A stretch of DNA of 64,000 bases from Ensifer adhaerens (GTDB lineage Bacteria; Pseudomonadota; Alphaproteobacteria; Rhizobiales; Rhizobiaceae): positions 1,932,501-1,996,500 of the forward strand of contig NZ_CP083350.1 in NCBI RefSeq assembly GCF_020035535.1, written 5' to 3'. Below, piece by piece: positions 1-64,000 of the stretch. A program made the translations under genes and the position numbers. Each line of letters begins with the position of its first letter. Position 1 is the first letter of the stretch. The notes beneath the pieces were generated by a model. The model did no database searches. It was not told where the DNA came from and saw only the letters and a program-made list of their open reading frames with translations.

Positions 1-559
1 CGACGTGCAGTTCAATGATGAAATGGTCGATCTAATAGGCAGCAGGTTCGATCTCGCGCTGCGCATTTCGAGTTTGGAAAGCTCCAGCCTTCTGGCGCGG
101 CGCCTATGTCCTGTAAGCGTTCTGTTGGTGGGCGCCCCCGCATATTTCGAACGTCACGGGCGGCCGGAGCATCCACGCGAGTTAGCGAACCATCGCACAC
201 TGCAGTACAGTAACTCATGCAGCGGCGAAAACTGGCGCTTTCACCATGCCCGGCATGGAGAATTCACCCAAGCCGTGCGCGCCCAGTTGCATGCGAATAA
301 TGCCGACGCGCTTATGCCCGCGCTGTTAGCTGGACGGGGGCTGGCATTGCAGGCGGAGTTCCTAGTGTGGGAGGAATTGCAGAAAGGGCGGCTTGAGGTG
401 GTCATGCAAGACTGGCAGGCCGAACCGGTCGCGCTTCACATTGTGACCCCGCCTGGGCGAAGGCGTCCGGCCCGAGTGCAGGCGCTGATCAGCTATCTGG
501 CCGAGCGCATGGCAAAGCAGCCCTGGGCACAGAAAAACGAGAACGACAGCCGTCTGTAG
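1..559 (+). CDS. LysR-family transcriptional regulator, C-terminal part (cut by window edge)
   Basis: The open frame runs in from before base 1 and stops with TAG at 557-559, so only the effector-binding domain is present. It contains LysR-typical stretches: VDLIGSRFDLALRI near the start, a GAPAYFERHGRP hinge-side segment, and a C-terminal RVQALISYLAERM helix. The DNA-binding helix-turn-helix lies outside the window. LysR proteins normally sense a small ligand and regulate an adjacent gene; the isochorismatase-family gene 280 bp downstream on the same strand is the obvious neighbour, but nothing here proves control. Confidence 0.85.
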   Translation, partial: DVQFNDEMVDLIGSRFDLALRISSLESSSLLARRLCPVSVLLVGAPAYFERHGRPEHPRELANHRTLQYSNSCSGENWRFHHARHGEFTQAVRAQLHANNADALMPALLAGRGLALQAEFLVWEELQKGRLEVVMQDWQAEPVALHIVTPPGRRRPARVQALISYLAERMAKQPWAQKNENDSRL

Positions 560-839
560 CTCTGTGCCGACTAGTTGACGGAACGGTGCAGCCCCTCTTG
601 GGACACGAACCCCGAGTGGTCCTCACCGCTTTTTCAGGCGCGGATCCCGCGGCATAAAAAATGGAAAGAATGTCATTCCATTATTTCCATTCTCAATGCG
701 ATGGACGCTTCCTAGATTAATCTCACCATCAGAGTTCAGCGCCTCCCACGTCGACGCTCCGATGGTTTTGAAAGCTCGCTCCCAACGGGCTCCAGGTTGG
801 CATGTTGCGATCACTGCCATTCCTTAGAAGGAGATTAAG

Positions 840-1550
840 ATGAAGAAGTTCGTGCAACTGCTGACCGCTCTGGTGGTCGGTTTGTCCTCTGTACCAGCGC
901 TTGCCGCGGGCGCCAGCCCCAAGCTGCTGACCCCGGAAAATTCTGCAGTCATCCTGATCGACCACCAGCCGCAGATGTACTTCGGCGTGGAAAGTCACGA
1001 CCGGCATGATGTGATGAATAGCGTGGCTGCGTTGGCTGAAACCGCCAAGGCATTCAACGTTCCGACTGTTTTGACCTCGATCACTGCCGCCGGCTTTGCC
1101 GGCCCTCTGGATCCGAGCATCACCAAGACCTTCCCGGATACGCCCATCATCGACAGAACCATCATGAATGCGTGGGAAGACCCGAACCTGGTCAAAGCGG
1201 TGGAGAAGACCGGCCGCAAGAAGCTGGTGATGGCCGGCCTGTGGACCGAAGTATGTTTGACGCTGCCGGTGTTGAGCGCACTTGACGAAGGCTACGAGGT
1301 TTACATCGTGGTGGATGCTTCCGGCGGTTCGAGCAAGGAAGCTCATGACGCTGCTGTGCAGCGCATGGTGCAAGCGGGTGCACAGCCGGTGACCTGGATG
1401 CAGGTGCTGTACGAATACCAGCGCGACTGGGCACGCCGGGATACCTACGAAGCCGTGACCAAAATCGCCCAGGAGCATGGCGGCGCACATGGATTGGGCA
1501 TCTTCTACGCCAAGTCCATGTTCGGTGCTCAGGAAGGCCAGAAGAAGTAA
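840..1550 (+). CDS. Exported isochorismatase-family (YcaC-like) hydrolase
   Basis: This 236-residue protein starts at an ATG preceded by AAGGAG at 827-832. Residues 1-22 form a signal peptide (KK, hydrophobic core, then ALAAG), so it is probably periplasmic, which is unusual because most cysteine hydrolases of this family are cytoplasmic. The isochorismatase fold shows the catalytic Asp in ILIDHQPQM (D41) and the nucleophile Cys in GLWTEVC (C139). The substrate is unknown; relatives hydrolyse amides or are uncharacterised. A homologue without signal peptide lies at 59667-60299. A strong terminator follows, so the gene is probably monocistronic. Confidence 0.85.
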   Translation: MKKFVQLLTALVVGLSSVPALAAGASPKLLTPENSAVILIDHQPQMYFGVESHDRHDVMNSVAALAETAKAFNVPTVLTSITAAGFAGPLDPSITKTFPDTPIIDRTIMNAWEDPNLVKAVEKTGRKKLVMAGLWTEVCLTLPVLSALDEGYEVYIVVDASGGSSKEAHDAAVQRMVQAGAQPVTWMQVLYEYQRDWARRDTYEAVTKIAQEHGGAHGLGIFYAKSMFGAQEGQKK

Positions 1551-1588
1551 GGCTGTTCGGCGATCCCATCGCTGAAAGCCGACGCTAC

Positions 1589-1625
1589 GAACCGGGAGCA
1601 AGAGAGCTTGCTCCCGGTTCTTTCT
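1589..1625 (+). terminator. Rho-independent terminator of the isochorismatase-family gene
   Basis: A perfect 14-bp stem (GAACCGGGAGCAAG at 1589-1602 paired with 1607-1620) closes on an AGAG loop and is followed by TTTCT. It begins 39 bp after the stop codon. Confidence 0.85.
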
Positions 1626-1796
1626 GGGTCGGAGTCCTGTTCGGGCGGCCAGCCAGACCAACAGGATCGCTCGACCCCGGTGGGCTATAGTTGGCCCGGG
1701 TCAGCGCTGAACAGCCGCAGTCTGGTAAGTCGCAAATGGCTGATCGATTGGAAGGCGCGAAGTCGTCGTGATTTCCTCACCTACTGCGCAGTTGCT

Positions 1797-2375
1797 TCAA
1801 CGCACGAGGCGGATGATGTTTCCGTCGTCAGCGCGATCATCATTGGCGCTCATCTGCAGCGCCCAGCCGATCGGTGGATCGATAGCCCACTCGTTGCGAG
1901 CAGGATTATAGAGGCCGGGGATCGGAAAAAATTCGTCGATGGCGAGAAAGTCGCGGACATTCAGGGTTGCAATTGGAATTCGGTGGGTGATGGAGACCGC
2001 GGCGATCATTGGGTCGCACCCGAACTTTAAGCGCTTCCGCTTGTTGTCGGGTGTGAGGTCCGGGCACCAGAAGTGTTTCATCGGCGGGCACGCGGCCATT
2101 CGGGCGTAAAGGCGCGCGACCTCGATCGTGATTTCTGGGTAGTGAAAGTCGGATGCCAACACTTCGTCCAGCCAGGCGAGGAGCCTAAGTGCCCTGGCAG
2201 GGTCATCAGGCTGTTTGAGGCGAATCCCGTACTCTGCCTCGAAAACCACGGGGAAGGGCAAGGCGATCGTGCCGGCGCCTAAGCGTTCGAACCAGTCGGC
2301 GACCTCTTGGAGAGGCCGGGGCTTTTGGGCTTCGCTAATCAAATTGGTGTCTAGCAGGATACGGTCTTGCAACAT
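1797..2375 (-). CDS. vapC: PIN-domain toxin, VapC/FitB type
   Basis: The 192-residue frame has the PIN nuclease layout: LLDTN near the N-terminus (D9), an acidic residue in FEAEYG (E46), CDPMIAA (D121) and NVRDF (D142). These acidic residues bind the divalent metal in this family of ribonucleases. An in-frame GTG nine bases upstream exists, but AAGG lies 10 nt before the ATG at 2375 and almost touches the GTG, so the ATG is preferred. The protein is long for VapC (usually about 130-145 residues), with an extended C-terminal tail. Its likely antitoxin is on the opposite strand, starting 117 bp away, which is not the usual antitoxin-toxin operon order. Confidence 0.8.
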   Translation of the reverse strand: MLQDRILLDTNLISEAQKPRPLQEVADWFERLGAGTIALPFPVVFEAEYGIRLKQPDDPARALRLLAWLDEVLASDFHYPEITIEVARLYARMAACPPMKHFWCPDLTPDNKRKRLKFGCDPMIAAVSITHRIPIATLNVRDFLAIDEFFPIPGLYNPARNEWAIDPPIGWALQMSANDDRADDGNIIRLVR

Positions 2376-2430
2376 CGGCAGCACACCTTCCGAACGTGGC
2401 GCGATTCACCAAACAGCCTCATTGAAGGTT

Positions 2431-2481
2431 TCGCCAAGTGGGTAAACAAAGCTATAATGGATTCGGAACTGGGTTTCGGAG
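2431..2481 (+). promoter_or_regulatory. Promoter and ribosome site of the Phd-like antitoxin
   Basis: A perfect TATAAT lies at 2453-2458 with a weak -35 (TCGCCA, 2431-2436, 16-bp spacer). GGAG at 2478-2481 lies 10 nt before the GTG at 2492. The TATAAT sits downstream of the alternative GTG at 2438, so the longer 81-residue reading would not be translated from this promoter. Confidence 0.5.
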
Positions 2482-2491
2482 CGCTGCTAAC

Positions 2492-2683
2492 GTGAAGGCA
2501 AGTGAACAAAGCTGGACGGAAGCGGAGGCGCGAAAGCGTTTTTCCGAGCTCCTTGAAGCGGCAAAAGACTCGGGCCCCCAATATGTTAAGGCGAGCGGCG
2601 GGCGCTTCGTTGTGAAGTATGAAGAAGATGTTTCACGCGTGTCGGCCGGACGGCTACTGGGCAAAGGCGTCCCGGAGGAATAG
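2492..2683 (+). CDS. Phd/YefM-like antitoxin
   Basis: This is a 63-residue acidic-basic small protein. WTEAEARKRFSELLEAA followed by GPQYVKASGGRFVV matches the N-terminal DNA-binding fold of Phd/YefM antitoxins, and the tail GRLLGKGVPEE resembles their toxin-contacting C-terminus. The GTG start at 2492 is chosen over GTG 2438 because promoter and Shine-Dalgarno fit only the shorter form. It is divergent from the PIN toxin, so both could be controlled from the shared 116-bp spacer. Pairing with the toxin is inferred from proximity only. Confidence 0.65.
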   Translation: MKASEQSWTEAEARKRFSELLEAAKDSGPQYVKASGGRFVVKYEEDVSRVSAGRLLGKGVPEE

Positions 2684-2842
2684 GCGAAAGACGCCGGCTC
2701 CCTTTTAAGGATTCGTTTACCTTAAAAACGAGAAAAGGATAGAGCCGCGCGTTGCAAGGACTGTTGCAGCGCCTCTTTGGCCAGCCTTGGATCAACGCTC
2801 CTCAAAGCACAAAGGAACTCTTCAGCGGCCAACAATAAGCGC

Positions 2843-3172
2843 TTAAGAAGGAACATTCATGATACGGAGCAGCTGCCGCTTCCTGTCGCGATGAGATAGC
2901 CCTACCTGAGCTTCCTTGATGGCCGCGAGAAGTACCCGTTCGACTTCGGCATCCGCCTCGTCAGGATCTGGAAAGTGTAGGCTTGCCGAAGCTCGGAGCA
3001 TCGCTATCAACTTGCGCTCGCGGTGTTCGCGTATGTCCATGAAAGCCGAACGCGTGGAAGGCTGTCTGGTTCCGCCTGAGCGCTCGCCACCTTTCATGCG
3101 TGCGAGTGCCGGGTGCAGCGGAGGAGTGGGGCGACTTTTCGTCTGAGACAACGGGCCGTCGCGCTCGATCAT
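2843..3172 (-). CDS. Hypothetical small protein
   Basis: I do not recognise this protein. It would be 109 residues from the ATG at 3172. The C-terminal 65 residues (from MDIREHRERK) look most protein-like: charged, helical, with a DPDEADAEVERVLLAAIKEA stretch and a basic tail. The first 44 residues are Pro/Arg/Ser-rich and the start is uncertain; a TTG at 3247 or ATG at 3043 are alternatives. It lies 87 bp after the chemoreceptor stop on the same strand, so it may be transcribed with it. Confidence 0.4.
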   Translation of the reverse strand: MIERDGPLSQTKSRPTPPLHPALARMKGGERSGGTRQPSTRSAFMDIREHRERKLIAMLRASASLHFPDPDEADAEVERVLLAAIKEAQVGLSHRDRKRQLLRIMNVPS

Positions 3173-3259
3173 GATCTGACATCCGCCGCGGCCTGCATGT
3201 GATATTTCACAATGTGGCGCGCGGCGGGTGAATGTAGTCACGGCCAAGCTGCAAAAACC

Positions 3260-5269
3260 TCAAAACTCTTCCCAGTCGTTTTTCATATCGAGTGCGGCAT
3301 TGCCAGCCGATGCGAAACTGCGCAACGACTTCTGCGGCGGCCTTGCTTCAGTCTTTGAGGGAGCCCGGGCCGTACCCGGATGCAGATTGCTGGCACCTTC
3401 GAGTTTGAACTGGCTGACAAGTTCTCTGAGGCGCACCGCTTCGTTGGCGAGCGTGTTGGAGGCTGCGTTCGACTCTTCAACCATCGCGGCATTCTGCTGC
3501 GTCGTCTGGTCCATGGCGTTGACGGCCGTGTTCACTTCCGCAAGCCCGACGGACTGTTCCTTTGCCGAGGTCGCGATAGATTCCATGTGCGCATTGATCT
3601 CGACGATGAAATCGCTGATCGTCTTCAGCGCCGACCCGGCGTTACGCACGAGTTTCACTCCGTTTTCGACCTCGGCTGACGAGTTGTGGATCAGGCCCTT
3701 GATCTCCTTTGCTGCCTGGGCGGAGCGCTGGGCAAGCTCTCGCACCTCTTGTGCGACGACGGCAAAGCCCTTCCCAGCCTCGCCTGCGCGGGCTGCTTCA
3801 ACGCCTGCATTGAGGGCAAGCAGGTTCGTCTGGAAGGCGATCTCGTCGATCACGCCGATGATGTTGGAGATCTGCTGTGAGCTTTCCTCGATCTTGCGCA
3901 TGGCCTCTTCGGCGTGGGAGACGACCTGAGCGGATTCCGCGGCCGAATGGTTGGCGCGGCTGGCGACGTCTTTCGCTTCCTCGGTACGTTTGAAGGAATT
4001 GGCGACGTTGACAGTGATCTGATCGAGCGCCGCTGCTGTTTCCTCAAGCGACGCCGCCTGGTGTTCGGTGCGCTTGGAGAGGTCATCTGTACCGGCAGCG
4101 ATCTCACGAGTTCCGGTGTCGAGGGTTGAGATCGAGCCGGAGATCTCGGAAAGCGTCGAGCCGAGCTGCGCTACGGACTGGTTGAAATCTTGACGCAGCG
4201 CCTCGAAGTCCTGTGCGAAGGCGCTGTTGAGCTGAAAGGCGAGGTCTCCGGAAGCCAGTCGCTTCAGGCCAGCTGCAAGCCCGGATGTTGCGACACGCAA
4301 CCGCTCGGCCGCATCGGCCTCGGCCTTCTCCTGCAGGGCGACGCGCTCGACTTCGGCGCGCTCGCGGTTTTCCGCCGCCTCCTGCTCCAGGCGCCGGTTG
4401 GCGATCGCGCCCTGGCGGAAGATTTCGAGAGCCTTACCCATGTCGCCGATTTCGTCATTGTTTGCGGCGAGCTCGATCTGAGTCTCCAGTTGTCCGTCGG
4501 CAACGCGACCCATCGAACTGCCGAGCTTGTACATGCCGCCGAGGATGCGCTTGAAGGTGACGAAACCGACGACGGCCAGCATGAGCGCCAGCGCGGACAT
4601 GGCGACGATGATAAGTACCCAATAATATGACGCGCGGATGTTTGCTTCGTTGACGGCGCCTTGCGTCCGGCTTTCGAGCTTCACGTAGAAATCATCGACC
4701 GGCTTCAAGACCTGGGCTTTGATCTTGTGGTAATCGGGCGAGTTCAGCATTTGCGAGGCTTTAGCTTTGACGTTGGGGCCGAGGCTGGCGGCATTGTCCA
4801 CCAGTTCTATGGCCTGTGTCTCAAGGCTGATCAGCGCGTCCGAGCGCTTTCCTGCTTCATCGAGAAGGGCAAACTCCTCATCTGTGAAACCCGCCTGCTT
4901 CATCAGATCGTGCATGGAAATGGTGGCCCCGTCGGGGCGAGGTTTTGCTTCTCCGCCGGCGACAAAATCCCAGTAGATGCGGTGATAGTCCTCCGGCCGC
5001 GCGCGCGTGCCGTTATTGATTTCGACCACGGCGTAGTACTGGTCTCTGAAGGATGGATCGCCCGTCTGAGCATATGTGCGCACGAGGCGGGTCAGATCGT
5101 CGGACGATTGGCGAAAATTATCTGCGAGCACGTAGGAACGGGACTTCTGATCGTATGCGCCCGTGACGTCGGCGGCTGCGTCCGCATAGCCCCAAAGACT
5201 GGCGACTAGGCCAGCAATGGCGACGCCAGTGGCCGACGCCAGAATCATGAATTGGCTCTTAATCCGCAT
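3260..5269 (-). CDS. Methyl-accepting chemotaxis protein
   Basis: This is a 669-residue transmembrane chemoreceptor. A first membrane segment lies at about residues 8-28, a periplasmic ligand-binding region at about 30-215, a second membrane segment at about 216-239, HAMP-like segments with a charged coiled coil to about 380, and then the cytoplasmic signalling hairpin. The tip carries EIAFQTNLLALNAGVEAARA, the CheA/CheW-contact motif. The protein ends in NDWEEF, a C-terminal pentapeptide like the CheR-docking tails of rhizobial receptors. The ligand is unknown. It sits alone, with no che genes nearby, so it would work with a chemotaxis system encoded elsewhere. Confidence 0.95.
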   Translation of the reverse strand: MRIKSQFMILASATGVAIAGLVASLWGYADAAADVTGAYDQKSRSYVLADNFRQSSDDLTRLVRTYAQTGDPSFRDQYYAVVEINNGTRARPEDYHRIYWDFVAGGEAKPRPDGATISMHDLMKQAGFTDEEFALLDEAGKRSDALISLETQAIELVDNAASLGPNVKAKASQMLNSPDYHKIKAQVLKPVDDFYVKLESRTQGAVNEANIRASYYWVLIIVAMSALALMLAVVGFVTFKRILGGMYKLGSSMGRVADGQLETQIELAANNDEIGDMGKALEIFRQGAIANRRLEQEAAENRERAEVERVALQEKAEADAAERLRVATSGLAAGLKRLASGDLAFQLNSAFAQDFEALRQDFNQSVAQLGSTLSEISGSISTLDTGTREIAAGTDDLSKRTEHQAASLEETAAALDQITVNVANSFKRTEEAKDVASRANHSAAESAQVVSHAEEAMRKIEESSQQISNIIGVIDEIAFQTNLLALNAGVEAARAGEAGKGFAVVAQEVRELAQRSAQAAKEIKGLIHNSSAEVENGVKLVRNAGSALKTISDFIVEINAHMESIATSAKEQSVGLAEVNTAVNAMDQTTQQNAAMVEESNAASNTLANEAVRLRELVSQFKLEGASNLHPGTARAPSKTEARPPQKSLRSFASAGNAALDMKNDWEEF

Positions 5270-5899
5270 ATGAACATTTCCAGACGAGGGCGTTTCGCTT
5301 CTGGTGCGCCGAACTCATTTCTGCCGCCAGGTGGTAACGCCTCACGCGAGAGGAGGTTCTCCGACGAGCATTGTCGGGTAATATAACGATTAGAATAAAA
5401 TCGTTATCGAACTACGAATTTTTCAATCGTTGATTTTCGCTGGAAAATAATATTACAAATACGAGAGAGTTGCTTAGCGTGGCTCGATTTATAACAGAAG
5501 TTATTACAAGACTTCGCGCGAAGACACCAGATCTTCGTTAACACTGTCATCTCTCTGCCCAGGTCTCCCCGACGGGATCGAATACGCGTGGTATCTGGGT
5601 GCGCCTGCGGCCCGTGCGGGGTTTCAGAGTGCCAACCGCAAACTCGCTTGCAAGCGGATCAACTGATTTATGCACCATCATAATCGGTGAGTCAACATCT
5701 TCCACGCCCAGGTGGGTGGACTGGAGCTAACACCCGTTGTCCAGATAACCAGAAGGGGTTCTACGTAGTCCGGGCACGGCGGATCTCCTCGTGGAGATTT
5801 GCGCTTTGCCACGCCTGGCCAATCAGCCTTGACAACAAGAGGCTTGCGTGAGCACCATTATAACAGGTGCACATTAGTTGGTTGAAAACGAGGTTGGAT
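5270..5899. other. Intergenic region with an AT-rich inverted repeat
   Basis: No gene is supported in these 630 bp. An AT-rich stretch upstream of the chemoreceptor contains the inverted repeat ATAACGAT (5383-5390) / ATCGTTAT (5400-5407), which may be an operator or a hairpin in the chemoreceptor leader. Confidence 0.4.
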
Positions 5900-6232
5900 A
5901 TGAGCGAATTTGTGGTGGTGGTCTCAAACCACGTCAAACCCGGACACGAGAAAGAGTACGTCGAGCTGGTGACCCCTGTGCTCGACGCGATGCGACACGA
6001 AAAGACATTCGTCAACACAGTGCTCAATCGGGATCCAGAGGATCCGACGCGGTTCATGCTTTATGAGACATGGTCCGACAAGGCTGATTTCCTGGAGGTT
6101 CAGATGTCACGGGAATATCGCAAGACTTATGAGGCCCGCTTGCCGGAAATTCTACGTGCTCCCAGGAGAATGGAGTACTGGGAGCCACTGCGGGAAGACT
6201 TCGCATTTTTCTCCAGCAAAACAACGTCTTAG
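5900..6232 (+). CDS. Antibiotic biosynthesis monooxygenase-fold (ABM) protein
   Basis: This is a 110-residue protein. The start is the ATG at 5900 with GAGG at 5890-5893; an upstream GTG at 5867 lacks a ribosome site. The sequence shows the ABM ferredoxin-like pattern: VVVVSNHVKPGHEKEYVEL (first strand and helix), then TFVNTVLNRDPEDPTRFMLY and ETWSDKADFLEV. Such proteins form dimers that act on small aromatic or quinone-like compounds, or as oxidative-stress proteins, without a bound metal. No operon partner is evident; a hairpin follows. Confidence 0.75.
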   Translation: MSEFVVVVSNHVKPGHEKEYVELVTPVLDAMRHEKTFVNTVLNRDPEDPTRFMLYETWSDKADFLEVQMSREYRKTYEARLPEILRAPRRMEYWEPLREDFAFFSSKTTS

Positions 6233-6263
6233 AGATCTGAATTCCCGAGTTTGAATACGAGCG

Positions 6264-6292
6264 CGTCCGACAACTGAGTTGTCGGACGTTAT
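6264..6292 (+). terminator. Hairpin terminator after the ABM gene
   Basis: CGTCCGACAAC (6264-6274) pairs with GTTGTCGGACG (6278-6288), giving an 11-bp stem with a TGA loop followed by TTATC. The U-tract is short, so termination may be partial. Confidence 0.6.
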
Positions 6293-6792
6293 CAAGATGC
6301 GATCATAGAAAACACCAGCAGGGCAGTCAGGCCAATTGTTGACAAGGTCGGGACTCGTTCAATTCCCGTACCCCACCACGCCATTATCGCAGCTCTCGAA
6401 GCAGGCTTCGATCGCCAAGGCAGTAATGTCGAAGTATATTCGGCTGTTTGGATGCTGCCGGAACGGTCGTATTCGTGACGAACACGTCTCCTTTGAAGGG
6501 GGCGCCGCATCGAATTTCGGACCTGCGGCTGGCGATTGCAGACCATTTCCGCTTCGATTTGTCGCCGAACCAGCTTCCAGGCTGCCGGGGGTCGTCGCAG
6601 ACCGTTACGGACTGCGACGGCGACGCTGCGACCGAGGCGGCATCCAGATGGCACGTCCATCCTCTGCGGATGTGCCGTGGCCCGGTGCTCCGCCGCCATC
6701 CCTAGCCTCGTTCTGCCGCTTCAGTCTCCGTGAAACGTGCCCGACAAATTCCTTGCAGGTATTGAAGGGGCGACATCCACGAAAAGCCAAAA
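6293..6792. other. Non-coding or decayed stretch
   Basis: Several overlapping open frames exist here, but none has a convincing ribosome site or recognisable protein pattern. I see no gene. Confidence 0.4.
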
Positions 6793-7512
6793 CTACTGTG
6801 CTGTATACCCGCCATCCACAATGAGCGAAGTACCCGTTATGAAGCTGGCTTCATCACTTGCGAGGAACAGTGCTCCGTTCGCAATCTCGCGTGGGTCACA
6901 ACCCCTGCCAAGTGGTGTCATGGCCACGACGCGTTGAGTGATCTCGGCTGCCTGAGCTGCTACCATTTCAGTTAGCGTAAGCCCCGGGTGGAGAGAATTG
7001 ACGCGAATTCGATCCTTGGCGAAACTCACTGCAGCGCAGCGCGACATGTTCACGACGGCAGCCTTGGAAGCGTGGTAGGCGATAGCACTTGGAACGGCGA
7101 CCAATCCCCAGATCGATGAGACGTTGACGATTGATCCGGAGCCGTTCTCCCGCATCGCTGGAACCACTTCTCGCATGCCCAGCCACACAGCGGTTTGATT
7201 GACATCGATCTCCCGCTGCCAGGATTCAAGCGTTTCCGATTCTACCGTGTTGTGGCTTATCATCCCCGCATTGTTGACGAGGATATCGATCCTGCCGAAG
7301 GGCGCTAGAGTTTGAGAGACGAGCGTCCGCCAGGAAGCCTGATTACTGACATCGTGGCGCTGCGAGACTATGCCGTCGCCATTCATCTTCTCCTCGGCGA
7401 TCAAATCAGCAGAAATGACAACGGCGCCCTCTTCGACAAATCGTTCTGCAATGGCGCTCCCAATGCCGCGGGTACCGCCTGTGACAATTGCGACCTTGTT
7501 GGCGAGCCTCAT
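6793..7512 (-). CDS. Short-chain dehydrogenase/reductase (SDR)
   Basis: This is a 239-residue classical SDR. The start at ATG 7512 is preceded by AGGAGCG. The NAD(P)-binding motif is TGGTRGIG (residues 11-18), followed by the structural NNAG and the catalytic YHASK with an upstream Ser in NVSSIWG. Classical SDRs of this length oxidise secondary alcohols of sugars, cyclitols or hydroxy acids. It is the last gene of the leftward transporter operon, starting one base after the YciI-like gene ends, so it probably acts on the imported compound. It is related to the SDR at 14314-15030. Confidence 0.9.
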   Translation of the reverse strand: MRLANKVAIVTGGTRGIGSAIAERFVEEGAVVISADLIAEEKMNGDGIVSQRHDVSNQASWRTLVSQTLAPFGRIDILVNNAGMISHNTVESETLESWQREIDVNQTAVWLGMREVVPAMRENGSGSIVNVSSIWGLVAVPSAIAYHASKAAVVNMSRCAAVSFAKDRIRVNSLHPGLTLTEMVAAQAAEITQRVVAMTPLGRGCDPREIANGALFLASDEASFITGTSLIVDGGYTAQ

Positions 7513-7513
7513 A

Positions 7514-7855
7514 TCATGGCGCTCCTGCCGAAAATGCATCGCTGAAGAAGTAATCCATCAGTCGGCCTTTTGCTGGATCCGGGTTGAGTTCAAACTCGAA
7601 GATCCAGTAGGAGGAGCACCCGTGCACTTGGAACGGATCAGTGCCGAGAATTTCCAGCATTTCGTTCCGGTCGCGCGCCGCCATCAGGTTTACGCCACCG
7701 GTGCCCGACACTTGCCTGCCGGTCGCGATAGTGCGCCCAGCACGATCTTGTTCTTGCAGCCATTCCATGTGTGCGGGAAGGTGAGCGTCCACCTCGCTCA
7801 GGGGCTTCATGTACTGGCTAATGCAGACGAAAATGTTGTCTCCAGGACTCGGCAT
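7514..7855 (-). CDS. YciI-like protein
   Basis: This 113-residue protein has the YCII pattern: a start like FVCISQYMKPLSEVDAHLPAH with the conserved Asp-His pair, then a GTGGVNLMAA strand and a DPFQVHG turn. AGGAGAGACCA precedes the ATG at 7855. YciI-fold proteins are small ferredoxin-like enzymes; some dehydrochlorinate or process muconolactone-like compounds, but most are of unknown function. It lies between the substrate-binding protein gene (with a hairpin in the gap) and an SDR. The context suggests a lactone- or enol-processing step in the same pathway, which is inference. Confidence 0.75.
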   Translation of the reverse strand: MPSPGDNIFVCISQYMKPLSEVDAHLPAHMEWLQEQDRAGRTIATGRQVSGTGGVNLMAARDRNEMLEILGTDPFQVHGCSSYWIFEFELNPDPAKGRLMDYFFSDAFSAGAP

Positions 7856-7989
7856 TGGTCTCTCCTGCGGGTTCGTTGCTAATAGGTCGGGGAAGGGGCG
7901 CGCTCAACGAACCAACGGGCCTTGAATGAAGCTCGTGTCGCTCGGCAAGGAAGGGGCCACCCCACCCTCTCGTGCTATATTATGGGCAA

Positions 7990-8021
7990 CAGGGCCCAAA
8001 ACCTGTTCGGTTCGGGCCCTG
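7990..8021 (-). terminator. Intercistronic hairpin after the substrate-binding protein gene
   Basis: CAGGGCCC (7990-7997) pairs with GGGCCCTG (8014-8021) around a 16-nt loop, starting 13 bp after the binding-protein stop codon. There is no U-run on the minus strand, so it may stabilise the upstream message or attenuate transcription into the last two genes. Confidence 0.5.
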
Positions 8022-8033
8022 CTTCTTCAAAGG

Positions 8034-8999
8034 TCAGTTTCCAAGGCCAAGTTCGGCCAGCTGCTTGCATGTTCTCTGTTCAAGCGGCTTGCCGAAGTTT
8101 CCGGCATTTTCCTTCGTGATAATCGTCGCCTTCAGCACGAGACTTTCAGGAACAGCCTCTTTCTTGGCCAGCCGATCGATGATCTCGACCGCGCTGCAAC
8201 CCATCTGGAAGCCCGAGAACTCACTCGATGCGAGGAGGCGACCGGCGCTAACCGCCTGAACCCCGTCGATCGTTCCGTCCATGCTGACCGCTTGAGCTCC
8301 GCCTCGGCCCGCGGATTCCATGGCCTCGATAGCGCCGAGTGCCATGTTGTCGGAAGCGGCGATGATGCCGTCGATCTGCGGGAATTGCTGCATGAGATTT
8401 TCCATGACTGCGAGCGCCTGCAGACGCTGGTAGTTCGCGGCCTGCGACGCAAGCAACGTGATCCCCGGGTATTTCTTCAACGCTTCCTTGGCGCCAGCCA
8501 CGCGACCGTCACTGGTAGTGGATCCCTTGACGCCTTCGATGATGACGACGTTGCCCTTGCCGCCCAATTTCTCCGCCAGGAGGGTCGTGACTTCAAAACC
8601 AATCTGGTGATCGTCATAGACGACGTAGGAGGTGAAATTGCCCTCGCCTCTGTCGATAAAATTGATAATTGGGATACCGGCGCCGCTTACCTTGTCGACG
8701 GAAGGTTTCATGCCCTTGCGGTCAACAGGAACGAAGATCATGCCCAGTGGTTTCCGAGTTATTGCATCCTCGACCTGGGCGATTTGCTCCTGGAAATTGT
8801 TCGGCCTGGTCGGTGCATATTGAACGGTCGAGTAACCGAGCGATTTCGCGGCTAGAGTGGCGCCCGAACGCGCCTCCTCGAAGAAGGGGTCGACGTTGTT
8901 TTTAGTGAAGACGGCGATCTCGCCAGCCTTGCTATCCTGCGCGTGTGCGCCCGAGACAAAGGCTGTCAAAACCATAATCGCTGCAACTGCTCTTTTCAT
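8034..8999 (-). CDS. Sugar-type ABC transporter, periplasmic substrate-binding protein
   Basis: This is a 321-residue RbsB-like protein. The true start is ATG 8999 with GGGAGAGAAA just upstream, far inside a longer open frame. Residues 1-20 are a signal peptide ending in GAHA-Q. The mature part has the two-lobed type I fold, with EIAVFTKNNVDPFFEEA, NPVD-like FVPVDRKG, DGIIAASDNMALGA and AVSMDGTIDG segments that line the pocket in ribose, galactose and inositol binders. The ligand is probably a sugar, polyol or cyclitol. It is co-transcribed with two permeases and the ATPase. Confidence 0.92.
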   Translation of the reverse strand: MKRAVAAIMVLTAFVSGAHAQDSKAGEIAVFTKNNVDPFFEEARSGATLAAKSLGYSTVQYAPTRPNNFQEQIAQVEDAITRKPLGMIFVPVDRKGMKPSVDKVSGAGIPIINFIDRGEGNFTSYVVYDDHQIGFEVTTLLAEKLGGKGNVVIIEGVKGSTTSDGRVAGAKEALKKYPGITLLASQAANYQRLQALAVMENLMQQFPQIDGIIAASDNMALGAIEAMESAGRGGAQAVSMDGTIDGVQAVSAGRLLASSEFSGFQMGCSAVEIIDRLAKKEAVPESLVLKATIITKENAGNFGKPLEQRTCKQLAELGLGN

Positions 9000-9034
9000 T
9001 TTCTCTCTCCCATTTTTGTCAGGTGGATAGTCAT

Positions 9035-10021
9035 TCAGGCCCGGCGCCAATTGAGGTAGGCGTCGGCAAGTAGCGCCCCCACCAGAACCAGGCCGGTGGC
9101 AAAGGGCTGCCATGCCGAACTGATGGTGAGCATGTTCATTGCGTTGAGGACGATCGTCAGCAGCAACGCTCCAAGAGCGGTGCCAAACAGCGTTCCGGTG
9201 CCACCGAAGAGCGACGTCCCGCCAACGAGGATCGCTGCGATCGAGGGCAGCAGGAATGGGTCGCCCATTCCCGGATCGGCGGAGTTGACGCGACCGAGCG
9301 CGACAACAGCCGCAATTCCCGCACATGCACCGCTAAGAACATAGACTCCGATGAGGTTGCGCCGCAGCGGCACGCCCGCGAGTGCGGCCGCTGCTCGGTT
9401 CGCACCCATCATGACAATTTGCTGTCCGACGGTCGTCAGATGCAGAACCGCGCTGCCAAGGATAGCGACCACGGCCATGATCCAGATCGGAACGGGCAGG
9501 CCGAGCAGAAAGCCGCTGCCAAGGAACCGGAATTCGGCCGGGAAACCGGTGATCGGAACTCCGCCCATGTAGTAGAGCGCGATACCCGAGAGGATCCACA
9601 GCATGCCATAGGTCACGAGGAACGGCGGCAGCCGAAGCCATGCGACCAAAAGGCCATTGATGAAACCGCACGAGACCCCGATCGAAAGCGCGACAGCAAC
9701 TGCGAGTGCAGACGACCCGGTTGCATGCAGGACCCCCGCTGCAACACATGCAGACAGCGTAAGGATTGCTCCCACCGATAGGTCGATCGCGCCAGCGATG
9801 ATTACCACGCCCCCACCAGCAGCGATCAGGAACAGCAGGCTGGTCTGGCGCAGAACATTGACCAGGTTCCCGAACGAGAGGAAATTCTCGTTCAGAACCG
9901 ACACGGACAAGCACAGCACCAGGAGTACGATGAGCCGGACCAGTATCGAACGCAGCTCTGGTCCAAGAGGAGGCAAAGTGTGGACGGCGCGGTTGTCCAT
10001 CCGCTCAGATGTGTGGGCCAT
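9035..10021 (-). CDS. Sugar-type ABC transporter permease (RbsC family), second copy
   Basis: This is a 328-residue inner-membrane protein with about 8-10 hydrophobic segments and the RbsC-family pattern GGGVVIIAGAIDLSVGAI and FLLPSIAAILVGGTSLFGG. ATG 10021 is used because GAGAGGAGCG lies about 9 nt upstream; it begins one base after the stop of the other permease gene. Two different permeases in one operon suggest a heterodimeric channel. It acts in the cytoplasmic membrane with the ATPase at 10993-12594. Confidence 0.92.
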   Translation of the reverse strand: MAHTSERMDNRAVHTLPPLGPELRSILVRLIVLLVLCLSVSVLNENFLSFGNLVNVLRQTSLLFLIAAGGGVVIIAGAIDLSVGAILTLSACVAAGVLHATGSSALAVAVALSIGVSCGFINGLLVAWLRLPPFLVTYGMLWILSGIALYYMGGVPITGFPAEFRFLGSGFLLGLPVPIWIMAVVAILGSAVLHLTTVGQQIVMMGANRAAAALAGVPLRRNLIGVYVLSGACAGIAAVVALGRVNSADPGMGDPFLLPSIAAILVGGTSLFGGTGTLFGTALGALLLTIVLNAMNMLTISSAWQPFATGLVLVGALLADAYLNWRRA

Positions 10022-10022
10022 G

Positions 10023-11003
10023 TTAAGCGCTCCTCTCGCCTGCAAGTCGTTCGACCAGCAACACCGCGATCACCAGAACTCCGATAGCTACGAGCTGAAG
10101 TGACGTGTCTATTCCAACAAGGTTCATGCCATTTCGGAGCACGCCGATGGCAAGCACACCGAGTACCGTGCCGAACAACCAACCGTTCCCACGCTCGAAG
10201 GAAGTGCCTCCCAGTACGACGGCGGCGATAGCGTCGAATTCCATGCCGAGCGCAATCGTCGGATGCCCTGCGTTCGTCCGGGCGATCATGCACAGTGCTG
10301 CAAAGCCCGCAGTCGCACCTGAGAGTGCATAGACTGCACATTTGACGAGCCGCACCCCAACGCCGGAAAGCCGCAGGGCTTCGGGGTTACCTCCGACTGC
10401 CACGACGTAACGGCCGAACACGGTGTGATAGAGCAGCCAATGAAAGATCCCGTAGGCCCCGATGGCGATGAAAACCAGCAGCGGCAGCCCGAAAACATGG
10501 ATTGCAGCGAAGGCCTCGATTTCCGGCCCCAATCCAGAGACGGCATTGCCATCAGTGAGGGCCAGCGCCAGCCCCTGCGCCATTCCGAGGCTTCCGAGTG
10601 TGACTACGAAGGGCGGCATCGCCAATGCGGCCACGCAAAACCCATTGAGAATGCCGAACAGCAAACCGACGATCACGGCGAACAACGTGGCCACTGGCAC
10701 CGAGTATCCGGAAACCAACGCGAGCGCCAAGACGACCCCGCATAGGCTGAGCAGCGAACCCGGGGAGAGATCGATCCCCTCGGTCAAGATGATCAGCGTC
10801 ATCGGGAGCGCGATGAGTAGTAGAATGGAGCTCTGACCCGCAATGTTGACTAGGTTTTGCGGTAGCAGGAAGCGATCAGTCAGCAGAGCGAACACTGGAA
10901 TGAGAACCAGCAGAACAACGCTGACTCCAAGCGATCGGGATCGCAACAATGCGCTGAGCGCACCCTGGCCCCGGTGATCAAGTTTTCCAACATCAATGGC
11001 CAT
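10023..11003 (-). CDS. Sugar-type ABC transporter permease (RbsC family), first copy
   Basis: This is a 326-residue membrane protein with the family motif TLIILTEGIDLSPGSLLSL and the cytoplasmic coupling region FDAIAAVVLGGTSFERG. Its 5' end overlaps the last 11 bases of the ATPase gene and its stop is one base from the next permease start, so translation is coupled. Sequence similarity to the partner permease is moderate, as expected for two halves of a heterodimer. Confidence 0.92.
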   Translation of the reverse strand: MAIDVGKLDHRGQGALSALLRSRSLGVSVVLLVLIPVFALLTDRFLLPQNLVNIAGQSSILLLIALPMTLIILTEGIDLSPGSLLSLCGVVLALALVSGYSVPVATLFAVIVGLLFGILNGFCVAALAMPPFVVTLGSLGMAQGLALALTDGNAVSGLGPEIEAFAAIHVFGLPLLVFIAIGAYGIFHWLLYHTVFGRYVVAVGGNPEALRLSGVGVRLVKCAVYALSGATAGFAALCMIARTNAGHPTIALGMEFDAIAAVVLGGTSFERGNGWLFGTVLGVLAIGVLRNGMNLVGIDTSLQLVAIGVLVIAVLLVERLAGERSA

Positions 11004-12594
11004 CGTGCACCGCCAATTTCATGATTGATTCCTCGGTGAGTTCCTCACCTGACAACTCGCCCCGCACCGTGCCGCTCCGAAGAACGTAGACACGGTCGCA
11101 GAACCCGACGATCTCAGGGAGTTCGGAACTTATCATCAGGATGCCGCTGCCTTCGGCAGCCAATCCTTCGACGAGTTCGAGAATTTCGGCTTTCGCGCCG
11201 ACATCAACGCCGCGCGTCGGTTCATCAATGATGATCAGTCTGCGGTTGCCCTCCATCGGGAGCCATTTGCCGATCACCACCTTCTGTTGATTGCCCCCGC
11301 TGAGGGTTCGAACGGGCTGCGACAGCGACCGTGTCGCAACGCGAAGGCGGTCGACGAGTTTCTGTGCTATGCGACGAGCCTTCGTTCGCGAGCGTATGCC
11401 GCTTGGGAAAATTCTCCACAGTGAGGCGAGTGTCAGGTTGTCGCTGACCGATTTGCTCAGCGCGAGTCCTTCTTCCTTGCGGCTTTCCGGAACAAACGCG
11501 ATGCCTGATCTTACAGCGCGGACAGGATCCGGTTTAAACGGACGACCATGCAGGAGCACCTCACCCCCGCGCTTGGAATCCAGTCCGAATACGGTCCGGG
11601 CGAACTCCGTGCGTCCGGATCCGACCAACCCAGCTAGACCTACCACCTCGCCGCTTCGAACCAGAATGTTCATGTCGACGATCCCGTTGGACGAACCGAG
11701 GGAGCGTGTCTCGAGGATCGTTTCGCCGGGCTCGTTTCTTTGCTTCCGCTGGTAGAACGATCCGACTGTCCTACCCACCATTGCCTTGATCAGTGCTTCC
11801 GGCGTAGTCGAGCTGGGAACCGTGGTAAGAATTTTGTGGCCGTCGCGGAGTACCGTCACGCGGTCAGCGAGGTCGAAGACTTCGCGCATCCGGTGCGAAA
11901 TGAAGACGATTGCGGTACCGCGACGTTTGAGGTCACGGATGATGTCGTGAAGGTTTGTCGCGTCCCGCTCTGAAATAGAGGCGGTGGGTTCATCCATGAT
12001 GAGGACACGAGACTGATGAGCAAGCGCCTTGGCGATCTCGACGAGCTGCTGCTTTGCGATCGTCAGATCCGCCACTTTCCCCTTCGGATCGCCCTGAAAC
12101 CCGACGAGCGCGAGGGCGCGCGTGGCAATGTTCCGTTGCGCGCTTCGATCGATTGAGCAAGGTACCAACGACCTCGGCTCGCGCCCGAGAACAATGTTCT
12201 CCTCGACGCTCAGGTAGGGCACGAGCGCCAACTCCTGATGGATGACGCCGATACCGAGCCGCTGGGCTTGACCGGGCCCGGAAAGCTTGACCGGGGCGCC
12301 GTCGAGAAGGATCTCGCCCGCGTCAGGCGAATGTATGCCTGACAGTGTCTTGATCAGGGTCGACTTGCCGGCGCCGTTTTCCCCAAGCAGGACGTGAACT
12401 TCGCCCGGATATATATCAAGATCGATGCCCTCGAGGACTTTCAACCGACCGAAGCTCTTGCCGACGCCGCGGAGAGCCATGACAGCCCCTGCAGGATTCG
12501 CCGTCTCGTGGTGGTCGGGACCAAGCCAGCTCTTATCTTCACCGGCACCGGTGTCAGGTGACCTGTCTCCTCCAGGATTTATCAGCATGTTCAC
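10993..12594 (-). CDS. Sugar-type ABC transporter ATP-binding protein (RbsA-like, two nucleotide-binding domains)
   Basis: This 533-residue protein contains two ABC domains in tandem. The first has Walker A GENGAGKST and Walker B VLIMDEPTA. The second has a degenerate GLVGSGRTE P-loop, the signature LSGGNQQKV and LIIIDEPTRGVDVGAKAE, the usual asymmetry in ribose-type importers. About 38 residues precede the first domain, longer than usual, so the start may be internal. It powers the two permeases encoded directly downstream. Confidence 0.93.
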   Translation of the reverse strand: MNMLINPGGDRSPDTGAGEDKSWLGPDHHETANPAGAVMALRGVGKSFGRLKVLEGIDLDIYPGEVHVLLGENGAGKSTLIKTLSGIHSPDAGEILLDGAPVKLSGPGQAQRLGIGVIHQELALVPYLSVEENIVLGREPRSLVPCSIDRSAQRNIATRALALVGFQGDPKGKVADLTIAKQQLVEIAKALAHQSRVLIMDEPTASISERDATNLHDIIRDLKRRGTAIVFISHRMREVFDLADRVTVLRDGHKILTTVPSSTTPEALIKAMVGRTVGSFYQRKQRNEPGETILETRSLGSSNGIVDMNILVRSGEVVGLAGLVGSGRTEFARTVFGLDSKRGGEVLLHGRPFKPDPVRAVRSGIAFVPESRKEEGLALSKSVSDNLTLASLWRIFPSGIRSRTKARRIAQKLVDRLRVATRSLSQPVRTLSGGNQQKVVIGKWLPMEGNRRLIIIDEPTRGVDVGAKAEILELVEGLAAEGSGILMISSELPEIVGFCDRVYVLRSGTVRGELSGEELTEESIMKLAVHDGH

Positions 12595-12645
12595 AATTCA
12601 ATCCTCCCAGACATGTATTGATCGCGGCCGTGACCACGAAAGTGC

Positions 12646-12966
12646 TTAAACGAGCGCAACCAGAGCCACGGCAGCGAGCAACACCAGCGGGTACTCAAGC
12701 CGAAGCCATTCGCGGGTGCGAAGAAGGGATGCGACCACACCAAGCAAAACCAGGCCGCCGATCAGAGCTCCGAGCCGCTGGCCATTTGGCCATAGCAGCA
12801 GAACCGCTGCGCAGAGTTCCATCAGGCCGACGAGGACGCGTAGCGCTGGCGGGTATCCCCATTTCTCGAACTCGGCGCGCACGAAAGCGGGCGCGGCGAG
12901 GTTCAGCAAGCCAGCCCATGCAAGGACGATTGCAAGCAAGGCCGACAGTGCGAGATGCATTGTCAT
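12646..12966 (-). CDS. DoxX-like small membrane protein
   Basis: This is a protein of about 106 residues with four hydrophobic helices and the DoxX-like order: LAWAGLLNLAAPAFVRAEFEKWGYP, then LVGLMELCAAVLLLWP, then two C-terminal helices. The ATG at 12966 overlaps the RidA stop as TGATG, so translation is coupled. Function is unknown; DoxX-fold proteins are often linked to redox or sulfur metabolism, and here it is embedded in a catabolic transport operon. Confidence 0.75.
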   Translation of the reverse strand: MTMHLALSALLAIVLAWAGLLNLAAPAFVRAEFEKWGYPPALRVLVGLMELCAAVLLLWPNGQRLGALIGGLVLLGVVASLLRTREWLRLEYPLVLLAAVALVALV

Positions 12967-13442
12967 CACTTGCCCTCGGGGGCCGATTTGGGAAACACCG
13001 CGATCATATCCAGCTCAACGCGAGCGCCCTGGGTTGAAAGCTGGTTGATGCAGATCGTGGTGCTCGCGGGCTTCCAGTCTCCGAAGTATTCCTTGAGAAC
13101 AGCAACCATGCCGTCCTGATCCCGGATGTCGGTCAGGTATTTGGTCACCTTCACCACGTCGGTCCATTGCAGCCCCTCGTGACGAAGAATGGAACCGATG
13201 GTTTCCATAGCGAGCCGGGTCTGGTCCCGGATATCGTTCGGATGATTGTGTTCGTGCAGTTCATGCGGGTGCTTGTGATAAAGCGGCGACGGCGTCGCTC
13301 CCGAGATGAACAGCATATCTCCCGGCGCCTGGACCCGGATCGCCGGCGCATATGGCATGTCAACGTGCCGCTCGGGGATCGTTTGAATTTCGACGATATC
13401 CGGGTTGGTTGGCGAGTGTTTGAAGCCTGGTCCTCTGGCCAT
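12966..13442 (-). CDS. RidA-family protein (reactive intermediate deaminase-like)
   Basis: This is a 158-residue protein from ATG 13442, preceded by GGAGGAAC. The RidA/YjgF core is clear: LFISGATPSPLYH, DIRDQTRLAMETIGSIL, DVVKVTKYLTDIRD and PASTTICINQLSTQGARVELDMIAV, ending with the conserved C-terminal strand. RidA proteins hydrolyse reactive enamines/imines; several subfamilies sit in catabolic operons and may hydrolyse other labile intermediates. It is the first gene of the leftward operon. A close homologue starts at 63556. Confidence 0.9.
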   Translation of the reverse strand: MARGPGFKHSPTNPDIVEIQTIPERHVDMPYAPAIRVQAPGDMLFISGATPSPLYHKHPHELHEHNHPNDIRDQTRLAMETIGSILRHEGLQWTDVVKVTKYLTDIRDQDGMVAVLKEYFGDWKPASTTICINQLSTQGARVELDMIAVFPKSAPEGK

Positions 13443-13530
13443 AAGTTCCTCCTCTGTAGAATTCTGCGGTTGTCGATCAGCCGCATGCGCCTTCAATAAG
13501 TGCAGTATAAATAGCGATGTCAACAATCAA

Positions 13531-13555
13531 TGCAGACGATTGCACAAATATTATA
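13531..13555 (-). promoter_or_regulatory. Operator and -10 of the RidA-ABC operon
   Basis: TGCAGACGATTGCA at 13531-13544 matches the LacI-family consensus found elsewhere in this island, with two changes. A perfect minus-strand TATAAT lies at 13550-13555, so transcription would start inside the operator. A TTGACA on the minus strand at 13518-13523 could serve a second promoter. Confidence 0.55.
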
Positions 13556-13949
13556 CTGCAGTCTGTCTCTGTAAATTCGAATACAGAGGCCCAATTCCTC
13601 GATTGCTATTTCGCCGTCCGAAGAATGCTAACGATTTATATTTGAGGTGCGCAAAGTTAGGCGAGCAGCGTCTGCCAGCCCCGCATGCTCAGCATGGAGC
13701 CGTATGGTCACGTTCGAGTGACTTGCTCAGCGCTTGCTTAGTCCACTGCTCGTCTCAGCAAGCGCACGCGCGCACTACTCTTTGCAGTTCGGGTAACGAA
13801 CGCCGCTGCTGGCCGCCAGCTTTCTTCGATTGAGGGCCATCTTCTCATCTCCCTATTTCGAACCGCGGCTTTCAGCTGGGCAAATTCAGATATCCAGGTG
13901 TGTCGCCGGTTTTCGACGTCCTCCCGTCGATGTCAACAAATGTAGCTCA

Positions 13950-13963
13950 TGCAAACGTTCGCA
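13950..13963. promoter_or_regulatory. LacI-type operator, upstream site
   Basis: TGCAAACGTTCGCA is a near-perfect palindrome differing by one base from the perfect site at 16731. It lies 108 bp upstream of the promoter-embedded site at 14058, a spacing compatible with looping. Confidence 0.6.
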
Positions 13964-14048
13964 TCAAGTGAAAAAATAAGCCTTCCCATTCTGGATGTGG
14001 CTGCGCGCAAATCTCATGGTGGCCTGTGTGCCGAGAGATAAAACTGTA

Positions 14049-14077
14049 TTGACTGACGACAAACGTTTGCATAAATT
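14049..14077 (+). promoter_or_regulatory. Promoter of the SDR gene with an operator in the spacer
   Basis: TTGACT (14049-14054) and TAAATT (14072-14077) are 17 bp apart. The LacI-type site GACAAACGTTTGCA (14058-14071) fills the spacer exactly, so a bound repressor would block RNA polymerase. Confidence 0.65.
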
Positions 14078-14313
14078 TTCCGCGCGAGCGCTGGGTTGCA
14101 AAACCCGAGCTGGCAGCGCGTGAGCCGGGAAACGGCCACCGAGGACATAAAGCGCAGCGGTCCGTTTCGAGAGATTGGCATGTCTCTCGTCATCTGGAGG
14201 AAAGGCTGCTGCGTTGGGTGAATTATCCAGTCGAAACCAAATTGCACCAAGTCTCCACGGATAAGTGTGAGCCGTGGAGGTTCCAATCATTGAGATTCTT
14301 TGAGGAGTGAGAC

Positions 14314-15030
14314 ATGCGTTTGATCGAGAAGGTCGCGGTAGTGACGGGCGCAGCAGGCGGATTTGGCGAGGCCGTTGTCCGGCGATTTGTCGAGGAGGGG
14401 GCGACAGTTGTTGCCGTGGACATGAAGTCCGGCGGTTGGTCGGACGCAAGCGTATATCCGTTCAGCGCTGATGTGACATCTGAGGCGGACTGGAATTCGC
14501 TCGTGAACTTTGCGGTGGGCAAGTTCGGCAAGATCGATGTGTTGGTCAACAACGCAGGAATCATAACGTACGAGACCGTGTTCGATCAGGACCTTGATCT
14601 CTGGGGAAAGATGATTGCGGTAAACCAGACTGGTGTCATGCTGGGGATGAAGTCCGTACTGCCGGGAATGATTGAGCGCGGCCGCGGATCGGTCGTCAAT
14701 GTTGCATCAACATTGGGCGTGGTCGCAGTCAACGGTGCGTTCGCCTATCACGCCACCAAGGCGGCCGTTCTTGGCATGACAAAGAACGCGGCGATCACCT
14801 ATGCCAAGAAGGGCGTCAGAGTGAATGCAGTTCTGCCTGGTATTTCAGATACCGGAATGGTCCGTAGGCAGCCGGAGGACTTCACTGCAGCGGGCGTCGC
14901 GGCCCACCCGATGGGGCGGTTGACCAAACCGGAAGAGATCGCAAATGGCATCCTGTTCCTGGCTAGCGACGAATCCAGCGCGGTAACGGGGATTGGTTTG
15001 CCTGTCGACGGTGGGTACTTGGCGCAGTGA
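14314..15030 (+). CDS. Short-chain dehydrogenase/reductase (SDR)
   Basis: This is a 238-residue classical SDR with GAGGAG at 14302-14307 before the ATG. It has the coenzyme motif TGAAGGFG, the DVT acidic turn, NNAG and the catalytic YHATK; the C-terminus VDGGYLAQ resembles the other SDR's VDGGYTAQ. The start MRLIEKVAVVTG closely parallels MRLANKVAIVTG of the SDR at 6793-7512, so the two are paralogues. It is a single-gene unit between two LacI-type operators and a terminator. It likely oxidises an alcohol of the imported substrate. Confidence 0.92.
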   Translation: MRLIEKVAVVTGAAGGFGEAVVRRFVEEGATVVAVDMKSGGWSDASVYPFSADVTSEADWNSLVNFAVGKFGKIDVLVNNAGIITYETVFDQDLDLWGKMIAVNQTGVMLGMKSVLPGMIERGRGSVVNVASTLGVVAVNGAFAYHATKAAVLGMTKNAAITYAKKGVRVNAVLPGISDTGMVRRQPEDFTAAGVAAHPMGRLTKPEEIANGILFLASDESSAVTGIGLPVDGGYLAQ

Positions 15031-15054
15031 TGCGGCTCGTATGATGAACGCAGT

Positions 15055-15086
15055 AGCGCCTCGCGATAGGGGGGGGCGAGGCGCTT
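15055..15086. terminator. Bidirectional terminator between SDR and lacI-type gene
   Basis: AGCGCCTCG (15055-15063) pairs with CGAGGCGCT (15077-15085) around a G-rich loop. It lies between two convergent genes. Confidence 0.65.
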
Positions 15087-15203
15087 CTGCTGTCATGGGA
15101 TCCTCCACCGGGGATCTCAAATCCAAGAAGGCCGCCCGGTGATTGCAATCCCAAAAGAAGCGTCCACGCGAATGATGCGTGAGCAAGGCCCTCCGTGCTG
15201 GCC

Positions 15204-16229
15204 TCACATTGCTTTTTTCACCGCCTGTGTAGAGCCGCGAATGACGAGTTCGACGGGCAACACCATGTGTTCGGGAGAATAGTCAGTGCCAATCATTTTT
15301 TGAAGCAGGGCGCCTGCTTCGGTGCCTAGCCTGTACTGATGGATTCTCACGGTGGTCAGTGGCGGGTTGATGCGGTCGACCATCAGCATGTCGTTGTAGC
15401 CGGTCACTGATACGTCCGACGGACACCTTAAATTTCGTCGGTTCAGCGCTGTGATGGCGCCCATCGCGAGGCGATCGTTGGCGCAAACAATGGCCGAAAA
15501 CTCGCTGCCTGCAGCGATAAGCTCCTCTACACAGCCTTCGCCATCGATCTCGTTGTAAGCATCGGCAAAAACGACGAGCCGCGGATCGGGGTCGAGGCCC
15601 ATCGCCGACCTATACCTTTCGAAAGCGGCGTAGCGCTCGGCGCCTGTCGAAAAAGTCTGAGGGCCCGCGATGTTGGCGATTTTCCGGTGGCCCAGTGAAA
15701 CGAGATGAGTCAAAACCCTGCGGATACCTTCATCGTCATCATGTACCACGGACGACACGGTCGGTTTGTCCACGCGGCGGTTTACAGTCACAATTGGGAC
15801 CCCCTCCGCAATTGCGCTGTTGAGCGCGTCGTCGTCGCGCTCGACGCTTGCCAGCACCAGGCCGTCCACACCCCGTCCGAGAAAGGTGTCCATCAGGTGG
15901 CGTTCCCGCTGATGATTGCCGTCGGTGTTGCCTACGATTGCGACGTACCCGCTGGCTGCCAGTGAATCTTCGATTCCACGTATGATTGGGGGAAAGATCG
16001 GATTTGTGATGTCCGGAATAATGACCCCGATTGTCCTCGTGCGGTTCGTTCTCAACGAATATGCCGCTGTATTCTGCCGATAGTCGAGTTCTTCACTGAC
16101 GCTAACTATCTTCTCAACCACCTTCGGGTTGATGCGGTGTCGGGTCTTAGGGTCAAGTGCTCTCGAAACCGTAGAAACATGCACTCCAACTCGATTGGCA
16201 ATCTCTTTTAGAGTGACTCTCTGTTTCAT
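15204..16229 (-). CDS. LacI-family transcriptional repressor
   Basis: This is a 341-residue regulator. The start at ATG 16229 (GGGAG upstream) places the HTH VTLKEIANRVGVHVSTVSRAL at residues 5-25; a longer frame upstream is not used. The hinge NRTRTIGVIIPDITNPIFPPI and the sugar-binding-like effector domain (DGLVLASVERDD, FSAIVCANDRLAMGA, TGYNDMLMVDRINPPLTTVRIHQ) follow. It lies between the two outward units it most likely controls, and six sites of the TGCAA-N4-TTGCA type surround it, including one in front of its own gene. The effector is probably the imported compound or a derivative. Confidence 0.93.
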   Translation of the reverse strand: MKQRVTLKEIANRVGVHVSTVSRALDPKTRHRINPKVVEKIVSVSEELDYRQNTAAYSLRTNRTRTIGVIIPDITNPIFPPIIRGIEDSLAASGYVAIVGNTDGNHQRERHLMDTFLGRGVDGLVLASVERDDDALNSAIAEGVPIVTVNRRVDKPTVSSVVHDDDEGIRRVLTHLVSLGHRKIANIAGPQTFSTGAERYAAFERYRSAMGLDPDPRLVVFADAYNEIDGEGCVEELIAAGSEFSAIVCANDRLAMGAITALNRRNLRCPSDVSVTGYNDMLMVDRINPPLTTVRIHQYRLGTEAGALLQKMIGTDYSPEHMVLPVELVIRGSTQAVKKAM

Positions 16230-16268
16230 TTCATGCTCCCCGGGATCCTTCTCGACTTTTACGAGATC

Positions 16269-16282
16269 TGCAATCGATTTCC
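16269..16282. promoter_or_regulatory. Possible autoregulatory operator of the LacI-type gene
   Basis: TGCAATCGATTTCC matches the site at 16678 at 11 of 14 positions and lies 40-53 bp before the repressor start. It is the weakest member of the set. Confidence 0.4.
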
Positions 16283-16677
16283 AAGGGGTTTTGGCTGGGC
16301 CTGATACTGACCGCATGATGAGCATTCGATGTGAACGACACACGACCGAGAACCGGATTGGCTATGCTGGGCTGGCTGTGTCGAACGCAAGCAAGGACTC
16401 TTGACTGGAAAGGCAATTAGCTTTGCGCACTGATGTGCTGGATCGGCGATGCCGAGCCGTCGCCCAAAAGCGTGAGGTCTGGGGGAAGGACTGTCCACTG
16501 TCCGGCTTCTCGCGATCGAAACCCGACCGCAATACAGGCGCTTAGGGCGACACTGCCAGCCGGGGCGGTTCACGCCGTCTGAGCACGCGCCCGCACGAAC
16601 TCGTAGATGTCCCTCCAAAGGCGAAGGCGTTCAAATGCCGCGCAAGCCGTCGGCGTGCAAAAAATTCTATCGAAAGC

Positions 16678-16691
16678 GGCAATCGATTGCA
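16678..16691. promoter_or_regulatory. LacI-type operator upstream of the dioxygenase promoter
   Basis: GGCAATCGATTGCA is palindromic except for its outermost base. It ends 8 bp before the -35 element and its centre is 53 bp (about five helical turns) from the operator at 16731, suiting cooperative binding. Confidence 0.6.
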
Positions 16692-16699
16692 CAATTTTG

Positions 16700-16744
16700 T
16701 TGACGTTGCCGACCGAAGGGCGTAGCTAGTTGCAAACGTTTGCA
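16700..16744 (+). promoter_or_regulatory. Dioxygenase operon promoter with perfect operator over the start site
   Basis: TTGACG (16700-16705) and TAGCTA (16723-16728) are 17 bp apart. The perfect palindrome TGCAAACGTTTGCA (16731-16744) immediately follows and would cover the transcription start. Confidence 0.65.
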
Positions 16745-16784
16745 GCGCAGCGATGCGCAAAAGATGTCGCGAGGAGGCGCGCGG

Positions 16785-17675
16785 ATGATCATTGAAAACG
16801 AAAAAGGGGTGACCGAAGCGGTTCTCGCTGCGTCGGCTGGTACGGAGAGCCCGCGGCTGCGCGAACTCATGTCTGCTCTGGTGCGGCACCTACATGCCTT
16901 CGTGCGTGAGGCGCGGCTTTCCGAAGAAGAGTTTGAAGTTGGCATCGACTTTCTCAACCGGATCGGTCAGGCCACGAACGATCGGCACAATGAGGGCATC
17001 CTTTTCGCGGATATCCTTGGGCTTTCCACGCTCGTATGCATGTTGAACAACGGCGGAGCCGGGGCCACGGAGACTGCCGCCGCGCTGCTGGGCCCCTTCT
17101 GGCGCATGAATTCGCCACCTACCCCGAATGGTGGAACCATCATACGGTCGGCCACCCCAGGGCCAGCGCTCTTTGCGCATTTCACAATTTCCGATCCCGC
17201 GGGAAAACCGATCGAGGGTGTGGAGGTGGATGTCTGGCAGGCATCGCCGGTGGGTCTTTACGAGAACCAGGATGCCTCACAGGCAGACATGAATCTTCGC
17301 GGTAAGTTCACCACCGATGCCCAAGGGCGCTTTTGGTTTCGGTCAGTCAAACCCGCAGGCTATCCCGTGCCCACCCATGGCCCGGCCGGCGAGGTTCTGC
17401 GTGCACAAGGGCGGCACCCGTACAGGCCCGCGCATCTGCATGTCCTTGGCTTCCGGGAACACTACAAGACGCTCATTACGCAGATATTCGTCGACGACGA
17501 CAAATACCTTGAGAGTGATGCCGTCTTCGGAGTGACCCGACACCTCGTCGGTCAATACGAGAAAGGTATCGGCGCAGCGCCTGACGCGGATGTGACGGGC
17601 GACTGGTACCGGCTCAATTATGCGTTCGTGATGGAGCCTGGCGAAGCCAAGCTCCCGATCCCCCCCATTAAGTGA
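16785..17675 (+). CDS. Intradiol ring-cleavage dioxygenase (hydroxyquinol 1,2-dioxygenase-like)
   Basis: This is a 296-residue enzyme; ATG 16785 has GAGGAG at 16771-16776. The N-terminal dimerisation helices (about residues 1-105) precede the catalytic beta-sandwich. The four Fe(III) ligands are visible: Tyr159 (GLYEN), Tyr193 (GYPVPTHGP), His217 and His219 (RPAHLHV). The GRHPYRPAHLH segment resembles hydroxyquinol rather than simple catechol enzymes. Such enzymes open 1,2,4-trihydroxybenzene between the adjacent hydroxyls to maleylacetate; the actual substrate here is unproven. It is the first gene of a seven-gene operon under a LacI-type operator. Confidence 0.92.
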   Translation: MIIENEKGVTEAVLAASAGTESPRLRELMSALVRHLHAFVREARLSEEEFEVGIDFLNRIGQATNDRHNEGILFADILGLSTLVCMLNNGGAGATETAAALLGPFWRMNSPPTPNGGTIIRSATPGPALFAHFTISDPAGKPIEGVEVDVWQASPVGLYENQDASQADMNLRGKFTTDAQGRFWFRSVKPAGYPVPTHGPAGEVLRAQGRHPYRPAHLHVLGFREHYKTLITQIFVDDDKYLESDAVFGVTRHLVGQYEKGIGAAPDADVTGDWYRLNYAFVMEPGEAKLPIPPIK

Positions 17676-17691
17676 TTCAAGAGGTCAAACG

Positions 17692-18507
17692 ATGAGCGAA
17701 ATGTCTCAACTCTCCTCCGCGCAAGCTTCCGAAGGAAACCGGCGGATACCATTTCCCCGCTCTCTGCATGGCAAAGTCGCACTCGTAATGGGTGGTGCGG
17801 GGGCGATCGGAGCGGCCACTAGCAGCCTTCTGGCCGAACATGGTGCCAAGGTGATCGTCACGCATCTTTCCAGCGAGCGCGATACGGCCGCCGCTACGAA
17901 GCTCGTCGGCGAACTCGGGTCGGAACGGTGCGTCGCACTGCCCGCCGACGTCGCCGACACGGCGTCGCTGCTGCTGCTTCGACAGGCCATCGAAGCCAAT
18001 CACAGCCACATCGACATCCTCGTCAACGCAGCTGGCTACACGATTCCCGTTCCCCACGCGGACCTCGACGCTCTGACTGATGAACTCATCGACGCGATGT
18101 TCAAGGTCAACTGGCGAGGCCAATACGCCGCGATCAGAACATTCGCCCCGCTGCTTCGCGCAAGCGGAGACGGCCTCGTCGTCTCTCTTTCTTCGATAGC
18201 GGCATTCACTGGAATTGGTTCCTCCATCGCATATTGCGCGGCCAAAGCCGGGATCGATGTCATGACCAAGGCTCTGGCCCGGGTCCTTGCACCTGACATC
18301 AGGGTGCTCGCTGTTTCCCCCGGGGTTGTCGATACGCAGTTCGTTCCTGGCCGTGGCAACGATTTCAATACCAAGGTCGCGGCATCGACGCCTTTGGGTC
18401 GGATCGGCGAAGCGGCCGATATCGCAGCGGCGATCGTCGCCTGCGCGACCATGCTGAATTACTCGACCGGCCACATCATCCAGGTCGACGGCGGCCGGGC
18501 ACTGTAA
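17692..18507 (+). CDS. Short-chain dehydrogenase/reductase (SDR), GGAGAIG type
   Basis: This is a 271-residue SDR starting 16 bp after the dioxygenase. The coenzyme loop is MGGAGAIG instead of the usual TGxxxGIG, the structural motif is NAAG rather than NNAG, and the catalytic motif is YCAAK. About 26 residues precede the Rossmann fold. The same unusual motifs recur in the SDR at 62307-63095, which also pairs with a BKACE gene. A likely role is oxidising a hydroxy acid to the beta-keto acid used by the next enzyme (inference). Confidence 0.9.
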   Translation: MSEMSQLSSAQASEGNRRIPFPRSLHGKVALVMGGAGAIGAATSSLLAEHGAKVIVTHLSSERDTAAATKLVGELGSERCVALPADVADTASLLLLRQAIEANHSHIDILVNAAGYTIPVPHADLDALTDELIDAMFKVNWRGQYAAIRTFAPLLRASGDGLVVSLSSIAAFTGIGSSIAYCAAKAGIDVMTKALARVLAPDIRVLAVSPGVVDTQFVPGRGNDFNTKVAASTPLGRIGEAADIAAAIVACATMLNYSTGHIIQVDGGRAL

Positions 18508-18519
18508 GGGAGATTCCAG

Positions 18520-19416
18520 ATGCGTACGCCACTTGCAAAAGTGTTTATCACTTGTGCCGTCACCGGGAACCTCACGTCACCCTCTCAAACGCCGCACCTC
18601 CCGATCACACCGGCACAAATAGCCGACTCCAGCCTGGCTGCCGCTGAGGCTGGAGCCTCGATAATCCACCTGCATGTCCGCAATCCGGAAACGGGCGCGC
18701 CCTCGATGGACATAGCGCTCTACAAGGAGGTCATGGACCGCATACGGGAGAAGAGACCTGAGCTGATCATCAACCTGACGACAGGCCCGGGCGGACGGTT
18801 CGTGCCGTCTGAAGCTGATCCGCGTGTCGCAGGTCCGGGCACAACGCTCTTGCGTCCCGAACTCAGGGTCGAACACATTGCCGTCCTGAAGCCTGACATC
18901 TGTACACTCGACTTGAACACCATGAACTCGGCGGGGCAGGTCGTCATCAACACGCCTGAAAACGTGCGTCGCATGGCAGCAGTGATCAATGAGGCAGGTG
19001 TCGTCCCGGAACTCGAACTCTTCGACTCCGGCGACATCGCGCTCATGCACGACTTGGTCAAGGACGGAACTCTCAAGGGGCCGCTGCTGACCTGCTTCAT
19101 TCTGGGAGTGAAGTATGGCTTCCAACCCAGTGCTGAGACGGTGCTGTATGCCCGCAATTTATTGCCTGACACTGCTCGCTTCACCGCGATCGGTATCGGA
19201 AGGAGCGCCTTCCAGGCGGTCGCACTGTCCTACCTGATGGGGGGCCACATTCGGGTCGGTCTCGAGGATTCCATCTACTTGGACCGTGGTGTCTTGGCGC
19301 CGTCTAACGCCAGCATGGTCGAAAAGGCGCGCCGCATCGTCGAGGACCTTGGGGGACAAATAGCGTCTCCGACCGAGACGAGAGAAATGCTCGGCTTGCC
19401 GCGACTGCATGCCTAA
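18520..19416 (+). CDS. Beta-keto acid cleavage enzyme (BKACE, DUF849)
   Basis: This is a 298-residue TIM-barrel enzyme. Family features are the N-terminal VFITCAVTGN, the zinc ligands in IIHLHVRNPETG (His50, His52), INLTTGPGGR, ELELFDSGD and the C-terminal HIRVGLEDSIYL with its catalytic-region Glu. BKACEs condense a beta-keto acid with acetyl-CoA and release acetoacetate plus a new acyl-CoA. The gene follows the SDR by 12 bp. A homologue with near-identical motifs lies at 61407-62297. Confidence 0.92.
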   Translation: MRTPLAKVFITCAVTGNLTSPSQTPHLPITPAQIADSSLAAAEAGASIIHLHVRNPETGAPSMDIALYKEVMDRIREKRPELIINLTTGPGGRFVPSEADPRVAGPGTTLLRPELRVEHIAVLKPDICTLDLNTMNSAGQVVINTPENVRRMAAVINEAGVVPELELFDSGDIALMHDLVKDGTLKGPLLTCFILGVKYGFQPSAETVLYARNLLPDTARFTAIGIGRSAFQAVALSYLMGGHIRVGLEDSIYLDRGVLAPSNASMVEKARRIVEDLGGQIASPTETREMLGLPRLHA

Positions 19417-19448
19417 CCAGTCAAGCTCACTTACATTTGGAGTTGAAA

Positions 19449-20471
19449 ATGAACGCCACTGAGACCCTTCAGAGAGATGCCATCCGTGCTCGTAGCCTTC
19501 GATTGGAAAAGAAGGCGGCAAGCTATGCCGAAATCGAACTTGGTGTCAGCGAGCATGCCCTGCGCGAACCAGCTGAAAACGAGGTCGTCGTCCAGATTCT
19601 CGCGGCAGCGGTGAACCCCTCCGATGCAAAGGCCGCGACTGGATTGATGCCCTATGCAGTCTTTCCACGCACGCCGGGTCGTGATTTTGCCGGAAGAGTC
19701 ATCCGGGGCCCCGAGGCGCTGGTCGGACAGCTGGTATTCGGGTCGTCCGGTGACCTCGGCATTCGAGCGGATGGTACGCATTCCAGTCATTTGGTTGTTG
19801 AAGCTGATGCCGTCGTCCCCGTTCCGGAAGCCATCTCTGTCGAAGAGGCCGCCGGCGTTGGTGTGCCGTTTGTGACCGCCTGGGAGGGCTTTGCGAGAGC
19901 GGGTCTGCCGGAAGCGACGGACACTGTTCTCGTGCTCGGTGTAAACGGGAAGGTGGGCCAGGCTGCTGTACAGATCGCCACCTGGCGCGGCGCACGTGTC
20001 ATCGGGGTCTCGCGTAAGGCCGAACCCTACATCGGCCATGCTAACGGCCCGGTTGATATGATCGACAGTTCCAGCGAGGACGTTCCACAGCGGGTTCGCG
20101 AACTCACCGAAGGACGCGGCGCGACCATCGTCTTCAACACCGTCGGAGATCCGGCGTACGAGATTGGTCAAGCATCCATGGCACCGGGCGGGCGGGCAAT
20201 TTTCATTGCAGCGGTGAAACGACTTGTCACCTTTGACATCCTTGCTTTCTACAAGGGCCGTCACACCTATATCGGAGTAGACACGATTGCCCTGGGCTCG
20301 GTTGCCAGCGGCGCAATCCTCCGCCAGGTCATGGTCGGCCTTGCGTCCGGCGCTTTGCGACCTTTCCCGATCCTGCCGCACGCGGTGTATCCTTTGAGCC
20401 GCGCTTACGACGCTTATCAACTGGTCGCGGGGTCCACCCGTGACCGGGTGATCCTGGTGCCGGAGAACTAG
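19449..20471 (+). CDS. MDR-family zinc-free oxidoreductase (quinone oxidoreductase-like)
   Basis: This is a 340-residue protein from ATG 19449 (GGAG at 19439-19442; an in-frame TTG at 19437 lacks a site). It has the GroES-like N-terminal domain (AAAVNPSDAKAATG, TPGRDFAGRV), then the Rossmann domain with VLVLGVNGKVGQAAVQIA. The zinc-binding cysteines of alcohol dehydrogenases are absent, as in quinone oxidoreductases and enoyl reductases. It may reduce an unsaturated ring-cleavage product such as a maleylacetate-like compound, though dedicated maleylacetate reductases belong to another family. Confidence 0.88.
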   Translation: MNATETLQRDAIRARSLRLEKKAASYAEIELGVSEHALREPAENEVVVQILAAAVNPSDAKAATGLMPYAVFPRTPGRDFAGRVIRGPEALVGQLVFGSSGDLGIRADGTHSSHLVVEADAVVPVPEAISVEEAAGVGVPFVTAWEGFARAGLPEATDTVLVLGVNGKVGQAAVQIATWRGARVIGVSRKAEPYIGHANGPVDMIDSSSEDVPQRVRELTEGRGATIVFNTVGDPAYEIGQASMAPGGRAIFIAAVKRLVTFDILAFYKGRHTYIGVDTIALGSVASGAILRQVMVGLASGALRPFPILPHAVYPLSRAYDAYQLVAGSTRDRVILVPEN

Positions 20472-20473
20472 GA

Positions 20474-20836
20474 GTGCACGTCGTACGCTATAGTGCAGCG
20501 CCGTCTTATCAGGCGGCGGGCCACGACGGCATGGAAATGATTCGTCTGCAGGGTCGGGAGGCGGGCCCTGCAGACAATCTCTGGCTGGGCGTATCAACGA
20601 TAGAACCCGGCGGGGGCACGACGTTGGATGCGTCCGCATCGGAGAAGTTCTATGTCGTTCTGACTGGCGAAGTCATCGTATCGAACGGGTCGGAAGAGGT
20701 AGCACTCCACCGATGGGACTCGTGCCGCTTTGCTCCTGGTGAATCCAGGGCCCTTCGCAATGGCTCCTCGGAGGCGGCCATGATCCTTCTTGCTATGCCA
20801 CTTTCGCCATCTCCCGCTGCGCCACCAAAAACGTAA
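20474..20836 (+). CDS. Cupin-domain protein
   Basis: This is a 120-residue single-domain cupin starting with GTG two bases after the previous stop. The first cupin motif is degenerate (PGGGTTLDASASEKFYVVLTGEVIV), lacking the usual His pair, while the second half WDSCRFAPGESRALRNGS has the turn but no clear metal His. It may therefore be a metal-free or non-enzymatic cupin, or bind metal atypically. It probably helps in the ring-cleavage pathway, with role unknown. Confidence 0.75.
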   Translation: MHVVRYSAAPSYQAAGHDGMEMIRLQGREAGPADNLWLGVSTIEPGGGTTLDASASEKFYVVLTGEVIVSNGSEEVALHRWDSCRFAPGESRALRNGSSEAAMILLAMPLSPSPAAPPKT

Positions 20837-20853
20837 GCAGAAAGGTAAACCGC

Positions 20854-21387
20854 ATGCCGATGTATTCTTTGAATAATAGGCGGCCTGAGATTGCTGATCG
20901 AAGCCGATTTTGGATCGCGCCTACTGCGACCGTGGTCGGTGGCGTCGAACTCGGTCTCGACGTGAGTATCTGGTTTGGAGCAGTCATTCGGGGCGACAAC
21001 GAACTGATCATCGTTGCCGACCGGACGAACGTGCAAGATGGAGCCGTGCTTCACACCGACCCCGGCTTTCCGCTGAAAATCGGCGCCGACGTCACGGTGG
21101 GCCACAATGCAATTCTCCACGGCTGCACGGTCGGCGATGGCACCCTTATTGGCATGGGATCGACCGTGCTGAACGGCGCCATTATTGGAAGCGAATGCGT
21201 GATAGGTGCCAATGCACTCATCACCGAGGGCACCAAGATTCCCGATCGAAGCCTTGTTTTGGGCAGTCCTGGAAAGGTGATCCGAAGCTTGAGAACTGAC
21301 GAGATGGAGAGATTTCGGGGTGCAGCCGCGCGCTACACGGCAAAAATCGCCCTGTATCGGGCAACAATGCTTGAGGTTGATGCCTAG
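20854..21387 (+). CDS. Gamma-class carbonic anhydrase-like hexapeptide-repeat protein
   Basis: This is a 177-residue left-handed beta-helix protein. Hexapeptide repeats run from about residue 20 to 140, with the RGDNELIIVADRTNVQDGAV core and candidate zinc ligands in VLHTD and GHNAILHG. The C-terminal helix MERFRGAAARYTAKIALYR is typical of YrdA/PaaY proteins. PaaY-like members are thioesterases or metal proteins in aromatic degradation operons, which fits this location better than bicarbonate chemistry. That assignment is inference. Confidence 0.85.
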   Translation: MPMYSLNNRRPEIADRSRFWIAPTATVVGGVELGLDVSIWFGAVIRGDNELIIVADRTNVQDGAVLHTDPGFPLKIGADVTVGHNAILHGCTVGDGTLIGMGSTVLNGAIIGSECVIGANALITEGTKIPDRSLVLGSPGKVIRSLRTDEMERFRGAAARYTAKIALYRATMLEVDA

Positions 21388-21541
21388 GAGTGTTGCCGGC
21401 GCCGCCATTCAGTGAGAGGCGGTCACGGCCTTCTAGGGCTACGGGAGAGCGCCGACATGAACTGCCGGGAAGACCAGCAGATCGATGTGCGGGCCAGTTT
21501 GCACCGCCCGAGATATCGTGTGTAACCACAGGGAGGAAGAA

Positions 21542-22081
21542 ATGGTTTTTACTCGCGGAATTCCCGGCGCCCGGGGCGCCGATCATATTGGTTTCAACGT
21601 TCCGGACCTCGACGCGGCCACCGACTTTCTGGTCAACGTGATTGGATGCGAAGAAGTTCACCCAAATGGCCCGTTCTCATCCGAAGACGACTGGATGGCG
21701 TCCCACCTTGATATTCATCCGCGTTCCGTAACCAAGCGGATGAAGCTGTTTCGGCTAGGGCATGGGAGCAATTTCGAAGTATTCGAGTACACGGCGCCCG
21801 ACCAGACCGATTATCGTCCCAAGAACAGCGACATGGCAGGCCACCACATAGCAATCTATGTCGATGATATCGATGCCGCCATTGATCATTTGAAAGCGCA
21901 CAACGTCACAGTCTTCGAAAAGACCATAATTGAGTCCGGTCCGACGCTTGGTGAAAGCTGGTGCTACTTCAAGACGCCTTGGGGTCTATATATGGAAGTG
22001 GTCAGCTATCCTAACGGCAAGGCGTATGAGCGCACCCATGTGGGTCGAAAGCTCTGGGACCCGCGCACCCCCTCTGAGTGA
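21542..22081 (+). CDS. VOC-family (glyoxalase-fold) protein
   Basis: This is a 179-residue protein from ATG 21542 behind GGGAGGAAGAA. It has two betaalphabetabetabeta modules: ADHIGFNVPDLDAATDFLVNVIG, then HHIAIYVDDIDAAIDHLKAH, ending with the metal-ligand region TPWGLYMEVVSYP. His in ADHIGF, His in GHHIAIY and Glu in YMEVV are the expected metal ligands. It could be an isomerase, lyase or extradiol-type enzyme acting on a pathway intermediate. It is the last gene of the dioxygenase operon, after a 154-bp gap. Confidence 0.82.
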   Translation: MVFTRGIPGARGADHIGFNVPDLDAATDFLVNVIGCEEVHPNGPFSSEDDWMASHLDIHPRSVTKRMKLFRLGHGSNFEVFEYTAPDQTDYRPKNSDMAGHHIAIYVDDIDAAIDHLKAHNVTVFEKTIIESGPTLGESWCYFKTPWGLYMEVVSYPNGKAYERTHVGRKLWDPRTPSE

Positions 22082-22106
22082 GGCGAGGCAATAGTTGAAG
22101 ATTGAA

Positions 22107-22141
22107 GAGCCATGTCACGAACTGCCATGGCTCCTTTGATT
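22107..22141 (+). terminator. Terminator of the dioxygenase operon
   Basis: GAGCCATG (22107-22114) pairs with CATGGCTC (22126-22133) and is followed by CTTTGATTT. It overlaps the 3' end of the convergent OxyR-like gene. Confidence 0.6.
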
Positions 22142-23062
22142 TGATACCCAGCCGGTGGCGGCTGAAAACGGTTGGGGTGTCGCGGGTCGCACTAGCCCGG
22201 CTGGCAGCACAATTTCAGTCAGGGTCTTTGCCAGTGCGGCAAAGTCCTGGGCGTGTGGATCGCTGCGTCGCCAGGCAAGCGCGATCGTGCGACTATTGTT
22301 CGGACCGGGAACTGGCAGATAGTCGACGGGATCGTTTTGGGTGGCCGCGAGCGCCGGGACGATCGTTGAGCCTTCGCCCGCGGCGACCATATACTTGAGT
22401 GTCTCGAGGCTGGTGGCATGACGCTTGCCACGCTTGAGCGTTGAGCACGCTGCGAGCGCTTGCCCTTGAAGACAATGCCCATCGTCGAGCAGCATCAGAT
22501 CGTAAGGCTCCGGCGAATCCTTCGACTCGGTCTTGGGCACCGCGAGCATGAACGGTTCTTCGAACAAAGGTTTGCTTGATAAGAGCGGTTCATCGAAGGG
22601 AAATGACAAGAGAGCGCCATCGACTGCCCCAGAAAGCAGCTTACTGATCAAATCACGGGTAAAGCCTTCCTCCAGCCCGAGGCTGAGGTCAGGATACAGC
22701 TGACGCATTTGAGGGAGCACAAACGGAAAGATGTAGGGACCAAGCGTGGAAATTGCTGCGAGCCGCAAAGTACCGCCGAACGGTAGATTGGGTTGTCCGG
22801 TGAGTGCTATGAGCTTGCCCGCCTCTGCGAGCACACGTCTTGCCTGCTCGACAAATTGTTGCCCTTCTCGAGTGAGGAAGACGCGCCGAGTAGTGCGCTC
22901 GAAGACTGTGATCCTGATGCTGGACTCGAGCTTTTTGATCTGTGCGGAGAGGGAGGGCGGAGCGACCCGACACTGCTTCGCCGCGCCGATAAAGCTGCCG
23001 TTGTCGGCGACAGCAACGACGTATTCAAGGGCTCGCAATGAAAGATAATTCAGGTTTATCAT
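22115..23062 (-). CDS. oxyR: OxyR-like LysR-family peroxide regulator
   Basis: This is a 315-residue LysR protein, with ATG 23062 chosen because the HTH (LSLRALEYVVAVADNGSFIGAAKQC) then starts normally. The decisive feature is DGHCLQGQALAAC: Cys197 and Cys206 are spaced as in OxyR, where the pair forms a disulfide on contact with H2O2. It is therefore probably a redox sensor and activator of peroxide defence. It lies downstream of a disrupted ferrochelatase-like gene and a catalase on the same strand, which supports that role. The C-terminal tail is about 15 residues longer than usual. Confidence 0.85.
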   Translation of the reverse strand: MINLNYLSLRALEYVVAVADNGSFIGAAKQCRVAPPSLSAQIKKLESSIRITVFERTTRRVFLTREGQQFVEQARRVLAEAGKLIALTGQPNLPFGGTLRLAAISTLGPYIFPFVLPQMRQLYPDLSLGLEEGFTRDLISKLLSGAVDGALLSFPFDEPLLSSKPLFEEPFMLAVPKTESKDSPEPYDLMLLDDGHCLQGQALAACSTLKRGKRHATSLETLKYMVAAGEGSTIVPALAATQNDPVDYLPVPGPNNSRTIALAWRRSDPHAQDFAALAKTLTEIVLPAGLVRPATPQPFSAATGWVSNQRSHGSS

Positions 23063-23341
23063 GAGACCGTCGAGCCGTCGCCAATGTCCGAGCAATGACC
23101 GCGCTGCTTCTATGCAAGCGTTCCAAAAATTCAGCAAGCCCCCGCTATTGCCCAAGCGGCAGGTGTGGACCGCTTGGCCGTAATCCGCTCCATTTTGGCA
23201 GTAATCCTCTCCTGCAGGGCTAGCGAAGCCTGGTGCATTTTCCGTTGGTAATTATCGAGAATAGCGATTGCTGCAAACGAGTTCCGAACGCGGAAATGCT
23301 GTCTTGGACCATAACACCGCACGCCGCTGGCCCAATTGCAC

Positions 23342-23641
23342 CTATAGCCAACCCATGAGTTCTCGCTGGAGCAATGTGGAGAGGAGGAGAATCTGGTCCC
23401 TCTGGTTCTCATCAAAGCGGGACGTTTCGGCCGTTTGCCCGCCGTTGGAGAGAAACGTGCGGGCGATTTCGGAGCAATGATCCATTGCCGAGGGGTCATC
23501 GAAAGCCGATGAGGTGGCTATGATAGCGATCCGTTCGACGCCTTTAACCGCTAGGTTCCTCGCGATCTCGAGCGTGTAGGGCTTGAGCCAGCCCTTCTGA
23601 CTCGAAGGCGCCTGAAAGGAGGCAATCAGTTGATCATGGTT
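23342..23641 (-). pseudogene. Ferrochelatase-like gene, 3' half (disrupted by insertion)
   Basis: Read leftward, this fragment encodes NHDQLIASFQAPSSQKG, then WLKPYTLEIARNLAVKGVER and IAIIATSSAFDD, ending MGWL-TAG at 23342. This is the C-terminal third of the ferrochelatase fold (compare the family's SFQSRFG...EWLKPYT and GVKRVAV segments). It lacks the family's PGFxxDCLETLEE segment with its conserved Glu, having SSAFDDPSAMDHC instead. It is the continuation of 25288-25945; deleting the element plus one target duplication joins them in frame. Confidence 0.85.
23635..23641. repeat. Target-site duplication, left copy
   Basis: CATGGTT at 23635-23641 is repeated at 25288-25294, directly flanking the inverted repeats of the element. 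Confidence 0.85.
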
Positions 23642-23670
23642 GGCTATCCGGATTTTCGTGTGGATCCGCG
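23642..23670 (+). repeat. Left terminal inverted repeat
   Basis: Begins GGCTATCCGGATTTTCG and matches the inverted right end at 27 of 29 positions. Confidence 0.9.
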
Positions 23671-23673
23671 CTT

Positions 23674-25134
23674 TTACGCGACACGTCCACGTTGAGCAAA
23701 AGTCCGAACTGCTGCGTCCGACTTGTGAGATGCCAGCCGGAACAAGAGTCCCGGACGATGACGTCTACCAAGGCGGACGACCGCATGCCCACAGAACATT
23801 CTCGTTCCGTGGACATCGGAACCCAGAGCGCCGAGCGGCACGTCTGGGTGCGGGCGGCGGTAGCCAATCTTCGCCGCTTTGATTGTCCGATGGACGTCCT
23901 GCCATGAACCGAGTTCGACGGGCACCTTCCCATTCTTCCATAGACGGGAAACACACCCTTCCTCGAGAACCGGCAGGACGTCCTTCATTCCAGCCAGGCA
24001 GGCAATGCCACGCCTGGCGATCTCTGTTGCCGACGCGCAGGCGTCGGGGGCATCAAAGGCGAGGTTGCCGATGGTCGAGGAGTACCCCGCCCAGACCTCA
24101 AGCACTTCGATCCCGGCAAGACGGGCGCGACGCTGAAGCATCTGCACCAACACCGTCCTTGCCCAGTAGTTCAACAGCCTGTTGAGAGAACGACTCCTGC
24201 CGCTCGACCGCAACTTGCCAAGGCCTTTCTCCACAACGATGGTGCCGCAGCGATGTTTGCGTGCCATCGAGATGGCGCGGTCGCAGACCGCCGCCAGCGT
24301 CTCGCGCACAAGCTCCGCCGACGAGTCCTTGGGCATGTCGAGCTTCACCAGGGCGTGCTCCAGCAGACTCGTATCCTCGACCGACGACGGATCCTTTGTA
24401 TTCGCCGCCACCGCCAGGCCGATCCAGTTGGGATTGAGGTCGATGCCGAGGCAGCGGCCCTTGATCGGCACGACCGGGCGCCGCCGCTGCGGGTGGTTCG
24501 GCAGATCGGCGGGATCGAAGGTCACGCTCACATGCGTGTCGTTGATGGAGAAGCTGACGTTGACCCGGTCTGCTTCGGCCTTGTTTCCGCAAATCTCGGC
24601 CAATTGCCGCAGGATGATGCCGCGGTTGCCCGTCATGCGAGCCAGATGGAGAACCGCCGTGCGCGTCACTGTCTTTCCCGACCGACCGCCGCTCTCCTTG
24701 CGGCCGATCTTGACGACGACCGTCGTCTCGTCGATCAGATGGATGTTCTGGTTCCCGCGCGCCTTCTGGCGATCTCCAAAGCTGACAAACGGATGCAGTC
24801 TTCTGCGTTGCCATTCGTCCCGCGTGATCAGACCCTTGCGCCGGCGCTCGAACTCCGCTCGACCGCCGAAGATCGCCGTCCCGGCCGGACTGAGTTTTCG
24901 TTTCCACATGCCGAGCTTCGTCGCGCAGTGGATCGCCCAGCTGTCGAGCAGCCCTTCCTGGGCAAACCGCGCCTTCACCAGGTTGCGCAGGTTCATTTCC
25001 TTCGGCCTGGAGCCGTCGGCATTGAGCGCGTTTGCATAGGCTGTCCTGATGGCAGCCGACTGCACGCGCCGCAGATCGTCGAGGAACGAATGATGCTCGT
25101 CTGAACAGTGGTAGGGAACGGAGATGGTTTGCAA
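23674..25134 (-). CDS. tnpB: TnpB-like RuvC nuclease without zinc ribbon
   Basis: This is a 486-residue protein starting at TTG 25134 (no good ribosome site; no ATG nearby). The RuvC-like core is intact: GIDLNPNWIGLAV (Asp232), IVVEKGLGKLRS (Glu302) and DACASATEIARRG (Asp364). Between the second and third motifs, where typical TnpB has a CXXC-CXXC zinc ribbon, there is only EVWAGYSSTIGNLAF. About 110 residues follow the third motif, longer than standard TnpB. TnpB proteins are RNA-guided DNA nucleases of transposons; whether this branch is active is unknown. The stop lies only 3 bp from the left inverted repeat. Confidence 0.85.
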   Translation of the reverse strand: MQTISVPYHCSDEHHSFLDDLRRVQSAAIRTAYANALNADGSRPKEMNLRNLVKARFAQEGLLDSWAIHCATKLGMWKRKLSPAGTAIFGGRAEFERRRKGLITRDEWQRRRLHPFVSFGDRQKARGNQNIHLIDETTVVVKIGRKESGGRSGKTVTRTAVLHLARMTGNRGIILRQLAEICGNKAEADRVNVSFSINDTHVSVTFDPADLPNHPQRRRPVVPIKGRCLGIDLNPNWIGLAVAANTKDPSSVEDTSLLEHALVKLDMPKDSSAELVRETLAAVCDRAISMARKHRCGTIVVEKGLGKLRSSGRSRSLNRLLNYWARTVLVQMLQRRARLAGIEVLEVWAGYSSTIGNLAFDAPDACASATEIARRGIACLAGMKDVLPVLEEGCVSRLWKNGKVPVELGSWQDVHRTIKAAKIGYRRPHPDVPLGALGSDVHGTRMFCGHAVVRLGRRHRPGLLFRLASHKSDAAVRTFAQRGRVA

Positions 25135-25137
25135 GAC

Positions 25138-25163
25138 AGGAACATCGTTGGAGGGATGTTCCT
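25138..25163. repeat. Hairpin just upstream of tnpB-like start
   Basis: AGGAACATC (25138-25146) pairs with GATGTTCCT (25155-25163) around 8 nt. It begins 4 bp before the tnpB-like start codon. It may be a subterminal hairpin or sequester the start region. Confidence 0.6.
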
Positions 25164-25258
25164 ATTGACTGTCGAATCCTTGCGGCGGTCAAACGCCGGC
25201 GGAAATCGGACTACAACGTTGAGCTTCGACAGCGCTCATCAGTAACAAACAGAGGATT

Positions 25259-25287
25259 CGCGGTTCCACACGAAAATCCGAATAGCC
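25259..25287 (-). repeat. Right terminal inverted repeat
   Basis: Reads GGCTATTCGGATTTTCG on the minus strand from 25287; 27 of 29 positions match the left end. Confidence 0.9.
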
Positions 25288-25294
25288 CATGGTT
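25288..25294. repeat. Target-site duplication, right copy
   Basis: CATGGTT, identical to 23635-23641. Confidence 0.85.
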
Positions 25295-25945
25295 CAGCCC
25301 AAGATGAACGCAATGTACGTTGATCGTGTGATGGCATTGTTCAAAGTAGGGATCGCCATCGCTGATGGTCTCGATTGGCCGCCCGGGAAAGCATAGAACG
25401 AGTGCTTGCGACGAAGCGTTGCGATGGAAGCCCGCCTTGATTACGGATTTCGCCAACGTGTCGATGTAAGCGTCTTCTGCGTAGTAGGGGGCAAGCACCC
25501 GGATCGTTGGTTGCCGTTGTAGTCGCGCCAGCGCCCTGAATGCGGCACTGCAAATCCGGCCCGTTGTCGCATTGGAATACTGGGGATAAAGGGGCGCAAG
25601 CAGAATGCGATCGCAGCCTTGCCGCATCAGATCGATCATTGCCTGATCGAACGAGAGCGTTCCATGCAATAGGACGGAGCCGACGACGATTTCGGCGCTC
25701 GAGTTTCTCAGCATGCTGCTGTTGATACTCTCCTGGAACAAGGAGGAGATGCAACGAAGGTCGGCTGGAGCCGTGGACTCAGCTTTCGGTGGAGAACCCG
25801 CCTGCGGTTTCTCATTGCCCTCGAATCCTAGGGCAGCAAGCAGAATTCCCACTTTCCGATCGGAAGAATATCTGACCGTAGGCGAGTCCTTGAAGTGGGT
25901 AAGGATCTCGTGATTGCTCGTCAGCCCGTATCGACGCGTTGCCAT
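25288..25945 (-). pseudogene. Ferrochelatase-like gene, 5' part (disrupted by insertion)
   Basis: It starts at ATG 25945 behind GGAAGG. Recognisable ferrochelatase segments are KVGILLAALG, CDRILLAPLYPQYSNATTGR, IRVLAPYYAEDAYIDTLA and SDGDPYFEQCHHT. The catalytic His of the family's FHGxP motif is replaced: the protein has LCFPGRP with Pro187 there. The N-terminal domain is also about 60 residues shorter than usual. Joined to 23342-23634 the gene would encode 316 residues in frame. Even before the insertion it probably lacked chelatase activity. It lies just after the catalase gene on the same strand. Confidence 0.85.
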
Positions 25946-25966
25946 GACAACCTTCCAAAAAGCGTT

Positions 25967-26110
25967 GCCGGGGAGGGGATCCCCGACAACGCGTCGAGCG
26001 ATGCCGGGAGGGGGGATGCCCGACAACGCGGCAAGCGATGCCGGGGAGAGGATCCCCGACATCGCGGCGGGCGGAGCCGGGGAGGGGACCCCGACAACGC
26101 GGCAAGCGAT
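25967..26110. repeat. Four tandem repeats of 35-37 bp
   Basis: Units at 25967-26002, 26003-26039, 26040-26075 and 26076-26110 follow the pattern GCCGGGGAGGGGATCCCCGA then CAACGCGGCAAGCGAT. Most units contain the self-complementary GGGGATCCCC core. They fill the gap between catalase and the ferrochelatase-like gene. There are no unique spacers, so this is not a CRISPR array. Confidence 0.85.
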
Positions 26111-26122
26111 GTGAGTGGTGCC

Positions 26123-27580
26123 CTAGCGGGTTCCGAGTCTTTCGAGCGCCTCTGCTACACCTTGTCCGTATTCAGGATCCGCTTTTGAGCAGTTTTCGAT
26201 ATGTCGGTTCTTGACCTCGGTCCTAGCGTCGCCCATTGCGCGAGCTGTGTTGTCGAACAACATCTGCTTCTGTGCCGGCGACATCGAACGGAACAGATCA
26301 CCAGGCTGCTGATAGTGGTCTTCGTCGACACGGTGGTCCCAATGGTCGGCGGCGCCGCTGATTTCGAGCGGTGGCTCGTTCAGGAAGGATTGATCGCGCC
26401 ACTCGCCCTTGCTGTTGGGCCAGTAGGACGGCGTGCCCCCAAGATTCCCATCCGTCCGCATTGCGCCGTCCCGGTGGTAGCTGTGGTACGGGCATTTCGG
26501 CGCGTTGACTGGGATCTGGTGATGGTTCACACCCAACCGATAACGAGCGGCGTCGCCATAGGAGAAGAGACGGGCTTGTAGCATCTTGTCCGGAGAGAAA
26601 CTGATGCCAGGGACTACGTTGGCTGGAGTGAATGCCGCTTGTTCGATCTCGGCGAAAACATTCTCGGGGTTCCGATTAAGTTCAAAAACACCGACTTCGT
26701 GCAGCGGAAACTGCTTCTTCGACCACACCTTCGTCAAATCGAAGGGATTGAACGGGTAATCTTTCGCATCTTCGTCGGTCATGACTTGGATGTACATTTT
26801 CCAGCGCGGGAATTCACCACCCTCGATGCTCTCGTAGAGGTCTCGATGGTGGGATTCACGGTCTCGGCCGATGACATCGGCTGCAGCTGCATCAGTTAAG
26901 TTTTCAATGCCTTGCTGTGTCCGAAAATGGAATTTGACCCATGTTCGTCGGTTCTCTGCGTTGATGAAGCTGAAAGTGTGGCTTCCGAAACCGTGCATGT
27001 GCCGATAGGATCGCGGAATTCCGCGCTCGCTCATTACGATTGTCACTTGATGGAGCGCTTCCGGAAGAAGCGACCAGAAGTCCCAATTGTTGTCCGCCGA
27101 CCTCATGCCCGTGCGCGGATCGCGCTTGACGGCGTGATTGAGGTCCGGGAAGCGCAGAGGGTCGCGGAAGAAAAAGACCGGTGTATTGTTGCCGACGACA
27201 TCCCAATTGCCTTCCTCCGTGTAGAAGCGGAGAGCAAAGCCGCGAATGTCGCGCTCGGCATCAGCGGCGCCCCGTTCGCCCGCGACTGTAGAGAACCGCG
27301 CGAGGACCGGGGTTTGTTTTCCGATCTCGGAAAACAATTTGGCCCTGGTGTAACGGGTCACATCGTGGGTAACGGTGAAAGTCCCATGTGCGCCGGCGCC
27401 CTTGGCATGCATACGCCGTTCCGGAATAACCTCTCGGTCAAAATGCGCGAGCTTTTCGATCAGCCAGATGTCTTGGAGCAATGCGGGGCCACGAGGCCCA
27501 ACCGTCTGGATATTGACATTGTCGCTCACGGGAGCGCCGTTGGCATAGGTCAGCGGCGGTCGCTTTTCATCGGTCTTCAT
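26123..27580 (-). CDS. Monofunctional heme catalase
   Basis: This is a 485-residue small-subunit catalase. The catalytic His is in [15 protein letters not shown] (His58), the distal Asn in [13 protein letters not shown], and the heme-ligand Tyr in [15 protein letters not shown]. Length and the C-terminal FDNTARAMG fit clade 3 enzymes, which bind NADPH. It decomposes H2O2 in the cytoplasm; no signal peptide is seen. It is followed on the same strand by the ferrochelatase-like gene and the OxyR-like regulator, so a peroxide-response module is likely. Confidence 0.96.
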
Positions 27581-27841
27581 AGGGAGGCTCCGGTTGAGAT
27601 TTTCCGAACCGTGGCATCAATCGGAGCAATTGAGAATGATAACAAACCTATTCGATTGTGAGGCAACTAAGCATAATCAGACCATCACCACCTTTGGCAG
27701 ATATTCGTCCCTGAATGGCAGGTAAGTGACCCGCGAGCGAATTGCTTGAAGATCATGAAGTGTCAACTTTACGGACAGCGGCGATTGAACGTCCGCTACG
27801 GTACAAACGTGCCGCCATTCTCCAAGCAATGAGGTTGTCCC

Positions 27842-28492
27842 ATGAAAAACGAGCAGAAGGTCGTTGCCGGCATCAAGATTCCTGATAGTGCGATGGCGAA
27901 AGCCGCAACGGAACTGGTCCGCGACACGGAAACAGACCTACTTTTCCATCACTCCAGCCGCGTATTTCTGTTTGGAGCCCTGACGGGAGAGCGCAAACAG
28001 CTGAAGTACGATGCGGAGCTCCTCTACATTGGCGCGATGTTCCATGACATGGGTATCATGGATCAATATGCTAGCGACCATGATCGCTTCGAGGTGGACG
28101 GCGCGAATGCTGCACGCGATTTCCTATCGGCCTATGACGTCTCCGAGCGCGGTGTCGACGACGTATGGGATTCGATTGCCCTCCATACCACTCCGGGGAT
28201 CCCGCAGCACAAGCGTCCGACCGTTGCGCTTGTTACCGCCGGCGTCGAAATGGATGTGCTCGGGATCGCCTATGATGAGTTCACCGATGCTCAACGCCAC
28301 GAAGTCTGCTCATGCCACCCCCGCGGTCTGAAGTTCAAGCACGGCATCGTATCGTCTTTCTGCCTGGGAACGATTCGCAAGCCGGAGACCACGTTTGGTA
28401 ACGTTAAGGCGGACGTCCTCAGCTACATGGATCCGACCTACAAGCGCGAGAACTTCGTGGACATGATATTGAACTCGAAGTGGGAAAGCTGA
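27842..28492 (+). CDS. HD-domain hydrolase
   Basis: This is a 216-residue protein with the metal-binding HD signature: HHSSRVF, IGAMFHDMG (the His-Asp pair), then ALHTTPGIPQHK supplying further ligands. The overall pattern resembles the cyanamide hydratase-like branch of HD proteins rather than nucleotide phosphohydrolases. The substrate is unknown. It is divergent from catalase with 261 bp between starts and ends 3 bp before the end of the convergent AraC-type gene. Confidence 0.85.
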   Translation: MKNEQKVVAGIKIPDSAMAKAATELVRDTETDLLFHHSSRVFLFGALTGERKQLKYDAELLYIGAMFHDMGIMDQYASDHDRFEVDGANAARDFLSAYDVSERGVDDVWDSIALHTTPGIPQHKRPTVALVTAGVEMDVLGIAYDEFTDAQRHEVCSCHPRGLKFKHGIVSSFCLGTIRKPETTFGNVKADVLSYMDPTYKRENFVDMILNSKWES

Positions 28493-28495
28493 TCT

Positions 28496-29464
28496 TTACA
28501 GCGAGTTTGTCAGGAATTGATCTCGATACTGGGTTGGGAGGATGCGAAGCCTCTTGAAGAAAACCTCGCGCATGCGCTTCGGATTTCCGAATCCACATTC
28601 ATGGGCGATCACCTTCAACGGCTTTCCGGTTCCTTCCAACATCGCCCGCGCGGCATCGACACGCGCCCTTTCGACGAACTGGGCTGGTGTCGATCCCGTC
28701 GCCGATACAAAGATCCTGGCGAAATTGCGCGCACTCATCGAGCTCGCGGCGGCTAGTTCTGCTACTGAAAGCTGGCGGTTAAGATTGGCCATTACGTAAT
28801 CCGTGACACGTGCGATCGGTGAGCCCGAGTCCGCGGGCACTTCGATGTACGGGCTGAACTGTGACTGACCTCCCTGGCGTTGGGCAACGACGACCAAGCG
28901 TTTCGCCACCGCCAGGGACACCGCGGGCCCATGGTCTTCTCGGACCAAAGCCAACGCTAAATCGATCCCTGCTGTCACTCCTGCGGATGTGACAAGCGGA
29001 CCGTCCCGCAGATAGATGCGGTCAAAGTCCACGTTGGCATTTGGAAAGCGCGCAGCCAGCTGTTTCGCGTTCTGCCAATGGGTTGTGACGTTGCGTCCGT
29101 CAAGGAACCCGGCTGCCCCAAGCAGGAACGCGCCAGTGCAGACGGACCCGTAGATGGCGCTTCGAGGCACCAAGCGTTGGATGCATTCCACAAGCTCCTG
29201 CGGCGCTTCGGACGTAGGCAGCAAGGGCCCCCCAGCGACAAGAAAGAGGTCGAAAGGGCCTTGAGCGTGCCGATACGAGAGGTTGGCTCCCAAAATAGTC
29301 CCGTTGGAAGCGTGAAACCCCCGATCGCCGGGCCCGATGGAGGCGATACTGTATCCGGCCTCCACTCCGACAATCGCATTCGCTTCGGCGAAGACATCAA
29401 GTGGGCCGGACACATCCAAGGCCTGCACACCTTCGAAGACAAGCATTCCAATAGTCTTCGTCAA
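28496..29464 (-). CDS. GlxA-type AraC-family regulator
   Basis: This is about 322 residues, with an N-terminal DJ-1/PfpI-like domain (MLVFEGVQALDVSGPLDVF, GSVCTGAFLLGAAG nucleophile-elbow region, TSAGVTAGIDLALAL) and a C-terminal AraC DNA-binding domain with two HTHs (LSVAELAAASSMSARNFARI and KVIAHECGFGNPKRMREVF). The start is a TTG at 29464 with GGGGG upstream; ATG 29500 has no ribosome site. GlxA-like regulators control amine, arginine or carnitine catabolism; the target here is not evident, and the convergent HD gene is the nearest candidate. Confidence 0.88.
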   Translation of the reverse strand: MTKTIGMLVFEGVQALDVSGPLDVFAEANAIVGVEAGYSIASIGPGDRGFHASNGTILGANLSYRHAQGPFDLFLVAGGPLLPTSEAPQELVECIQRLVPRSAIYGSVCTGAFLLGAAGFLDGRNVTTHWQNAKQLAARFPNANVDFDRIYLRDGPLVTSAGVTAGIDLALALVREDHGPAVSLAVAKRLVVVAQRQGGQSQFSPYIEVPADSGSPIARVTDYVMANLNRQLSVAELAAASSMSARNFARIFVSATGSTPAQFVERARVDAARAMLEGTGKPLKVIAHECGFGNPKRMREVFFKRLRILPTQYRDQFLTNSL

Positions 29465-29994
29465 CTCGATCCCCCTTTTCAGGCGCACCCGGCGCCTCAT
29501 ATGAAACCCGACCCGGCATGCCAAAGTTTTTCGGTACGCTCCGCACGGAGTAGCAATCTTCCGTCGGTGTCCCAGTTCCAATCAAGAGGCAGTTCAACGG
29601 AATGACAACGTGAGGTCACGCGTCGCCAACCCTTCTGATGAGTCCAGTGAGTAACTCGTGTCGAGGTGGTTAGCACAATCAGATGCGACGACGTGTGGGA
29701 GATCGGCCAATCCACAGTGGAATTTGGGTAGCGACCAAAGGCGTCAGCATACTGAAGGGAATTGCTCGACAGGATTAGCGATGGAGAGCGTGGTGGGCTT
29801 GCACCGCTATTTGCAGCTGATCTTTCAGCATAGCGCGCGGAGGTATCTACCCGTGTCACCCAAGTTACAGGCGCGTACCAACTTCTGTCTATTGTCACGC
29901 CCGGGAGGACCTGAGCGGCGCAGTTCATCGCCGCGAAATCGAAGCCACGACACCTAAAAAATCTGGGTCGTGGCCGGGTCAACGAGGATCAGAA
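29465..29994. other. Intergenic region, no supported gene
   Basis: A 161-codon open frame exists on the minus strand (29497-29982), but it has no ribosome site, no recognisable fold and a low-complexity composition. I do not annotate it. Confidence 0.4.
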
Positions 29995-30213
29995 ATGCGT
30001 ATGTTTGCGAAGCTTTCTCTGGCGGTTTTTGTAGTGTTTGCCGCCGGTGGTGTAGTTCCTGCATCGGCTGGCGGGAGCTACTACAAAGGCGTATCGACTT
30101 CACCCGTCAATGACGGACATGGAAGCCAAAAATATGCCCCATCGGGCAAGACCGTAAACCACCCGCCGCCAAGAAACGGCTCCTACTACAAGGGGCTCTC
30201 GAACAAGAAATGA
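29995..30213 (+). CDS. Small exported protein with two GSYYKG motifs
   Basis: This is a 72-residue protein with GAGG about 10 bp before the ATG. Residues 1-25 are a signal peptide ending ASAGG. The 47-residue mature part is hydrophilic and begins and ends with the same hexapeptide GSYYKG, separated by a Pro/Gly/Lys/Asn-rich stretch. I do not recognise the family. It has its own terminator. The paired Tyr-Tyr-Lys motif suggests surface or matrix binding, which is speculation. Confidence 0.65.
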   Translation: MRMFAKLSLAVFVVFAAGGVVPASAGGSYYKGVSTSPVNDGHGSQKYAPSGKTVNHPPPRNGSYYKGLSNKK

Positions 30214-30290
30214 AATCATAGAACGGTAGCATCGTCCCCGGCGGTACCCGCCCGTCCGCCTGAGCACAATGCCTACCCTGGAGATGGGGG

Positions 30291-30316
30291 AGGGCGCCTT
30301 TGTCGCCCTTCTTTTC
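30291..30316 (+). terminator. Rho-independent terminator after the small exported protein
   Basis: AGGGCG (30291-30296) pairs with CGCCCT (30304-30309) around a 7-nt loop, followed by TCTTTTCC. Confidence 0.7.
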
Positions 30317-30323
30317 CTGGATT

Positions 30324-30847
30324 TTAACCGCGGCCACCCTGCTCCCTAAACAACGAAGCCACCCACTCGATGAAAACTCTAACCCTCGGAGCCAATTGCC
30401 TGTTGGGAGGGTAGAGGAGCGACACAGGGGTGCTCGTGGGAAGAAACTCTCCAAGTATTTCAACGAGTTCGCCTGACTCCATCGCGGCGAGTCCGTGATA
30501 TCGCGGGATCTGTATCAAGCCAAGCCCGAGCTTGGCGGCCATAAGGTAGCTTTCCGCCGCATTTACCGAGACCGTTGCGGGCAGCAAAAATTCTTCCGTG
30601 CGGCCTTCAACTACGAATTCAAGTGGGACGATTTTGCCGCTTGCGCTCGAGCGGAAGCCGATCATGCGATGTCCATCAAGCATGTGAGGATTCAAAGGCG
30701 TTCCATGTTCCGCGATGTATGACGGGGCTGCAAGCGTCACCTCCTCCAGCATCGCCACCTTGCGTGCAACCATATCGCTATCCTGCAAGGAACCAACCCG
30801 CAGCACGCAGTCTATTCCTTCGCGTACGATATCGACAAAGCGATCAC
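30324..30847 (-). pseudogene. LysR-family regulator, 3' part (disrupted by IS21-type insertion)
   Basis: This fragment encodes DRFVDIVREGIDCVLRVGSL onward, the effector-binding domain of a LysR protein, ending in REQGGRG. The 5' part is at 33486-33869. Joining 33869-33486 to 30839-30324 (one copy of the 8-bp duplication) gives a continuous 299-codon frame reading ...SEGDRFVDIVREG..., so the break is due to the insertion alone. Confidence 0.9.
30840..30847. repeat. IS21-type target duplication, left copy
   Basis: GCGATCAC, repeated at 33486-33493 next to the other end of the element; 8 bp is a normal duplication length for IS21-family elements. Confidence 0.85.
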
Positions 30848-30897
30848 TGCGCGGCGACAATCAAGGTGAGATTCAGCGTCAATCAGGATGAGACTCG

Positions 30898-30966
30898 GCG
30901 GCGGGGGTGTGACGAAGGGAGGGCGTAGCCCGACCGGAGTTACACCCCCGCCGCGGCGCAATTTTT
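30898..30966 (+). terminator. Protective hairpin at the IS left end
   Basis: GCGGCGGGGGTGT (30898-30910) pairs perfectly with 30942-30954, followed within a few bases by ATTTTTC. It would stop outside transcription from entering istA. Confidence 0.7.
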
Positions 30967-30979
30967 CGGCGTCTCATGA

Positions 30980-33435
<2,456 letters not shown>

Positions 33436-33485
33436 GAGTCTCATCCAGATTGTCGCCACCGTCTCATCCTGATCGCCGCGCTATA

Positions 33486-33493
33486 GCGATCAC
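33486..33493. repeat. IS21-type target duplication, right copy
   Basis: GCGATCAC, identical to 30840-30847. Confidence 0.85.
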
Positions 33494-33869
33494 CCTCGCT
33501 CATGTAGACTTCGATTTCAGGATATAATTTGAGGAATTGGGGAAGGCTGGGCAGGACGAAGTGGCGCGCGAGGGTGCCATGAACGTCAACGCGCAGCAGC
33601 CCCTTCGGCTTTGCGCCGGCGAACGCTCCTTCTGCGTCTTCGATGTCAGCCAGGATGGCTAAACACCGCTGGTAATAAGCCTCTCCATCGAGCGTCGTGC
33701 TGACAACCCGCGTCGTGCGTTGGAGCAATTTCACGCCCAAACGGGCCTCGAGCTGTTTCACTGCATCGGTTACCGTTGAGCGCGGCAATCCCAGGTCCTC
33801 TGCCGCAAGAGTGAAGCTCTGTCGCTCTACGATACGAGCGAACACGCGCATAGCATCAAAACGGTCCAT
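33486..33869 (-). pseudogene. LysR-family regulator, 5' part (disrupted by IS21-type insertion)
   Basis: It starts at ATG 33869 with the HTH MDRFDAMRVFARIVERQSFT and LAAEDLGLPRSTVTDAVKQL, and runs to EVYMSEGDR at the insertion point. Beyond that the frame enters the element. It is the upstream portion of the gene continued at 30324-30839. Confidence 0.9.
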
Positions 33870-34099
33870 AAATTATTGTCCGCCGTTGTCGGATAGTGGC
33901 GGCAGACTATGGCCCATTATTCGTTCAGCAGCCAGGCGTAAAACTTGGCCATCATGAACGAGGTACCCTTCACCATAGTTCGGGCCAGGATCGCCATTCC
34001 TCTCCCAAAGTGGGCTCAGAATGGCTAGAGATATTGTGGTTCGGGGATGACGGCTAATCATACGATCCGGGCTCAAATCGTTGGTGCACGAGGTGCAAC

Positions 34100-35023
34100 G
34101 TGTTGGATTTGAAAGAAGTCTATTATTTCGTTCAAGTGGTGAACCGAGGGGGATTTGCAGCAGCAAGCCGAAGTCTTCAAATTCCAAAATCGACCCTCAG
34201 CTACAGGATTCAGCAGCTCGAGTCCTCGTTGGGAGTTCGCCTGGTCAATCGAACGTCTCGCCGTTTCAGTATGACTGATGTAGGACGCGAGTTTTACCAG
34301 CATGCCCGCATACTTCTAAAGGATGCGGAGGATATTGAGGATATCGTTCGACAGCGGTTGGCGGAACCCAGCGGGATCGTACGGATGACGACGCCGCTGG
34401 ATGTTTCTCAGTTTGCTTTGCGCGAGATCCTTCCCGCGTTCATGCTTCAACATCCCAAGGTCGAGATTCATCAACAATCGACTGACGTGCTAATCGACAT
34501 CGTCGAAGAGGGCTTCGACCTCGCGCTTCGAGGGCATTCGTCACCCTTACCCGACTCGTCACTGGTTCAGCGCACGATCGCACGAGTACCTTGGTTCCTC
34601 TACGCTGGAACTCGCTACCTTGATAGCATCGGGTTTCCCGAAACACCGGAGGATTTGATCGGCTGCAACTCTATTGGTGTGCCGCGCGACAATGCTTGGC
34701 AATTGCAGCATTCTGACGGTCGACGGATCGATGTAGGTATTCAGCCGCGGTTTGTTAGCAATGACATGGTCGCCTTGAAACAGGCAGCGTGCGCGGGCTT
34801 GGGAATTGTGTCCTTACCGCACTACGTAGGTGGCTTGGAAGTTCAGTCAGGAGAGCTGAAACAGGTTCTTCCAGGATGGATCACGCGAGACTCGAGCGTC
34901 ACTGCTCTGATGCCATTCCGTCATGGCCTCTTGCCTGCGGTCCGTGCATTGGTTGATTTCCTCGCGGTGGAATTTCCCAAGGCTGCAGCTGTCCAACATC
35001 GTGAAAATGTACCGACAATTTAA
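34100..35023 (+). CDS. LysR-family transcriptional regulator
   Basis: This is a 307-residue LysR protein with a GTG start (or the next codon, TTG), preceded by GAGG at 34089-34092. The HTH VVNRGGFAAASRSLQIPKST is at residues 14-33 and the effector domain carries EEGFDLALRG and PRFVSNDMVALKQAACAGLG. It lies 282 bp upstream of, and co-oriented with, a ring-cleavage dioxygenase gene. PcpA/LinE-type genes are often controlled by LysR activators such as PcpR/LinR, so a regulatory link is plausible. Confidence 0.92.
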   Translation: MLDLKEVYYFVQVVNRGGFAAASRSLQIPKSTLSYRIQQLESSLGVRLVNRTSRRFSMTDVGREFYQHARILLKDAEDIEDIVRQRLAEPSGIVRMTTPLDVSQFALREILPAFMLQHPKVEIHQQSTDVLIDIVEEGFDLALRGHSSPLPDSSLVQRTIARVPWFLYAGTRYLDSIGFPETPEDLIGCNSIGVPRDNAWQLQHSDGRRIDVGIQPRFVSNDMVALKQAACAGLGIVSLPHYVGGLEVQSGELKQVLPGWITRDSSVTALMPFRHGLLPAVRALVDFLAVEFPKAAAVQHRENVPTI

Positions 35024-35305
35024 TCGAGCTGCTCTGGAATGTGATCGCTCTTGGGGCTTGAGCTCCTCCTTGATCTGGGCACCTTGACTGGTCGTCCCCC
35101 ATTCGGTGTCTCCTTTTGACCCGCATGGGTCCGCTCCATTCAGGAAGGATGACAGCACGATTTGTCGTCCAATTTTTTTGGACGAAGCGTTCCAAGCTGC
35201 CCGGCTTGGCGGGCGCTGAGCGCGTCTCTAGCCTCACCAGATCTCAACGGACGTCGCAGGCCCGGCCGTGTTGTAAATCCGTTGAGTTCCAGAGAGGAGA
35301 AGCAA

Positions 35306-36259
35306 ATGTTTCAGGGTTCACCAGTTCGCGGCTACCACCACATTACCATGTGTGTTGGCTCGGCTCAGGAGGATTATGATTTCCATGTTAAGGTGCTTGG
35401 TCTCCGAATGATCAAGAAAACCGTTCTGTTTGATGGTCGCGAACCGTTTTACCATCTCTACTACGGCAACGCTTCCGGACAGGAAGGCTCGCTTGTCACC
35501 ACTTTCCCGATGGACTGGAAGACTTCCGGCGGCGTTGGGTCGGGCCAGGTCTGCATTCTCAGTCTGAGTGTTCCGGAGGGAAGCTTTTCGTTCTGGGAGC
35601 AGCGTCTTCAGAATTTCGGCTACAATACCCGTGTCGAAAATCGCCTCGGCGCTAGGCGGCTTTGCTTCAATCACCCGTGCGGCATCGCATACGAAATCAT
35701 CGAGATGGCGGGTGATACACGAAGCGGCTGGGCCCAGGGCGGCGTTCCCGTCGAAGCGGCCATTCAGGGGATGCGGTCTGTTACCATATCGACCAGAGAT
35801 CTTTCTCCATTTTCCGACTTCCTTAGCGAGGGACTTGGTTTCGTCAACCAGGGAAAAGATGGGAGGAATGCGCAGTTTGCGATGGGCGGTGGTGTCGGAT
35901 CTCCTCTTCTGGAGGTCCTTCACGAGGAGGATCGGCCGCAGGGAAGTTGGACTTGGTCCCGTGGAACGGTTCATCACATTGCGTTCGATTTGCCGACAGC
36001 GCCAGTGCAGCTGGACCTCAAGTTGCACTTGGAAGGTTTGGGGTACACGGATGTTTCGGAAGTCAAAGACCGGAACTACTTCAACTCAGTCTACGTCCGC
36101 ACGCCGTCAGGCGCGCTTTTTGAGGCTGCAGTCACTCAAGAGCAAGGCTGGCTGAAAGACGAACCCGCCGCGACACTTGGGCAAGAACTGAAGTTCCCAC
36201 CCCAGCTTATCGATCGACGAGATGAAATGATCGGCAAGCTCGAGCCGATTGTCCATTAA
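35306..36259 (+). CDS. PcpA/LinE-like ring-cleavage dioxygenase (VOC superfamily)
   Basis: This is a 317-residue protein; ATG 35306 follows GAGAGGAGAA. It has the order and motifs of hydroquinone 1,2-dioxygenases: GYHHITMCVGSAQEDYDF, FYHLYYGNASGQEGSLVTTF, HPCGIAYEIIE, QGSWTWSRGTVHHIAFD and VRTPSGALFEA. The Fe(II) ligands would be His12, His224 and Glu273. PcpA and LinE open (chloro)hydroquinones; MhqO-like relatives act in quinone detoxification. The true substrate is unknown. Confidence 0.87.
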   Translation: MFQGSPVRGYHHITMCVGSAQEDYDFHVKVLGLRMIKKTVLFDGREPFYHLYYGNASGQEGSLVTTFPMDWKTSGGVGSGQVCILSLSVPEGSFSFWEQRLQNFGYNTRVENRLGARRLCFNHPCGIAYEIIEMAGDTRSGWAQGGVPVEAAIQGMRSVTISTRDLSPFSDFLSEGLGFVNQGKDGRNAQFAMGGGVGSPLLEVLHEEDRPQGSWTWSRGTVHHIAFDLPTAPVQLDLKLHLEGLGYTDVSEVKDRNYFNSVYVRTPSGALFEAAVTQEQGWLKDEPAATLGQELKFPPQLIDRRDEMIGKLEPIVH

Positions 36260-36568
36260 TCAAAATAGAAGCCGCCGGTTGGCTACTTCGACGGGATAGC
36301 CAGTCGGCGCGATGAACACGGCGCAGGCTTTCGCCTTCGGCCCCTTCGGCAAAGGCATTATCTTCCTTCGTGACATCGAACTAATTCGTCCCGCCAAGCG
36401 TAGCCCGGCCCCAGCATTTCCGCGCTGCTCCCGCAGAAGGGCCTGATGAAGCTGGCCCAGATCAGCGGCAACTAGGTGAAATAGGCGGAGAAATGCCCTC
36501 GCTGGCACACGGCACCTAGATGGCCCCCACCAACATTATCTTATGATTGCGATCCGGAGATCCCATAG
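36260..36568. other. Intergenic, nothing recognised
   Basis: An 82-codon minus-strand frame covers most of it, but it has no ribosome site and no clear family; it might be a decayed fragment. Confidence 0.35.
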
Positions 36569-37975
36569 ATGAACGACAACCTTACAATTGCGAGCATTCT
36601 CGCGAATTTCCGATCTGGCACGATGTCGCCGGTGGAAGTTCTAGAGAACTCGGTGGCCCGCATCGACAGTCTCAATTCTCGCATCAATGCATTGACCGCG
36701 CTCTGTATCGAACGTGCCAGGCAGGAAGCGAAAGCATCGGAAAAGCGCTACAGGCGAGGCGACGCGTTGCCATTGGATGGCATTCCGTTCGTAGCCAAGG
36801 ACCTCTTGGACACCGCTAACGTTGAAACAACATATGGGTCCGTGCTTTACCGCGGCCATGTACCGCGTGAGGATGCGGAGGCCGTCGGACGGTTGCGAAA
36901 TGCGGGTGCAATTCTAGTTGGAAAGTCGGCCACGCATGAATTTGGATGGGGCCTTACAACGACGAGCGCTCTTCACGGACCCACGCGCAACCCCTGGGAT
37001 CTAACGCGTGTCCCTGGTGGATCCAGCGGGGGGTCGGCTGCGGCTCTGGCGGTTGATCTCGTTCCTTTGGCGTTGGGCTCGGATACAGGTGGTTCCATTC
37101 GGATCCCGTCAGCCTTCTGCGGCACAGCTGGAATTAAACCGACCCGGAACCGTGTGCCAATGGAAGGGGCATTCGCGTTGGCCTCGTCTCTGGATCATGT
37201 CGGTCCCATGGCGCGAACCGCTGAAGATCTGTCCTTGGCCATGGCGGTGCTCGATGGCACCTACGGTTCTGGAGTTCGAGAGCAAGAAGTAAATCCCAAG
37301 ATTCTGAATGGTCTGCGAATTCTTGTGATTGACGACCTTCATCCCGTTGCGTTGACCGAAGACATCTCGCGGGTGTTTGCGGAAGCATGCGGCGCGCTCT
37401 CACAGCATGGCGCGAGGATTATAGACAAGCGCTGGTCGGACACCGAGCGGCCGGATCCCTATGGCATTCTGGCGCCGACCCTCAACGCAGAAGCGAGGTT
37501 AAGGCATGAAGTCGTTCTCGGCCATTATCCGCAGCGGGCTGCGGAGTACAGCCCGGATGTTTGCAAGCGAATAGAACTGGCTGCCCAGTATGGTCTGCGA
37601 GAGTACATCGAAGCGGCGCAGCGAAGGGCGGCTTTCACAGCCCAGTTTGTTTCCGTGTTCGCGGAGGGCGACGTGCTCTTGTCGCCAGTGTCCGCCGTTA
37701 GCGCGGTCAAGATTGGCACTGATACAGTAATCCATGATGGCAAAAGCGTTGAATTGAGATCGGCGATCATGGGATACATCGCGCCTCAGAGCCTGAGCGG
37801 ACTACCCGCAGCGGTCATTCGGGCGGGTTTTGATCGGCATGAAATGCCAGTCGGTATCCAATTGACGATGGCAGCGGGCAGTGACCATCGCCTTATTGAA
37901 ATCGCAGCGGCTCTTGAGACGGTTCTAGGTGCGACAGCAGTAGGTGGGCCCAACCATTCAATAAAAGTGAGCTAG
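36569..37975 (+). CDS. Amidase-signature family amidase
   Basis: This is a 468-residue enzyme with GGAGATCC before the ATG. The Ser-cisSer-Lys triad is visible: Lys77 (VAKDLL), Ser152 (PGGSSGGS) and Ser176 (SDTGGSIRIPS). The family hydrolyses amides, including aryl- and alkylamides and malonamate; substrate cannot be read from sequence. It lies convergent to a nitrilase-permease operon, so the two may share a nitrogen-compound pathway (inference). Confidence 0.92.
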   Translation: MNDNLTIASILANFRSGTMSPVEVLENSVARIDSLNSRINALTALCIERARQEAKASEKRYRRGDALPLDGIPFVAKDLLDTANVETTYGSVLYRGHVPREDAEAVGRLRNAGAILVGKSATHEFGWGLTTTSALHGPTRNPWDLTRVPGGSSGGSAAALAVDLVPLALGSDTGGSIRIPSAFCGTAGIKPTRNRVPMEGAFALASSLDHVGPMARTAEDLSLAMAVLDGTYGSGVREQEVNPKILNGLRILVIDDLHPVALTEDISRVFAEACGALSQHGARIIDKRWSDTERPDPYGILAPTLNAEARLRHEVVLGHYPQRAAEYSPDVCKRIELAAQYGLREYIEAAQRRAAFTAQFVSVFAEGDVLLSPVSAVSAVKIGTDTVIHDGKSVELRSAIMGYIAPQSLSGLPAAVIRAGFDRHEMPVGIQLTMAAGSDHRLIEIAAALETVLGATAVGGPNHSIKVS

Positions 37976-38194
37976 CGATCTAGCAGCGTGGCAGTCCCTG
38001 CTTCGGCACTTCGTAGTCAGCGATGTCGTGCCCGCGTTGGCTGTGACGCTCACCAAAAAAAACAAAGAAATTAGTATGATCGAGGATAAGATCACCAGGA
38101 TGGTAATGCGCATTTGCTGAGCCCGGAATTGCGTTAACGAAAGCGAAACACTGCTTTGACGCGATGTAGCTGCCGTGCTTCGGCCGTCCTTCGA

Positions 38195-38236
38195 AAAAAG
38201 AGCGCCGGGGAACGTACTGTCGTACGGACCCCGGCG
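38195..38236 (-). terminator. Strong terminator of the nitrilase-permease operon
   Basis: On the minus strand CGCCGGGG (38229-38236) pairs with CCCCGGCG (38203-38210), with an inner CGTAC/GTACG stem (38213-38226), and is followed by CTCTTTTTTCG. It starts 18 bp after the permease stop. Confidence 0.9.
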
Positions 38237-38253
38237 AGTTAAGTGACGGATGC

Positions 38254-39606
38254 TCAGAGCGTCACTTCGGGAGGAACCCTTCGGAAGCCGTCGGTCAGCC
38301 AAGTCAGGTAGAATAGCCCGAGTACAAACCAGGCGGCGCCCATGGCGACTGCGGTTTTGTCCAGGCTCGCGAGCAGCCAGACCATGGTGATCGCGCCCAG
38401 AAGAGGCAGCAACACGCCTCGGATAGGCCCGATCGTGGTTTTATCGCCGCTGAGCTGAAACTGGCGGATCACGCTAAGATTGACTGCTGTGAACGCGAGG
38501 AACGCACCGAAGTTAATGAAGGAGGTTGAGGTCGCGATATCGAGCTTCACAGCGAGAAGGCTGACCGCACCCGAGATCAAGACATTGATCGTCGGTGTCT
38601 TGAACTTCGGATGCAGATAGCTGAACACCTTCGTCGGTAGAACGCCATCCCGACCCATTGCGTACATAAGCCGTGCGACGCTGGCCTGCGCGGCGATGCC
38701 CGATGCTGTCTGGGAAATGACCAAGCCCGTCAGGAATATACCCACAAATACGTCGCCACCGATCTTCTTGGCGATTTCGAAAGCGGCAGATTCCGGTTGG
38801 TCGAAAAGCAGCCCGGGATGTGCGAGCTGAGTGGCATAGGCGGACACGACGAAAATCGACCCACCGATCAATGCGGTAAGTAGGATGGCACGCGGTACAT
38901 TACGGGTCGGGTCTATCGTTTCCTCAGTCAAAGTGGCGACGGCATCAAAGCCAAGGAACGAGTAGGCTGCGATCGCAGCGCCAGCCATGGTCGCGGAGAG
39001 TGGAACGCCGCTCTTGAAGAACGGTTCGACCGAAAGCAGTCCTGCTGGACCCGATGCTCCGATAACATAATGGCAGCAGAGAAGAATAAAAAGCCCACCA
39101 ATTGCGAGCTGCGCTACCATCAGGATAATGTTCAGACGGTTCGCCATTTCGATGCCCAGGATGTTCAAAGCCGTGATCAGGGCTACAAACCCCACGACCC
39201 AAACCCAACTGGGAACATCCGGAAAGACTGCGCCGAGAGTTACCGTGCCCGTCAACGCGATAACCATGGGCAGAAAGAAGTAGTCTAGAAGCAAAGCCCA
39301 GCCGACCATGAATCCAGCATAGCTTCCAAAGCTTCGGCGTGTGTAGGTGTATGCCGATCCGGCCACAGGAAGCCGCTTAGCAAAATATCCGTAGCTCAGG
39401 GCCGTAAAACAGATCGCACCAAGGGCGATGAGATAAGAAAGGGCGATTGTATCCTGACTGACTGTCGCCAACACACCATAAGTTGGATAGACGACGATCG
39501 GGCCCATGTATGAAAGCCCGAATAGCAGCAGTGACGTTAGCCCCAAAGTCCGTTTCAAGCGAATAGGCTGCGCCTCTGCCCGCCCAGAGGTGGACGTATC
39601 ATCCAT
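38254..39606 (-). CDS. APC-family amino acid/amine permease
   Basis: This is a 450-residue inner-membrane protein with about 12 hydrophobic helices. ATG 39606 has AGGAG 8 nt upstream. The APC hallmarks are the first-helix GLSYMGPIVVYPTYGV, the RLPVAGSAYTYTRRSFG loop and the FLGFDAVATLTEETIDPTRNVPRA helix 6 region. It resembles PuuP-like amine/amino acid importers. It is downstream of the nitrilase gene by 57 bp and likely imports its substrate. Confidence 0.92.
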   Translation of the reverse strand: MDDTSTSGRAEAQPIRLKRTLGLTSLLLFGLSYMGPIVVYPTYGVLATVSQDTIALSYLIALGAICFTALSYGYFAKRLPVAGSAYTYTRRSFGSYAGFMVGWALLLDYFFLPMVIALTGTVTLGAVFPDVPSWVWVVGFVALITALNILGIEMANRLNIILMVAQLAIGGLFILLCCHYVIGASGPAGLLSVEPFFKSGVPLSATMAGAAIAAYSFLGFDAVATLTEETIDPTRNVPRAILLTALIGGSIFVVSAYATQLAHPGLLFDQPESAAFEIAKKIGGDVFVGIFLTGLVISQTASGIAAQASVARLMYAMGRDGVLPTKVFSYLHPKFKTPTINVLISGAVSLLAVKLDIATSTSFINFGAFLAFTAVNLSVIRQFQLSGDKTTIGPIRGVLLPLLGAITMVWLLASLDKTAVAMGAAWFVLGLFYLTWLTDGFRRVPPEVTL

Positions 39607-39662
39607 GGAATATCTCCTGAGATTTAAGGTGTGAATGCAGTGCTTGGCATCGGCCAAGCTAT

Positions 39663-40478
39663 TCAGTTCCGGATAGTCCGGCTCATCTGGTCCTCGGACA
39701 CGTCCGAGAGATCAAGGCTAATCCTCGCATCCTTGAGGTAGCTATAATTTCGCCGTGCATCCTCGATGCCAGCAAGATCCACCGAAGCGGACAGTAACGT
39801 GGGGGCGAGGCCGGTTTCACAGATGACGTCGCCGAACGGGTTAATGACGGCTGATTCACCAACAAAGTTTAGTTGAGAGTTCGCCCTACCGGTGCGATTG
39901 ACGTAAGCCGCAAAAACCTGGTTCTCCATGGCGCGCGCCACGACCGCGCGTCGGTGAACAGGGCCGTAGGGGTCCATGTTGGCGGCGGTTACCAGAAGCA
40001 GATCGGCCCCGAGACTTGCGACCGAACGACCAGTTTCGGGGAATTCAATGTCGTAGCAGATAAGGATTCCCACCTTCATGCCATTGTATTCGCAAATGTC
40101 GAACCTGTTGCCTGGCTCAAACATATCGACCTCTGCGGGCCACATGTGAGTCTTCCGATAGGTGAGCTTGGTTTCGCCGCTGGAGTCGATCAGAACGGTG
40201 GTGTTGAAGAAGCGTCCGCCGTCGTTTTCTGCGAGCCCCATCGCTACTCCGACAGACTTCGCGCGTGCAGCGTCGCGCACTCGAGACATCGCACTTCCGT
40301 CCAATGCCTCGGCCACGTCCTTAACGGTCTTGGGCGTAGGGAAGCCGGTCAACGCCGCCTCGGGGAACAGCAGCAGTTCGGTGTCCGGTTTGGAATCCGC
40401 GATCGCCTTCAGGATTCGATCAAGGTTGACATCGACGGATCCGTCCTGGACCGGAATTTGTGCAAGTTCAAGCTGCAT
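39663..40478 (-). CDS. Nitrilase-superfamily carbon-nitrogen hydrolase
   Basis: This is a 271-residue enzyme from ATG 40478 behind AGGAGG. The Glu-Lys-Cys triad is Glu40 (LFPEAAL), Lys109 (YRKTHMW) and Cys141 (ILICYDIEFPE). The length and absence of extra domains fit aliphatic amidases or omega-amidase/carbamoylase branches more than true nitrilases. It is the first gene of a two-gene operon with an APC permease and is cytoplasmic. Confidence 0.92.
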   Translation of the reverse strand: MQLELAQIPVQDGSVDVNLDRILKAIADSKPDTELLLFPEAALTGFPTPKTVKDVAEALDGSAMSRVRDAARAKSVGVAMGLAENDGGRFFNTTVLIDSSGETKLTYRKTHMWPAEVDMFEPGNRFDICEYNGMKVGILICYDIEFPETGRSVASLGADLLLVTAANMDPYGPVHRRAVVARAMENQVFAAYVNRTGRANSQLNFVGESAVINPFGDVICETGLAPTLLSASVDLAGIEDARRNYSYLKDARISLDLSDVSEDQMSRTIRN

Positions 40479-40821
40479 AGAGTCCTCCTCTGATGAGCGG
40501 AAGGGCAGCCTTTGCCAATGGGAGCGAACCGCACAAACAAGCATTCTCGCACGCGGTGAGCGGGACACATCCACAAGCCACAGAGAATAACTGCTATCGT
40601 TCAGGCATTCCGATCTACGACCGCTTGATCCTGTCGCGCGCGGGCTGCCTTCAAAGTCTGATCGGTGCTCCACTCCCCTGGCGCATGACCTCGACGCTAT
40701 CAACGTTGAATATTCGCGGACGCTACTATGGGAATGCCAGACAGCACTAGGCACCAAAATAAGGATTCAGGGTCTCAATAATACGGACGATGAACCGAGC
40801 ACCTGCGGCCGCCAATGCTGA
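40479..40821. other. Intergenic, nothing recognised
   Basis: It contains the promoter region of the nitrilase gene and the 3' flank of the cyclase gene. No gene or clear repeat was seen. Confidence 0.35.
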
Positions 40822-42030
40822 TCACTCCGGGTCTGGCAGCGCATAGACGTCGATTGTGTCCTCAAGACCTCGTAAGTCGAAGGAACCAATGCACTCCAAT
40901 TCCGCTTGATTACCAGCGAGAGCCACGAAATCGCGGGAGACCAGCACCGAACGCCCGACACGCTTTGTCAGGTTTTCCAGACGCGCCGCAATGTTGACAG
41001 CCGGACCGATGGCGGTGAAATCAAGGCGTTTGCGGGAACCTATGTTTCCATACATGACGTCGCCGACGTGAATCCCGGTGCCATATCTTAGCGTCGGACG
41101 GCCCTTGGACATGTTCTCCTCGTTGAAGCGGGCCATTTCCCGCCGCCCTTCCTTTATCGTCTCAAGCAGTGCGTCCGAGGCACGGGCGTTCTCGAGAGGA
41201 AAGATGGCGAGCAGGCCATCGCCCATGAATTTCAGGATCTCCCCGTCGTTGCGCTCGACCGGGCCACCGATGGCATCGAAAAAGCCGTTCAGCACCTCGA
41301 TGACGTCGTCGCGGGGCAGACTGTCGGAAATCGCGGTAAACTCCCGCAAATCACAAATCATGATCGCCGCGCGCACCGTGCTTCCGCTTCCCCTGGTGGT
41401 AGCTCCAGCCAAGATTTGCTCGCTGGCATGGGTGCCGACGTAGGTCTCGAGCAACGTGCGAGCCAGCACGTTTTTCAAACGGATCTCACTGACCAACGTC
41501 AGGATAGGGACGAGTTCGCTTAGTGTTTTGATGTGACGATCTTCGAAGCCACTTCGACTGGCTGTTGCGAAGGTTACGATGTGCCGAGTCCCAAGCGTGA
41601 AGGACAAAGGCCATGCGATATAATCCGTAAGTCCATCCCTCCTGAGTTCGCTGAAAAACACATCAGAGGTGTTCGAAGCATCTAAGTTCGCGAGCACCTT
41701 GCGGATTTCGCTCGCCCCCTCGTAAAGCGTGTTCAAAGGACTCAGTTGAAACTGCCGCGTAGCTTCTACACCATGTGCGATACTGTTGAACCTGGCGTGT
41801 ACCATCCCCTTCCGCCACAGGATCCTTGCGCCCAGCCACTGAGGATGGAGTGTCCGGAAATGCATCGTTGAGCGAGCCACAGGCACGCCTGCCGCGTTTA
41901 ACCGCTGGCATAGTTGCACAAGAATATCATCAAGGAACCGCTCATTCTGTGTTTCGTGCAATAGCCAATGCACCACTGAGTGCTGATTGCTGGGCGATCC
42001 AGCCTCGTTGTAAAACCGTGTTTCTTCCAT
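40822..42030 (-). CDS. Class III adenylate/guanylate cyclase
   Basis: This is a 402-residue protein. An N-terminal domain of about 195 residues, without membrane segments, precedes the catalytic domain. The catalytic domain shows the metal-binding Asp227 (MICDLREFT) and Asp271 (KFMGDGLLA), a substrate-contact Lys267 and DFTAIGPAVNIAARL with the transition-state Asn/Arg. Rhizobia carry many such soluble cyclases with sensory N-termini. It would make cAMP or cGMP as a homodimer. No neighbour indicates the input signal. Confidence 0.92.
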   Translation of the reverse strand: MEETRFYNEAGSPSNQHSVVHWLLHETQNERFLDDILVQLCQRLNAAGVPVARSTMHFRTLHPQWLGARILWRKGMVHARFNSIAHGVEATRQFQLSPLNTLYEGASEIRKVLANLDASNTSDVFFSELRRDGLTDYIAWPLSFTLGTRHIVTFATASRSGFEDRHIKTLSELVPILTLVSEIRLKNVLARTLLETYVGTHASEQILAGATTRGSGSTVRAAIMICDLREFTAISDSLPRDDVIEVLNGFFDAIGGPVERNDGEILKFMGDGLLAIFPLENARASDALLETIKEGRREMARFNEENMSKGRPTLRYGTGIHVGDVMYGNIGSRKRLDFTAIGPAVNIAARLENLTKRVGRSVLVSRDFVALAGNQAELECIGSFDLRGLEDTIDVYALPDPE

Positions 42031-42434
42031 TGCTTGAAAACCACTAGCCAGCCGGTCTCAATGTACTGCCATAATTAGCACGCGCTATCTGACGCACATT
42101 GCTTGTTGTCACCTCCCGTGAGGTTTTTACCCGACTTCGAAGTGACGGACAAAGGTCTTGGAAGCTCCGATTGTCCGGGTTTTCCGGTTTCAGAATACAA
42201 GGCTCGGCGCTGTCTGGATTTCAAGCCCTTCCCTAGGTTTTGTCCTGCTTCCGCTCAGAAGTGTTCAGTACGTAAAGGAAAGACCATGCCGACGACGGCG
42301 GAGCACTTCATTGCGAACTACAGCAGGATTGAGGGCGCTAGTAGACTTATGCGGGCGTGATGGAGATCCTGCACGAGCACACGGCGTTCGGCATCAACGT
42401 CGGATTCTCAAAGTGGGCCCTGTGCAACACGGAA
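42031..42434. other. Intergenic, no supported gene
   Basis: Short open frames around 42286-42460 do not form a recognisable protein. Confidence 0.35.
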
Positions 42435-42468
42435 TGTGCCCGAGCATTGTGAAACGCGCTCGGGCACA
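42435..42468 (-). terminator. Hairpin downstream of the pirin gene
   Basis: TGTGCCCGAGC (42435-42445) pairs perfectly with 42458-42468 around a 12-nt loop, 26 bp after the pirin stop. No U-run follows. Confidence 0.55.
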
Positions 42469-42493
42469 TCGAACGATCCAGCGTCTAAAGGCG

Positions 42494-43405
42494 CTAGTGT
42501 GCGGGCTTGATAAACGTCCCGTTTCTCAGTTCGCGTATCGCCGTTCTTATCTCCTCCTGGGAGTTCATGACGATCGGTCCATGCCAGGCCACTGGTTCCT
42601 CGATCGGTTTTCCAGAGACCAGAAGAAACCGTATGCCCTGGTCACCCGCCTGGACCGTTACCTCATCGCCACTGTCGAAAACGACCAGCGTGCGGTTGCC
42701 GGACATGTCGCGGATGTTAAGTTCTTCTCCATCGACTTCCTTCTCGACCCGGACCCCAAAAGGTTTGGACGCGTCGCGGAAAGTGCCGGAGCCTGCAAAA
42801 ATGTAAGCGAAAGCGTTCCGGTAGGTGTCTACAGGCAAACGCTTCTTTCTCCCGGGGGGAACGGAGACGTCAAGATACACCGGTTCGGCGGCGATCCCGT
42901 CTACCGGACCGGCCTTGCCCCAGAAGTTACCGCAGATCACACGCACCACAGTGCCGTCGTCATCGACTACGATCGGGATATCGCCCGATTTTACATCCTG
43001 GTAACGCGGGGCGGTCATCTTCAGGGACGAGGGGAGATTCGCCCACAGCTGAAACCCGTGCATGCGTCCAGCAAAGTCGCCCTTCGGCATTTCCTGGTGC
43101 ATGATACCACTTCCAGCGGTCATCCATTGGATGTCACCAGCTCCGAGTAGTCCGCGATTTCCCAAGCTGTCGCCGTGCTCGACGGTTCCGGCGAGCACGT
43201 AGGTGATTGTTTCGATGCCACGGTGCGGATGCCAAGGAAACCCTTGGAGGTATTCCGAAGGATTGTCATTGCGGAAGTCGTCCATCATCAAGAACGGATC
43301 CGTCATCGACGGATCGTCAAAGCCGAAGACGCGATGGAGCTTCACTCCGGCGCCTTCCACCGTTGGGACAGCCCTACTTTCGTGCTTAATGGGTCGTATC
43401 GACAT
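42494..43405 (-). CDS. Pirin-family bicupin
   Basis: This is a 303-residue protein with the pirin metal-binding motif WHPHRGIETITYVLAG, a later His in SGIMHQEMP, and a second cupin with the C-terminal extension SGKPIEEPVAWHGPIVMN. Pirins bind Fe(II); several have quercetin 2,3-dioxygenase activity, others act as redox-sensitive partners. Its role here is unknown. It stands alone after the thioesterase gene on the same strand. Confidence 0.93.
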   Translation of the reverse strand: MSIRPIKHESRAVPTVEGAGVKLHRVFGFDDPSMTDPFLMMDDFRNDNPSEYLQGFPWHPHRGIETITYVLAGTVEHGDSLGNRGLLGAGDIQWMTAGSGIMHQEMPKGDFAGRMHGFQLWANLPSSLKMTAPRYQDVKSGDIPIVVDDDGTVVRVICGNFWGKAGPVDGIAAEPVYLDVSVPPGRKKRLPVDTYRNAFAYIFAGSGTFRDASKPFGVRVEKEVDGEELNIRDMSGNRTLVVFDSGDEVTVQAGDQGIRFLLVSGKPIEEPVAWHGPIVMNSQEEIRTAIRELRNGTFIKPAH

Positions 43406-43587
43406 TTGTGCACCTACCTTTCTCGCAAGACATAAAGGGACACCCTGCGCGCGTTAAGATCCGCACTTAAGGAAACACCGTCCGCTTTTCTGCGATGGAA
43501 GATTGGAGCCCCGGTGAGGCGATGTGACAGGGAGAGCACCGAGCAGCCGGAAAACGGGAAGCGTGTCCTGACCGCGGGAGAAATACC

Positions 43588-43986
43588 CTAGGCGTTGGGG
43601 ACGGGCTTCGGATTGCCCGTTTCGTCGAGCGCCACCATAACGAAGGTGGCCGCTGTGACCTTTTCCTGCTCATTATAGCGTGAGCGATGCGCCCAGGCTT
43701 CGATGTGAAGCGTGATGGACGTCCGCCCGATGGATTCGATTTCGGTGTAGATCGACAATGTATCGCCGATTTTCACAGGCGACACGAATGCCATTTCCTT
43801 GACGGCCACCGTGACGACGCGGCCGCGTGCTTGTTCAGCTGCTCGGATACCGCTCGCGAGGTCCATCTGTGCCATCACCCAACCGCCGAAGATGTCGCCA
43901 GCGGGATTGGCATCCCCAGGCATGGCGAGCGTGCGCAAGGTCAATTCACCCCTGGGGCTCGGACTACCAGTCATACGGGTTCCCAT
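43588..43986 (-). CDS. Acyl-CoA thioesterase (YciA-like hotdog fold)
   Basis: This is a 132-residue hotdog protein: ELTLRTLAMPGDANPAGDIFGG with the conserved Asn-Asp pair, GWVMAQMDLASGIRA helix, and AAFVSPVKIGD-like EMAFVSPVKIGDTLSIYTEI. These thioesterases hydrolyse medium- and branched-chain acyl-CoAs. An internal ATG four codons in is an alternative start. It starts 34 bp after the luciferase-like monooxygenase stop, so they form an operon. Confidence 0.92.
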   Translation of the reverse strand: MGTRMTGSPSPRGELTLRTLAMPGDANPAGDIFGGWVMAQMDLASGIRAAEQARGRVVTVAVKEMAFVSPVKIGDTLSIYTEIESIGRTSITLHIEAWAHRSRYNEQEKVTAATFVMVALDETGNPKPVPNA

Positions 43987-44020
43987 TCTGGTTTTTCAGG
44001 GCCGGGAGTGGCCATTGCCC

Positions 44021-45043
44021 TCAGCGCCAACCCAAGCCGGGGGCGACATGTTTTAGGATGGATTCGATGACGTGCGCGTTGTAGTCCACCCCGAGTTGGT
44101 TGGGGACTGTCAGTAGTATGGTATCGGCCTCCCGAAGCGCCTCATCGGCCTCCAGCTGCTTTATGAGGAGGTCAGGCGCTGCGGTATAGCTTCGCCCGAA
44201 AATCGCTCGGGTCTGCTCATCGATGAAGCCGATCGAGTCTTCGGAGTCCGACTGCCTTCCGAAGTAGGAGCGGTCGCGCTCCGTTATAAGAGGAAAGATG
44301 CTTCTGCTAACAGAGACACGAGCCTCACGTTCATGCCCCGCTGCTTTCCATGCCTCGCGAAATACTCGGATTTGCTCAGCCTGCTGCACGTGAAATGGGC
44401 GCCCGTTTTCATCCGTCTTGAGAGTCGAACTCTGAAGGTGCATTCCAAGCTTGGCAGCCCAAACGGCGGTCGCATTCGAACTAGAACCCCACCAGATGCG
44501 CTCCTTGAGGGTTTCGGAATGCGGTTCTATTCGAAGCAGTCCAGGAGGATTCGGGAACATGGGATACGGGTTCGGCGTCGCGAAGCCGTTGCCCTGCAAC
44601 GCGCTCAGGAAGACCTCCGCGTGTCGGCGCGCCATTGCTTCTTCCGAGCCGTCTTTCTCCGGCGTGAAACCGAAGTATCGCCAACCGTCGACCACTTGTT
44701 CGGGGGAGCCGCGGCTGATCCCGAGTTGAAGCCGGCCACCGCTAATCAGATCGGCAGCACCGGAATCTTCTGCCATGTACAGCGGATTTTCGTACCGCAT
44801 GTCGATAACTGCAGTACCGATTTCGATGCGTTTTGTTCTGGCACCGACAGCCGCAAGGAGTGGAAACGGTGAACCGAGTTGCCGTGCAAAATGGTGGACG
44901 CGGAAGTATGCTCCGTCAGCACCCAACTCCTCAGCCGCTATGGCGAGATCGATTGACTGCAGCAGCGCGTCGCTTGCGGTGCGGGTTGCAGACCCAGCCG
45001 AAGGCGTCCAGTGCCCGAAGGAAAGAAAGCCGATCTTTTTCAT
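44021..45043 (-). CDS. Luciferase-like flavin-dependent monooxygenase
   Basis: This is a 341-residue (beta/alpha)8 protein from ATG 45043 (AGGAGCC upstream). LLM hallmarks are KKIGFLSFGHW, AEELGADGAYFRVHHFA, TKRIEIGTAVIDMRYENP and DLISGGRLQLGISRGSP. It would use reduced FMN to oxygenate a substrate or F420/FMN-dependent variants; no reductase is adjacent, though a WrbA-like flavoprotein gene lies 87 bp upstream in the same direction. Confidence 0.9.
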   Translation of the reverse strand: MKKIGFLSFGHWTPSAGSATRTASDALLQSIDLAIAAEELGADGAYFRVHHFARQLGSPFPLLAAVGARTKRIEIGTAVIDMRYENPLYMAEDSGAADLISGGRLQLGISRGSPEQVVDGWRYFGFTPEKDGSEEAMARRHAEVFLSALQGNGFATPNPYPMFPNPPGLLRIEPHSETLKERIWWGSSSNATAVWAAKLGMHLQSSTLKTDENGRPFHVQQAEQIRVFREAWKAAGHEREARVSVSRSIFPLITERDRSYFGRQSDSEDSIGFIDEQTRAIFGRSYTAAPDLLIKQLEADEALREADTILLTVPNQLGVDYNAHVIESILKHVAPGLGWR

Positions 45044-45130
45044 ATGCATGGCTCCTGGATGCCGCAGCCATTTCCGCGGAGTGGCAAGCAAAAGTGCGGC
45101 CAGCCATCGCTGCCCGCACTTGTCTGTGTG

Positions 45131-45757
45131 TTAATTGAAGAACGCCTCGGCACCCGTGGTGAGGCGCTGCGCCACAGACGCAACGCGCCGACCCTGGAAG
45201 CGTGCGACTTCGAGTTCTTTGGCGTTCGGTGAAACGGTATCGTGGATGGACACGTGCGTGGCTCCATACGGTGTACCTGCCTCGAACAGCGCCTTGTCGG
45301 CGTAGCCCAGGGGGACAATGATCAAGCCGAGGTGAGCCATGGGATTGTACAGCGACAGAAGTGTCGATTCATTGCCGCCGTGGGTCGAAGACGTCGACCC
45401 GAACACGGAGCCCACTTTGCCGTTCAGCTTTCCGGCAAACCACAGGCCACCCAAGCCATCAATGTAAGCTTTGAGTTCAGACGTGACTGAGCCGAACCGC
45501 GTCGGTGTGCCGAAGATGATCGCGTCTGCCCATTCTGCATCTTCTTCGGTGGGCATCGGGTAACGCTCGTTCATTTCGGTCGCCTTCTCTGTCCAGCCCG
45601 GCGCCTTGGCCATGACTTCGGCGGACACGATTTCCCGGGCGCGTCGCAGTCTCACTTCGCCACCTGCATTTTCGGCGCCTTCGGCAATTGCCTTGGCCAA
45701 TGCTTCGGTGGAACCATTTCGGGAATAGAAGACGATCAGAATTTTGGGTGCGGTCAT
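45131..45757 (-). CDS. wrbA: WrbA-like NAD(P)H:quinone oxidoreductase
   Basis: This is a 208-residue flavodoxin-fold protein with AGGAGG before the ATG. The FMN-phosphate loop is YSRNGSTEALA, followed by ADAIIFGTPTRFGSVTSELKAY and FGSTSSTHGGNESTLLS, characteristic of WrbA. It reduces quinones by two electrons as a tetramer, preventing semiquinone formation. It leads a probable operon with the monooxygenase and thioesterase genes. The symbol is by family, not proven orthology. Confidence 0.9.
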   Translation of the reverse strand: MTAPKILIVFYSRNGSTEALAKAIAEGAENAGGEVRLRRAREIVSAEVMAKAPGWTEKATEMNERYPMPTEEDAEWADAIIFGTPTRFGSVTSELKAYIDGLGGLWFAGKLNGKVGSVFGSTSSTHGGNESTLLSLYNPMAHLGLIIVPLGYADKALFEAGTPYGATHVSIHDTVSPNAKELEVARFQGRRVASVAQRLTTGAEAFFN

Positions 45758-46056
45758 AAATGCCTCCTGAAATCGGAACTATGTGTCACCGCACTTAGTC
45801 TCAGCCCTCTTCTTCACACTAGGCGGCAGAGCCCGAACTCAGGTTCCTGTTTTGAAGGACAATCGCCACCGAGATCGATGGCAGGAGTGGGATCTTGACC
45901 GGTGGAGCCCCGATCATCCCGGCCATCCCGAGATCAGTTCAGGCGCGACCGTTATCGCCAGCTAGCGCTGCTCGGACCGGAAGATTGTCGAGCGCATTTT
46001 ATCCGAAGTGCTCGACACTGCAGGCGATCAAAATTCGCCCGCAGTGTGGATCTAAC

Positions 46057-46743
46057 TCATTCGCCGGACTGGGAATTTTCTGCGCTGCGACCCGAGTTGT
46101 TCGCCATGCTCGCGACCAGATCGCTGAACCGAACACCTTGGATGGCAACGTGCTCCTGCAAAAGGATTCGCGCCTTATCAGCGTCGCCTGCAAGGATCGA
46201 ATCCACGATAGCGCGATGCTCGGAAAAGGATGTGGGGATGCGATTTCGAACACGCAGTTGCAGTCGTCGGTAGGGGCGAAGCCGACGACGCAAGGCGGTG
46301 CACTGCTCAAGCAGGTAGCCGCTTTGGCTTGCAGTGTAGATCGCCTTATGGAACTGTTCGTTGTCGTAATAGTAAGCGTCGCTGTCGCCTGCATTCGCCG
46401 AACGCTCGCACTTGTCGTGCGCGGCAAGAATTGCCGCCCGCGCTGGGTCGGTTAGTCGGCGCGCTGCTAGTGAACCGGCAAGGCCCTCTAACTCGGCCAT
46501 GACTTCGAACATCTCGTATATCCGGGATGGTCCCGGATCTACAACAATGGCCCCACGGCGCGGGCGGATCTCGACGAGTCCGATCGCATTGAGCTGCATC
46601 AGTGCTTCACGCACCGGCGTTCTTGAAACTCCGAAGCGTTTCGCCAAGGCCATTTCATCGAGCCGCTCTGCTGGAGCGAACTCATTTGAGAGGATTGCGT
46701 CCTCGATTTCGTCGCGCAGCCTCTGAACTACATTTTTCGCCAT
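46057..46743 (-). CDS. matR: GntR-family (FCD) regulator, probable MatR
   Basis: This is a 228-residue regulator with winged-helix residues about 10-70 (ERLDEMALAKRFGVSRTPVREALMQL, shortened here to its key FGVSRTPVREAL) and a C-terminal all-helical FCD effector domain with metal-binding His residues (NEQFHKAIY, FSEHRAIVD). It is divergent from malonyl-CoA decarboxylase, the arrangement of matR and matAB in rhizobia. It likely represses the malonate operon until malonate is present. Confidence 0.87.
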   Translation of the reverse strand: MAKNVVQRLRDEIEDAILSNEFAPAERLDEMALAKRFGVSRTPVREALMQLNAIGLVEIRPRRGAIVVDPGPSRIYEMFEVMAELEGLAGSLAARRLTDPARAAILAAHDKCERSANAGDSDAYYYDNEQFHKAIYTASQSGYLLEQCTALRRRLRPYRRLQLRVRNRIPTSFSEHRAIVDSILAGDADKARILLQEHVAIQGVRFSDLVASMANNSGRSAENSQSGE

Positions 46744-46775
46744 TTCCCACCCTTAAAATGCAAGCTTCTATTTTT

Positions 46776-46828
46776 TGCATACAAGATTATTGACTTCGTC
46801 CACAAGAACGCTGATACACAATGCATAC
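46776..46828 (+). promoter_or_regulatory. mat operon promoter flanked by two MatR-type half sites
   Basis: TTGACT (46790-46795) and GATACA (46813-46818) are 17 bp apart. The heptamer TGCATAC occurs at 46776-46782, upstream of the -35, and again at 46822-46828 near the start site; the first is part of TTGCATACAA. Such direct copies around a promoter suit GntR binding. Confidence 0.5.
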
Positions 46829-46917
46829 CGTATTTCGAAATCTGTGAGAATAGCTCCGCCTGCTTTAGGGCGCGGATCACTGCGACTGCGGACCGGCAAC
46901 TGATTGGGAGAAGTGGT

Positions 46918-48321
46918 GTGTCCGGAACTTCGTTCTTCAGCGACATGGTGCAGAGCATCACCGACCGCGGTCGCCGATTGCTTGCGAGCTCGCGCTCGGA
47001 AGAGGCAGCCGTGCGACCGGGTATGGAAGCGCTCTGCGAAATGCTGCTGTCTAGTCGCGGAGAGGCGTCTGGAATGGCGATCGCGGCGGAGATATTGCAG
47101 CGTTGGTCCGAAATGGATGAAAAGGGCGAGCTCTCGTTCCTTTCGATGCTCTACCGGGCCTTCGGGCCCGAAGAAATCAAACTCGACAAGGCGATTGACG
47201 ATTATCGCTCCGGGAAGAGCGCCGCGGCGATCACCAATTTGCACAAGGCATCCGAGCCCCGTCGTCAGGAATTGTTGCGTCGGTTGAACCTGGCGCCCAA
47301 CGGAACGGGTGCGTTGGTGAAGATGCGAGAAAGGCTCCTGGCTTCGCGAGACAGCTCAGAGGAATTGAAAGCCGTTGATGCCGATTTTGCCCACCTCTTC
47401 AGTTCCTGGTTCAATCGCGGCTTTCTCACATTGCGTCCGATTGATTGGTCGACCGCAGCTCACATCCTTGAAAAGATTATCAGGTACGAGGCCGTCCATG
47501 AGATAGGCAGTTGGGACGAATTGCGACGGCGCCTCGCCCCTCAGGATCGCCGTTGTTTTGCATTCTTCCATCCCAGCCTGACGGATGAGCCGCTCGTTTT
47601 CGTGGAAGTGGCACTCACTCGCTCCATACCGAATGAAATCGATGAAGTGCTGGACGAGCACCGGGTGTCCATCAACGCCGAGGATGCGACGACGGCAGTT
47701 TTCTACTCGATCTCTAATTGCCAAGATGGATTGCGGGGGATTTCGTTCGGCAACTTCCTGATCAAACAAGTCGTCGAGGATCTGCGTCGAGACTTTCCTG
47801 GCCTCAGGAACTTCGTCACGCTGTCTCCCGTCCCGGGCTTTGCTGCCTGGCTCCACAAAGCCCGCGCATCGGGTTCCGCTCTCAGTCAGTCCGAACGCGA
47901 GGCTCTTGTCACACTCGATGACCCGCTTTGGTTCACAGACGAGGCAAAGGCCGCAAAACTTCAAGCGACATTGATGCCAGTCGCAGCCCGTTTTTTCCTG
48001 GCCGAGCGAACTTCCGCGGGACGTCCAGTCGATCCAGTCGCACGCTTCCACCTGGGCAACGGCGCGCGCCTTGAGCGGCTAAATTTTCTTGGTGATCGCT
48101 CGGCGAAGGCGATGCGCCAAGCACACGGCCTGATGGTCAACTACTTGTATCGGCTGGAGGACATCGAAGCCAACCACGAGGCACTGGCCCAGCGTGGAGA
48201 GGTCGCCGCTTCGGATGCCGTAGAGGCGCTGGGCCGGCGAGAGGTAGGCGCAACGGCGGGCGGGCAGCTGCGTCGGATAGCGCCAAAGCTTAATCAACGA
48301 CATAAGGAGAACAACCTGTGA
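46918..48321 (+). CDS. matA: Malonyl-CoA decarboxylase
   Basis: This is a 467-residue enzyme with a GTG start. It has an N-terminal helical domain followed by a GNAT-like catalytic domain (LVFVEVALTRSIPNEIDEVL, then SISNCQDGLRGISFGNFLIK). The catalytic Ser303 is in TLSPVPGF and the His378 in ARFHLGNGA. It converts malonyl-CoA to acetyl-CoA and CO2. The 3' end overlaps matB by 4 bases. MatR is divergent. Confidence 0.95.
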   Translation: MSGTSFFSDMVQSITDRGRRLLASSRSEEAAVRPGMEALCEMLLSSRGEASGMAIAAEILQRWSEMDEKGELSFLSMLYRAFGPEEIKLDKAIDDYRSGKSAAAITNLHKASEPRRQELLRRLNLAPNGTGALVKMRERLLASRDSSEELKAVDADFAHLFSSWFNRGFLTLRPIDWSTAAHILEKIIRYEAVHEIGSWDELRRRLAPQDRRCFAFFHPSLTDEPLVFVEVALTRSIPNEIDEVLDEHRVSINAEDATTAVFYSISNCQDGLRGISFGNFLIKQVVEDLRRDFPGLRNFVTLSPVPGFAAWLHKARASGSALSQSEREALVTLDDPLWFTDEAKAAKLQATLMPVAARFFLAERTSAGRPVDPVARFHLGNGARLERLNFLGDRSAKAMRQAHGLMVNYLYRLEDIEANHEALAQRGEVAASDAVEALGRREVGATAGGQLRRIAPKLNQRHKENNL

Positions 48322-49832
48322 GCAATCATCTGTTCGATGCCATCCGAGCGGCCGCTCGCGGCGACGCTACATTCATCCAGCTTAACGGTGGGCGCGAATG
48401 GACGTACAACGATATGCTCGAATTCTCCGGGAGATTGGCCAACGCCCTGACTACATTGGGTGTCAGACCCGGCGACCGGGTGGCGGTGCAGGTGGAGAAG
48501 TGTGCCGAAGCGCTGATGCTCTATCTCGGATGCGTGCGCTGTGGAGCTATCTATCTGCCGCTCAATACGGCGTATACCGCAGCCGAAATCGAATATTTTC
48601 TGGGCGACGCAGAGCCGAAGCTGATCGTCGTTTCGTCGGCTGCCCGGGGAATCATCGGAAAGATCGCGGAGGCGTCCGGCGCTTTCGTGGAAACGCTTGA
48701 TCCGGACGGCACGGGCTCGCTGACCGAGCTCGCACAAGACGAGCCTCCAGAGTTTGATGACGCTAACCGATCTGGGGACGATCTGGCAGCCATTCTCTAC
48801 ACGTCAGGAACGACGGGTCGTTCAAAGGGGGCGATGCTCTCCCATGGTAATCTGCTTTCCAATGCGATGAGCCTTCGCGACAACTGGCGGATCACCGCGG
48901 ATGATCGATTGATCCACGCCTTGCCGATTTTCCACACACACGGGTTGTTTGTCGCAGCGAATGTCACCCTGTTGGCCGGAGCCTCCATGTTCCTGCTACC
49001 GAAATTTGATCCGGACGAGGTGCTCGCGCTAATGGGACAGTCCACCTTACTCATGGGTGTCCCGACGTTCTATACGCGCCTGCTGCAGAATCCGGGCTTG
49101 GACAAGAGCGCGGTTGCCTCAATGCGTCTCTTCATCTCCGGGTCCGCGCCGCTCTTGGCTGAGACCCATGCCGAATTCAAAAGGCGCACCGGTCACTCCA
49201 TTCTGGAGCGCTACGGCATGACCGAGACCAACATGAATACGTCCAACCCTTACGACGGCGAGCGGATCGCCGGAACAGTTGGCCTTCCGCTGCCGGGTGT
49301 GACGGTGCGTGTCACGGACACCGCCACCGGAGCGTCTCTGCCACCGGGCGAAACCGGCATGATCGAGATCAAGGGGCCGAACGTCTTCCGCGGATATTGG
49401 CGAATGCCAGAAAAGACTGCCGCAGAATTCACGAAGGACGGCTTCTTCATCAGTGGTGATCTGGGGAAATTCGACGACGCTGGCTATCTGAGCATTGTTG
49501 GCCGTGGAAAGGACCTCGTGATTTCCGGGGGATACAACATCTATCCTAAAGAGGTGGAAGGCGAGATCGACCAGCTCGAAGGTGTCTTCGAAAGTGCCGT
49601 GTTCGGCGTTCCCCATCCCGATTTTGGTGAAGGCGTAACGGCGATAATCGTGCGCAAACCGGGCGCCACTCTCGGCGAAGAAGATGTACTGGCGGCCCTA
49701 CAGAATCGACTTGCTCGCTATAAACAGCCGAAGCGCGTGATCTTTGCCGATGATCTACCGCGAAATACGATGGGCAAAGTCCAGAAGAACGTGCTGCGTG
49801 AGCAATACGCAGGGATTTACACGAACGCCTGA
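48318..49832 (+). CDS. matB: Malonyl-CoA synthetase
   Basis: This is a 504-residue ANL-family ligase. The P-loop is LYTSGTTGRSKGAMLSHGN, with YGMTETNMNTSNP, the hinge SGDLGKFDDAGYLSIVGRGKD split over two motifs (SGDLGKFDDAGY and IVGRGKDLVI), and the C-terminal catalytic Lys in NTMGKVQKN. It ligates malonate and CoA using ATP, and the overlap with matA supports that substrate. Confidence 0.94.
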   Translation: MSNHLFDAIRAAARGDATFIQLNGGREWTYNDMLEFSGRLANALTTLGVRPGDRVAVQVEKCAEALMLYLGCVRCGAIYLPLNTAYTAAEIEYFLGDAEPKLIVVSSAARGIIGKIAEASGAFVETLDPDGTGSLTELAQDEPPEFDDANRSGDDLAAILYTSGTTGRSKGAMLSHGNLLSNAMSLRDNWRITADDRLIHALPIFHTHGLFVAANVTLLAGASMFLLPKFDPDEVLALMGQSTLLMGVPTFYTRLLQNPGLDKSAVASMRLFISGSAPLLAETHAEFKRRTGHSILERYGMTETNMNTSNPYDGERIAGTVGLPLPGVTVRVTDTATGASLPPGETGMIEIKGPNVFRGYWRMPEKTAAEFTKDGFFISGDLGKFDDAGYLSIVGRGKDLVISGGYNIYPKEVEGEIDQLEGVFESAVFGVPHPDFGEGVTAIIVRKPGATLGEEDVLAALQNRLARYKQPKRVIFADDLPRNTMGKVQKNVLREQYAGIYTNA

Positions 49833-49890
49833 CCGGCCGCGGAGCTCCGTCTCTCGCTAAGCTTAGAAACTCTTTCTCGAGTGATCGCAT

Positions 49891-51342
49891 ATGAAATCAG
49901 CTCCCCGCACCCAGTTCACTGGGCCGGAACTTTGCGCTCTTGAAGCGCACCAAGTCGTCAAATTGCTTCATCTTGGCGAAGTCTCGCCCAGCGAGGTTCT
50001 TGATGCCGCGTTCTCCCGCATCGACGCGGTGGAACCTTCAGTCAACGCGATAGTCACCCGCTGCGAAGAACGCGCTCGCAGCAGTGTGTCCAGCCTCGCG
50101 GTCAAGGGGGTCAAAAACGTAAGTCTGCCTGGATGGCTCGGCGGGCTGCCAATAGGTATCAAGGATCTAACGCCGGTTGCGGGGGTGCGCACCACTTTTG
50201 GCAACAAAGGGCTGGCGAGCTTTGTTCCGGAGCAAAGCAGCGCTCTCGTCGAACGTCTCGAAAATAACGGTGGCATCGTCGTTGGAAAGACCAACACGCC
50301 CGAGTTTGGGGCGGGTGGCAATACCTTCAATGAAGTTTTCGGGATGACCCGCAACCCGTGGGACACGCGCAAGAATGCAGGCGGCTCTTCCGGGGGCGCG
50401 GCGGTTTCACTGGCAACCGGGGAGGTTTGGCTTAGTCAGGGTGGAGACCTCGCAGGCTCTTTGCGCACGCCTGCCGCCTACTGTGGGGTTGTTGGACTGC
50501 GTCCCTCCATTGGCCGGGTCGCTGAAAGCGATGAGAAATTCGCGTTCAACACGGAAATTGTGCCGGGCCCAATGGCTCGGAGCGTCACCGATTGTGCGCT
50601 CTTCCTCGACGCAATGAGTGGCTTCGAACCAAGGTCGCCGTTGTCGCTTGAGGCTCCGCGCACACCATTCATGCAGGCCGTGTACCGTGCCTCGGAGAAA
50701 GTGCGTATCGCCTACAGCCCGAACCTGAACGGGTTCGCGCATGTCACGCCAGAAGTTGACGCAGTGCTGCGACATGCGTTGGGCCTTGTCGAAAAGGCAG
50801 GTGCAGCCGTCGACGAGGCCTGCCCACAGCTTCCGGATCTTGAGCCGACCTATGTAACGCTAAGAGCAATGGTGTGGGCGGCAGGGCCAGGAAGGGCGCC
50901 CGCCGAGGTCCAAAAGCACTTCAAGCAGACGGTTGTCGAGAACATTGAGGTCGGACGCAAACTCAAGATCGACGACGTGTACGACGCGCAGATCAGGCGA
51001 ACTGTTCTCTTCCACAACATGCAGCAGTTCCTGCAGAGCTACGATGTCCTCGCCTGTCCGACGGTAGGAATGCAACCTGGTCCCGTCGAAGAGGAATATC
51101 CTACCGCGATCAACGGAACGCCGCTTACCGACTACATCCAGTGGCTCCGCTTCGCTTTCTTGGCAACGACGACTGGGTTGCCTGCAATCTCCATTCCGAT
51201 CGGCTTCAGCGAAGGCGGCATGCCCGTCGGCATGCAATTGATCGGACGACCACGCGGAGAAGCCAGGTTGCTGCAGGTCGCCCGGGCAATCGAGATTTCG
51301 GTGGGTGGGCCGTTGAAACCAATCGATCCGCGAAGCTTCTGA
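49891..51342 (+). CDS. Amidase-signature amidase, possible malonamidase
   Basis: This is a 483-residue enzyme with Lys91 (GIKDLTP), Ser166 (NAGGSSGG) and Ser190 (GGDLAGSLRTPA) as the Ser-cisSer-Lys triad. It replaces the usual oxyanion-side DTGGS with DLAGS. It follows matB by 58 bp on the same strand. Malonamidase E2 of Bradyrhizobium is an amidase-signature enzyme that turns malonamate into malonate, so that role is attractive here. It is an inference from context. Confidence 0.9.
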   Translation: MKSAPRTQFTGPELCALEAHQVVKLLHLGEVSPSEVLDAAFSRIDAVEPSVNAIVTRCEERARSSVSSLAVKGVKNVSLPGWLGGLPIGIKDLTPVAGVRTTFGNKGLASFVPEQSSALVERLENNGGIVVGKTNTPEFGAGGNTFNEVFGMTRNPWDTRKNAGGSSGGAAVSLATGEVWLSQGGDLAGSLRTPAAYCGVVGLRPSIGRVAESDEKFAFNTEIVPGPMARSVTDCALFLDAMSGFEPRSPLSLEAPRTPFMQAVYRASEKVRIAYSPNLNGFAHVTPEVDAVLRHALGLVEKAGAAVDEACPQLPDLEPTYVTLRAMVWAAGPGRAPAEVQKHFKQTVVENIEVGRKLKIDDVYDAQIRRTVLFHNMQQFLQSYDVLACPTVGMQPGPVEEEYPTAINGTPLTDYIQWLRFAFLATTTGLPAISIPIGFSEGGMPVGMQLIGRPRGEARLLQVARAIEISVGGPLKPIDPRSF

Positions 51343-51415
51343 CTTTGGAGAACATGGACTGAACTAAACGCGACTACGCCTTCGAACGTCATCCAGAAAG
51401 AAAGGGGAATGTGAA

Positions 51416-53056
51416 ATGCAACTTCATAAAAAAACGACCGTAGCCGACGAACGTACCAAGAGCGGCAGGTTTTCCCGCTTAACCGGGCAACTTTTGGCTG
51501 GGGCGATGGCATTGGGCCTCGCACTTGGCGTCTCCAGTCCTGTGCTCGCCGATAACGACACAGTCACTGTCGTGATGCATTCAAACTTGCGCGTCCTCGA
51601 TCCGATCACGAATACGGCGCACATCACGCGTGACCATGGCTACATGATCTACGACGTACTGGTCGCCCAGGACTCGAACCTCAATCCACAGCCCGAGATG
51701 GCGGATTGGACGGTTTCGGAAGATGGTCTCGTTTACGTGTTTACGCTGCGCGATGGCCTTCTTTTTCACGACAACCAGCCAGTGAAAGCCAAGGACGCGG
51801 TGGCTTCGCTCAGGCGCTGGGGCAAGCGTGACGGCGGCGGCCAGCTTCTCTTCGACGCGACGGAAACCCTCGAAGCTACGGATGACAGGACCATCACTTG
51901 GAAGCTGAAGAAGCCTTTCCCCTCCCTGCTTGAAATCGTCAGCAAGCAATCCAGTGTTCCAGCCTTCATCATGCCGGAGAGAATTGCGGATACCCCTGCC
52001 GACCGGCCCATCACGGAATACGTCGGCTCTGGTCCTTTCAAGTTTGTCGCAAGCGAGTTTCAGCCCGGCGTTAGTGTGACCTATGAGAAGTTCGACGGCT
52101 ATGTTCCGCGCAGCGAGAAACCCGATGGATTGGCTGGTGGGAAGGCCGTGCACGTCAAGCGGGTCAAATGGCTGAGCATGCCAGACGCACAGACAGCGAT
52201 TAACTCTCTTTTGACCGGCGAGATCGACTATATCGAAACCGTGAAGGCCGATCTCCTGCCTCTCCTGGAGAGCAATCCGGATATAGTGCTTGAACAGAGA
52301 AAGGGTTTGGTTTTTCAGACTCTGGGGCGGCTCAACTTCAAATATCCCCCTTTCGACAACATCGATATCCGACGCGCTGCACTCAAGGCGCTGAACCAGA
52401 CCGACATACAAGTCGCGCTGATGGGCGATCCAAAATACTATACGACGTGTGGTGCCGTCCTGGGATGTGGCATGCCGCTCGCAGACGAAACCGGCTCGGA
52501 ATCGTTGACAGGCAAGGGAGATATTGAAGGCGCCAAGGAGCTTCTGAAGAAAGCGGGCTATGACGGTACACCGGTGGTCTTGTTGCAGCCAACCGATAAC
52601 CTCTCCGCTGCGCCTCAGCCGATCGTGGCTGCTCAGGCCCTGCGCAATGTCGGCTTCAACGTCGACATGCAATCGATGGATTGGCAGACGCTCGTCACCC
52701 GCCGCGCCAACATGGGGAAGCCTGCAGAGGGCGGGTGGAACATGTTCATTACAAACTTCATCCTTCCGGAGGTCGGATCGCCGCTGGTGAGCCCCATGCT
52801 CAACGGTCGCGGCGACAAAGCTTGGTTTGGTTGGCCCGACGACCCCAAGCTTGAACAGTTGCGCGCGGCATTCGCGGAAGCGAAGACTGCAGAAGACAGA
52901 AAAAACATCGCGAAGCAGGTTCAGATCCACACGCTTGACGAGGTGATCTACATCCCCCTCGGCCAATTTTCAGAAGTTCAGGCGCGTTCGAGCAAGCTTA
53001 TCGAAATGAACGCGTCGGCTGTTCCGGTTTTCTGGGGAATTCGCAAGACAGACTAA
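51416..53056 (+). CDS. Peptide-type ABC transporter substrate-binding protein (SBP family 5)
   Basis: This is a 546-residue protein with an N-terminal signal (about residues 1-45, with a long charged n-region and cleavage near PVLADN). It has the family 5 pattern: LRVLDPITNTAHITRDHGYM, PEMADWTVSEDGLVYVFTLR, LFHDNQPVKAKDAVASLRRW and GSGPFKFVASEF. It binds di- or oligopeptides, or other amide-containing ligands, in the periplasm. It is the first gene of a complete importer. Confidence 0.94.
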   Translation: MQLHKKTTVADERTKSGRFSRLTGQLLAGAMALGLALGVSSPVLADNDTVTVVMHSNLRVLDPITNTAHITRDHGYMIYDVLVAQDSNLNPQPEMADWTVSEDGLVYVFTLRDGLLFHDNQPVKAKDAVASLRRWGKRDGGGQLLFDATETLEATDDRTITWKLKKPFPSLLEIVSKQSSVPAFIMPERIADTPADRPITEYVGSGPFKFVASEFQPGVSVTYEKFDGYVPRSEKPDGLAGGKAVHVKRVKWLSMPDAQTAINSLLTGEIDYIETVKADLLPLLESNPDIVLEQRKGLVFQTLGRLNFKYPPFDNIDIRRAALKALNQTDIQVALMGDPKYYTTCGAVLGCGMPLADETGSESLTGKGDIEGAKELLKKAGYDGTPVVLLQPTDNLSAAPQPIVAAQALRNVGFNVDMQSMDWQTLVTRRANMGKPAEGGWNMFITNFILPEVGSPLVSPMLNGRGDKAWFGWPDDPKLEQLRAAFAEAKTAEDRKNIAKQVQIHTLDEVIYIPLGQFSEVQARSSKLIEMNASAVPVFWGIRKTD

Positions 53057-53070
53057 GCCGCCAGGCTTCC

Positions 53071-53104
53071 TAGAGCGGGGGAACTTCAAGGTTCGCCCGC
53101 TCTA
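53071..53104 (+). promoter_or_regulatory. Intercistronic hairpin between binding-protein and permease genes
   Basis: TAGAGCGGG-GAAC (53071-53084) pairs with GTTCGCCCGCTCTA (53091-53104), one mismatch in 14 bp, 6-nt loop. It has no U-run and probably protects the binding-protein message, giving more of it than of the membrane subunits. Confidence 0.6.
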
Positions 53105-53150
53105 CCCTTGAAAAGCTTGCGCAAGGCGAAAGCCTTGGGAAGGAACGTCT

Positions 53151-54092
53151 ATGTTCGGATATCTTATTCGACGCACAATGGCGGTGATCCCCGTCATGCT
53201 AACAGTAACAGTTCTAGTCTTCCTACTATTGCGATTAACGCCCGGCGACCCCGCGGCGATTATAGCTGGCGACGCAGCCACGCCCGAGCAACTCGAGCGC
53301 ATTCGTCAATCGCTCGGCCTCGCGGATCCTATTCATACTCAGTTTCTGACGTGGTCAAAAAGCCTGTTGCACGGTGACCTCGGGACTTCTGTGATCTCGA
53401 ACACTCCGGTGGTGACGCTGATAGGACAGCGGATCTGGCCGACGCTCAATCTCGCACTTCTGACAATCGCCCTCGCGATCGTGGTCGCCGTTCCCATCGG
53501 GGTAGTGGCAGCATGGCGCCACCGCAGTTGGATCGACCGGGCGATCATGAGCTTTTCTGTTCTCGGCTTTTCGATTCCCGTTTTCGTCGTTGGTTATGTT
53601 CTCATAAAGCTGTTCGCGATTGATCTCAGATGGTTGCCTGTTCAAGGCTACATGCCGCCTTCACAGAGCCTGGTAGGCTTTCTTCAGCGCGCCCTGCTAC
53701 CGGCGCTGACGCTAGGCACGATCTACATCGCGCTTATCGCTCGTATGACGAGAGCAAGCATGTTGGACGTGCTTGGCGAGGACTATATCCGCACCGCTCG
53801 CGCCAAGGGCATTCCAGAGAGATTGGTTTTATTCAGGCACGCGCTGCGAAACGCCGCAGTGCCCATTCTAACCATCGTGGGCACCGGTTTTGCGCTGCTG
53901 ATCTCCGGGGTGGTGGTCACCGAGAGCGTGTTCAACATTCCCGGCATTGGTCGCCTGACGGTGGATGCCGTGCTTGCTCGCGACTATCCGGTCATCCAGG
54001 CCATGATCCTTCTGACCAGCGGTATCTACGTCGTGATCAATTTGCTGATTGACCTTTCCTACTCGCTCTTCGATCCAAGGATCCGCTACTGA
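53151..54092 (+). CDS. Peptide-type ABC transporter permease (DppB-like)
   Basis: This is a 313-residue membrane protein with six predicted helices. The DppB features are the N-terminal FGYLIRRTMAVIPVMLTV, RLTPGDPAAIIAG and the EAA-like loop DYIRTARAKGIPERLVLFRH. It overlaps the next permease gene by one base (TGATG). Confidence 0.95.
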   Translation: MFGYLIRRTMAVIPVMLTVTVLVFLLLRLTPGDPAAIIAGDAATPEQLERIRQSLGLADPIHTQFLTWSKSLLHGDLGTSVISNTPVVTLIGQRIWPTLNLALLTIALAIVVAVPIGVVAAWRHRSWIDRAIMSFSVLGFSIPVFVVGYVLIKLFAIDLRWLPVQGYMPPSQSLVGFLQRALLPALTLGTIYIALIARMTRASMLDVLGEDYIRTARAKGIPERLVLFRHALRNAAVPILTIVGTGFALLISGVVVTESVFNIPGIGRLTVDAVLARDYPVIQAMILLTSGIYVVINLLIDLSYSLFDPRIRY

Positions 54093-54976
54093 TGACTACG
54101 CATCTAAATCCCGAGTCGAGTGCGCGAATGGCTTTGAACCTGGTATCGCTCCGCAAGCATTTGCGTGGAGGCTTGGCGCCTTCCATCGCCGCAATCGTCC
54201 TCATCGTTATCGTTGCCGCTACAATTGCGGCGCCACTCTACGTTCCCCACGATCCCATCGCTATGAATGCAGTCGAGCGGCTGAAGGGGCCAAGCGCGGC
54301 TTACATCCTCGGTACGGACGCATTTGGGCGAGACGTGTTCTCACGCGTGATGGCTGGTGGTCGGGTGTCGTTGCTCGTGGGCATCGGTGCAGCTGTCGTG
54401 AGCGTAGCGTTGGGGCTCCTTATTGGCCTTGTCGCAGGATTCTTCCGGCTGGCCGATGCAATCATCATGCGGATCATGGACGCGCTGATGGCAATACCGT
54501 CAATCCTGCTTGCAATTGCGCTCGTGGCCCTCAACGGCCCAAGTCTTTGGTCTGTCATTTGCGCCATCACGGTCCCTGAGATCCCAAGGGTAGTGCGCTT
54601 GGTGCGTTCGGTAGTGCTCTCCGCTAGGGAAGAGCCTTACGTTGAGGCGGCGATAGCCGTCGGATCGGGGCTGTCGAAAATTCTGTTCCGTCATCTGATG
54701 CCGAACACCTTCGCGCCCTTGATTGTCCAGGGGACCTATATCTGCGCCGCGGCCATTTTGGCCGAGAGTGTCCTCTCGTTTCTCGGGGCCGGTGTCAGTG
54801 CTGAAATTCCAACCTGGGGAAACATCATGGCTGACGGGCGACTTTACTTCCAACTCAAGCCGTCACTGATCTTCTGGCCCGGCCTGATGCTTTCGCTATG
54901 CATTCTCTCGATCAATCTCCTCGGCGATGCGGCACGGGACATGCTCGATCCCCGTTTGAAGCAGCGTGAAGCGTGA
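54092..54976 (+). CDS. Peptide-type ABC transporter permease (DppC-like)
   Basis: This is a 294-residue membrane protein with HILGTDAFGRDVFSRVMAGGR-type motif (here YILGTDAFGRDVFSR), RIMDALMAIPSILLAI and the coupling loop EEPYVEAAIAVGSGLSKILFRH. It pairs with the DppB-like subunit. Confidence 0.95.
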   Translation: MTTHLNPESSARMALNLVSLRKHLRGGLAPSIAAIVLIVIVAATIAAPLYVPHDPIAMNAVERLKGPSAAYILGTDAFGRDVFSRVMAGGRVSLLVGIGAAVVSVALGLLIGLVAGFFRLADAIIMRIMDALMAIPSILLAIALVALNGPSLWSVICAITVPEIPRVVRLVRSVVLSAREEPYVEAAIAVGSGLSKILFRHLMPNTFAPLIVQGTYICAAAILAESVLSFLGAGVSAEIPTWGNIMADGRLYFQLKPSLIFWPGLMLSLCILSINLLGDAARDMLDPRLKQREA

Positions 54977-54986
54977 GGGACGCCCA

Positions 54987-56651
54987 ATGTTCAGGAACAG
55001 AAATTTTCAAGCGGCTCCTGTGGCACTCGAAGTCAAGGATCTCACTATAAGCCTGTCCGGTACCGGCGTTGGCGCTCAGCCCGTTCTAGATCGTGTATCG
55101 TTGACAATCCGGCACGGCGAGACCGTTTGTCTCGTCGGAGAAAGTGGATCGGGGAAGTCGGTCACGTCTCTCGCCATCATGGGGCTTTTGCCTAAGAACG
55201 CTTTGGCGGTGAAAGGCGGCGAGATCCTGCTCAAGGGCCGGAACTTGCTTGCGCTCGACGCAAAGGCCATGCGCGACTTGCGCGCCCGCAAAGTCTCGAT
55301 GATTTTCCAGGAGCCGATGACTGCTCTCAACCCAGTCCTCCGAGTCGGTGCGCAGGTCGAGGAGGTGCTGGAAATGCACGGCGACCTTACTCCGCACGAA
55401 AGGCGGCGTCATGTCCTTGATATGATGGATCAAGTGCACCTGCCCGATGTCGAACGGATCTACAATTCATTTCCCCATCAACTCTCGGGCGGGCAGCGTC
55501 AGAGGATCATGATCGCTATGGCTTTGATCCTTGAGCCACAGCTGTTGATCGCGGACGAGCCGACAACCGCGCTCGACGTCACGACGCAAAAGCAGATCTT
55601 GAGTCTGATCGCAGAAATGCAGGAGAAGCATGGAACCGCCGTGCTGTTCATTACGCACGATATGGGCGTCGTGGCTGACATTGCCGATTCAGTCTATGTG
55701 ATGAAACGAGGCGCGGTCGTCGAACATGCAGCCGTCGGAACTTTGTTGCGGACTCCAAAGGACGAATATTCGCGAAAGTTGCTGCAGGCGGTGCCAAGCC
55801 TTCAACCTCGGGTCCCACGGCAGGATGCGCCTAGGGAACACGTTCTCAGCGTAAAAAGTCTAGAAAAGACCTACCCGCTCGCCGGAGTTCGCAAACCGCC
55901 AACGATTGCCGCGACCGGTGTCAACTTCGAAATTCGGCGCGGTCGAACGCTCGGCATCGTCGGTGAGAGCGGCTCGGGCAAGTCCACGGTGGCGCGCTGC
56001 ATCATGCGTCTTATCGATCCGACGGGAGGTGAGATACGGGTAGCTTCGAAGGAGATTGCCAAGCTGTCGCGTCGTCAGTTGCAGCCGCACCGCAGGAGCA
56101 TCCAGATGGTGTTCCAAGACCCGTACCGCTCGCTTAATCCGCGCTGGACGGTCGGCGAAAGCATCATCGAGGGACCGCTCAACTTCGGGATATGTCGCGA
56201 AGACGCATTGGCGCACGCCCGTAAGCTGCTTGATCTCGTAGGGCTCCCGGCAGATGCGATCGGCCGATACCCGCACCAGTTCTCCGGTGGTCAGCGTCAG
56301 CGTATCGCGATCGCCCGCGCGGTCGCCATGCGACCTGATGTGCTGGTCGCGGACGAGGCGGTATCTGCGCTTGACGTGTCAGTCCAGGCCCAGGTGCTGA
56401 ACTTGCTCGATGAGCTGCAGGCCCAGTTGGGGATCGCGATCCTTTTCATTACACACGATCTGCGCGTGGCCGCGCAAATCTGCGACGAGGTGGTCGTGAT
56501 GCAGCGTGGACGCATCGTCGAGCATGGTGCGGCATCCGACGTTTTGTCCAGTCCAAGCCACCCATATACCCGAGCGCTCATTGAAGCCGCGCCCGGGCGC
56601 GGTTGGGATTTCGCGAATTTCCGCGAGCTCGCAGCGGCTGACGTCCGTTGA
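54987..56651 (+). CDS. Peptide-type ABC transporter ATPase, DppD-DppF fusion
   Basis: This is a 554-residue fusion of two ATPases: the first domain has Walker A GESGSGKS, LSGGQRQRIMIAM and ADEPTTALDV; the second has GESGSGKST, FSGGQRQRIAIARA and ADEAVSALDV. ATG 54987 with GAGGG upstream is preferred over GTG 54966. Note the second Walker B has DEAVS instead of DEPT. Rhizobial importers often carry such fusions. Confidence 0.95.
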   Translation: MFRNRNFQAAPVALEVKDLTISLSGTGVGAQPVLDRVSLTIRHGETVCLVGESGSGKSVTSLAIMGLLPKNALAVKGGEILLKGRNLLALDAKAMRDLRARKVSMIFQEPMTALNPVLRVGAQVEEVLEMHGDLTPHERRRHVLDMMDQVHLPDVERIYNSFPHQLSGGQRQRIMIAMALILEPQLLIADEPTTALDVTTQKQILSLIAEMQEKHGTAVLFITHDMGVVADIADSVYVMKRGAVVEHAAVGTLLRTPKDEYSRKLLQAVPSLQPRVPRQDAPREHVLSVKSLEKTYPLAGVRKPPTIAATGVNFEIRRGRTLGIVGESGSGKSTVARCIMRLIDPTGGEIRVASKEIAKLSRRQLQPHRRSIQMVFQDPYRSLNPRWTVGESIIEGPLNFGICREDALAHARKLLDLVGLPADAIGRYPHQFSGGQRQRIAIARAVAMRPDVLVADEAVSALDVSVQAQVLNLLDELQAQLGIAILFITHDLRVAAQICDEVVVMQRGRIVEHGAASDVLSSPSHPYTRALIEAAPGRGWDFANFRELAAADVR

Positions 56652-56677
56652 ACCGTGAATGGATGCTTGATGTTGCG

Positions 56678-56707
56678 CGCGCCAGCCGGGCAAAAGCGGC
56701 TGGCGCG
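56678..56707 (+). terminator. Hairpin ending the malonate/transport island
   Basis: CGCGCCAGCC (56678-56687) pairs with GGCTGGCGCG (56698-56707), 10 bp, 27 bp after the ATPase stop. The U-run is missing. Confidence 0.55.
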
Positions 56708-57510
56708 TGCCGATTAAGCCGGACGATGCCGTCCAGACGAGTAACCGCCAGCGTGCGATAACCGTGCTTACGGCGACCCTTGTTGACGCGTCCGGGAATC
56801 CGGTCGAGTCCTTAACCTTCCCATGCGTGACCTACGGCAGGACAGCGGATCAGTCCAAGGATTCGACCCGCAAGCTGGCGCGCAGATCGTGAGGCTCGCT
56901 CGGAAACTTGGCGTGTCGGTCGTCAGCGACAAGTTGGACTTCACGAAGAAGAAGCAGGCCCTCGAGGATTCGGATGATTCGAGCAAGGACGGGATGTTGT
57001 CGTCCTTCGCCTATTCTGCATTCGACGCCGCGTTTGTCTTCGCGAGCTTCCGGCAAAACGGCGCCCACGCCGAGTGAATCCCGCCGCCACTTCCTCGACG
57101 CTCCGGTGAAGGCGGGTAGCTTGGGGGAAAGCACCGGTTGCGCCTCGCCAAGCCTCACATGGCATAGCGCTCTCCATCGTCGTCTGGCCATACCGAGGAC
57201 GTAACCCGACGTTCCGAACCCAACGTCTTGAGGTGGTAACCGAGGAGAAGGGTGGCATCGCGAGACGCCCTGTCCGCGAACCCCTGCAGAGTGATCGGAA
57301 GTTTTCGCCACCGCCGCGGCATTGTCCCAGACATTGCCCGAGCGTTTCATCGAGCGGGTGGCGCCGTTGTCGGCCACACGCCTCTGGAAGTGCTCGCTCG
57401 CACGCACTGGTCCACGGCGCAATACGGTCTGGAAAACAAGAGCCGGCCTGCCTATCTAGGAAGGGCGATCCTTCGACATGGTGGCGGTAGGATGAAATTG
57501 GTCGGCGGTT
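56704..57510 (+). pseudogene. Decayed TnpB-like gene
   Basis: Fragments in different frames resemble the TnpB/IS1341 group: ATLVDASGNPVESLTF in one frame, then RLARKLGVSVVSDKLDFTKK and MLSSFAYSAFDAAF in another, with a frameshift near 56870. This matches the segment around RuvC-II and the MLSSFAY helix of zinc-less TnpB-like proteins. The remainder is broken by stops and shifts. It is a different lineage from the gene at 23674-25134. Confidence 0.55.
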
Positions 57511-57528
57511 GATTGTGATGTTTCGCCT

Positions 57529-58497
57529 ATGAATCGAAAAGCCAGGGTGAAGGATCCTGCTTCGGCGCTGCCGTGGGAAGATCTGCGTATTATAAAGGCA
57601 ATCGGCGATCATGGCGGGCTGAGCAGTGCTGCGACTGCGCTTTCGCTCAATCACTCGACTGTTGCACGCCGCCTTGCGATCGTTGAAGAAATTCTCGGGG
57701 TTGCGTTGTTTGATCGGCTTCGTACTGGATGCAAGCCAACAACCGCCGGAACCGAAATCCTCGCGCTGAGTGCACGTGTTGAGCAGGATATTATAAATGT
57801 CGCTCGGCGCGTTGCTGGCAGTGCAGAGCGCCTCGCTGGAGAGCTCAGAATAGCAACCAGCGATGCGCTCCTGTATGATTTCCTGACTCCAATCATTGTG
57901 GATTTCCAACGCATCCATCCAGACATTCGGGTCGAAGTGCTCGTCGGGAATGCTCCGCTGAATCTGGCGCGAGGCGAGTCCGACATTGCGTTCCGGGCGA
58001 CGCTCGCGCCGCCCGAGAATCTTTACGGTAGGAAGATCGCCAAGGTGGCATGGGCCATATATGGCCGCCGTGACGATTTCCTAGGGCGCCAGCCGCGTCT
58101 CGAAGACCTGTACGAGCAACAGTGGATATCATATGGCTCGGGCTTGAAGGGGTTGCGAGCCTTCTCGTTCGTCGAAGAGAGGGTGGCGGCGCAGAATATT
58201 ATTTATCGCGCCGACTCCGTTCTGGGAGTTGCATCGGCCTTGTGCGCAGGAGGCGGCATAGGTTTTTTGCCCTGCATGCATGGCGATCTAGTGCCGAGCC
58301 TTGTTCGAGTGAGCGCGGTTCAGGCGCAAGTTTACGACGAACTCTGGATTCTGACACATCCCGATATCCGCAAATCCGGTCGAGTATACGCCTTCATGAC
58401 GCACTGTGCCCAAGCGGTAATTAAACGTCGCGACTTCATTGAAGGAGTTGGGACTCCTGGTGTTTATAACCCCGCTGCCAAACGAGACTATGGCTAG
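57529..58497 (+). CDS. LysR-family transcriptional regulator
   Basis: This is a 322-residue regulator with a 17-residue N-terminal extension before the HTH (IKAIGDHGGLSSAATALSLN HSTVARRL, given in two pieces). The effector domain includes ELRIATSDALLYDFLTPIIV and IAFRATLAPPENLYGRKIA. It lies upstream of YceI and isochorismatase-family genes on the same strand but with a decayed 500-bp stretch between. Confidence 0.9.
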   Translation: MNRKARVKDPASALPWEDLRIIKAIGDHGGLSSAATALSLNHSTVARRLAIVEEILGVALFDRLRTGCKPTTAGTEILALSARVEQDIINVARRVAGSAERLAGELRIATSDALLYDFLTPIIVDFQRIHPDIRVEVLVGNAPLNLARGESDIAFRATLAPPENLYGRKIAKVAWAIYGRRDDFLGRQPRLEDLYEQQWISYGSGLKGLRAFSFVEERVAAQNIIYRADSVLGVASALCAGGGIGFLPCMHGDLVPSLVRVSAVQAQVYDELWILTHPDIRKSGRVYAFMTHCAQAVIKRRDFIEGVGTPGVYNPAAKRDYG

Positions 58498-58561
58498 CGT
58501 TAAACAAGCCCCCACTGTTTTCTACAGCGACACCTGAAATTTCTGCCGGCTGTGCGCTGCG

Positions 58562-58690
58562 TGGCCTTTGCTTCCCGAAGCGCTGCGTCGGGTGGTGATC
58601 GCGATGTCCAATCACGGCATTCCGAAGACTTCCGGCGCAGGCACCGCTTCGGCAGCCATACCTATTTCGTGCTGTCGTTCATCTTCTGGG
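58562..58690 (+). pseudogene. Catalase gene remnant
   Basis: LLPEALRRVVIAMSNHGIPK in one frame and RRRHRFGSHTYF in the next match consecutive catalase segments (compare [20 protein letters not shown] and MHGFGSHTF of the intact catalase at 26123-27580). A frameshift separates them. The stretch 58691-59003 has no other supported gene. Confidence 0.7.
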
Positions 58691-59003
58691 CTGGATCGAA
58701 TCAGTATGGCAACGGTAGGCGGATTTCCAACTCAATGCCATTGCCGGCGTCGGGCTGGCCAAAGGCAATTGGAGTGCGGGGTCGCACTCGTCTCCGCATT
58801 TTTGCGGAGTCGTTTCGTCAGAAATACAGAATCTGCAAGGGCAAGCAGACAGGATATCCAAGAAGGGATCTGATGAGGAAGCTGGATCGCCGATGCCGAA
58901 AATAGCGCCAAGCTATTGAAACTACGATCAGTCGCAAACCAGGACCTTTCGGGGCCGAGTGTGCAGCGTTGTCGTTCGATTATGCGTCATGGAGAAGCAA
59001 GCC

Positions 59004-59618
59004 ATGTACAACGTCCAATCTATGCCGTTCGCGGATCTGGACGTATATCAGACTTCGCTTGCGACTGAACAGGGGCAGCCGGGAGCGGTAGATGCCTCGC
59101 GTTTGTCGGCAGGCACCTACAAAATCGATCCCGCTCATACGCTGGTCGCCTGGACGGTCAACCATATGGGCTTTTCGTTGCTCGAAGGCATATTCGGAGC
59201 CTCTGACGGTCAGATTGTGATTGACCCCAACCACCCAACGGAAAGCCTCGTCGAGGTTTCCTTCGCAATCAAAGACCTTTCCGTGACGACCTGCGCATTC
59301 GCTAATCATCTGCGGTCCGCCGACCTGTTTGACGCGGAGAATTTCCCGGTTGCCCGCTTTGTATCGACTTCGGTCAAACCCAGTGGCACTGATCGTGCAA
59401 CGATCACCGGCGATCTCACGATCAAGGGCATCACCCGGTCGGTCGCACTTGACGCTGCTTTCGTTGGCGTCGGTCAGAATCCGTTGAGCGACAAGCTCAA
59501 TTTTGGGTTCGCCGCAACGACGACGATTCTTCGGAGTGAATTCGACCTCGGCTTTCTCGTCCCGGCCGTCTCCGACAAGGTCAAGCTCAGGATCAACGCG
59601 GCCTTCTCGGCGGAATAA
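59004..59618 (+). CDS. YceI-family lipocalin-like protein
   Basis: This is about 204 residues from ATG 59004, with GGAG 9 nt upstream. The YceI pattern is clear: GTYKIDPAHTLVAWTVNHMG, VSFAIKDLSVTT, HLRSADLFDAENFPVARFVS and GDLTIKGITRSVALDAAF. YceI proteins form a beta-barrel that binds polyprenyl-like or amphiphilic ligands. Most are exported, but no signal peptide is visible, so this one is probably cytoplasmic. It is followed by an isochorismatase-family gene after 48 bp. Confidence 0.92.
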   Translation: MYNVQSMPFADLDVYQTSLATEQGQPGAVDASRLSAGTYKIDPAHTLVAWTVNHMGFSLLEGIFGASDGQIVIDPNHPTESLVEVSFAIKDLSVTTCAFANHLRSADLFDAENFPVARFVSTSVKPSGTDRATITGDLTIKGITRSVALDAAFVGVGQNPLSDKLNFGFAATTTILRSEFDLGFLVPAVSDKVKLRINAAFSAE

Positions 59619-59666
59619 ATCCGAACCCCGTTCCCGTCCCCCCGACAACAAATGAAGGAGAAGATT

Positions 59667-60299
59667 ATGAGGAAACCTTTTGATAGCTTTATCACGGCCG
59701 ACAATAGTGCGCTGCTGCTGATCGATTTCCAGCCCCAGATGTTGATGGGCATCCGCAGCGACGATCCTTCGTCCGTTCTCAATAGCGCCGCGATCATTGC
59801 TAAGGGTGCCAAGCTATTCGGCATGCCGACCATTCTCACGACGATCACCGCGGATTCCTTCGCGGGGCCCTTCATGCCCGAACTTGCCGGGGTTTTCCCG
59901 GACGCCAAGATCATCGATCGCACCTCGATCAATGCTTGGCTGAACGAGGATTTTGTCAAGGCGGTGGAGGCTACAGGCCGGAAGCGCCTGATCATTGCGG
60001 GCCTCTGGACCGGGGCTTGCACCGCTTTCAACGCGCTTGAAGGCATCTGGCGCGGCTACGAAGTCGGCTTCGTGGCGGACGCCTGCGGTGACACATCGCT
60101 TCAGGTTCACGAGCGCTCCATTGAGCGCATGATCCAGCAGGGCGCGACGCCGCTGACGGCTCAGCACTTCGTGTATGAACTTCAGCAGGACTGGGCTCGC
60201 CACGAGACCTATCAGGGCGTCATGGAGTTGCTGCAACCGCATTCGGTCTTCGGCGACGTCCAGGTGCGCTACGGTAAATGGGCGCTCTCCAACCACTGA
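59667..60299 (+). CDS. Isochorismatase-family (YcaC-like) hydrolase
   Basis: This is a 210-residue protein; ATG 59667 is chosen because AAGGAG lies 10 nt upstream, inside the apparent longer frame. The catalytic Asp is in LLLIDFQPQM and the Cys in GLWTGAC. It is homologous over its whole length to the exported protein at 840-1550 (shared IDRT-NAW and KAVE-TGRK) but lacks a signal peptide. The substrate is unknown. Confidence 0.9.
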   Translation: MRKPFDSFITADNSALLLIDFQPQMLMGIRSDDPSSVLNSAAIIAKGAKLFGMPTILTTITADSFAGPFMPELAGVFPDAKIIDRTSINAWLNEDFVKAVEATGRKRLIIAGLWTGACTAFNALEGIWRGYEVGFVADACGDTSLQVHERSIERMIQQGATPLTAQHFVYELQQDWARHETYQGVMELLQPHSVFGDVQVRYGKWALSNH

Positions 60300-60312
60300 A
60301 GGCGATGGCGAC

Positions 60313-60348
60313 ATGTCAACGGGGCGGCAGATTCCGGCCCGTTGACAT
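60313..60348 (+). terminator. Intercistronic hairpin
   Basis: ATGTCAACGGG (60313-60323) pairs perfectly with 60338-60348, 11 bp, 13 bp after the isochorismatase stop. It has no U-run and may be a partial terminator before the hydrolase gene. Confidence 0.55.
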
Positions 60349-60389
60349 CCGCCAACCCGTTCTCGCTGCCGGACAAGAAAGGATATCAG

Positions 60390-61253
60390 ATGCTTTACCG
60401 GGACTTTTCAACGCAGGCCGACCTTGACGCCGTATACGACGTTGAGGCGGCTGTGCCGGACTTCCAAGGCTATCTGGATCAGTTCGAGCAAGCCAACCTC
60501 AGGACGCGGTCGGAGCTTGAGTACAAGCCCGATGTGCCATTCGGCCTCGGTATCGATGAACGGCTTGATCTCTTCCCAGCCGCTCCGATGAGCGGTCGGC
60601 CACCCATCGTGATCTTCGTGCACGGCGGCTATTGGCGCCTTTCACAGGGACGCGACTATGATTTTGTTGCGCGAGGCCTGCATCGGCACGCTGCCGTCAA
60701 CGTCGTGAACTACTCGCTCGCTCCGAAAGTGCCGATCTGGGAGATCGTGCGGCAAGTTCGCGCAGCGATCGCCTGGAGTTGGCACAATGCAGACAAGGTC
60801 GGCGGCGACCGAGATCGTATCTATGTTATCGGCCATTCGGCGGGTGCGCACCTCACCGTCATGGCTGCGCTTACGGACTGGACGCGTGAATATGGTCTGC
60901 CCGCGGACCTCGTGAAAGGCGCTTATGCCATGAGTGGGCTCTACGATCTGCGCCCTCTGCCCTACACTTTCATTGGCCCCGCATTACAGCTCAGCACGCG
61001 CGAGATCTTCGACCTGAGCCCAATGCTTCGCGATCTTCCTGCCGAGGCGCCGCAACTCAGGATCGCCTATGGCGACGCAGAAACCAGTGAGTTTATCCGG
61101 CAAAGCGATGATTTCCTGCTGCGATGGCAGCAAGCGGGCCTGCACGGCGACCTAAGCCTGCGCAATGCGCGGGATCATTTCTCGATCATGCTTGATCTAG
61201 CCGACCCGGAGTCGGATCTGGTCCGAGACATCTCGGCTTTCCTCAAGTCCTAG
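60390..61253 (+). CDS. Alpha/beta hydrolase (arylformamidase/esterase-like)
   Basis: This is a 287-residue enzyme from ATG 60390 behind AAAGGATATC. The oxyanion-hole motif is FVHGGYW and the nucleophile elbow GHSAGAH (Ser150), with a catalytic His in NARDHFS. The arrangement resembles kynurenine formamidase-like esterases. It may act with the isochorismatase-family enzyme on an ester or amide. Confidence 0.88.
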   Translation: MLYRDFSTQADLDAVYDVEAAVPDFQGYLDQFEQANLRTRSELEYKPDVPFGLGIDERLDLFPAAPMSGRPPIVIFVHGGYWRLSQGRDYDFVARGLHRHAAVNVVNYSLAPKVPIWEIVRQVRAAIAWSWHNADKVGGDRDRIYVIGHSAGAHLTVMAALTDWTREYGLPADLVKGAYAMSGLYDLRPLPYTFIGPALQLSTREIFDLSPMLRDLPAEAPQLRIAYGDAETSEFIRQSDDFLLRWQQAGLHGDLSLRNARDHFSIMLDLADPESDLVRDISAFLKS

Positions 61254-61406
61254 GTAGACCGATTACTGGCTGACTCGATTTTGCGGTGGCCGGCCCGCCC
61301 TTATGCCCGCTAAAGAACCCTGAGCCGAATTCCACGTGGTGGTCCGCTCAAGAGGGATTCGAAGACGTTGCGATCAGGGATGGCAGATTGGAACACTCCC
61401 GCGATA

Positions 61407-62297
61407 TTAACGGACGGGTAGGCCAATTATTTTGCGCGCTTCATTGGCGGTCGCGATCTCCCCGCCCAGATCATCGACGATCCGCCGGGCTTTTTCGACA
61501 AGGCTTGCGTTCGAGGGCGCCAATACACCCTTTTTGAGGTAGATGGAGTCCTCTAATCCCACCCGCACATGGCCGCCGCTGAGATATGAGAGCGCCACGG
61601 TCTGTAAAGCGCTTTTGCCAATGCCGAATGCAGTAAATTCAGCGTCCGGGGGAAGAAGATTTCGTGCATAGGTGACGGTCTCTGGGGTAGCCTGAAAACC
61701 ATACTTTACCCCGAGAACAAGACTGATCAGCGGTGGTGTATCGAGGGTGCCATCGGCGATGAGATCGTGCATGAGTGCGATGTCGCCGGAATCGAATAGC
61801 TCCAATTCGGGCTTCGCCCCAGCTAGCCGAATAATGGTGGCCATTTGTCGCAAGTTGTCCGGCGTATTAATAACGACCTCACCTGCGAAATTCATTGTAT
61901 TCAGATCGAGAGTGCATATGTCGGGCCTCAGCAACGCTATATGCTTGACGCGTTTATCCGGCGCCAGCAACGTTGTCCCGGGTCCACCCACTTTCGGATC
62001 TTCTGCTGACGGCACGAACCGTCCGCCCGGTCCGGTCGTCAAATTGATGACGAGCTTCTCATTCCTATCCCGGATAGTGTCGACGACTTCTCGATAGTAG
62101 TCGATGTTCATGGAGGGTGCACCAGATATAGGCTCGCGTACATGGATGTGCACGATTGCCGCACCGGCGTCCGCCGCAGCCAAACTCGACTCCGCGATTT
62201 GCCGTGGAGTAATGGGAAGGTGCGGTGATCGCGAAGGCAGGGTGAGATTTCCCGTGACCGCGCAGGTGATGTAGACCCTCTGGCGTGGCGTCCGCAT
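61407..62297 (-). CDS. Beta-keto acid cleavage enzyme (BKACE), second copy
   Basis: This is a 296-residue protein with VYITCAVTGN, the zinc site IVHIHVREPISG, INLTTGPGGRFVPS and HVRVGLEDSIYLKKGVLAPS. Long stretches are identical to the copy at 18520-19416, so the two are recent paralogues or parallel acquisitions. It follows an SDR on the same strand by 9 bp, the same order as in the first island. Substrate specificity may differ at the pocket (for example AGAAIVHIHVREPIS against AGASIIHLHVRNPET). Confidence 0.92.
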   Translation of the reverse strand: MRTPRQRVYITCAVTGNLTLPSRSPHLPITPRQIAESSLAAADAGAAIVHIHVREPISGAPSMNIDYYREVVDTIRDRNEKLVINLTTGPGGRFVPSAEDPKVGGPGTTLLAPDKRVKHIALLRPDICTLDLNTMNFAGEVVINTPDNLRQMATIIRLAGAKPELELFDSGDIALMHDLIADGTLDTPPLISLVLGVKYGFQATPETVTYARNLLPPDAEFTAFGIGKSALQTVALSYLSGGHVRVGLEDSIYLKKGVLAPSNASLVEKARRIVDDLGGEIATANEARKIIGLPVR

Positions 62298-62306
62298 ACG
62301 GTCCCC

Positions 62307-63095
62307 CTATAGCGATCGCCCACCATCCACTTGGATCGTATGCCCAGTGGAGTAAGTCAGCATTGTCGCACAGGCGAGAATCGCCATCGCGATATCTTTG
62401 GCGGTCGCGATTCGGCCAAGTGGCGTGGTCAGCGCGGCTCTTTCATTGAAGTCGCTACCGCGTCCAGGAACAAAGTGCGTGTCCACTACGCCGGGTGAAA
62501 CGGCAAGGACTCGCACAGTTGGCGCCAGTGCGCGCGCCAAGCACTTCGTCATCACGTCGATTCCCGCCTTCGCCGCGCAATACGCGATCGAAGAGCCGAC
62601 ACCGGTGAATGCAGCGATCGATGACAGCGACACGATCAGGCCGTCCGCGGATGACTCCAATAGTCCGACGAACGTTCGGATTGCCGCAAACTGGCCGCGC
62701 CAGTTGACGGCGAACATCCGGTCGATGATTTCATCTGTAAGTCCATCGAGATTGGCGTGCGCTATCGGAACCGTGTAGCCGGCCGCGTTGACCAATACGT
62801 CCAACCGGCCGTACTTGCTTTCAATGTGGTCCCGCAGCTTCAAGAGAGAGGCTGTGTCGGTAACATCAGCTACAAAAGCGCGAGACCTGGAAGGTCCGAG
62901 TTCCGATAGGAGGTCGCAGGCCAGTTCAGTCTCACATTGGGATCCAAGATGGGTGAAGATTACGAACGCACCAGCCGCTGCGAAAAGACGCGCCGTGGAA
63001 GATCCGATCGCCCCCGCCCCACCGAGAATGAGAACAATCTTTCCATCGAGATCCTTGCGGACACGTCCTTGCAAAGTCCGAGTTTCGATATTCAA
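62307..63095 (-). CDS. Short-chain dehydrogenase/reductase (SDR), GGAGAIG type, second copy
   Basis: This is a 262-residue SDR with a TTG start and AGGAGG about 10 nt upstream. It shares with the SDR at 17692-18507 the unusual LGGAGAIG coenzyme loop, NAAGYTVP, NWRGQ-AAIRTF, FTGVGSSIAYCAAK and VPGRG-DFN. It is probably the dehydrogenase supplying the beta-keto acid to the downstream BKACE (inference). Confidence 0.92.
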   Translation of the reverse strand: MNIETRTLQGRVRKDLDGKIVLILGGAGAIGSSTARLFAAAGAFVIFTHLGSQCETELACDLLSELGPSRSRAFVADVTDTASLLKLRDHIESKYGRLDVLVNAAGYTVPIAHANLDGLTDEIIDRMFAVNWRGQFAAIRTFVGLLESSADGLIVSLSSIAAFTGVGSSIAYCAAKAGIDVMTKCLARALAPTVRVLAVSPGVVDTHFVPGRGSDFNERAALTTPLGRIATAKDIAMAILACATMLTYSTGHTIQVDGGRSL

Positions 63096-63555
63096 AATCG
63101 CGCTCCTCCTTGGTCTCTATTCGGCCGTCGGCTTTGCAGGTTCGCTTCCGGAAACTCCACGACCAACGCGGTTCCAATCGGTATCGTGCACCGGAGAGGA
63201 TGGCTGCTCCTCAGCTTGTGAAAGGCGGGCATAGCGCCCGCGATCGCGAGGTCACTGACGGGTGCCTGTCGCAGGCGATAAGAACCTCCGAGGCATACAT
63301 TTGAAGCCTGGCCGGTGCCTTTTCTCGATGTCGATATCATTCGCCATCCTCTCCTTGTCGAATGATAAGGCACCTTTATATCCGGTGCACTAAAAAAGGC
63401 AATATAGTAGGATGTCCGCATATGCCGGACGAAGAAACCACAAAAATGCACCCCCTTAAACATTGACAACGTCAACAGGATTTGAGTTGATGATCGTCAA
63501 AATTCGGCCCAAACATGTCGTTTGAGGATCGATGTCAAAATAAAAGGGGTCTGAC
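63096..63555. other. Divergent control region between the second SDR-BKACE unit and the second RidA
   Basis: No gene is supported. A dyad GTCCG-CATATGC-CGGAC lies at 63414-63430 and TTGAC-AAC-GTCAA at 63463-63475. No TGCAA-N4-TTGCA operator like those in the first island was found, so this copy may be under a different regulator. Confidence 0.45.
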
Positions 63556-64000
63556 GTGAAGCGAAATGGATTTCGGCCATCACCCACGAATCCGGATCTC
63601 ATCGAGGTCCAGACAGTGCCGGAACGGCATTTTGATATGCCGTATGCACCAGCTATACGGGTGGATAGTCTTGGCGAATTGCTCTTTATCTCGGGCGCTA
63701 CGCCGTCTCCGCTTTACCATCAGCACCCGCATGTGCTGACCGAGCACAATCACCCCGTGGATATTCGCGATCAAACGCGGTTGGCGATGGAAACCGTCAG
63801 GTCGATTCTCGACGACCAAGGACTGACGTGGACCGATATCGTAAAGGTGACGAAGTACCTTACAGACATGCGCGATCAGGACGGCATGGTTGAGGTGCTC
63901 AAGGAGTACTTTGGTGACTGGCGGCCTGCCAGTACGACGATCTGCATCAATCAGCTCTCGACGCAGGGAGCGCGCGTTGAACTCGACATGATCGCGGTCT
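63556..64000 (+). CDS. RidA-family protein, second copy (cut by window edge)
   Basis: A GTG start at 63556 follows AAGGGG. The 148 visible residues align closely with the RidA at 12966-13442: FDMPYAPAIRV, LLFISGATPSPLYH, DIRDQTRLAMETVRSIL and PASTTICINQLSTQGARVEL. The C-terminal end is outside the window. It is divergent from the SDR-BKACE pair. Confidence 0.92.
   Translation, partial: MKRNGFRPSPTNPDLIEVQTVPERHFDMPYAPAIRVDSLGELLFISGATPSPLYHQHPHVLTEHNHPVDIRDQTRLAMETVRSILDDQGLTWTDIVKVTKYLTDMRDQDGMVEVLKEYFGDWRPASTTICINQLSTQGARVELDMIAV

What the first reader, a model, noticed from the sequence alone, without database searches (positions are those of the whole stretch)
23634..25295. TnpB-like nuclease gene carried by an element with inverted repeats and a target duplication
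The element has 29-bp terminal inverted repeats (27 matches) and a CATGGTT duplication, and removing it with one copy of the duplication restores a continuous ferrochelatase-like frame. tnpB-like genes normally travel in IS200/IS605 or IS607 elements, which make no inverted repeats or duplications. Here the nuclease is the only cargo of what looks like a transposase-less element mobilised by a DDE enzyme. This would be an unusual vehicle for an RNA-guided nuclease.
Basis: partly seen in the sequence, partly recalled or inferred. Interest (0 to 1): 0.78.

Follow-up and report, generated by a model that had tools for sequence, protein, structure and literature searches.

The report
RNA-guided nuclease cassette with DDE-type ends
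A gene related to the RNA-guided DNA cutters from which CRISPR enzymes arose sits alone in a small bacterial jumping cassette whose repeated end also appears to form the end of its guide RNA, an arrangement described before for eukaryotic relatives.

Summary
Element 23642-25287 (1646 bp) has 29-nt terminal inverted repeats (TIRs, 27 matches), a 7-bp CATGGTT duplication, and interrupts a ferrochelatase-like gene. Its one long gene encodes a TnpB-related protein with the RuvC D-E-D residues kept in 22 of 22 aligned relatives. It is no one-off: the genome holds a second tip-to-tip copy, and 14 insertions of the family with readable 7-8-bp duplications were read in Rhizobiales, Methylobacterium and Acetobacter, in elements too short for a second large gene. 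The ends match ISL3-family elements that do encode a DDE transposase (20-22 of 24 nt; 8-bp duplications). No ISL3 transposase was found in this genome, so the cassette looks non-autonomous, perhaps stranded. Two findings go further. (1) The TIR downstream of tnpB belongs to a predicted ~150-nt RNA fold ending at the element tip; upstream TIRs and TIRs of tnpB-less elements show no such pairing. (2) All 14 insertions carry GAA at the same place and orientation, resembling a TnpB target motif, though two ends without recognisable tnpB carry it too. Best reading: a mobile insertion cassette moved in trans by an ISL3-type transposase, with TnpB and its TIR-ended RNA as retention device. Activity is untested.

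The parts
23635..23641 (.). target-site duplication copy CATGGTT (downstream of tnpB)
   Evidence: read in sequence
25288..25294 (.). target-site duplication copy CATGGTT (upstream of tnpB)
   Evidence: read in sequence
23642..23670 (-). 3' TIR (downstream of tnpB), ISL3-type tip
   Evidence: inverted repeat I1; pairs with the upstream strand in the predicted RNA
25259..25287 (+). 5' TIR (upstream of tnpB)
   Evidence: inverted repeat I1
23674..25134 (-). TnpB-related gene, 486 aa from TTG; RuvC residues D232, E302, D364
23642..23789 (-). predicted guide-RNA scaffold (omegaRNA/reRNA-like) overlapping the 3' end of tnpB and ending at the element tip
   Evidence: consensus fold and pair counts; covariance-model match 23642-23796, a sequence the model was built from
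23342..23641 (-). 3' part of the interrupted ferrochelatase-like gene
   Evidence: joined frame, coordinates derived from it; hemH alignments
25295..26062 (-). 5' part of the interrupted ferrochelatase-like gene, from the first ATG listed
   Evidence: Ferrochelatase PF00762 E=1e-23

Best explanation
A non-autonomous mobile insertion cassette with ISL3-type ends. A DDE transposase supplied in trans by an ISL3-family element would recognise the TIRs, insert the cassette at A-rich sites and make a 7-8-bp duplication. The only cargo is a TnpB-type RuvC nuclease. The transcript of its 3' end folds into a scaffold of about 150 nt whose last strand is the TIR itself, so the RNA ends at the element tip and the next bases, the duplication and the flanking host DNA, would serve as guide. 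The RNP would recognise empty copies of the insertion site next to a GAA motif and cut them, so that repair from the occupied copy keeps or restores the cassette. Shown here by sequence: architecture, recurrence, end family, duplications, conserved catalytic residues, a covarying predicted RNA fold that includes the TIR, an oriented GAA. Inferred: mobilisation by ISL3, RNA production, guide use, cutting, retention.
For: Second tip-to-tip copy in the genome. 14 TnpB insertions with readable 7-8-bp duplications (counted from flanks seen). Same end type around ISL3 transposase genes with 8-bp duplications. TnpB profiles TIGR01766 and NF040570 hit 20 and 19 of 22 aligned members at E up to 1. D232, E302, D364 invariant in 22 of 22. 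3' TIR more paired with upstream RNA than shuffles: mean z +2.08, 18 of 18 positive, against -0.44 for 16 5' TIRs and -0.21 for 14 ends of tnpB-less elements. RNA fold: 92.8% of cells paired against 26-46% when slid; 18 cells changed on both sides against 6.9 in shuffles and covariation 0.221 against 0.167, 0 of 500 shuffles as high. GAA in gene orientation 14 of 14, in the opposite sense 2 of 14, tnpB-less elements 2 of 9. 30 of 120 listed family proteins end in [SP]TxKS[G/E], the TIR read in frame.
Against: No ISL3 transposase (PF01610) in this genome. Curated TnpB cut-offs are not reached (27.8 against 32 bits, 22.1 against 100). No Rfam match in 23500-25400. The fold overlaps coding sequence; the number of further pair types is not above shuffles (262 of 500), and the TIR-containing helices alone do not covary above shuffles. 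TIR pairing is weak in L023, L027, Acetobacter and Methylobacterium (z 0.47-1.44), and the RNA model finds nothing in either Acetobacter plasmid. The second full copy has no duplication. Two remnants in the genome lack GAA. Two ends with no recognisable tnpB beyond the TIR, L090 and L098, do carry GAA at -8, which speaks for a transposase preference. Acetobacter cassette ends match the window's at only 12 of 24 positions, so they would need another helper.
Confidence: 0.69

Rival explanations
1. The vehicle is as described, but the GAA motif and the RNA fold are by-products: the transposase itself has an oriented target preference, and the 3' complement of the TIR is an extra transposase-binding site in the DNA. 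TnpB would be passive cargo or act with a guide from elsewhere.
For: L090 and L098, ends without recognisable tnpB, have GAA at -8; both tnpB-less cassettes of L112 have GAA. Duplications of ISL3-ended elements are A-rich. The upstream TTCGGACTTT motif resembles the 5' TIR.
Against: Excess pairing is seen only at the tnpB 3' end, not at the 5' end with the same or nearly the same tip, nor in tnpB-less elements. A DNA-binding site would not explain the two-sided changes in the helix remote from the TIR (helix 3). GAA is in one orientation.
Confidence: 0.24
2. The element is a decayed autonomous ISL3 transposon in which tnpB replaced the transposase once, so the case is local debris, not a lineage.
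For: No helper in the genome; several truncated copies.
Against: tnpB-only architecture in Rhizobium-type genomes, Bradyrhizobium, Methylobacterium and Acetobacter with diverged TIRs; five full copies with exact 8-bp duplications on one Acetobacter plasmid.
Confidence: 0.04
3. Known Y1/serine-recombinase vehicle (IS200/IS605 or IS607) whose transposase was missed.
For: Some sources name members IS605 OrfB.
Against: TIRs and 7-8-bp duplications, which those families do not make (recalled); no room for a second large gene in 1.6 kb.
Confidence: 0.02

Closest known systems
Fanzor1 / Fanzor2* elements of eukaryotes and their viruses (e.g. the SfAV Fanzor1 element; PMC10711439, passages and section 27 read)
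   Same: TIR/TSD transposon, in SfAV non-autonomous, encoding a TnpB relative; [quoted passage not shown]
   Different: Those are eukaryotic, and there the TSD is also predicted to be scaffold. Here bacterial, ISL3-type ends, a TnpB-related family without zinc-ribbon cysteines
TnpB of IS200/IS605 and IS607 (recalled, with passages of PMC9956272)
   Same: RuvC nuclease of TnpB type, structured RNA at the 3' end of the gene ending at the element end (here predicted)
   Different: No Y1 or serine transposase; TIRs and target duplications; no conserved zinc-ribbon cysteine pair
Mobile insertion cassettes (MICs) with IS ends and passenger genes (term seen in the search listing; the IS231 example is recalled)
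   Same: IS-type ends, target duplication, passenger gene and no transposase
   Different: ISL3-type ends; cargo is a TnpB-type nuclease whose predicted RNA uses the end
ISL3-family elements of ISStma11 type (label from the records)
   Same: End sequence 20 of 24 nt (22 of 24 for the E. faecium ISL3 element), 8-bp duplication, passenger genes
   Different: They carry the transposase; this does not

Membership tests
TnpB (RNA-guided nuclease) | RuvC D-E-D catalytic residues | tested here: met
   D232, E302, D364 invariant in 22 of 22; assignment of these residues by motif context is mine, no structure was available
TnpB (RNA-guided nuclease) | Match to curated TnpB profiles | tested here: inconclusive
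   TIGR01766 E=2.7e-6, NF040570 E=7.6e-5 for the window protein, both under the curated cut-off
TnpB (RNA-guided nuclease) | Zinc-ribbon cysteines between RuvC-II and RuvC-III | tested here: not met
   no conserved cysteine pair between E302 and D364
TnpB (RNA-guided nuclease) | Structured guide RNA overlapping the gene's 3' end and ending at the element end | tested here: inconclusive
   predicted with covariation; no RNA data
TnpB (RNA-guided nuclease) | Guide-directed cutting next to a TAM | not testable with these tools
   GAA is a candidate motif
IS200/IS605 or IS607 element | Y1 or serine transposase, no TIR, no TSD (recalled) | tested here: not met
   TIR and TSD present, one long gene that fills the element
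ISL3 family | ISL3-type ends | tested here: met
   22/24 with the E. faecium and 20/24 with the Xanthomonas ISL3 element; other ISL3 ends 12-16/24
ISL3 family | 8-bp target duplication (recalled as typical; seen) | tested here: inconclusive
   8 bp in 10 of 14 TnpB insertions; 7 bp in 4, the window among them (flanks)
ISL3 family | DDE transposase PF01610 in the element | tested here: not met
   none in the element, none in the genome
Mobile insertion cassette | IS-type ends, TSD, passenger gene, no transposase | tested here: met
Mobile insertion cassette | Helper element with the same ends acting in trans | tested here: inconclusive
   similar ends with ISL3 transposase in Enterococcus and Gammaproteobacteria; not found in this genome or the sampled relatives

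The most novel reading that the evidence does not exclude
Bacteria have a lineage of RNA-guided nucleases that live in cut-and-paste (DDE) cassettes moved in trans, in which the transposase-binding end repeat doubles as the terminal helix of the guide-RNA scaffold, and a GAA target motif restricts surviving insertions to one orientation: a bacterial parallel, reached independently, to Fanzor in eukaryotic transposons.
Probability: 0.5. Interest if true: 0.87.

Novelty: new variant of a known kind. Interest (0 to 1): 0.74.

Why it matters
TnpB is known as partner of transposases that excise without scar (Y1, serine; recalled). A TnpB lineage tied to a DDE-type vehicle with target duplications would show that RNA-guided retention also suits cut-and-paste elements, would give a bacterial counterpart of Fanzor elements, and makes testable how a nuclease whose RNA uses the transposon end passes from one transposase family to another. 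The proteins are compact (about 480 aa) and come with a predicted scaffold and a candidate target motif.

Tried and rejected
Looked for an autonomous partner. PF01610 in the own genome: 0 of 1. PF01610 in genomes or records behind loci: 5 of 12 searched, one more (L026) not held; apart from the E. faecium record, which had been fetched by its ends, the ones whose ends I looked at differ. ISStma11-type transposase at E<=1e-40 in 289 alphaproteobacterial genomes: 1 of 289, with ISPpu12-like ends (the name rests on recall and on labels). PF01610 at E<=1e-20 in 397 genomes of the order: 2 of 397, with other ends; weaker ISL3 matches were not counted there. TIR pattern: 1 of 16 genus genomes and 1 of 297 family genomes, the own genome each time, and 3 of 397 order genomes, the own one and two with a single one-mismatch hit. 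No relative in viral contigs by protein. No near match of the element in plasmids.

The PDB sequence search gave only weak Cas12 matches, E 0.5-0.9. Rfam gave none in 23500-25400.

Covariation restricted to the TIR-containing helices was not above shuffles; only the longer fold was. A plain search for one strand complementary to the TIR gave 13 or fewer of 500 shuffles in 2 of 12 sequences and was unremarkable in the other 10; the ensemble measure was the informative one. It was chosen after seeing the folds.

Selections. One search used 18 3' ends and 16 5' ends; of the five full A. persici copies three were given (L118 and L121 left out). One search counted only insertions with a readable duplication, and accepted GAA at -9, -8 or -7. 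Left out there: the second own copy (3' flank GAA, 5' flank not), A. pasteurianus L115 (GAA at -9, no exact duplication), and single ends of family members: with GAA L013, L008, L134, L141, L151, L155, L161 and an extra end in L119; without L011, L014 and L159. Ends with the same TIR but no clear tnpB, also left out: L090, L098, L103, L105 with GAA at -8, L100 without. The control set is 9 tnpB-less elements from other hosts, so host and vehicle are confounded. L021 has one mismatch in its duplication; L029 matches over 7 bp.

Papers: PMC10711439 passages and section 27 read; PMC9956272 passages read; PMC3627910, PMC10278001 and the MIC papers only as search listings; the PNAS TnpB diversity paper is not held (recalled). 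That I saw no bacterial TnpB in a DDE-type TIR cassette in print rests on searches of an incomplete library; one search returned nothing at all, and of the listed papers only the two above were opened.
Full report
What is there. The window lies in contig C2 of an 8.1-Mb three-contig genome; close named proteins come from Ensifer and Sinorhizobium. On the minus strand an ORF of 486 codons (23674-25134) fills an element bounded by 29-nt inverted repeats (23642-23670, 25259-25287; 27 of 29 match) and flanked by CATGGTT on both sides. The element is 1646 bp. Element plus one duplication is a multiple of three, and the joined flanks read as one 367-codon frame that aligns through the junction in one piece to hemH-annotated genes of Sinorhizobium and Ensifer at 29-31% identity; the ORF upstream of the insertion alone hits Pfam Ferrochelatase at 1e-23.

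It is a mobile unit. The same genome has a second copy, 87% identical over exactly the element's length, and several truncated copies. The second copy has no duplication; its 3' flank starts GAACTCAT and its 5' flank does not match. The protein profile found 25 loci in genome contigs, 13 of them alphaproteobacterial (L021-L033) and 12 distant cyanobacterial. Of the 13, seven (L021-L027) are bounded by the same kind of end with a duplication, L029 (Methylobacterium) by a different inverted repeat with a 7-bp match, and five (L028, L030-L033) gave no readable pair. Duplications in gene orientation: L021 AACGATT (one mismatch), L022 AATGGGG, L023 GAACTTTC, L024 GAATGAAG, L025 GAACAAGT, L026 GAAAAATG, L027 AATCTATT, L029 AAAAAAT. 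One Acetobacter persici plasmid holds five full copies with diverged ends (GGCTCTCCTGCAAACGGGG... / GGCTATCCTGCATAACGGG...) and exact 8-bp duplications. Element lengths are 1.5-1.9 kb, so there is no room for a second large gene. The architecture is a lineage trait and not an accident of this window.

The protein. It hits TIGR01766 (IS200/IS605 TnpB-related) at 2.7e-6 and the guided TnpB model at 7.6e-5, both below curated cut-offs; 20 and 19 of 22 family members hit these models at E up to 1. The D of GIDLNP, the E of VVEKGLGKL and the D of APDACA are invariant in 22 of 22, as expected for a live RuvC site; no cysteine pair is conserved between E302 and D364. A distant cyanobacterial relative (L035) shows similar three motifs by eye. 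The profile search returned 221 proteins at E<=1e-10, 120 of them listed. Some sources already call members 'IS605 OrfB family transposase' or TnpB.

Whose ends. A 30-nt end query hit 7 plasmid records weakly; one hit, E 0.4, lies exactly at the tip of an Enterococcus faecium element with TetR, GNAT and an annotated ISL3 transposase, whose other end is a related inverted repeat and whose duplication is AAAAAAGA. A query with that end led to Xanthomonas and Dyella plasmids, where related ends bound a mercury-resistance transposon with an 'ISStma11 family' ISL3 transposase and duplications CAATTGCT and ATAAAAAA. Over the outer 24 bases the window's 5' end matches the left ends of these at 22 and 20 positions; four other ISL3 ends match at 12-16, and the Acetobacter cassette's own end at 12. 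Such ends also bound tnpB-less, transposase-less cassettes: a NUDIX gene in Staphylococcus epidermidis, a Phd-family antitoxin plus a hypothetical gene in Bradyrhizobium, single genes in two IMG/VR contigs and a ~340-bp element in Aneurinibacillus. The vehicle thus behaves as a mobile insertion cassette with ISL3-type ends. No PF01610 transposase was found in the own genome, and none of the alphaproteobacterial ISL3 elements whose ends I looked at has these ends.

The RNA. The gene stops 3 bases before the TIR here, and in many relatives runs into it: 30 of 120 listed proteins end in [SP]TxKS[G/E], which is TCCACACGAAAATCCG(G/A)A-TAG read in frame, and the motif occurs 0 times elsewhere in 55,353 residues. 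Folding the last 130-150 nt repeatedly paired the TIR with a strand upstream. Tested against dinucleotide shuffles of the upstream part with the TIR held fixed, the 3' TIR is more paired than the shuffle mean in 18 of 18 ends (mean z 2.08), while 16 5' TIRs (mean -0.44) and 14 ends of tnpB-less elements (mean -0.21), some with the same tip letters, are not. The effect is weak in L023, L027, Acetobacter and Methylobacterium (z 0.47 to 1.44). A 12-sequence alignment gives a consensus of 37 pairs that begins at GGCATGC and closes with the last GCC of the element. 92.8% of cells pair, against 26-46% for slid versions; cells changed on both sides are 18 against 6.9 +/- 2.4 in shuffles, and covariation score 0.221 against 0.167 +/- 0.012, with 0 of 500 shuffles as high; the number of further pair types is not above shuffles. 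Relatedness and coding constraint can inflate such counts. Most of the two-sided changes lie in helix 3; the TIR-containing helices do not covary beyond shuffles. A covariance model of this region matches at element tips in 7 of 12 genomes or records, this genome included; all but a few of these matches are sequences the model was built from. An eighth has one marginal partial match, and four have none, among them both Acetobacter plasmids.

The target. All 14 TnpB insertions with a readable duplication have GAA at the start of the duplication or with its G just before it, in the orientation of the gene; in the other orientation 2 of 14; in 9 tnpB-less elements with related ends 2 (Fisher p 1.5e-4). 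Single ends of family members left out of that count: eight with GAA, three without. Against a TnpB-specific reading, two ends with no recognisable tnpB beyond the TIR (L090, L098) also have GAA at -8. A DDE transposase with near-symmetric ends has no obvious reason for an oriented motif, whereas a TnpB needs its motif on one side of the guide match, so I read GAA as a candidate TAM. This is an inference, and host and vehicle are confounded in the control.

How it most likely works. ISL3-type transposase in trans moves the cassette; TnpB and its TIR-ended RNA, guided by the flank, cut empty sites and promote retention through repair. The guide and retention steps are carried over from what is known of TnpB (recalled; the listing of PMC10278001 says TnpB likely maintains its transposon). 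The closest described parallel is eukaryotic: Fanzor1 and some Fanzor2 proteins live in TIR/TSD transposons, one of them non-autonomous with Fanzor as sole gene, and their TIRs and TSDs are predicted parts of the guide-RNA scaffold (PMC10711439). My searches showed no bacterial report of this arrangement, in a library that lacks most subscription papers.

Novelty. Each piece is known in kind: TnpB, insertion cassettes, ISL3 ends, TIR-in-scaffold for Fanzor. The combination in bacteria, on the evidence here, is a new variant. In this genome the cassette may now be stranded for lack of a helper.

Noticed in passing
L113:5146-5709; L112:4361-5032 and 8033-8604; L109:5001-5827; L058:4001-5107: Transposase-less, single- or two-gene cassettes with ISL3-type ends and 7-8-bp duplications in viral contigs and plasmids (an XF1762-like gene by eye and recall, NUDIX, Phd antitoxin plus hypothetical): a cassette class beyond TnpB.
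   Followed up: partly
L103:1501-1593 and L105 (end at 1523, minus strand): Two mini-derivatives join the 5' TIR directly to the GCATGCGGTC... stretch where the predicted RNA begins, dropping the nuclease gene; L103 is only 93 bp with both tips. Covariance-model matches are weak.
   Followed up: partly
L016:5088-5277 (own genome C2:2043087-2043276): A diverged single end and RNA-like region (32 bits) in the same genome, possibly an older relative of the cassette.
   Followed up: no
L060 / NZ_CP014688.1: Five full-length and several partial copies of the family on one Acetobacter persici plasmid, a convenient system for experiments.
   Followed up: partly
window 25966-26110: GC-rich, roughly 40-nt imperfect tandem repeats (GCCGGGGAGGGGATCCCCGACA-like), seen by eye, at the start of the interrupted ferrochelatase-like ORF.
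   Followed up: no
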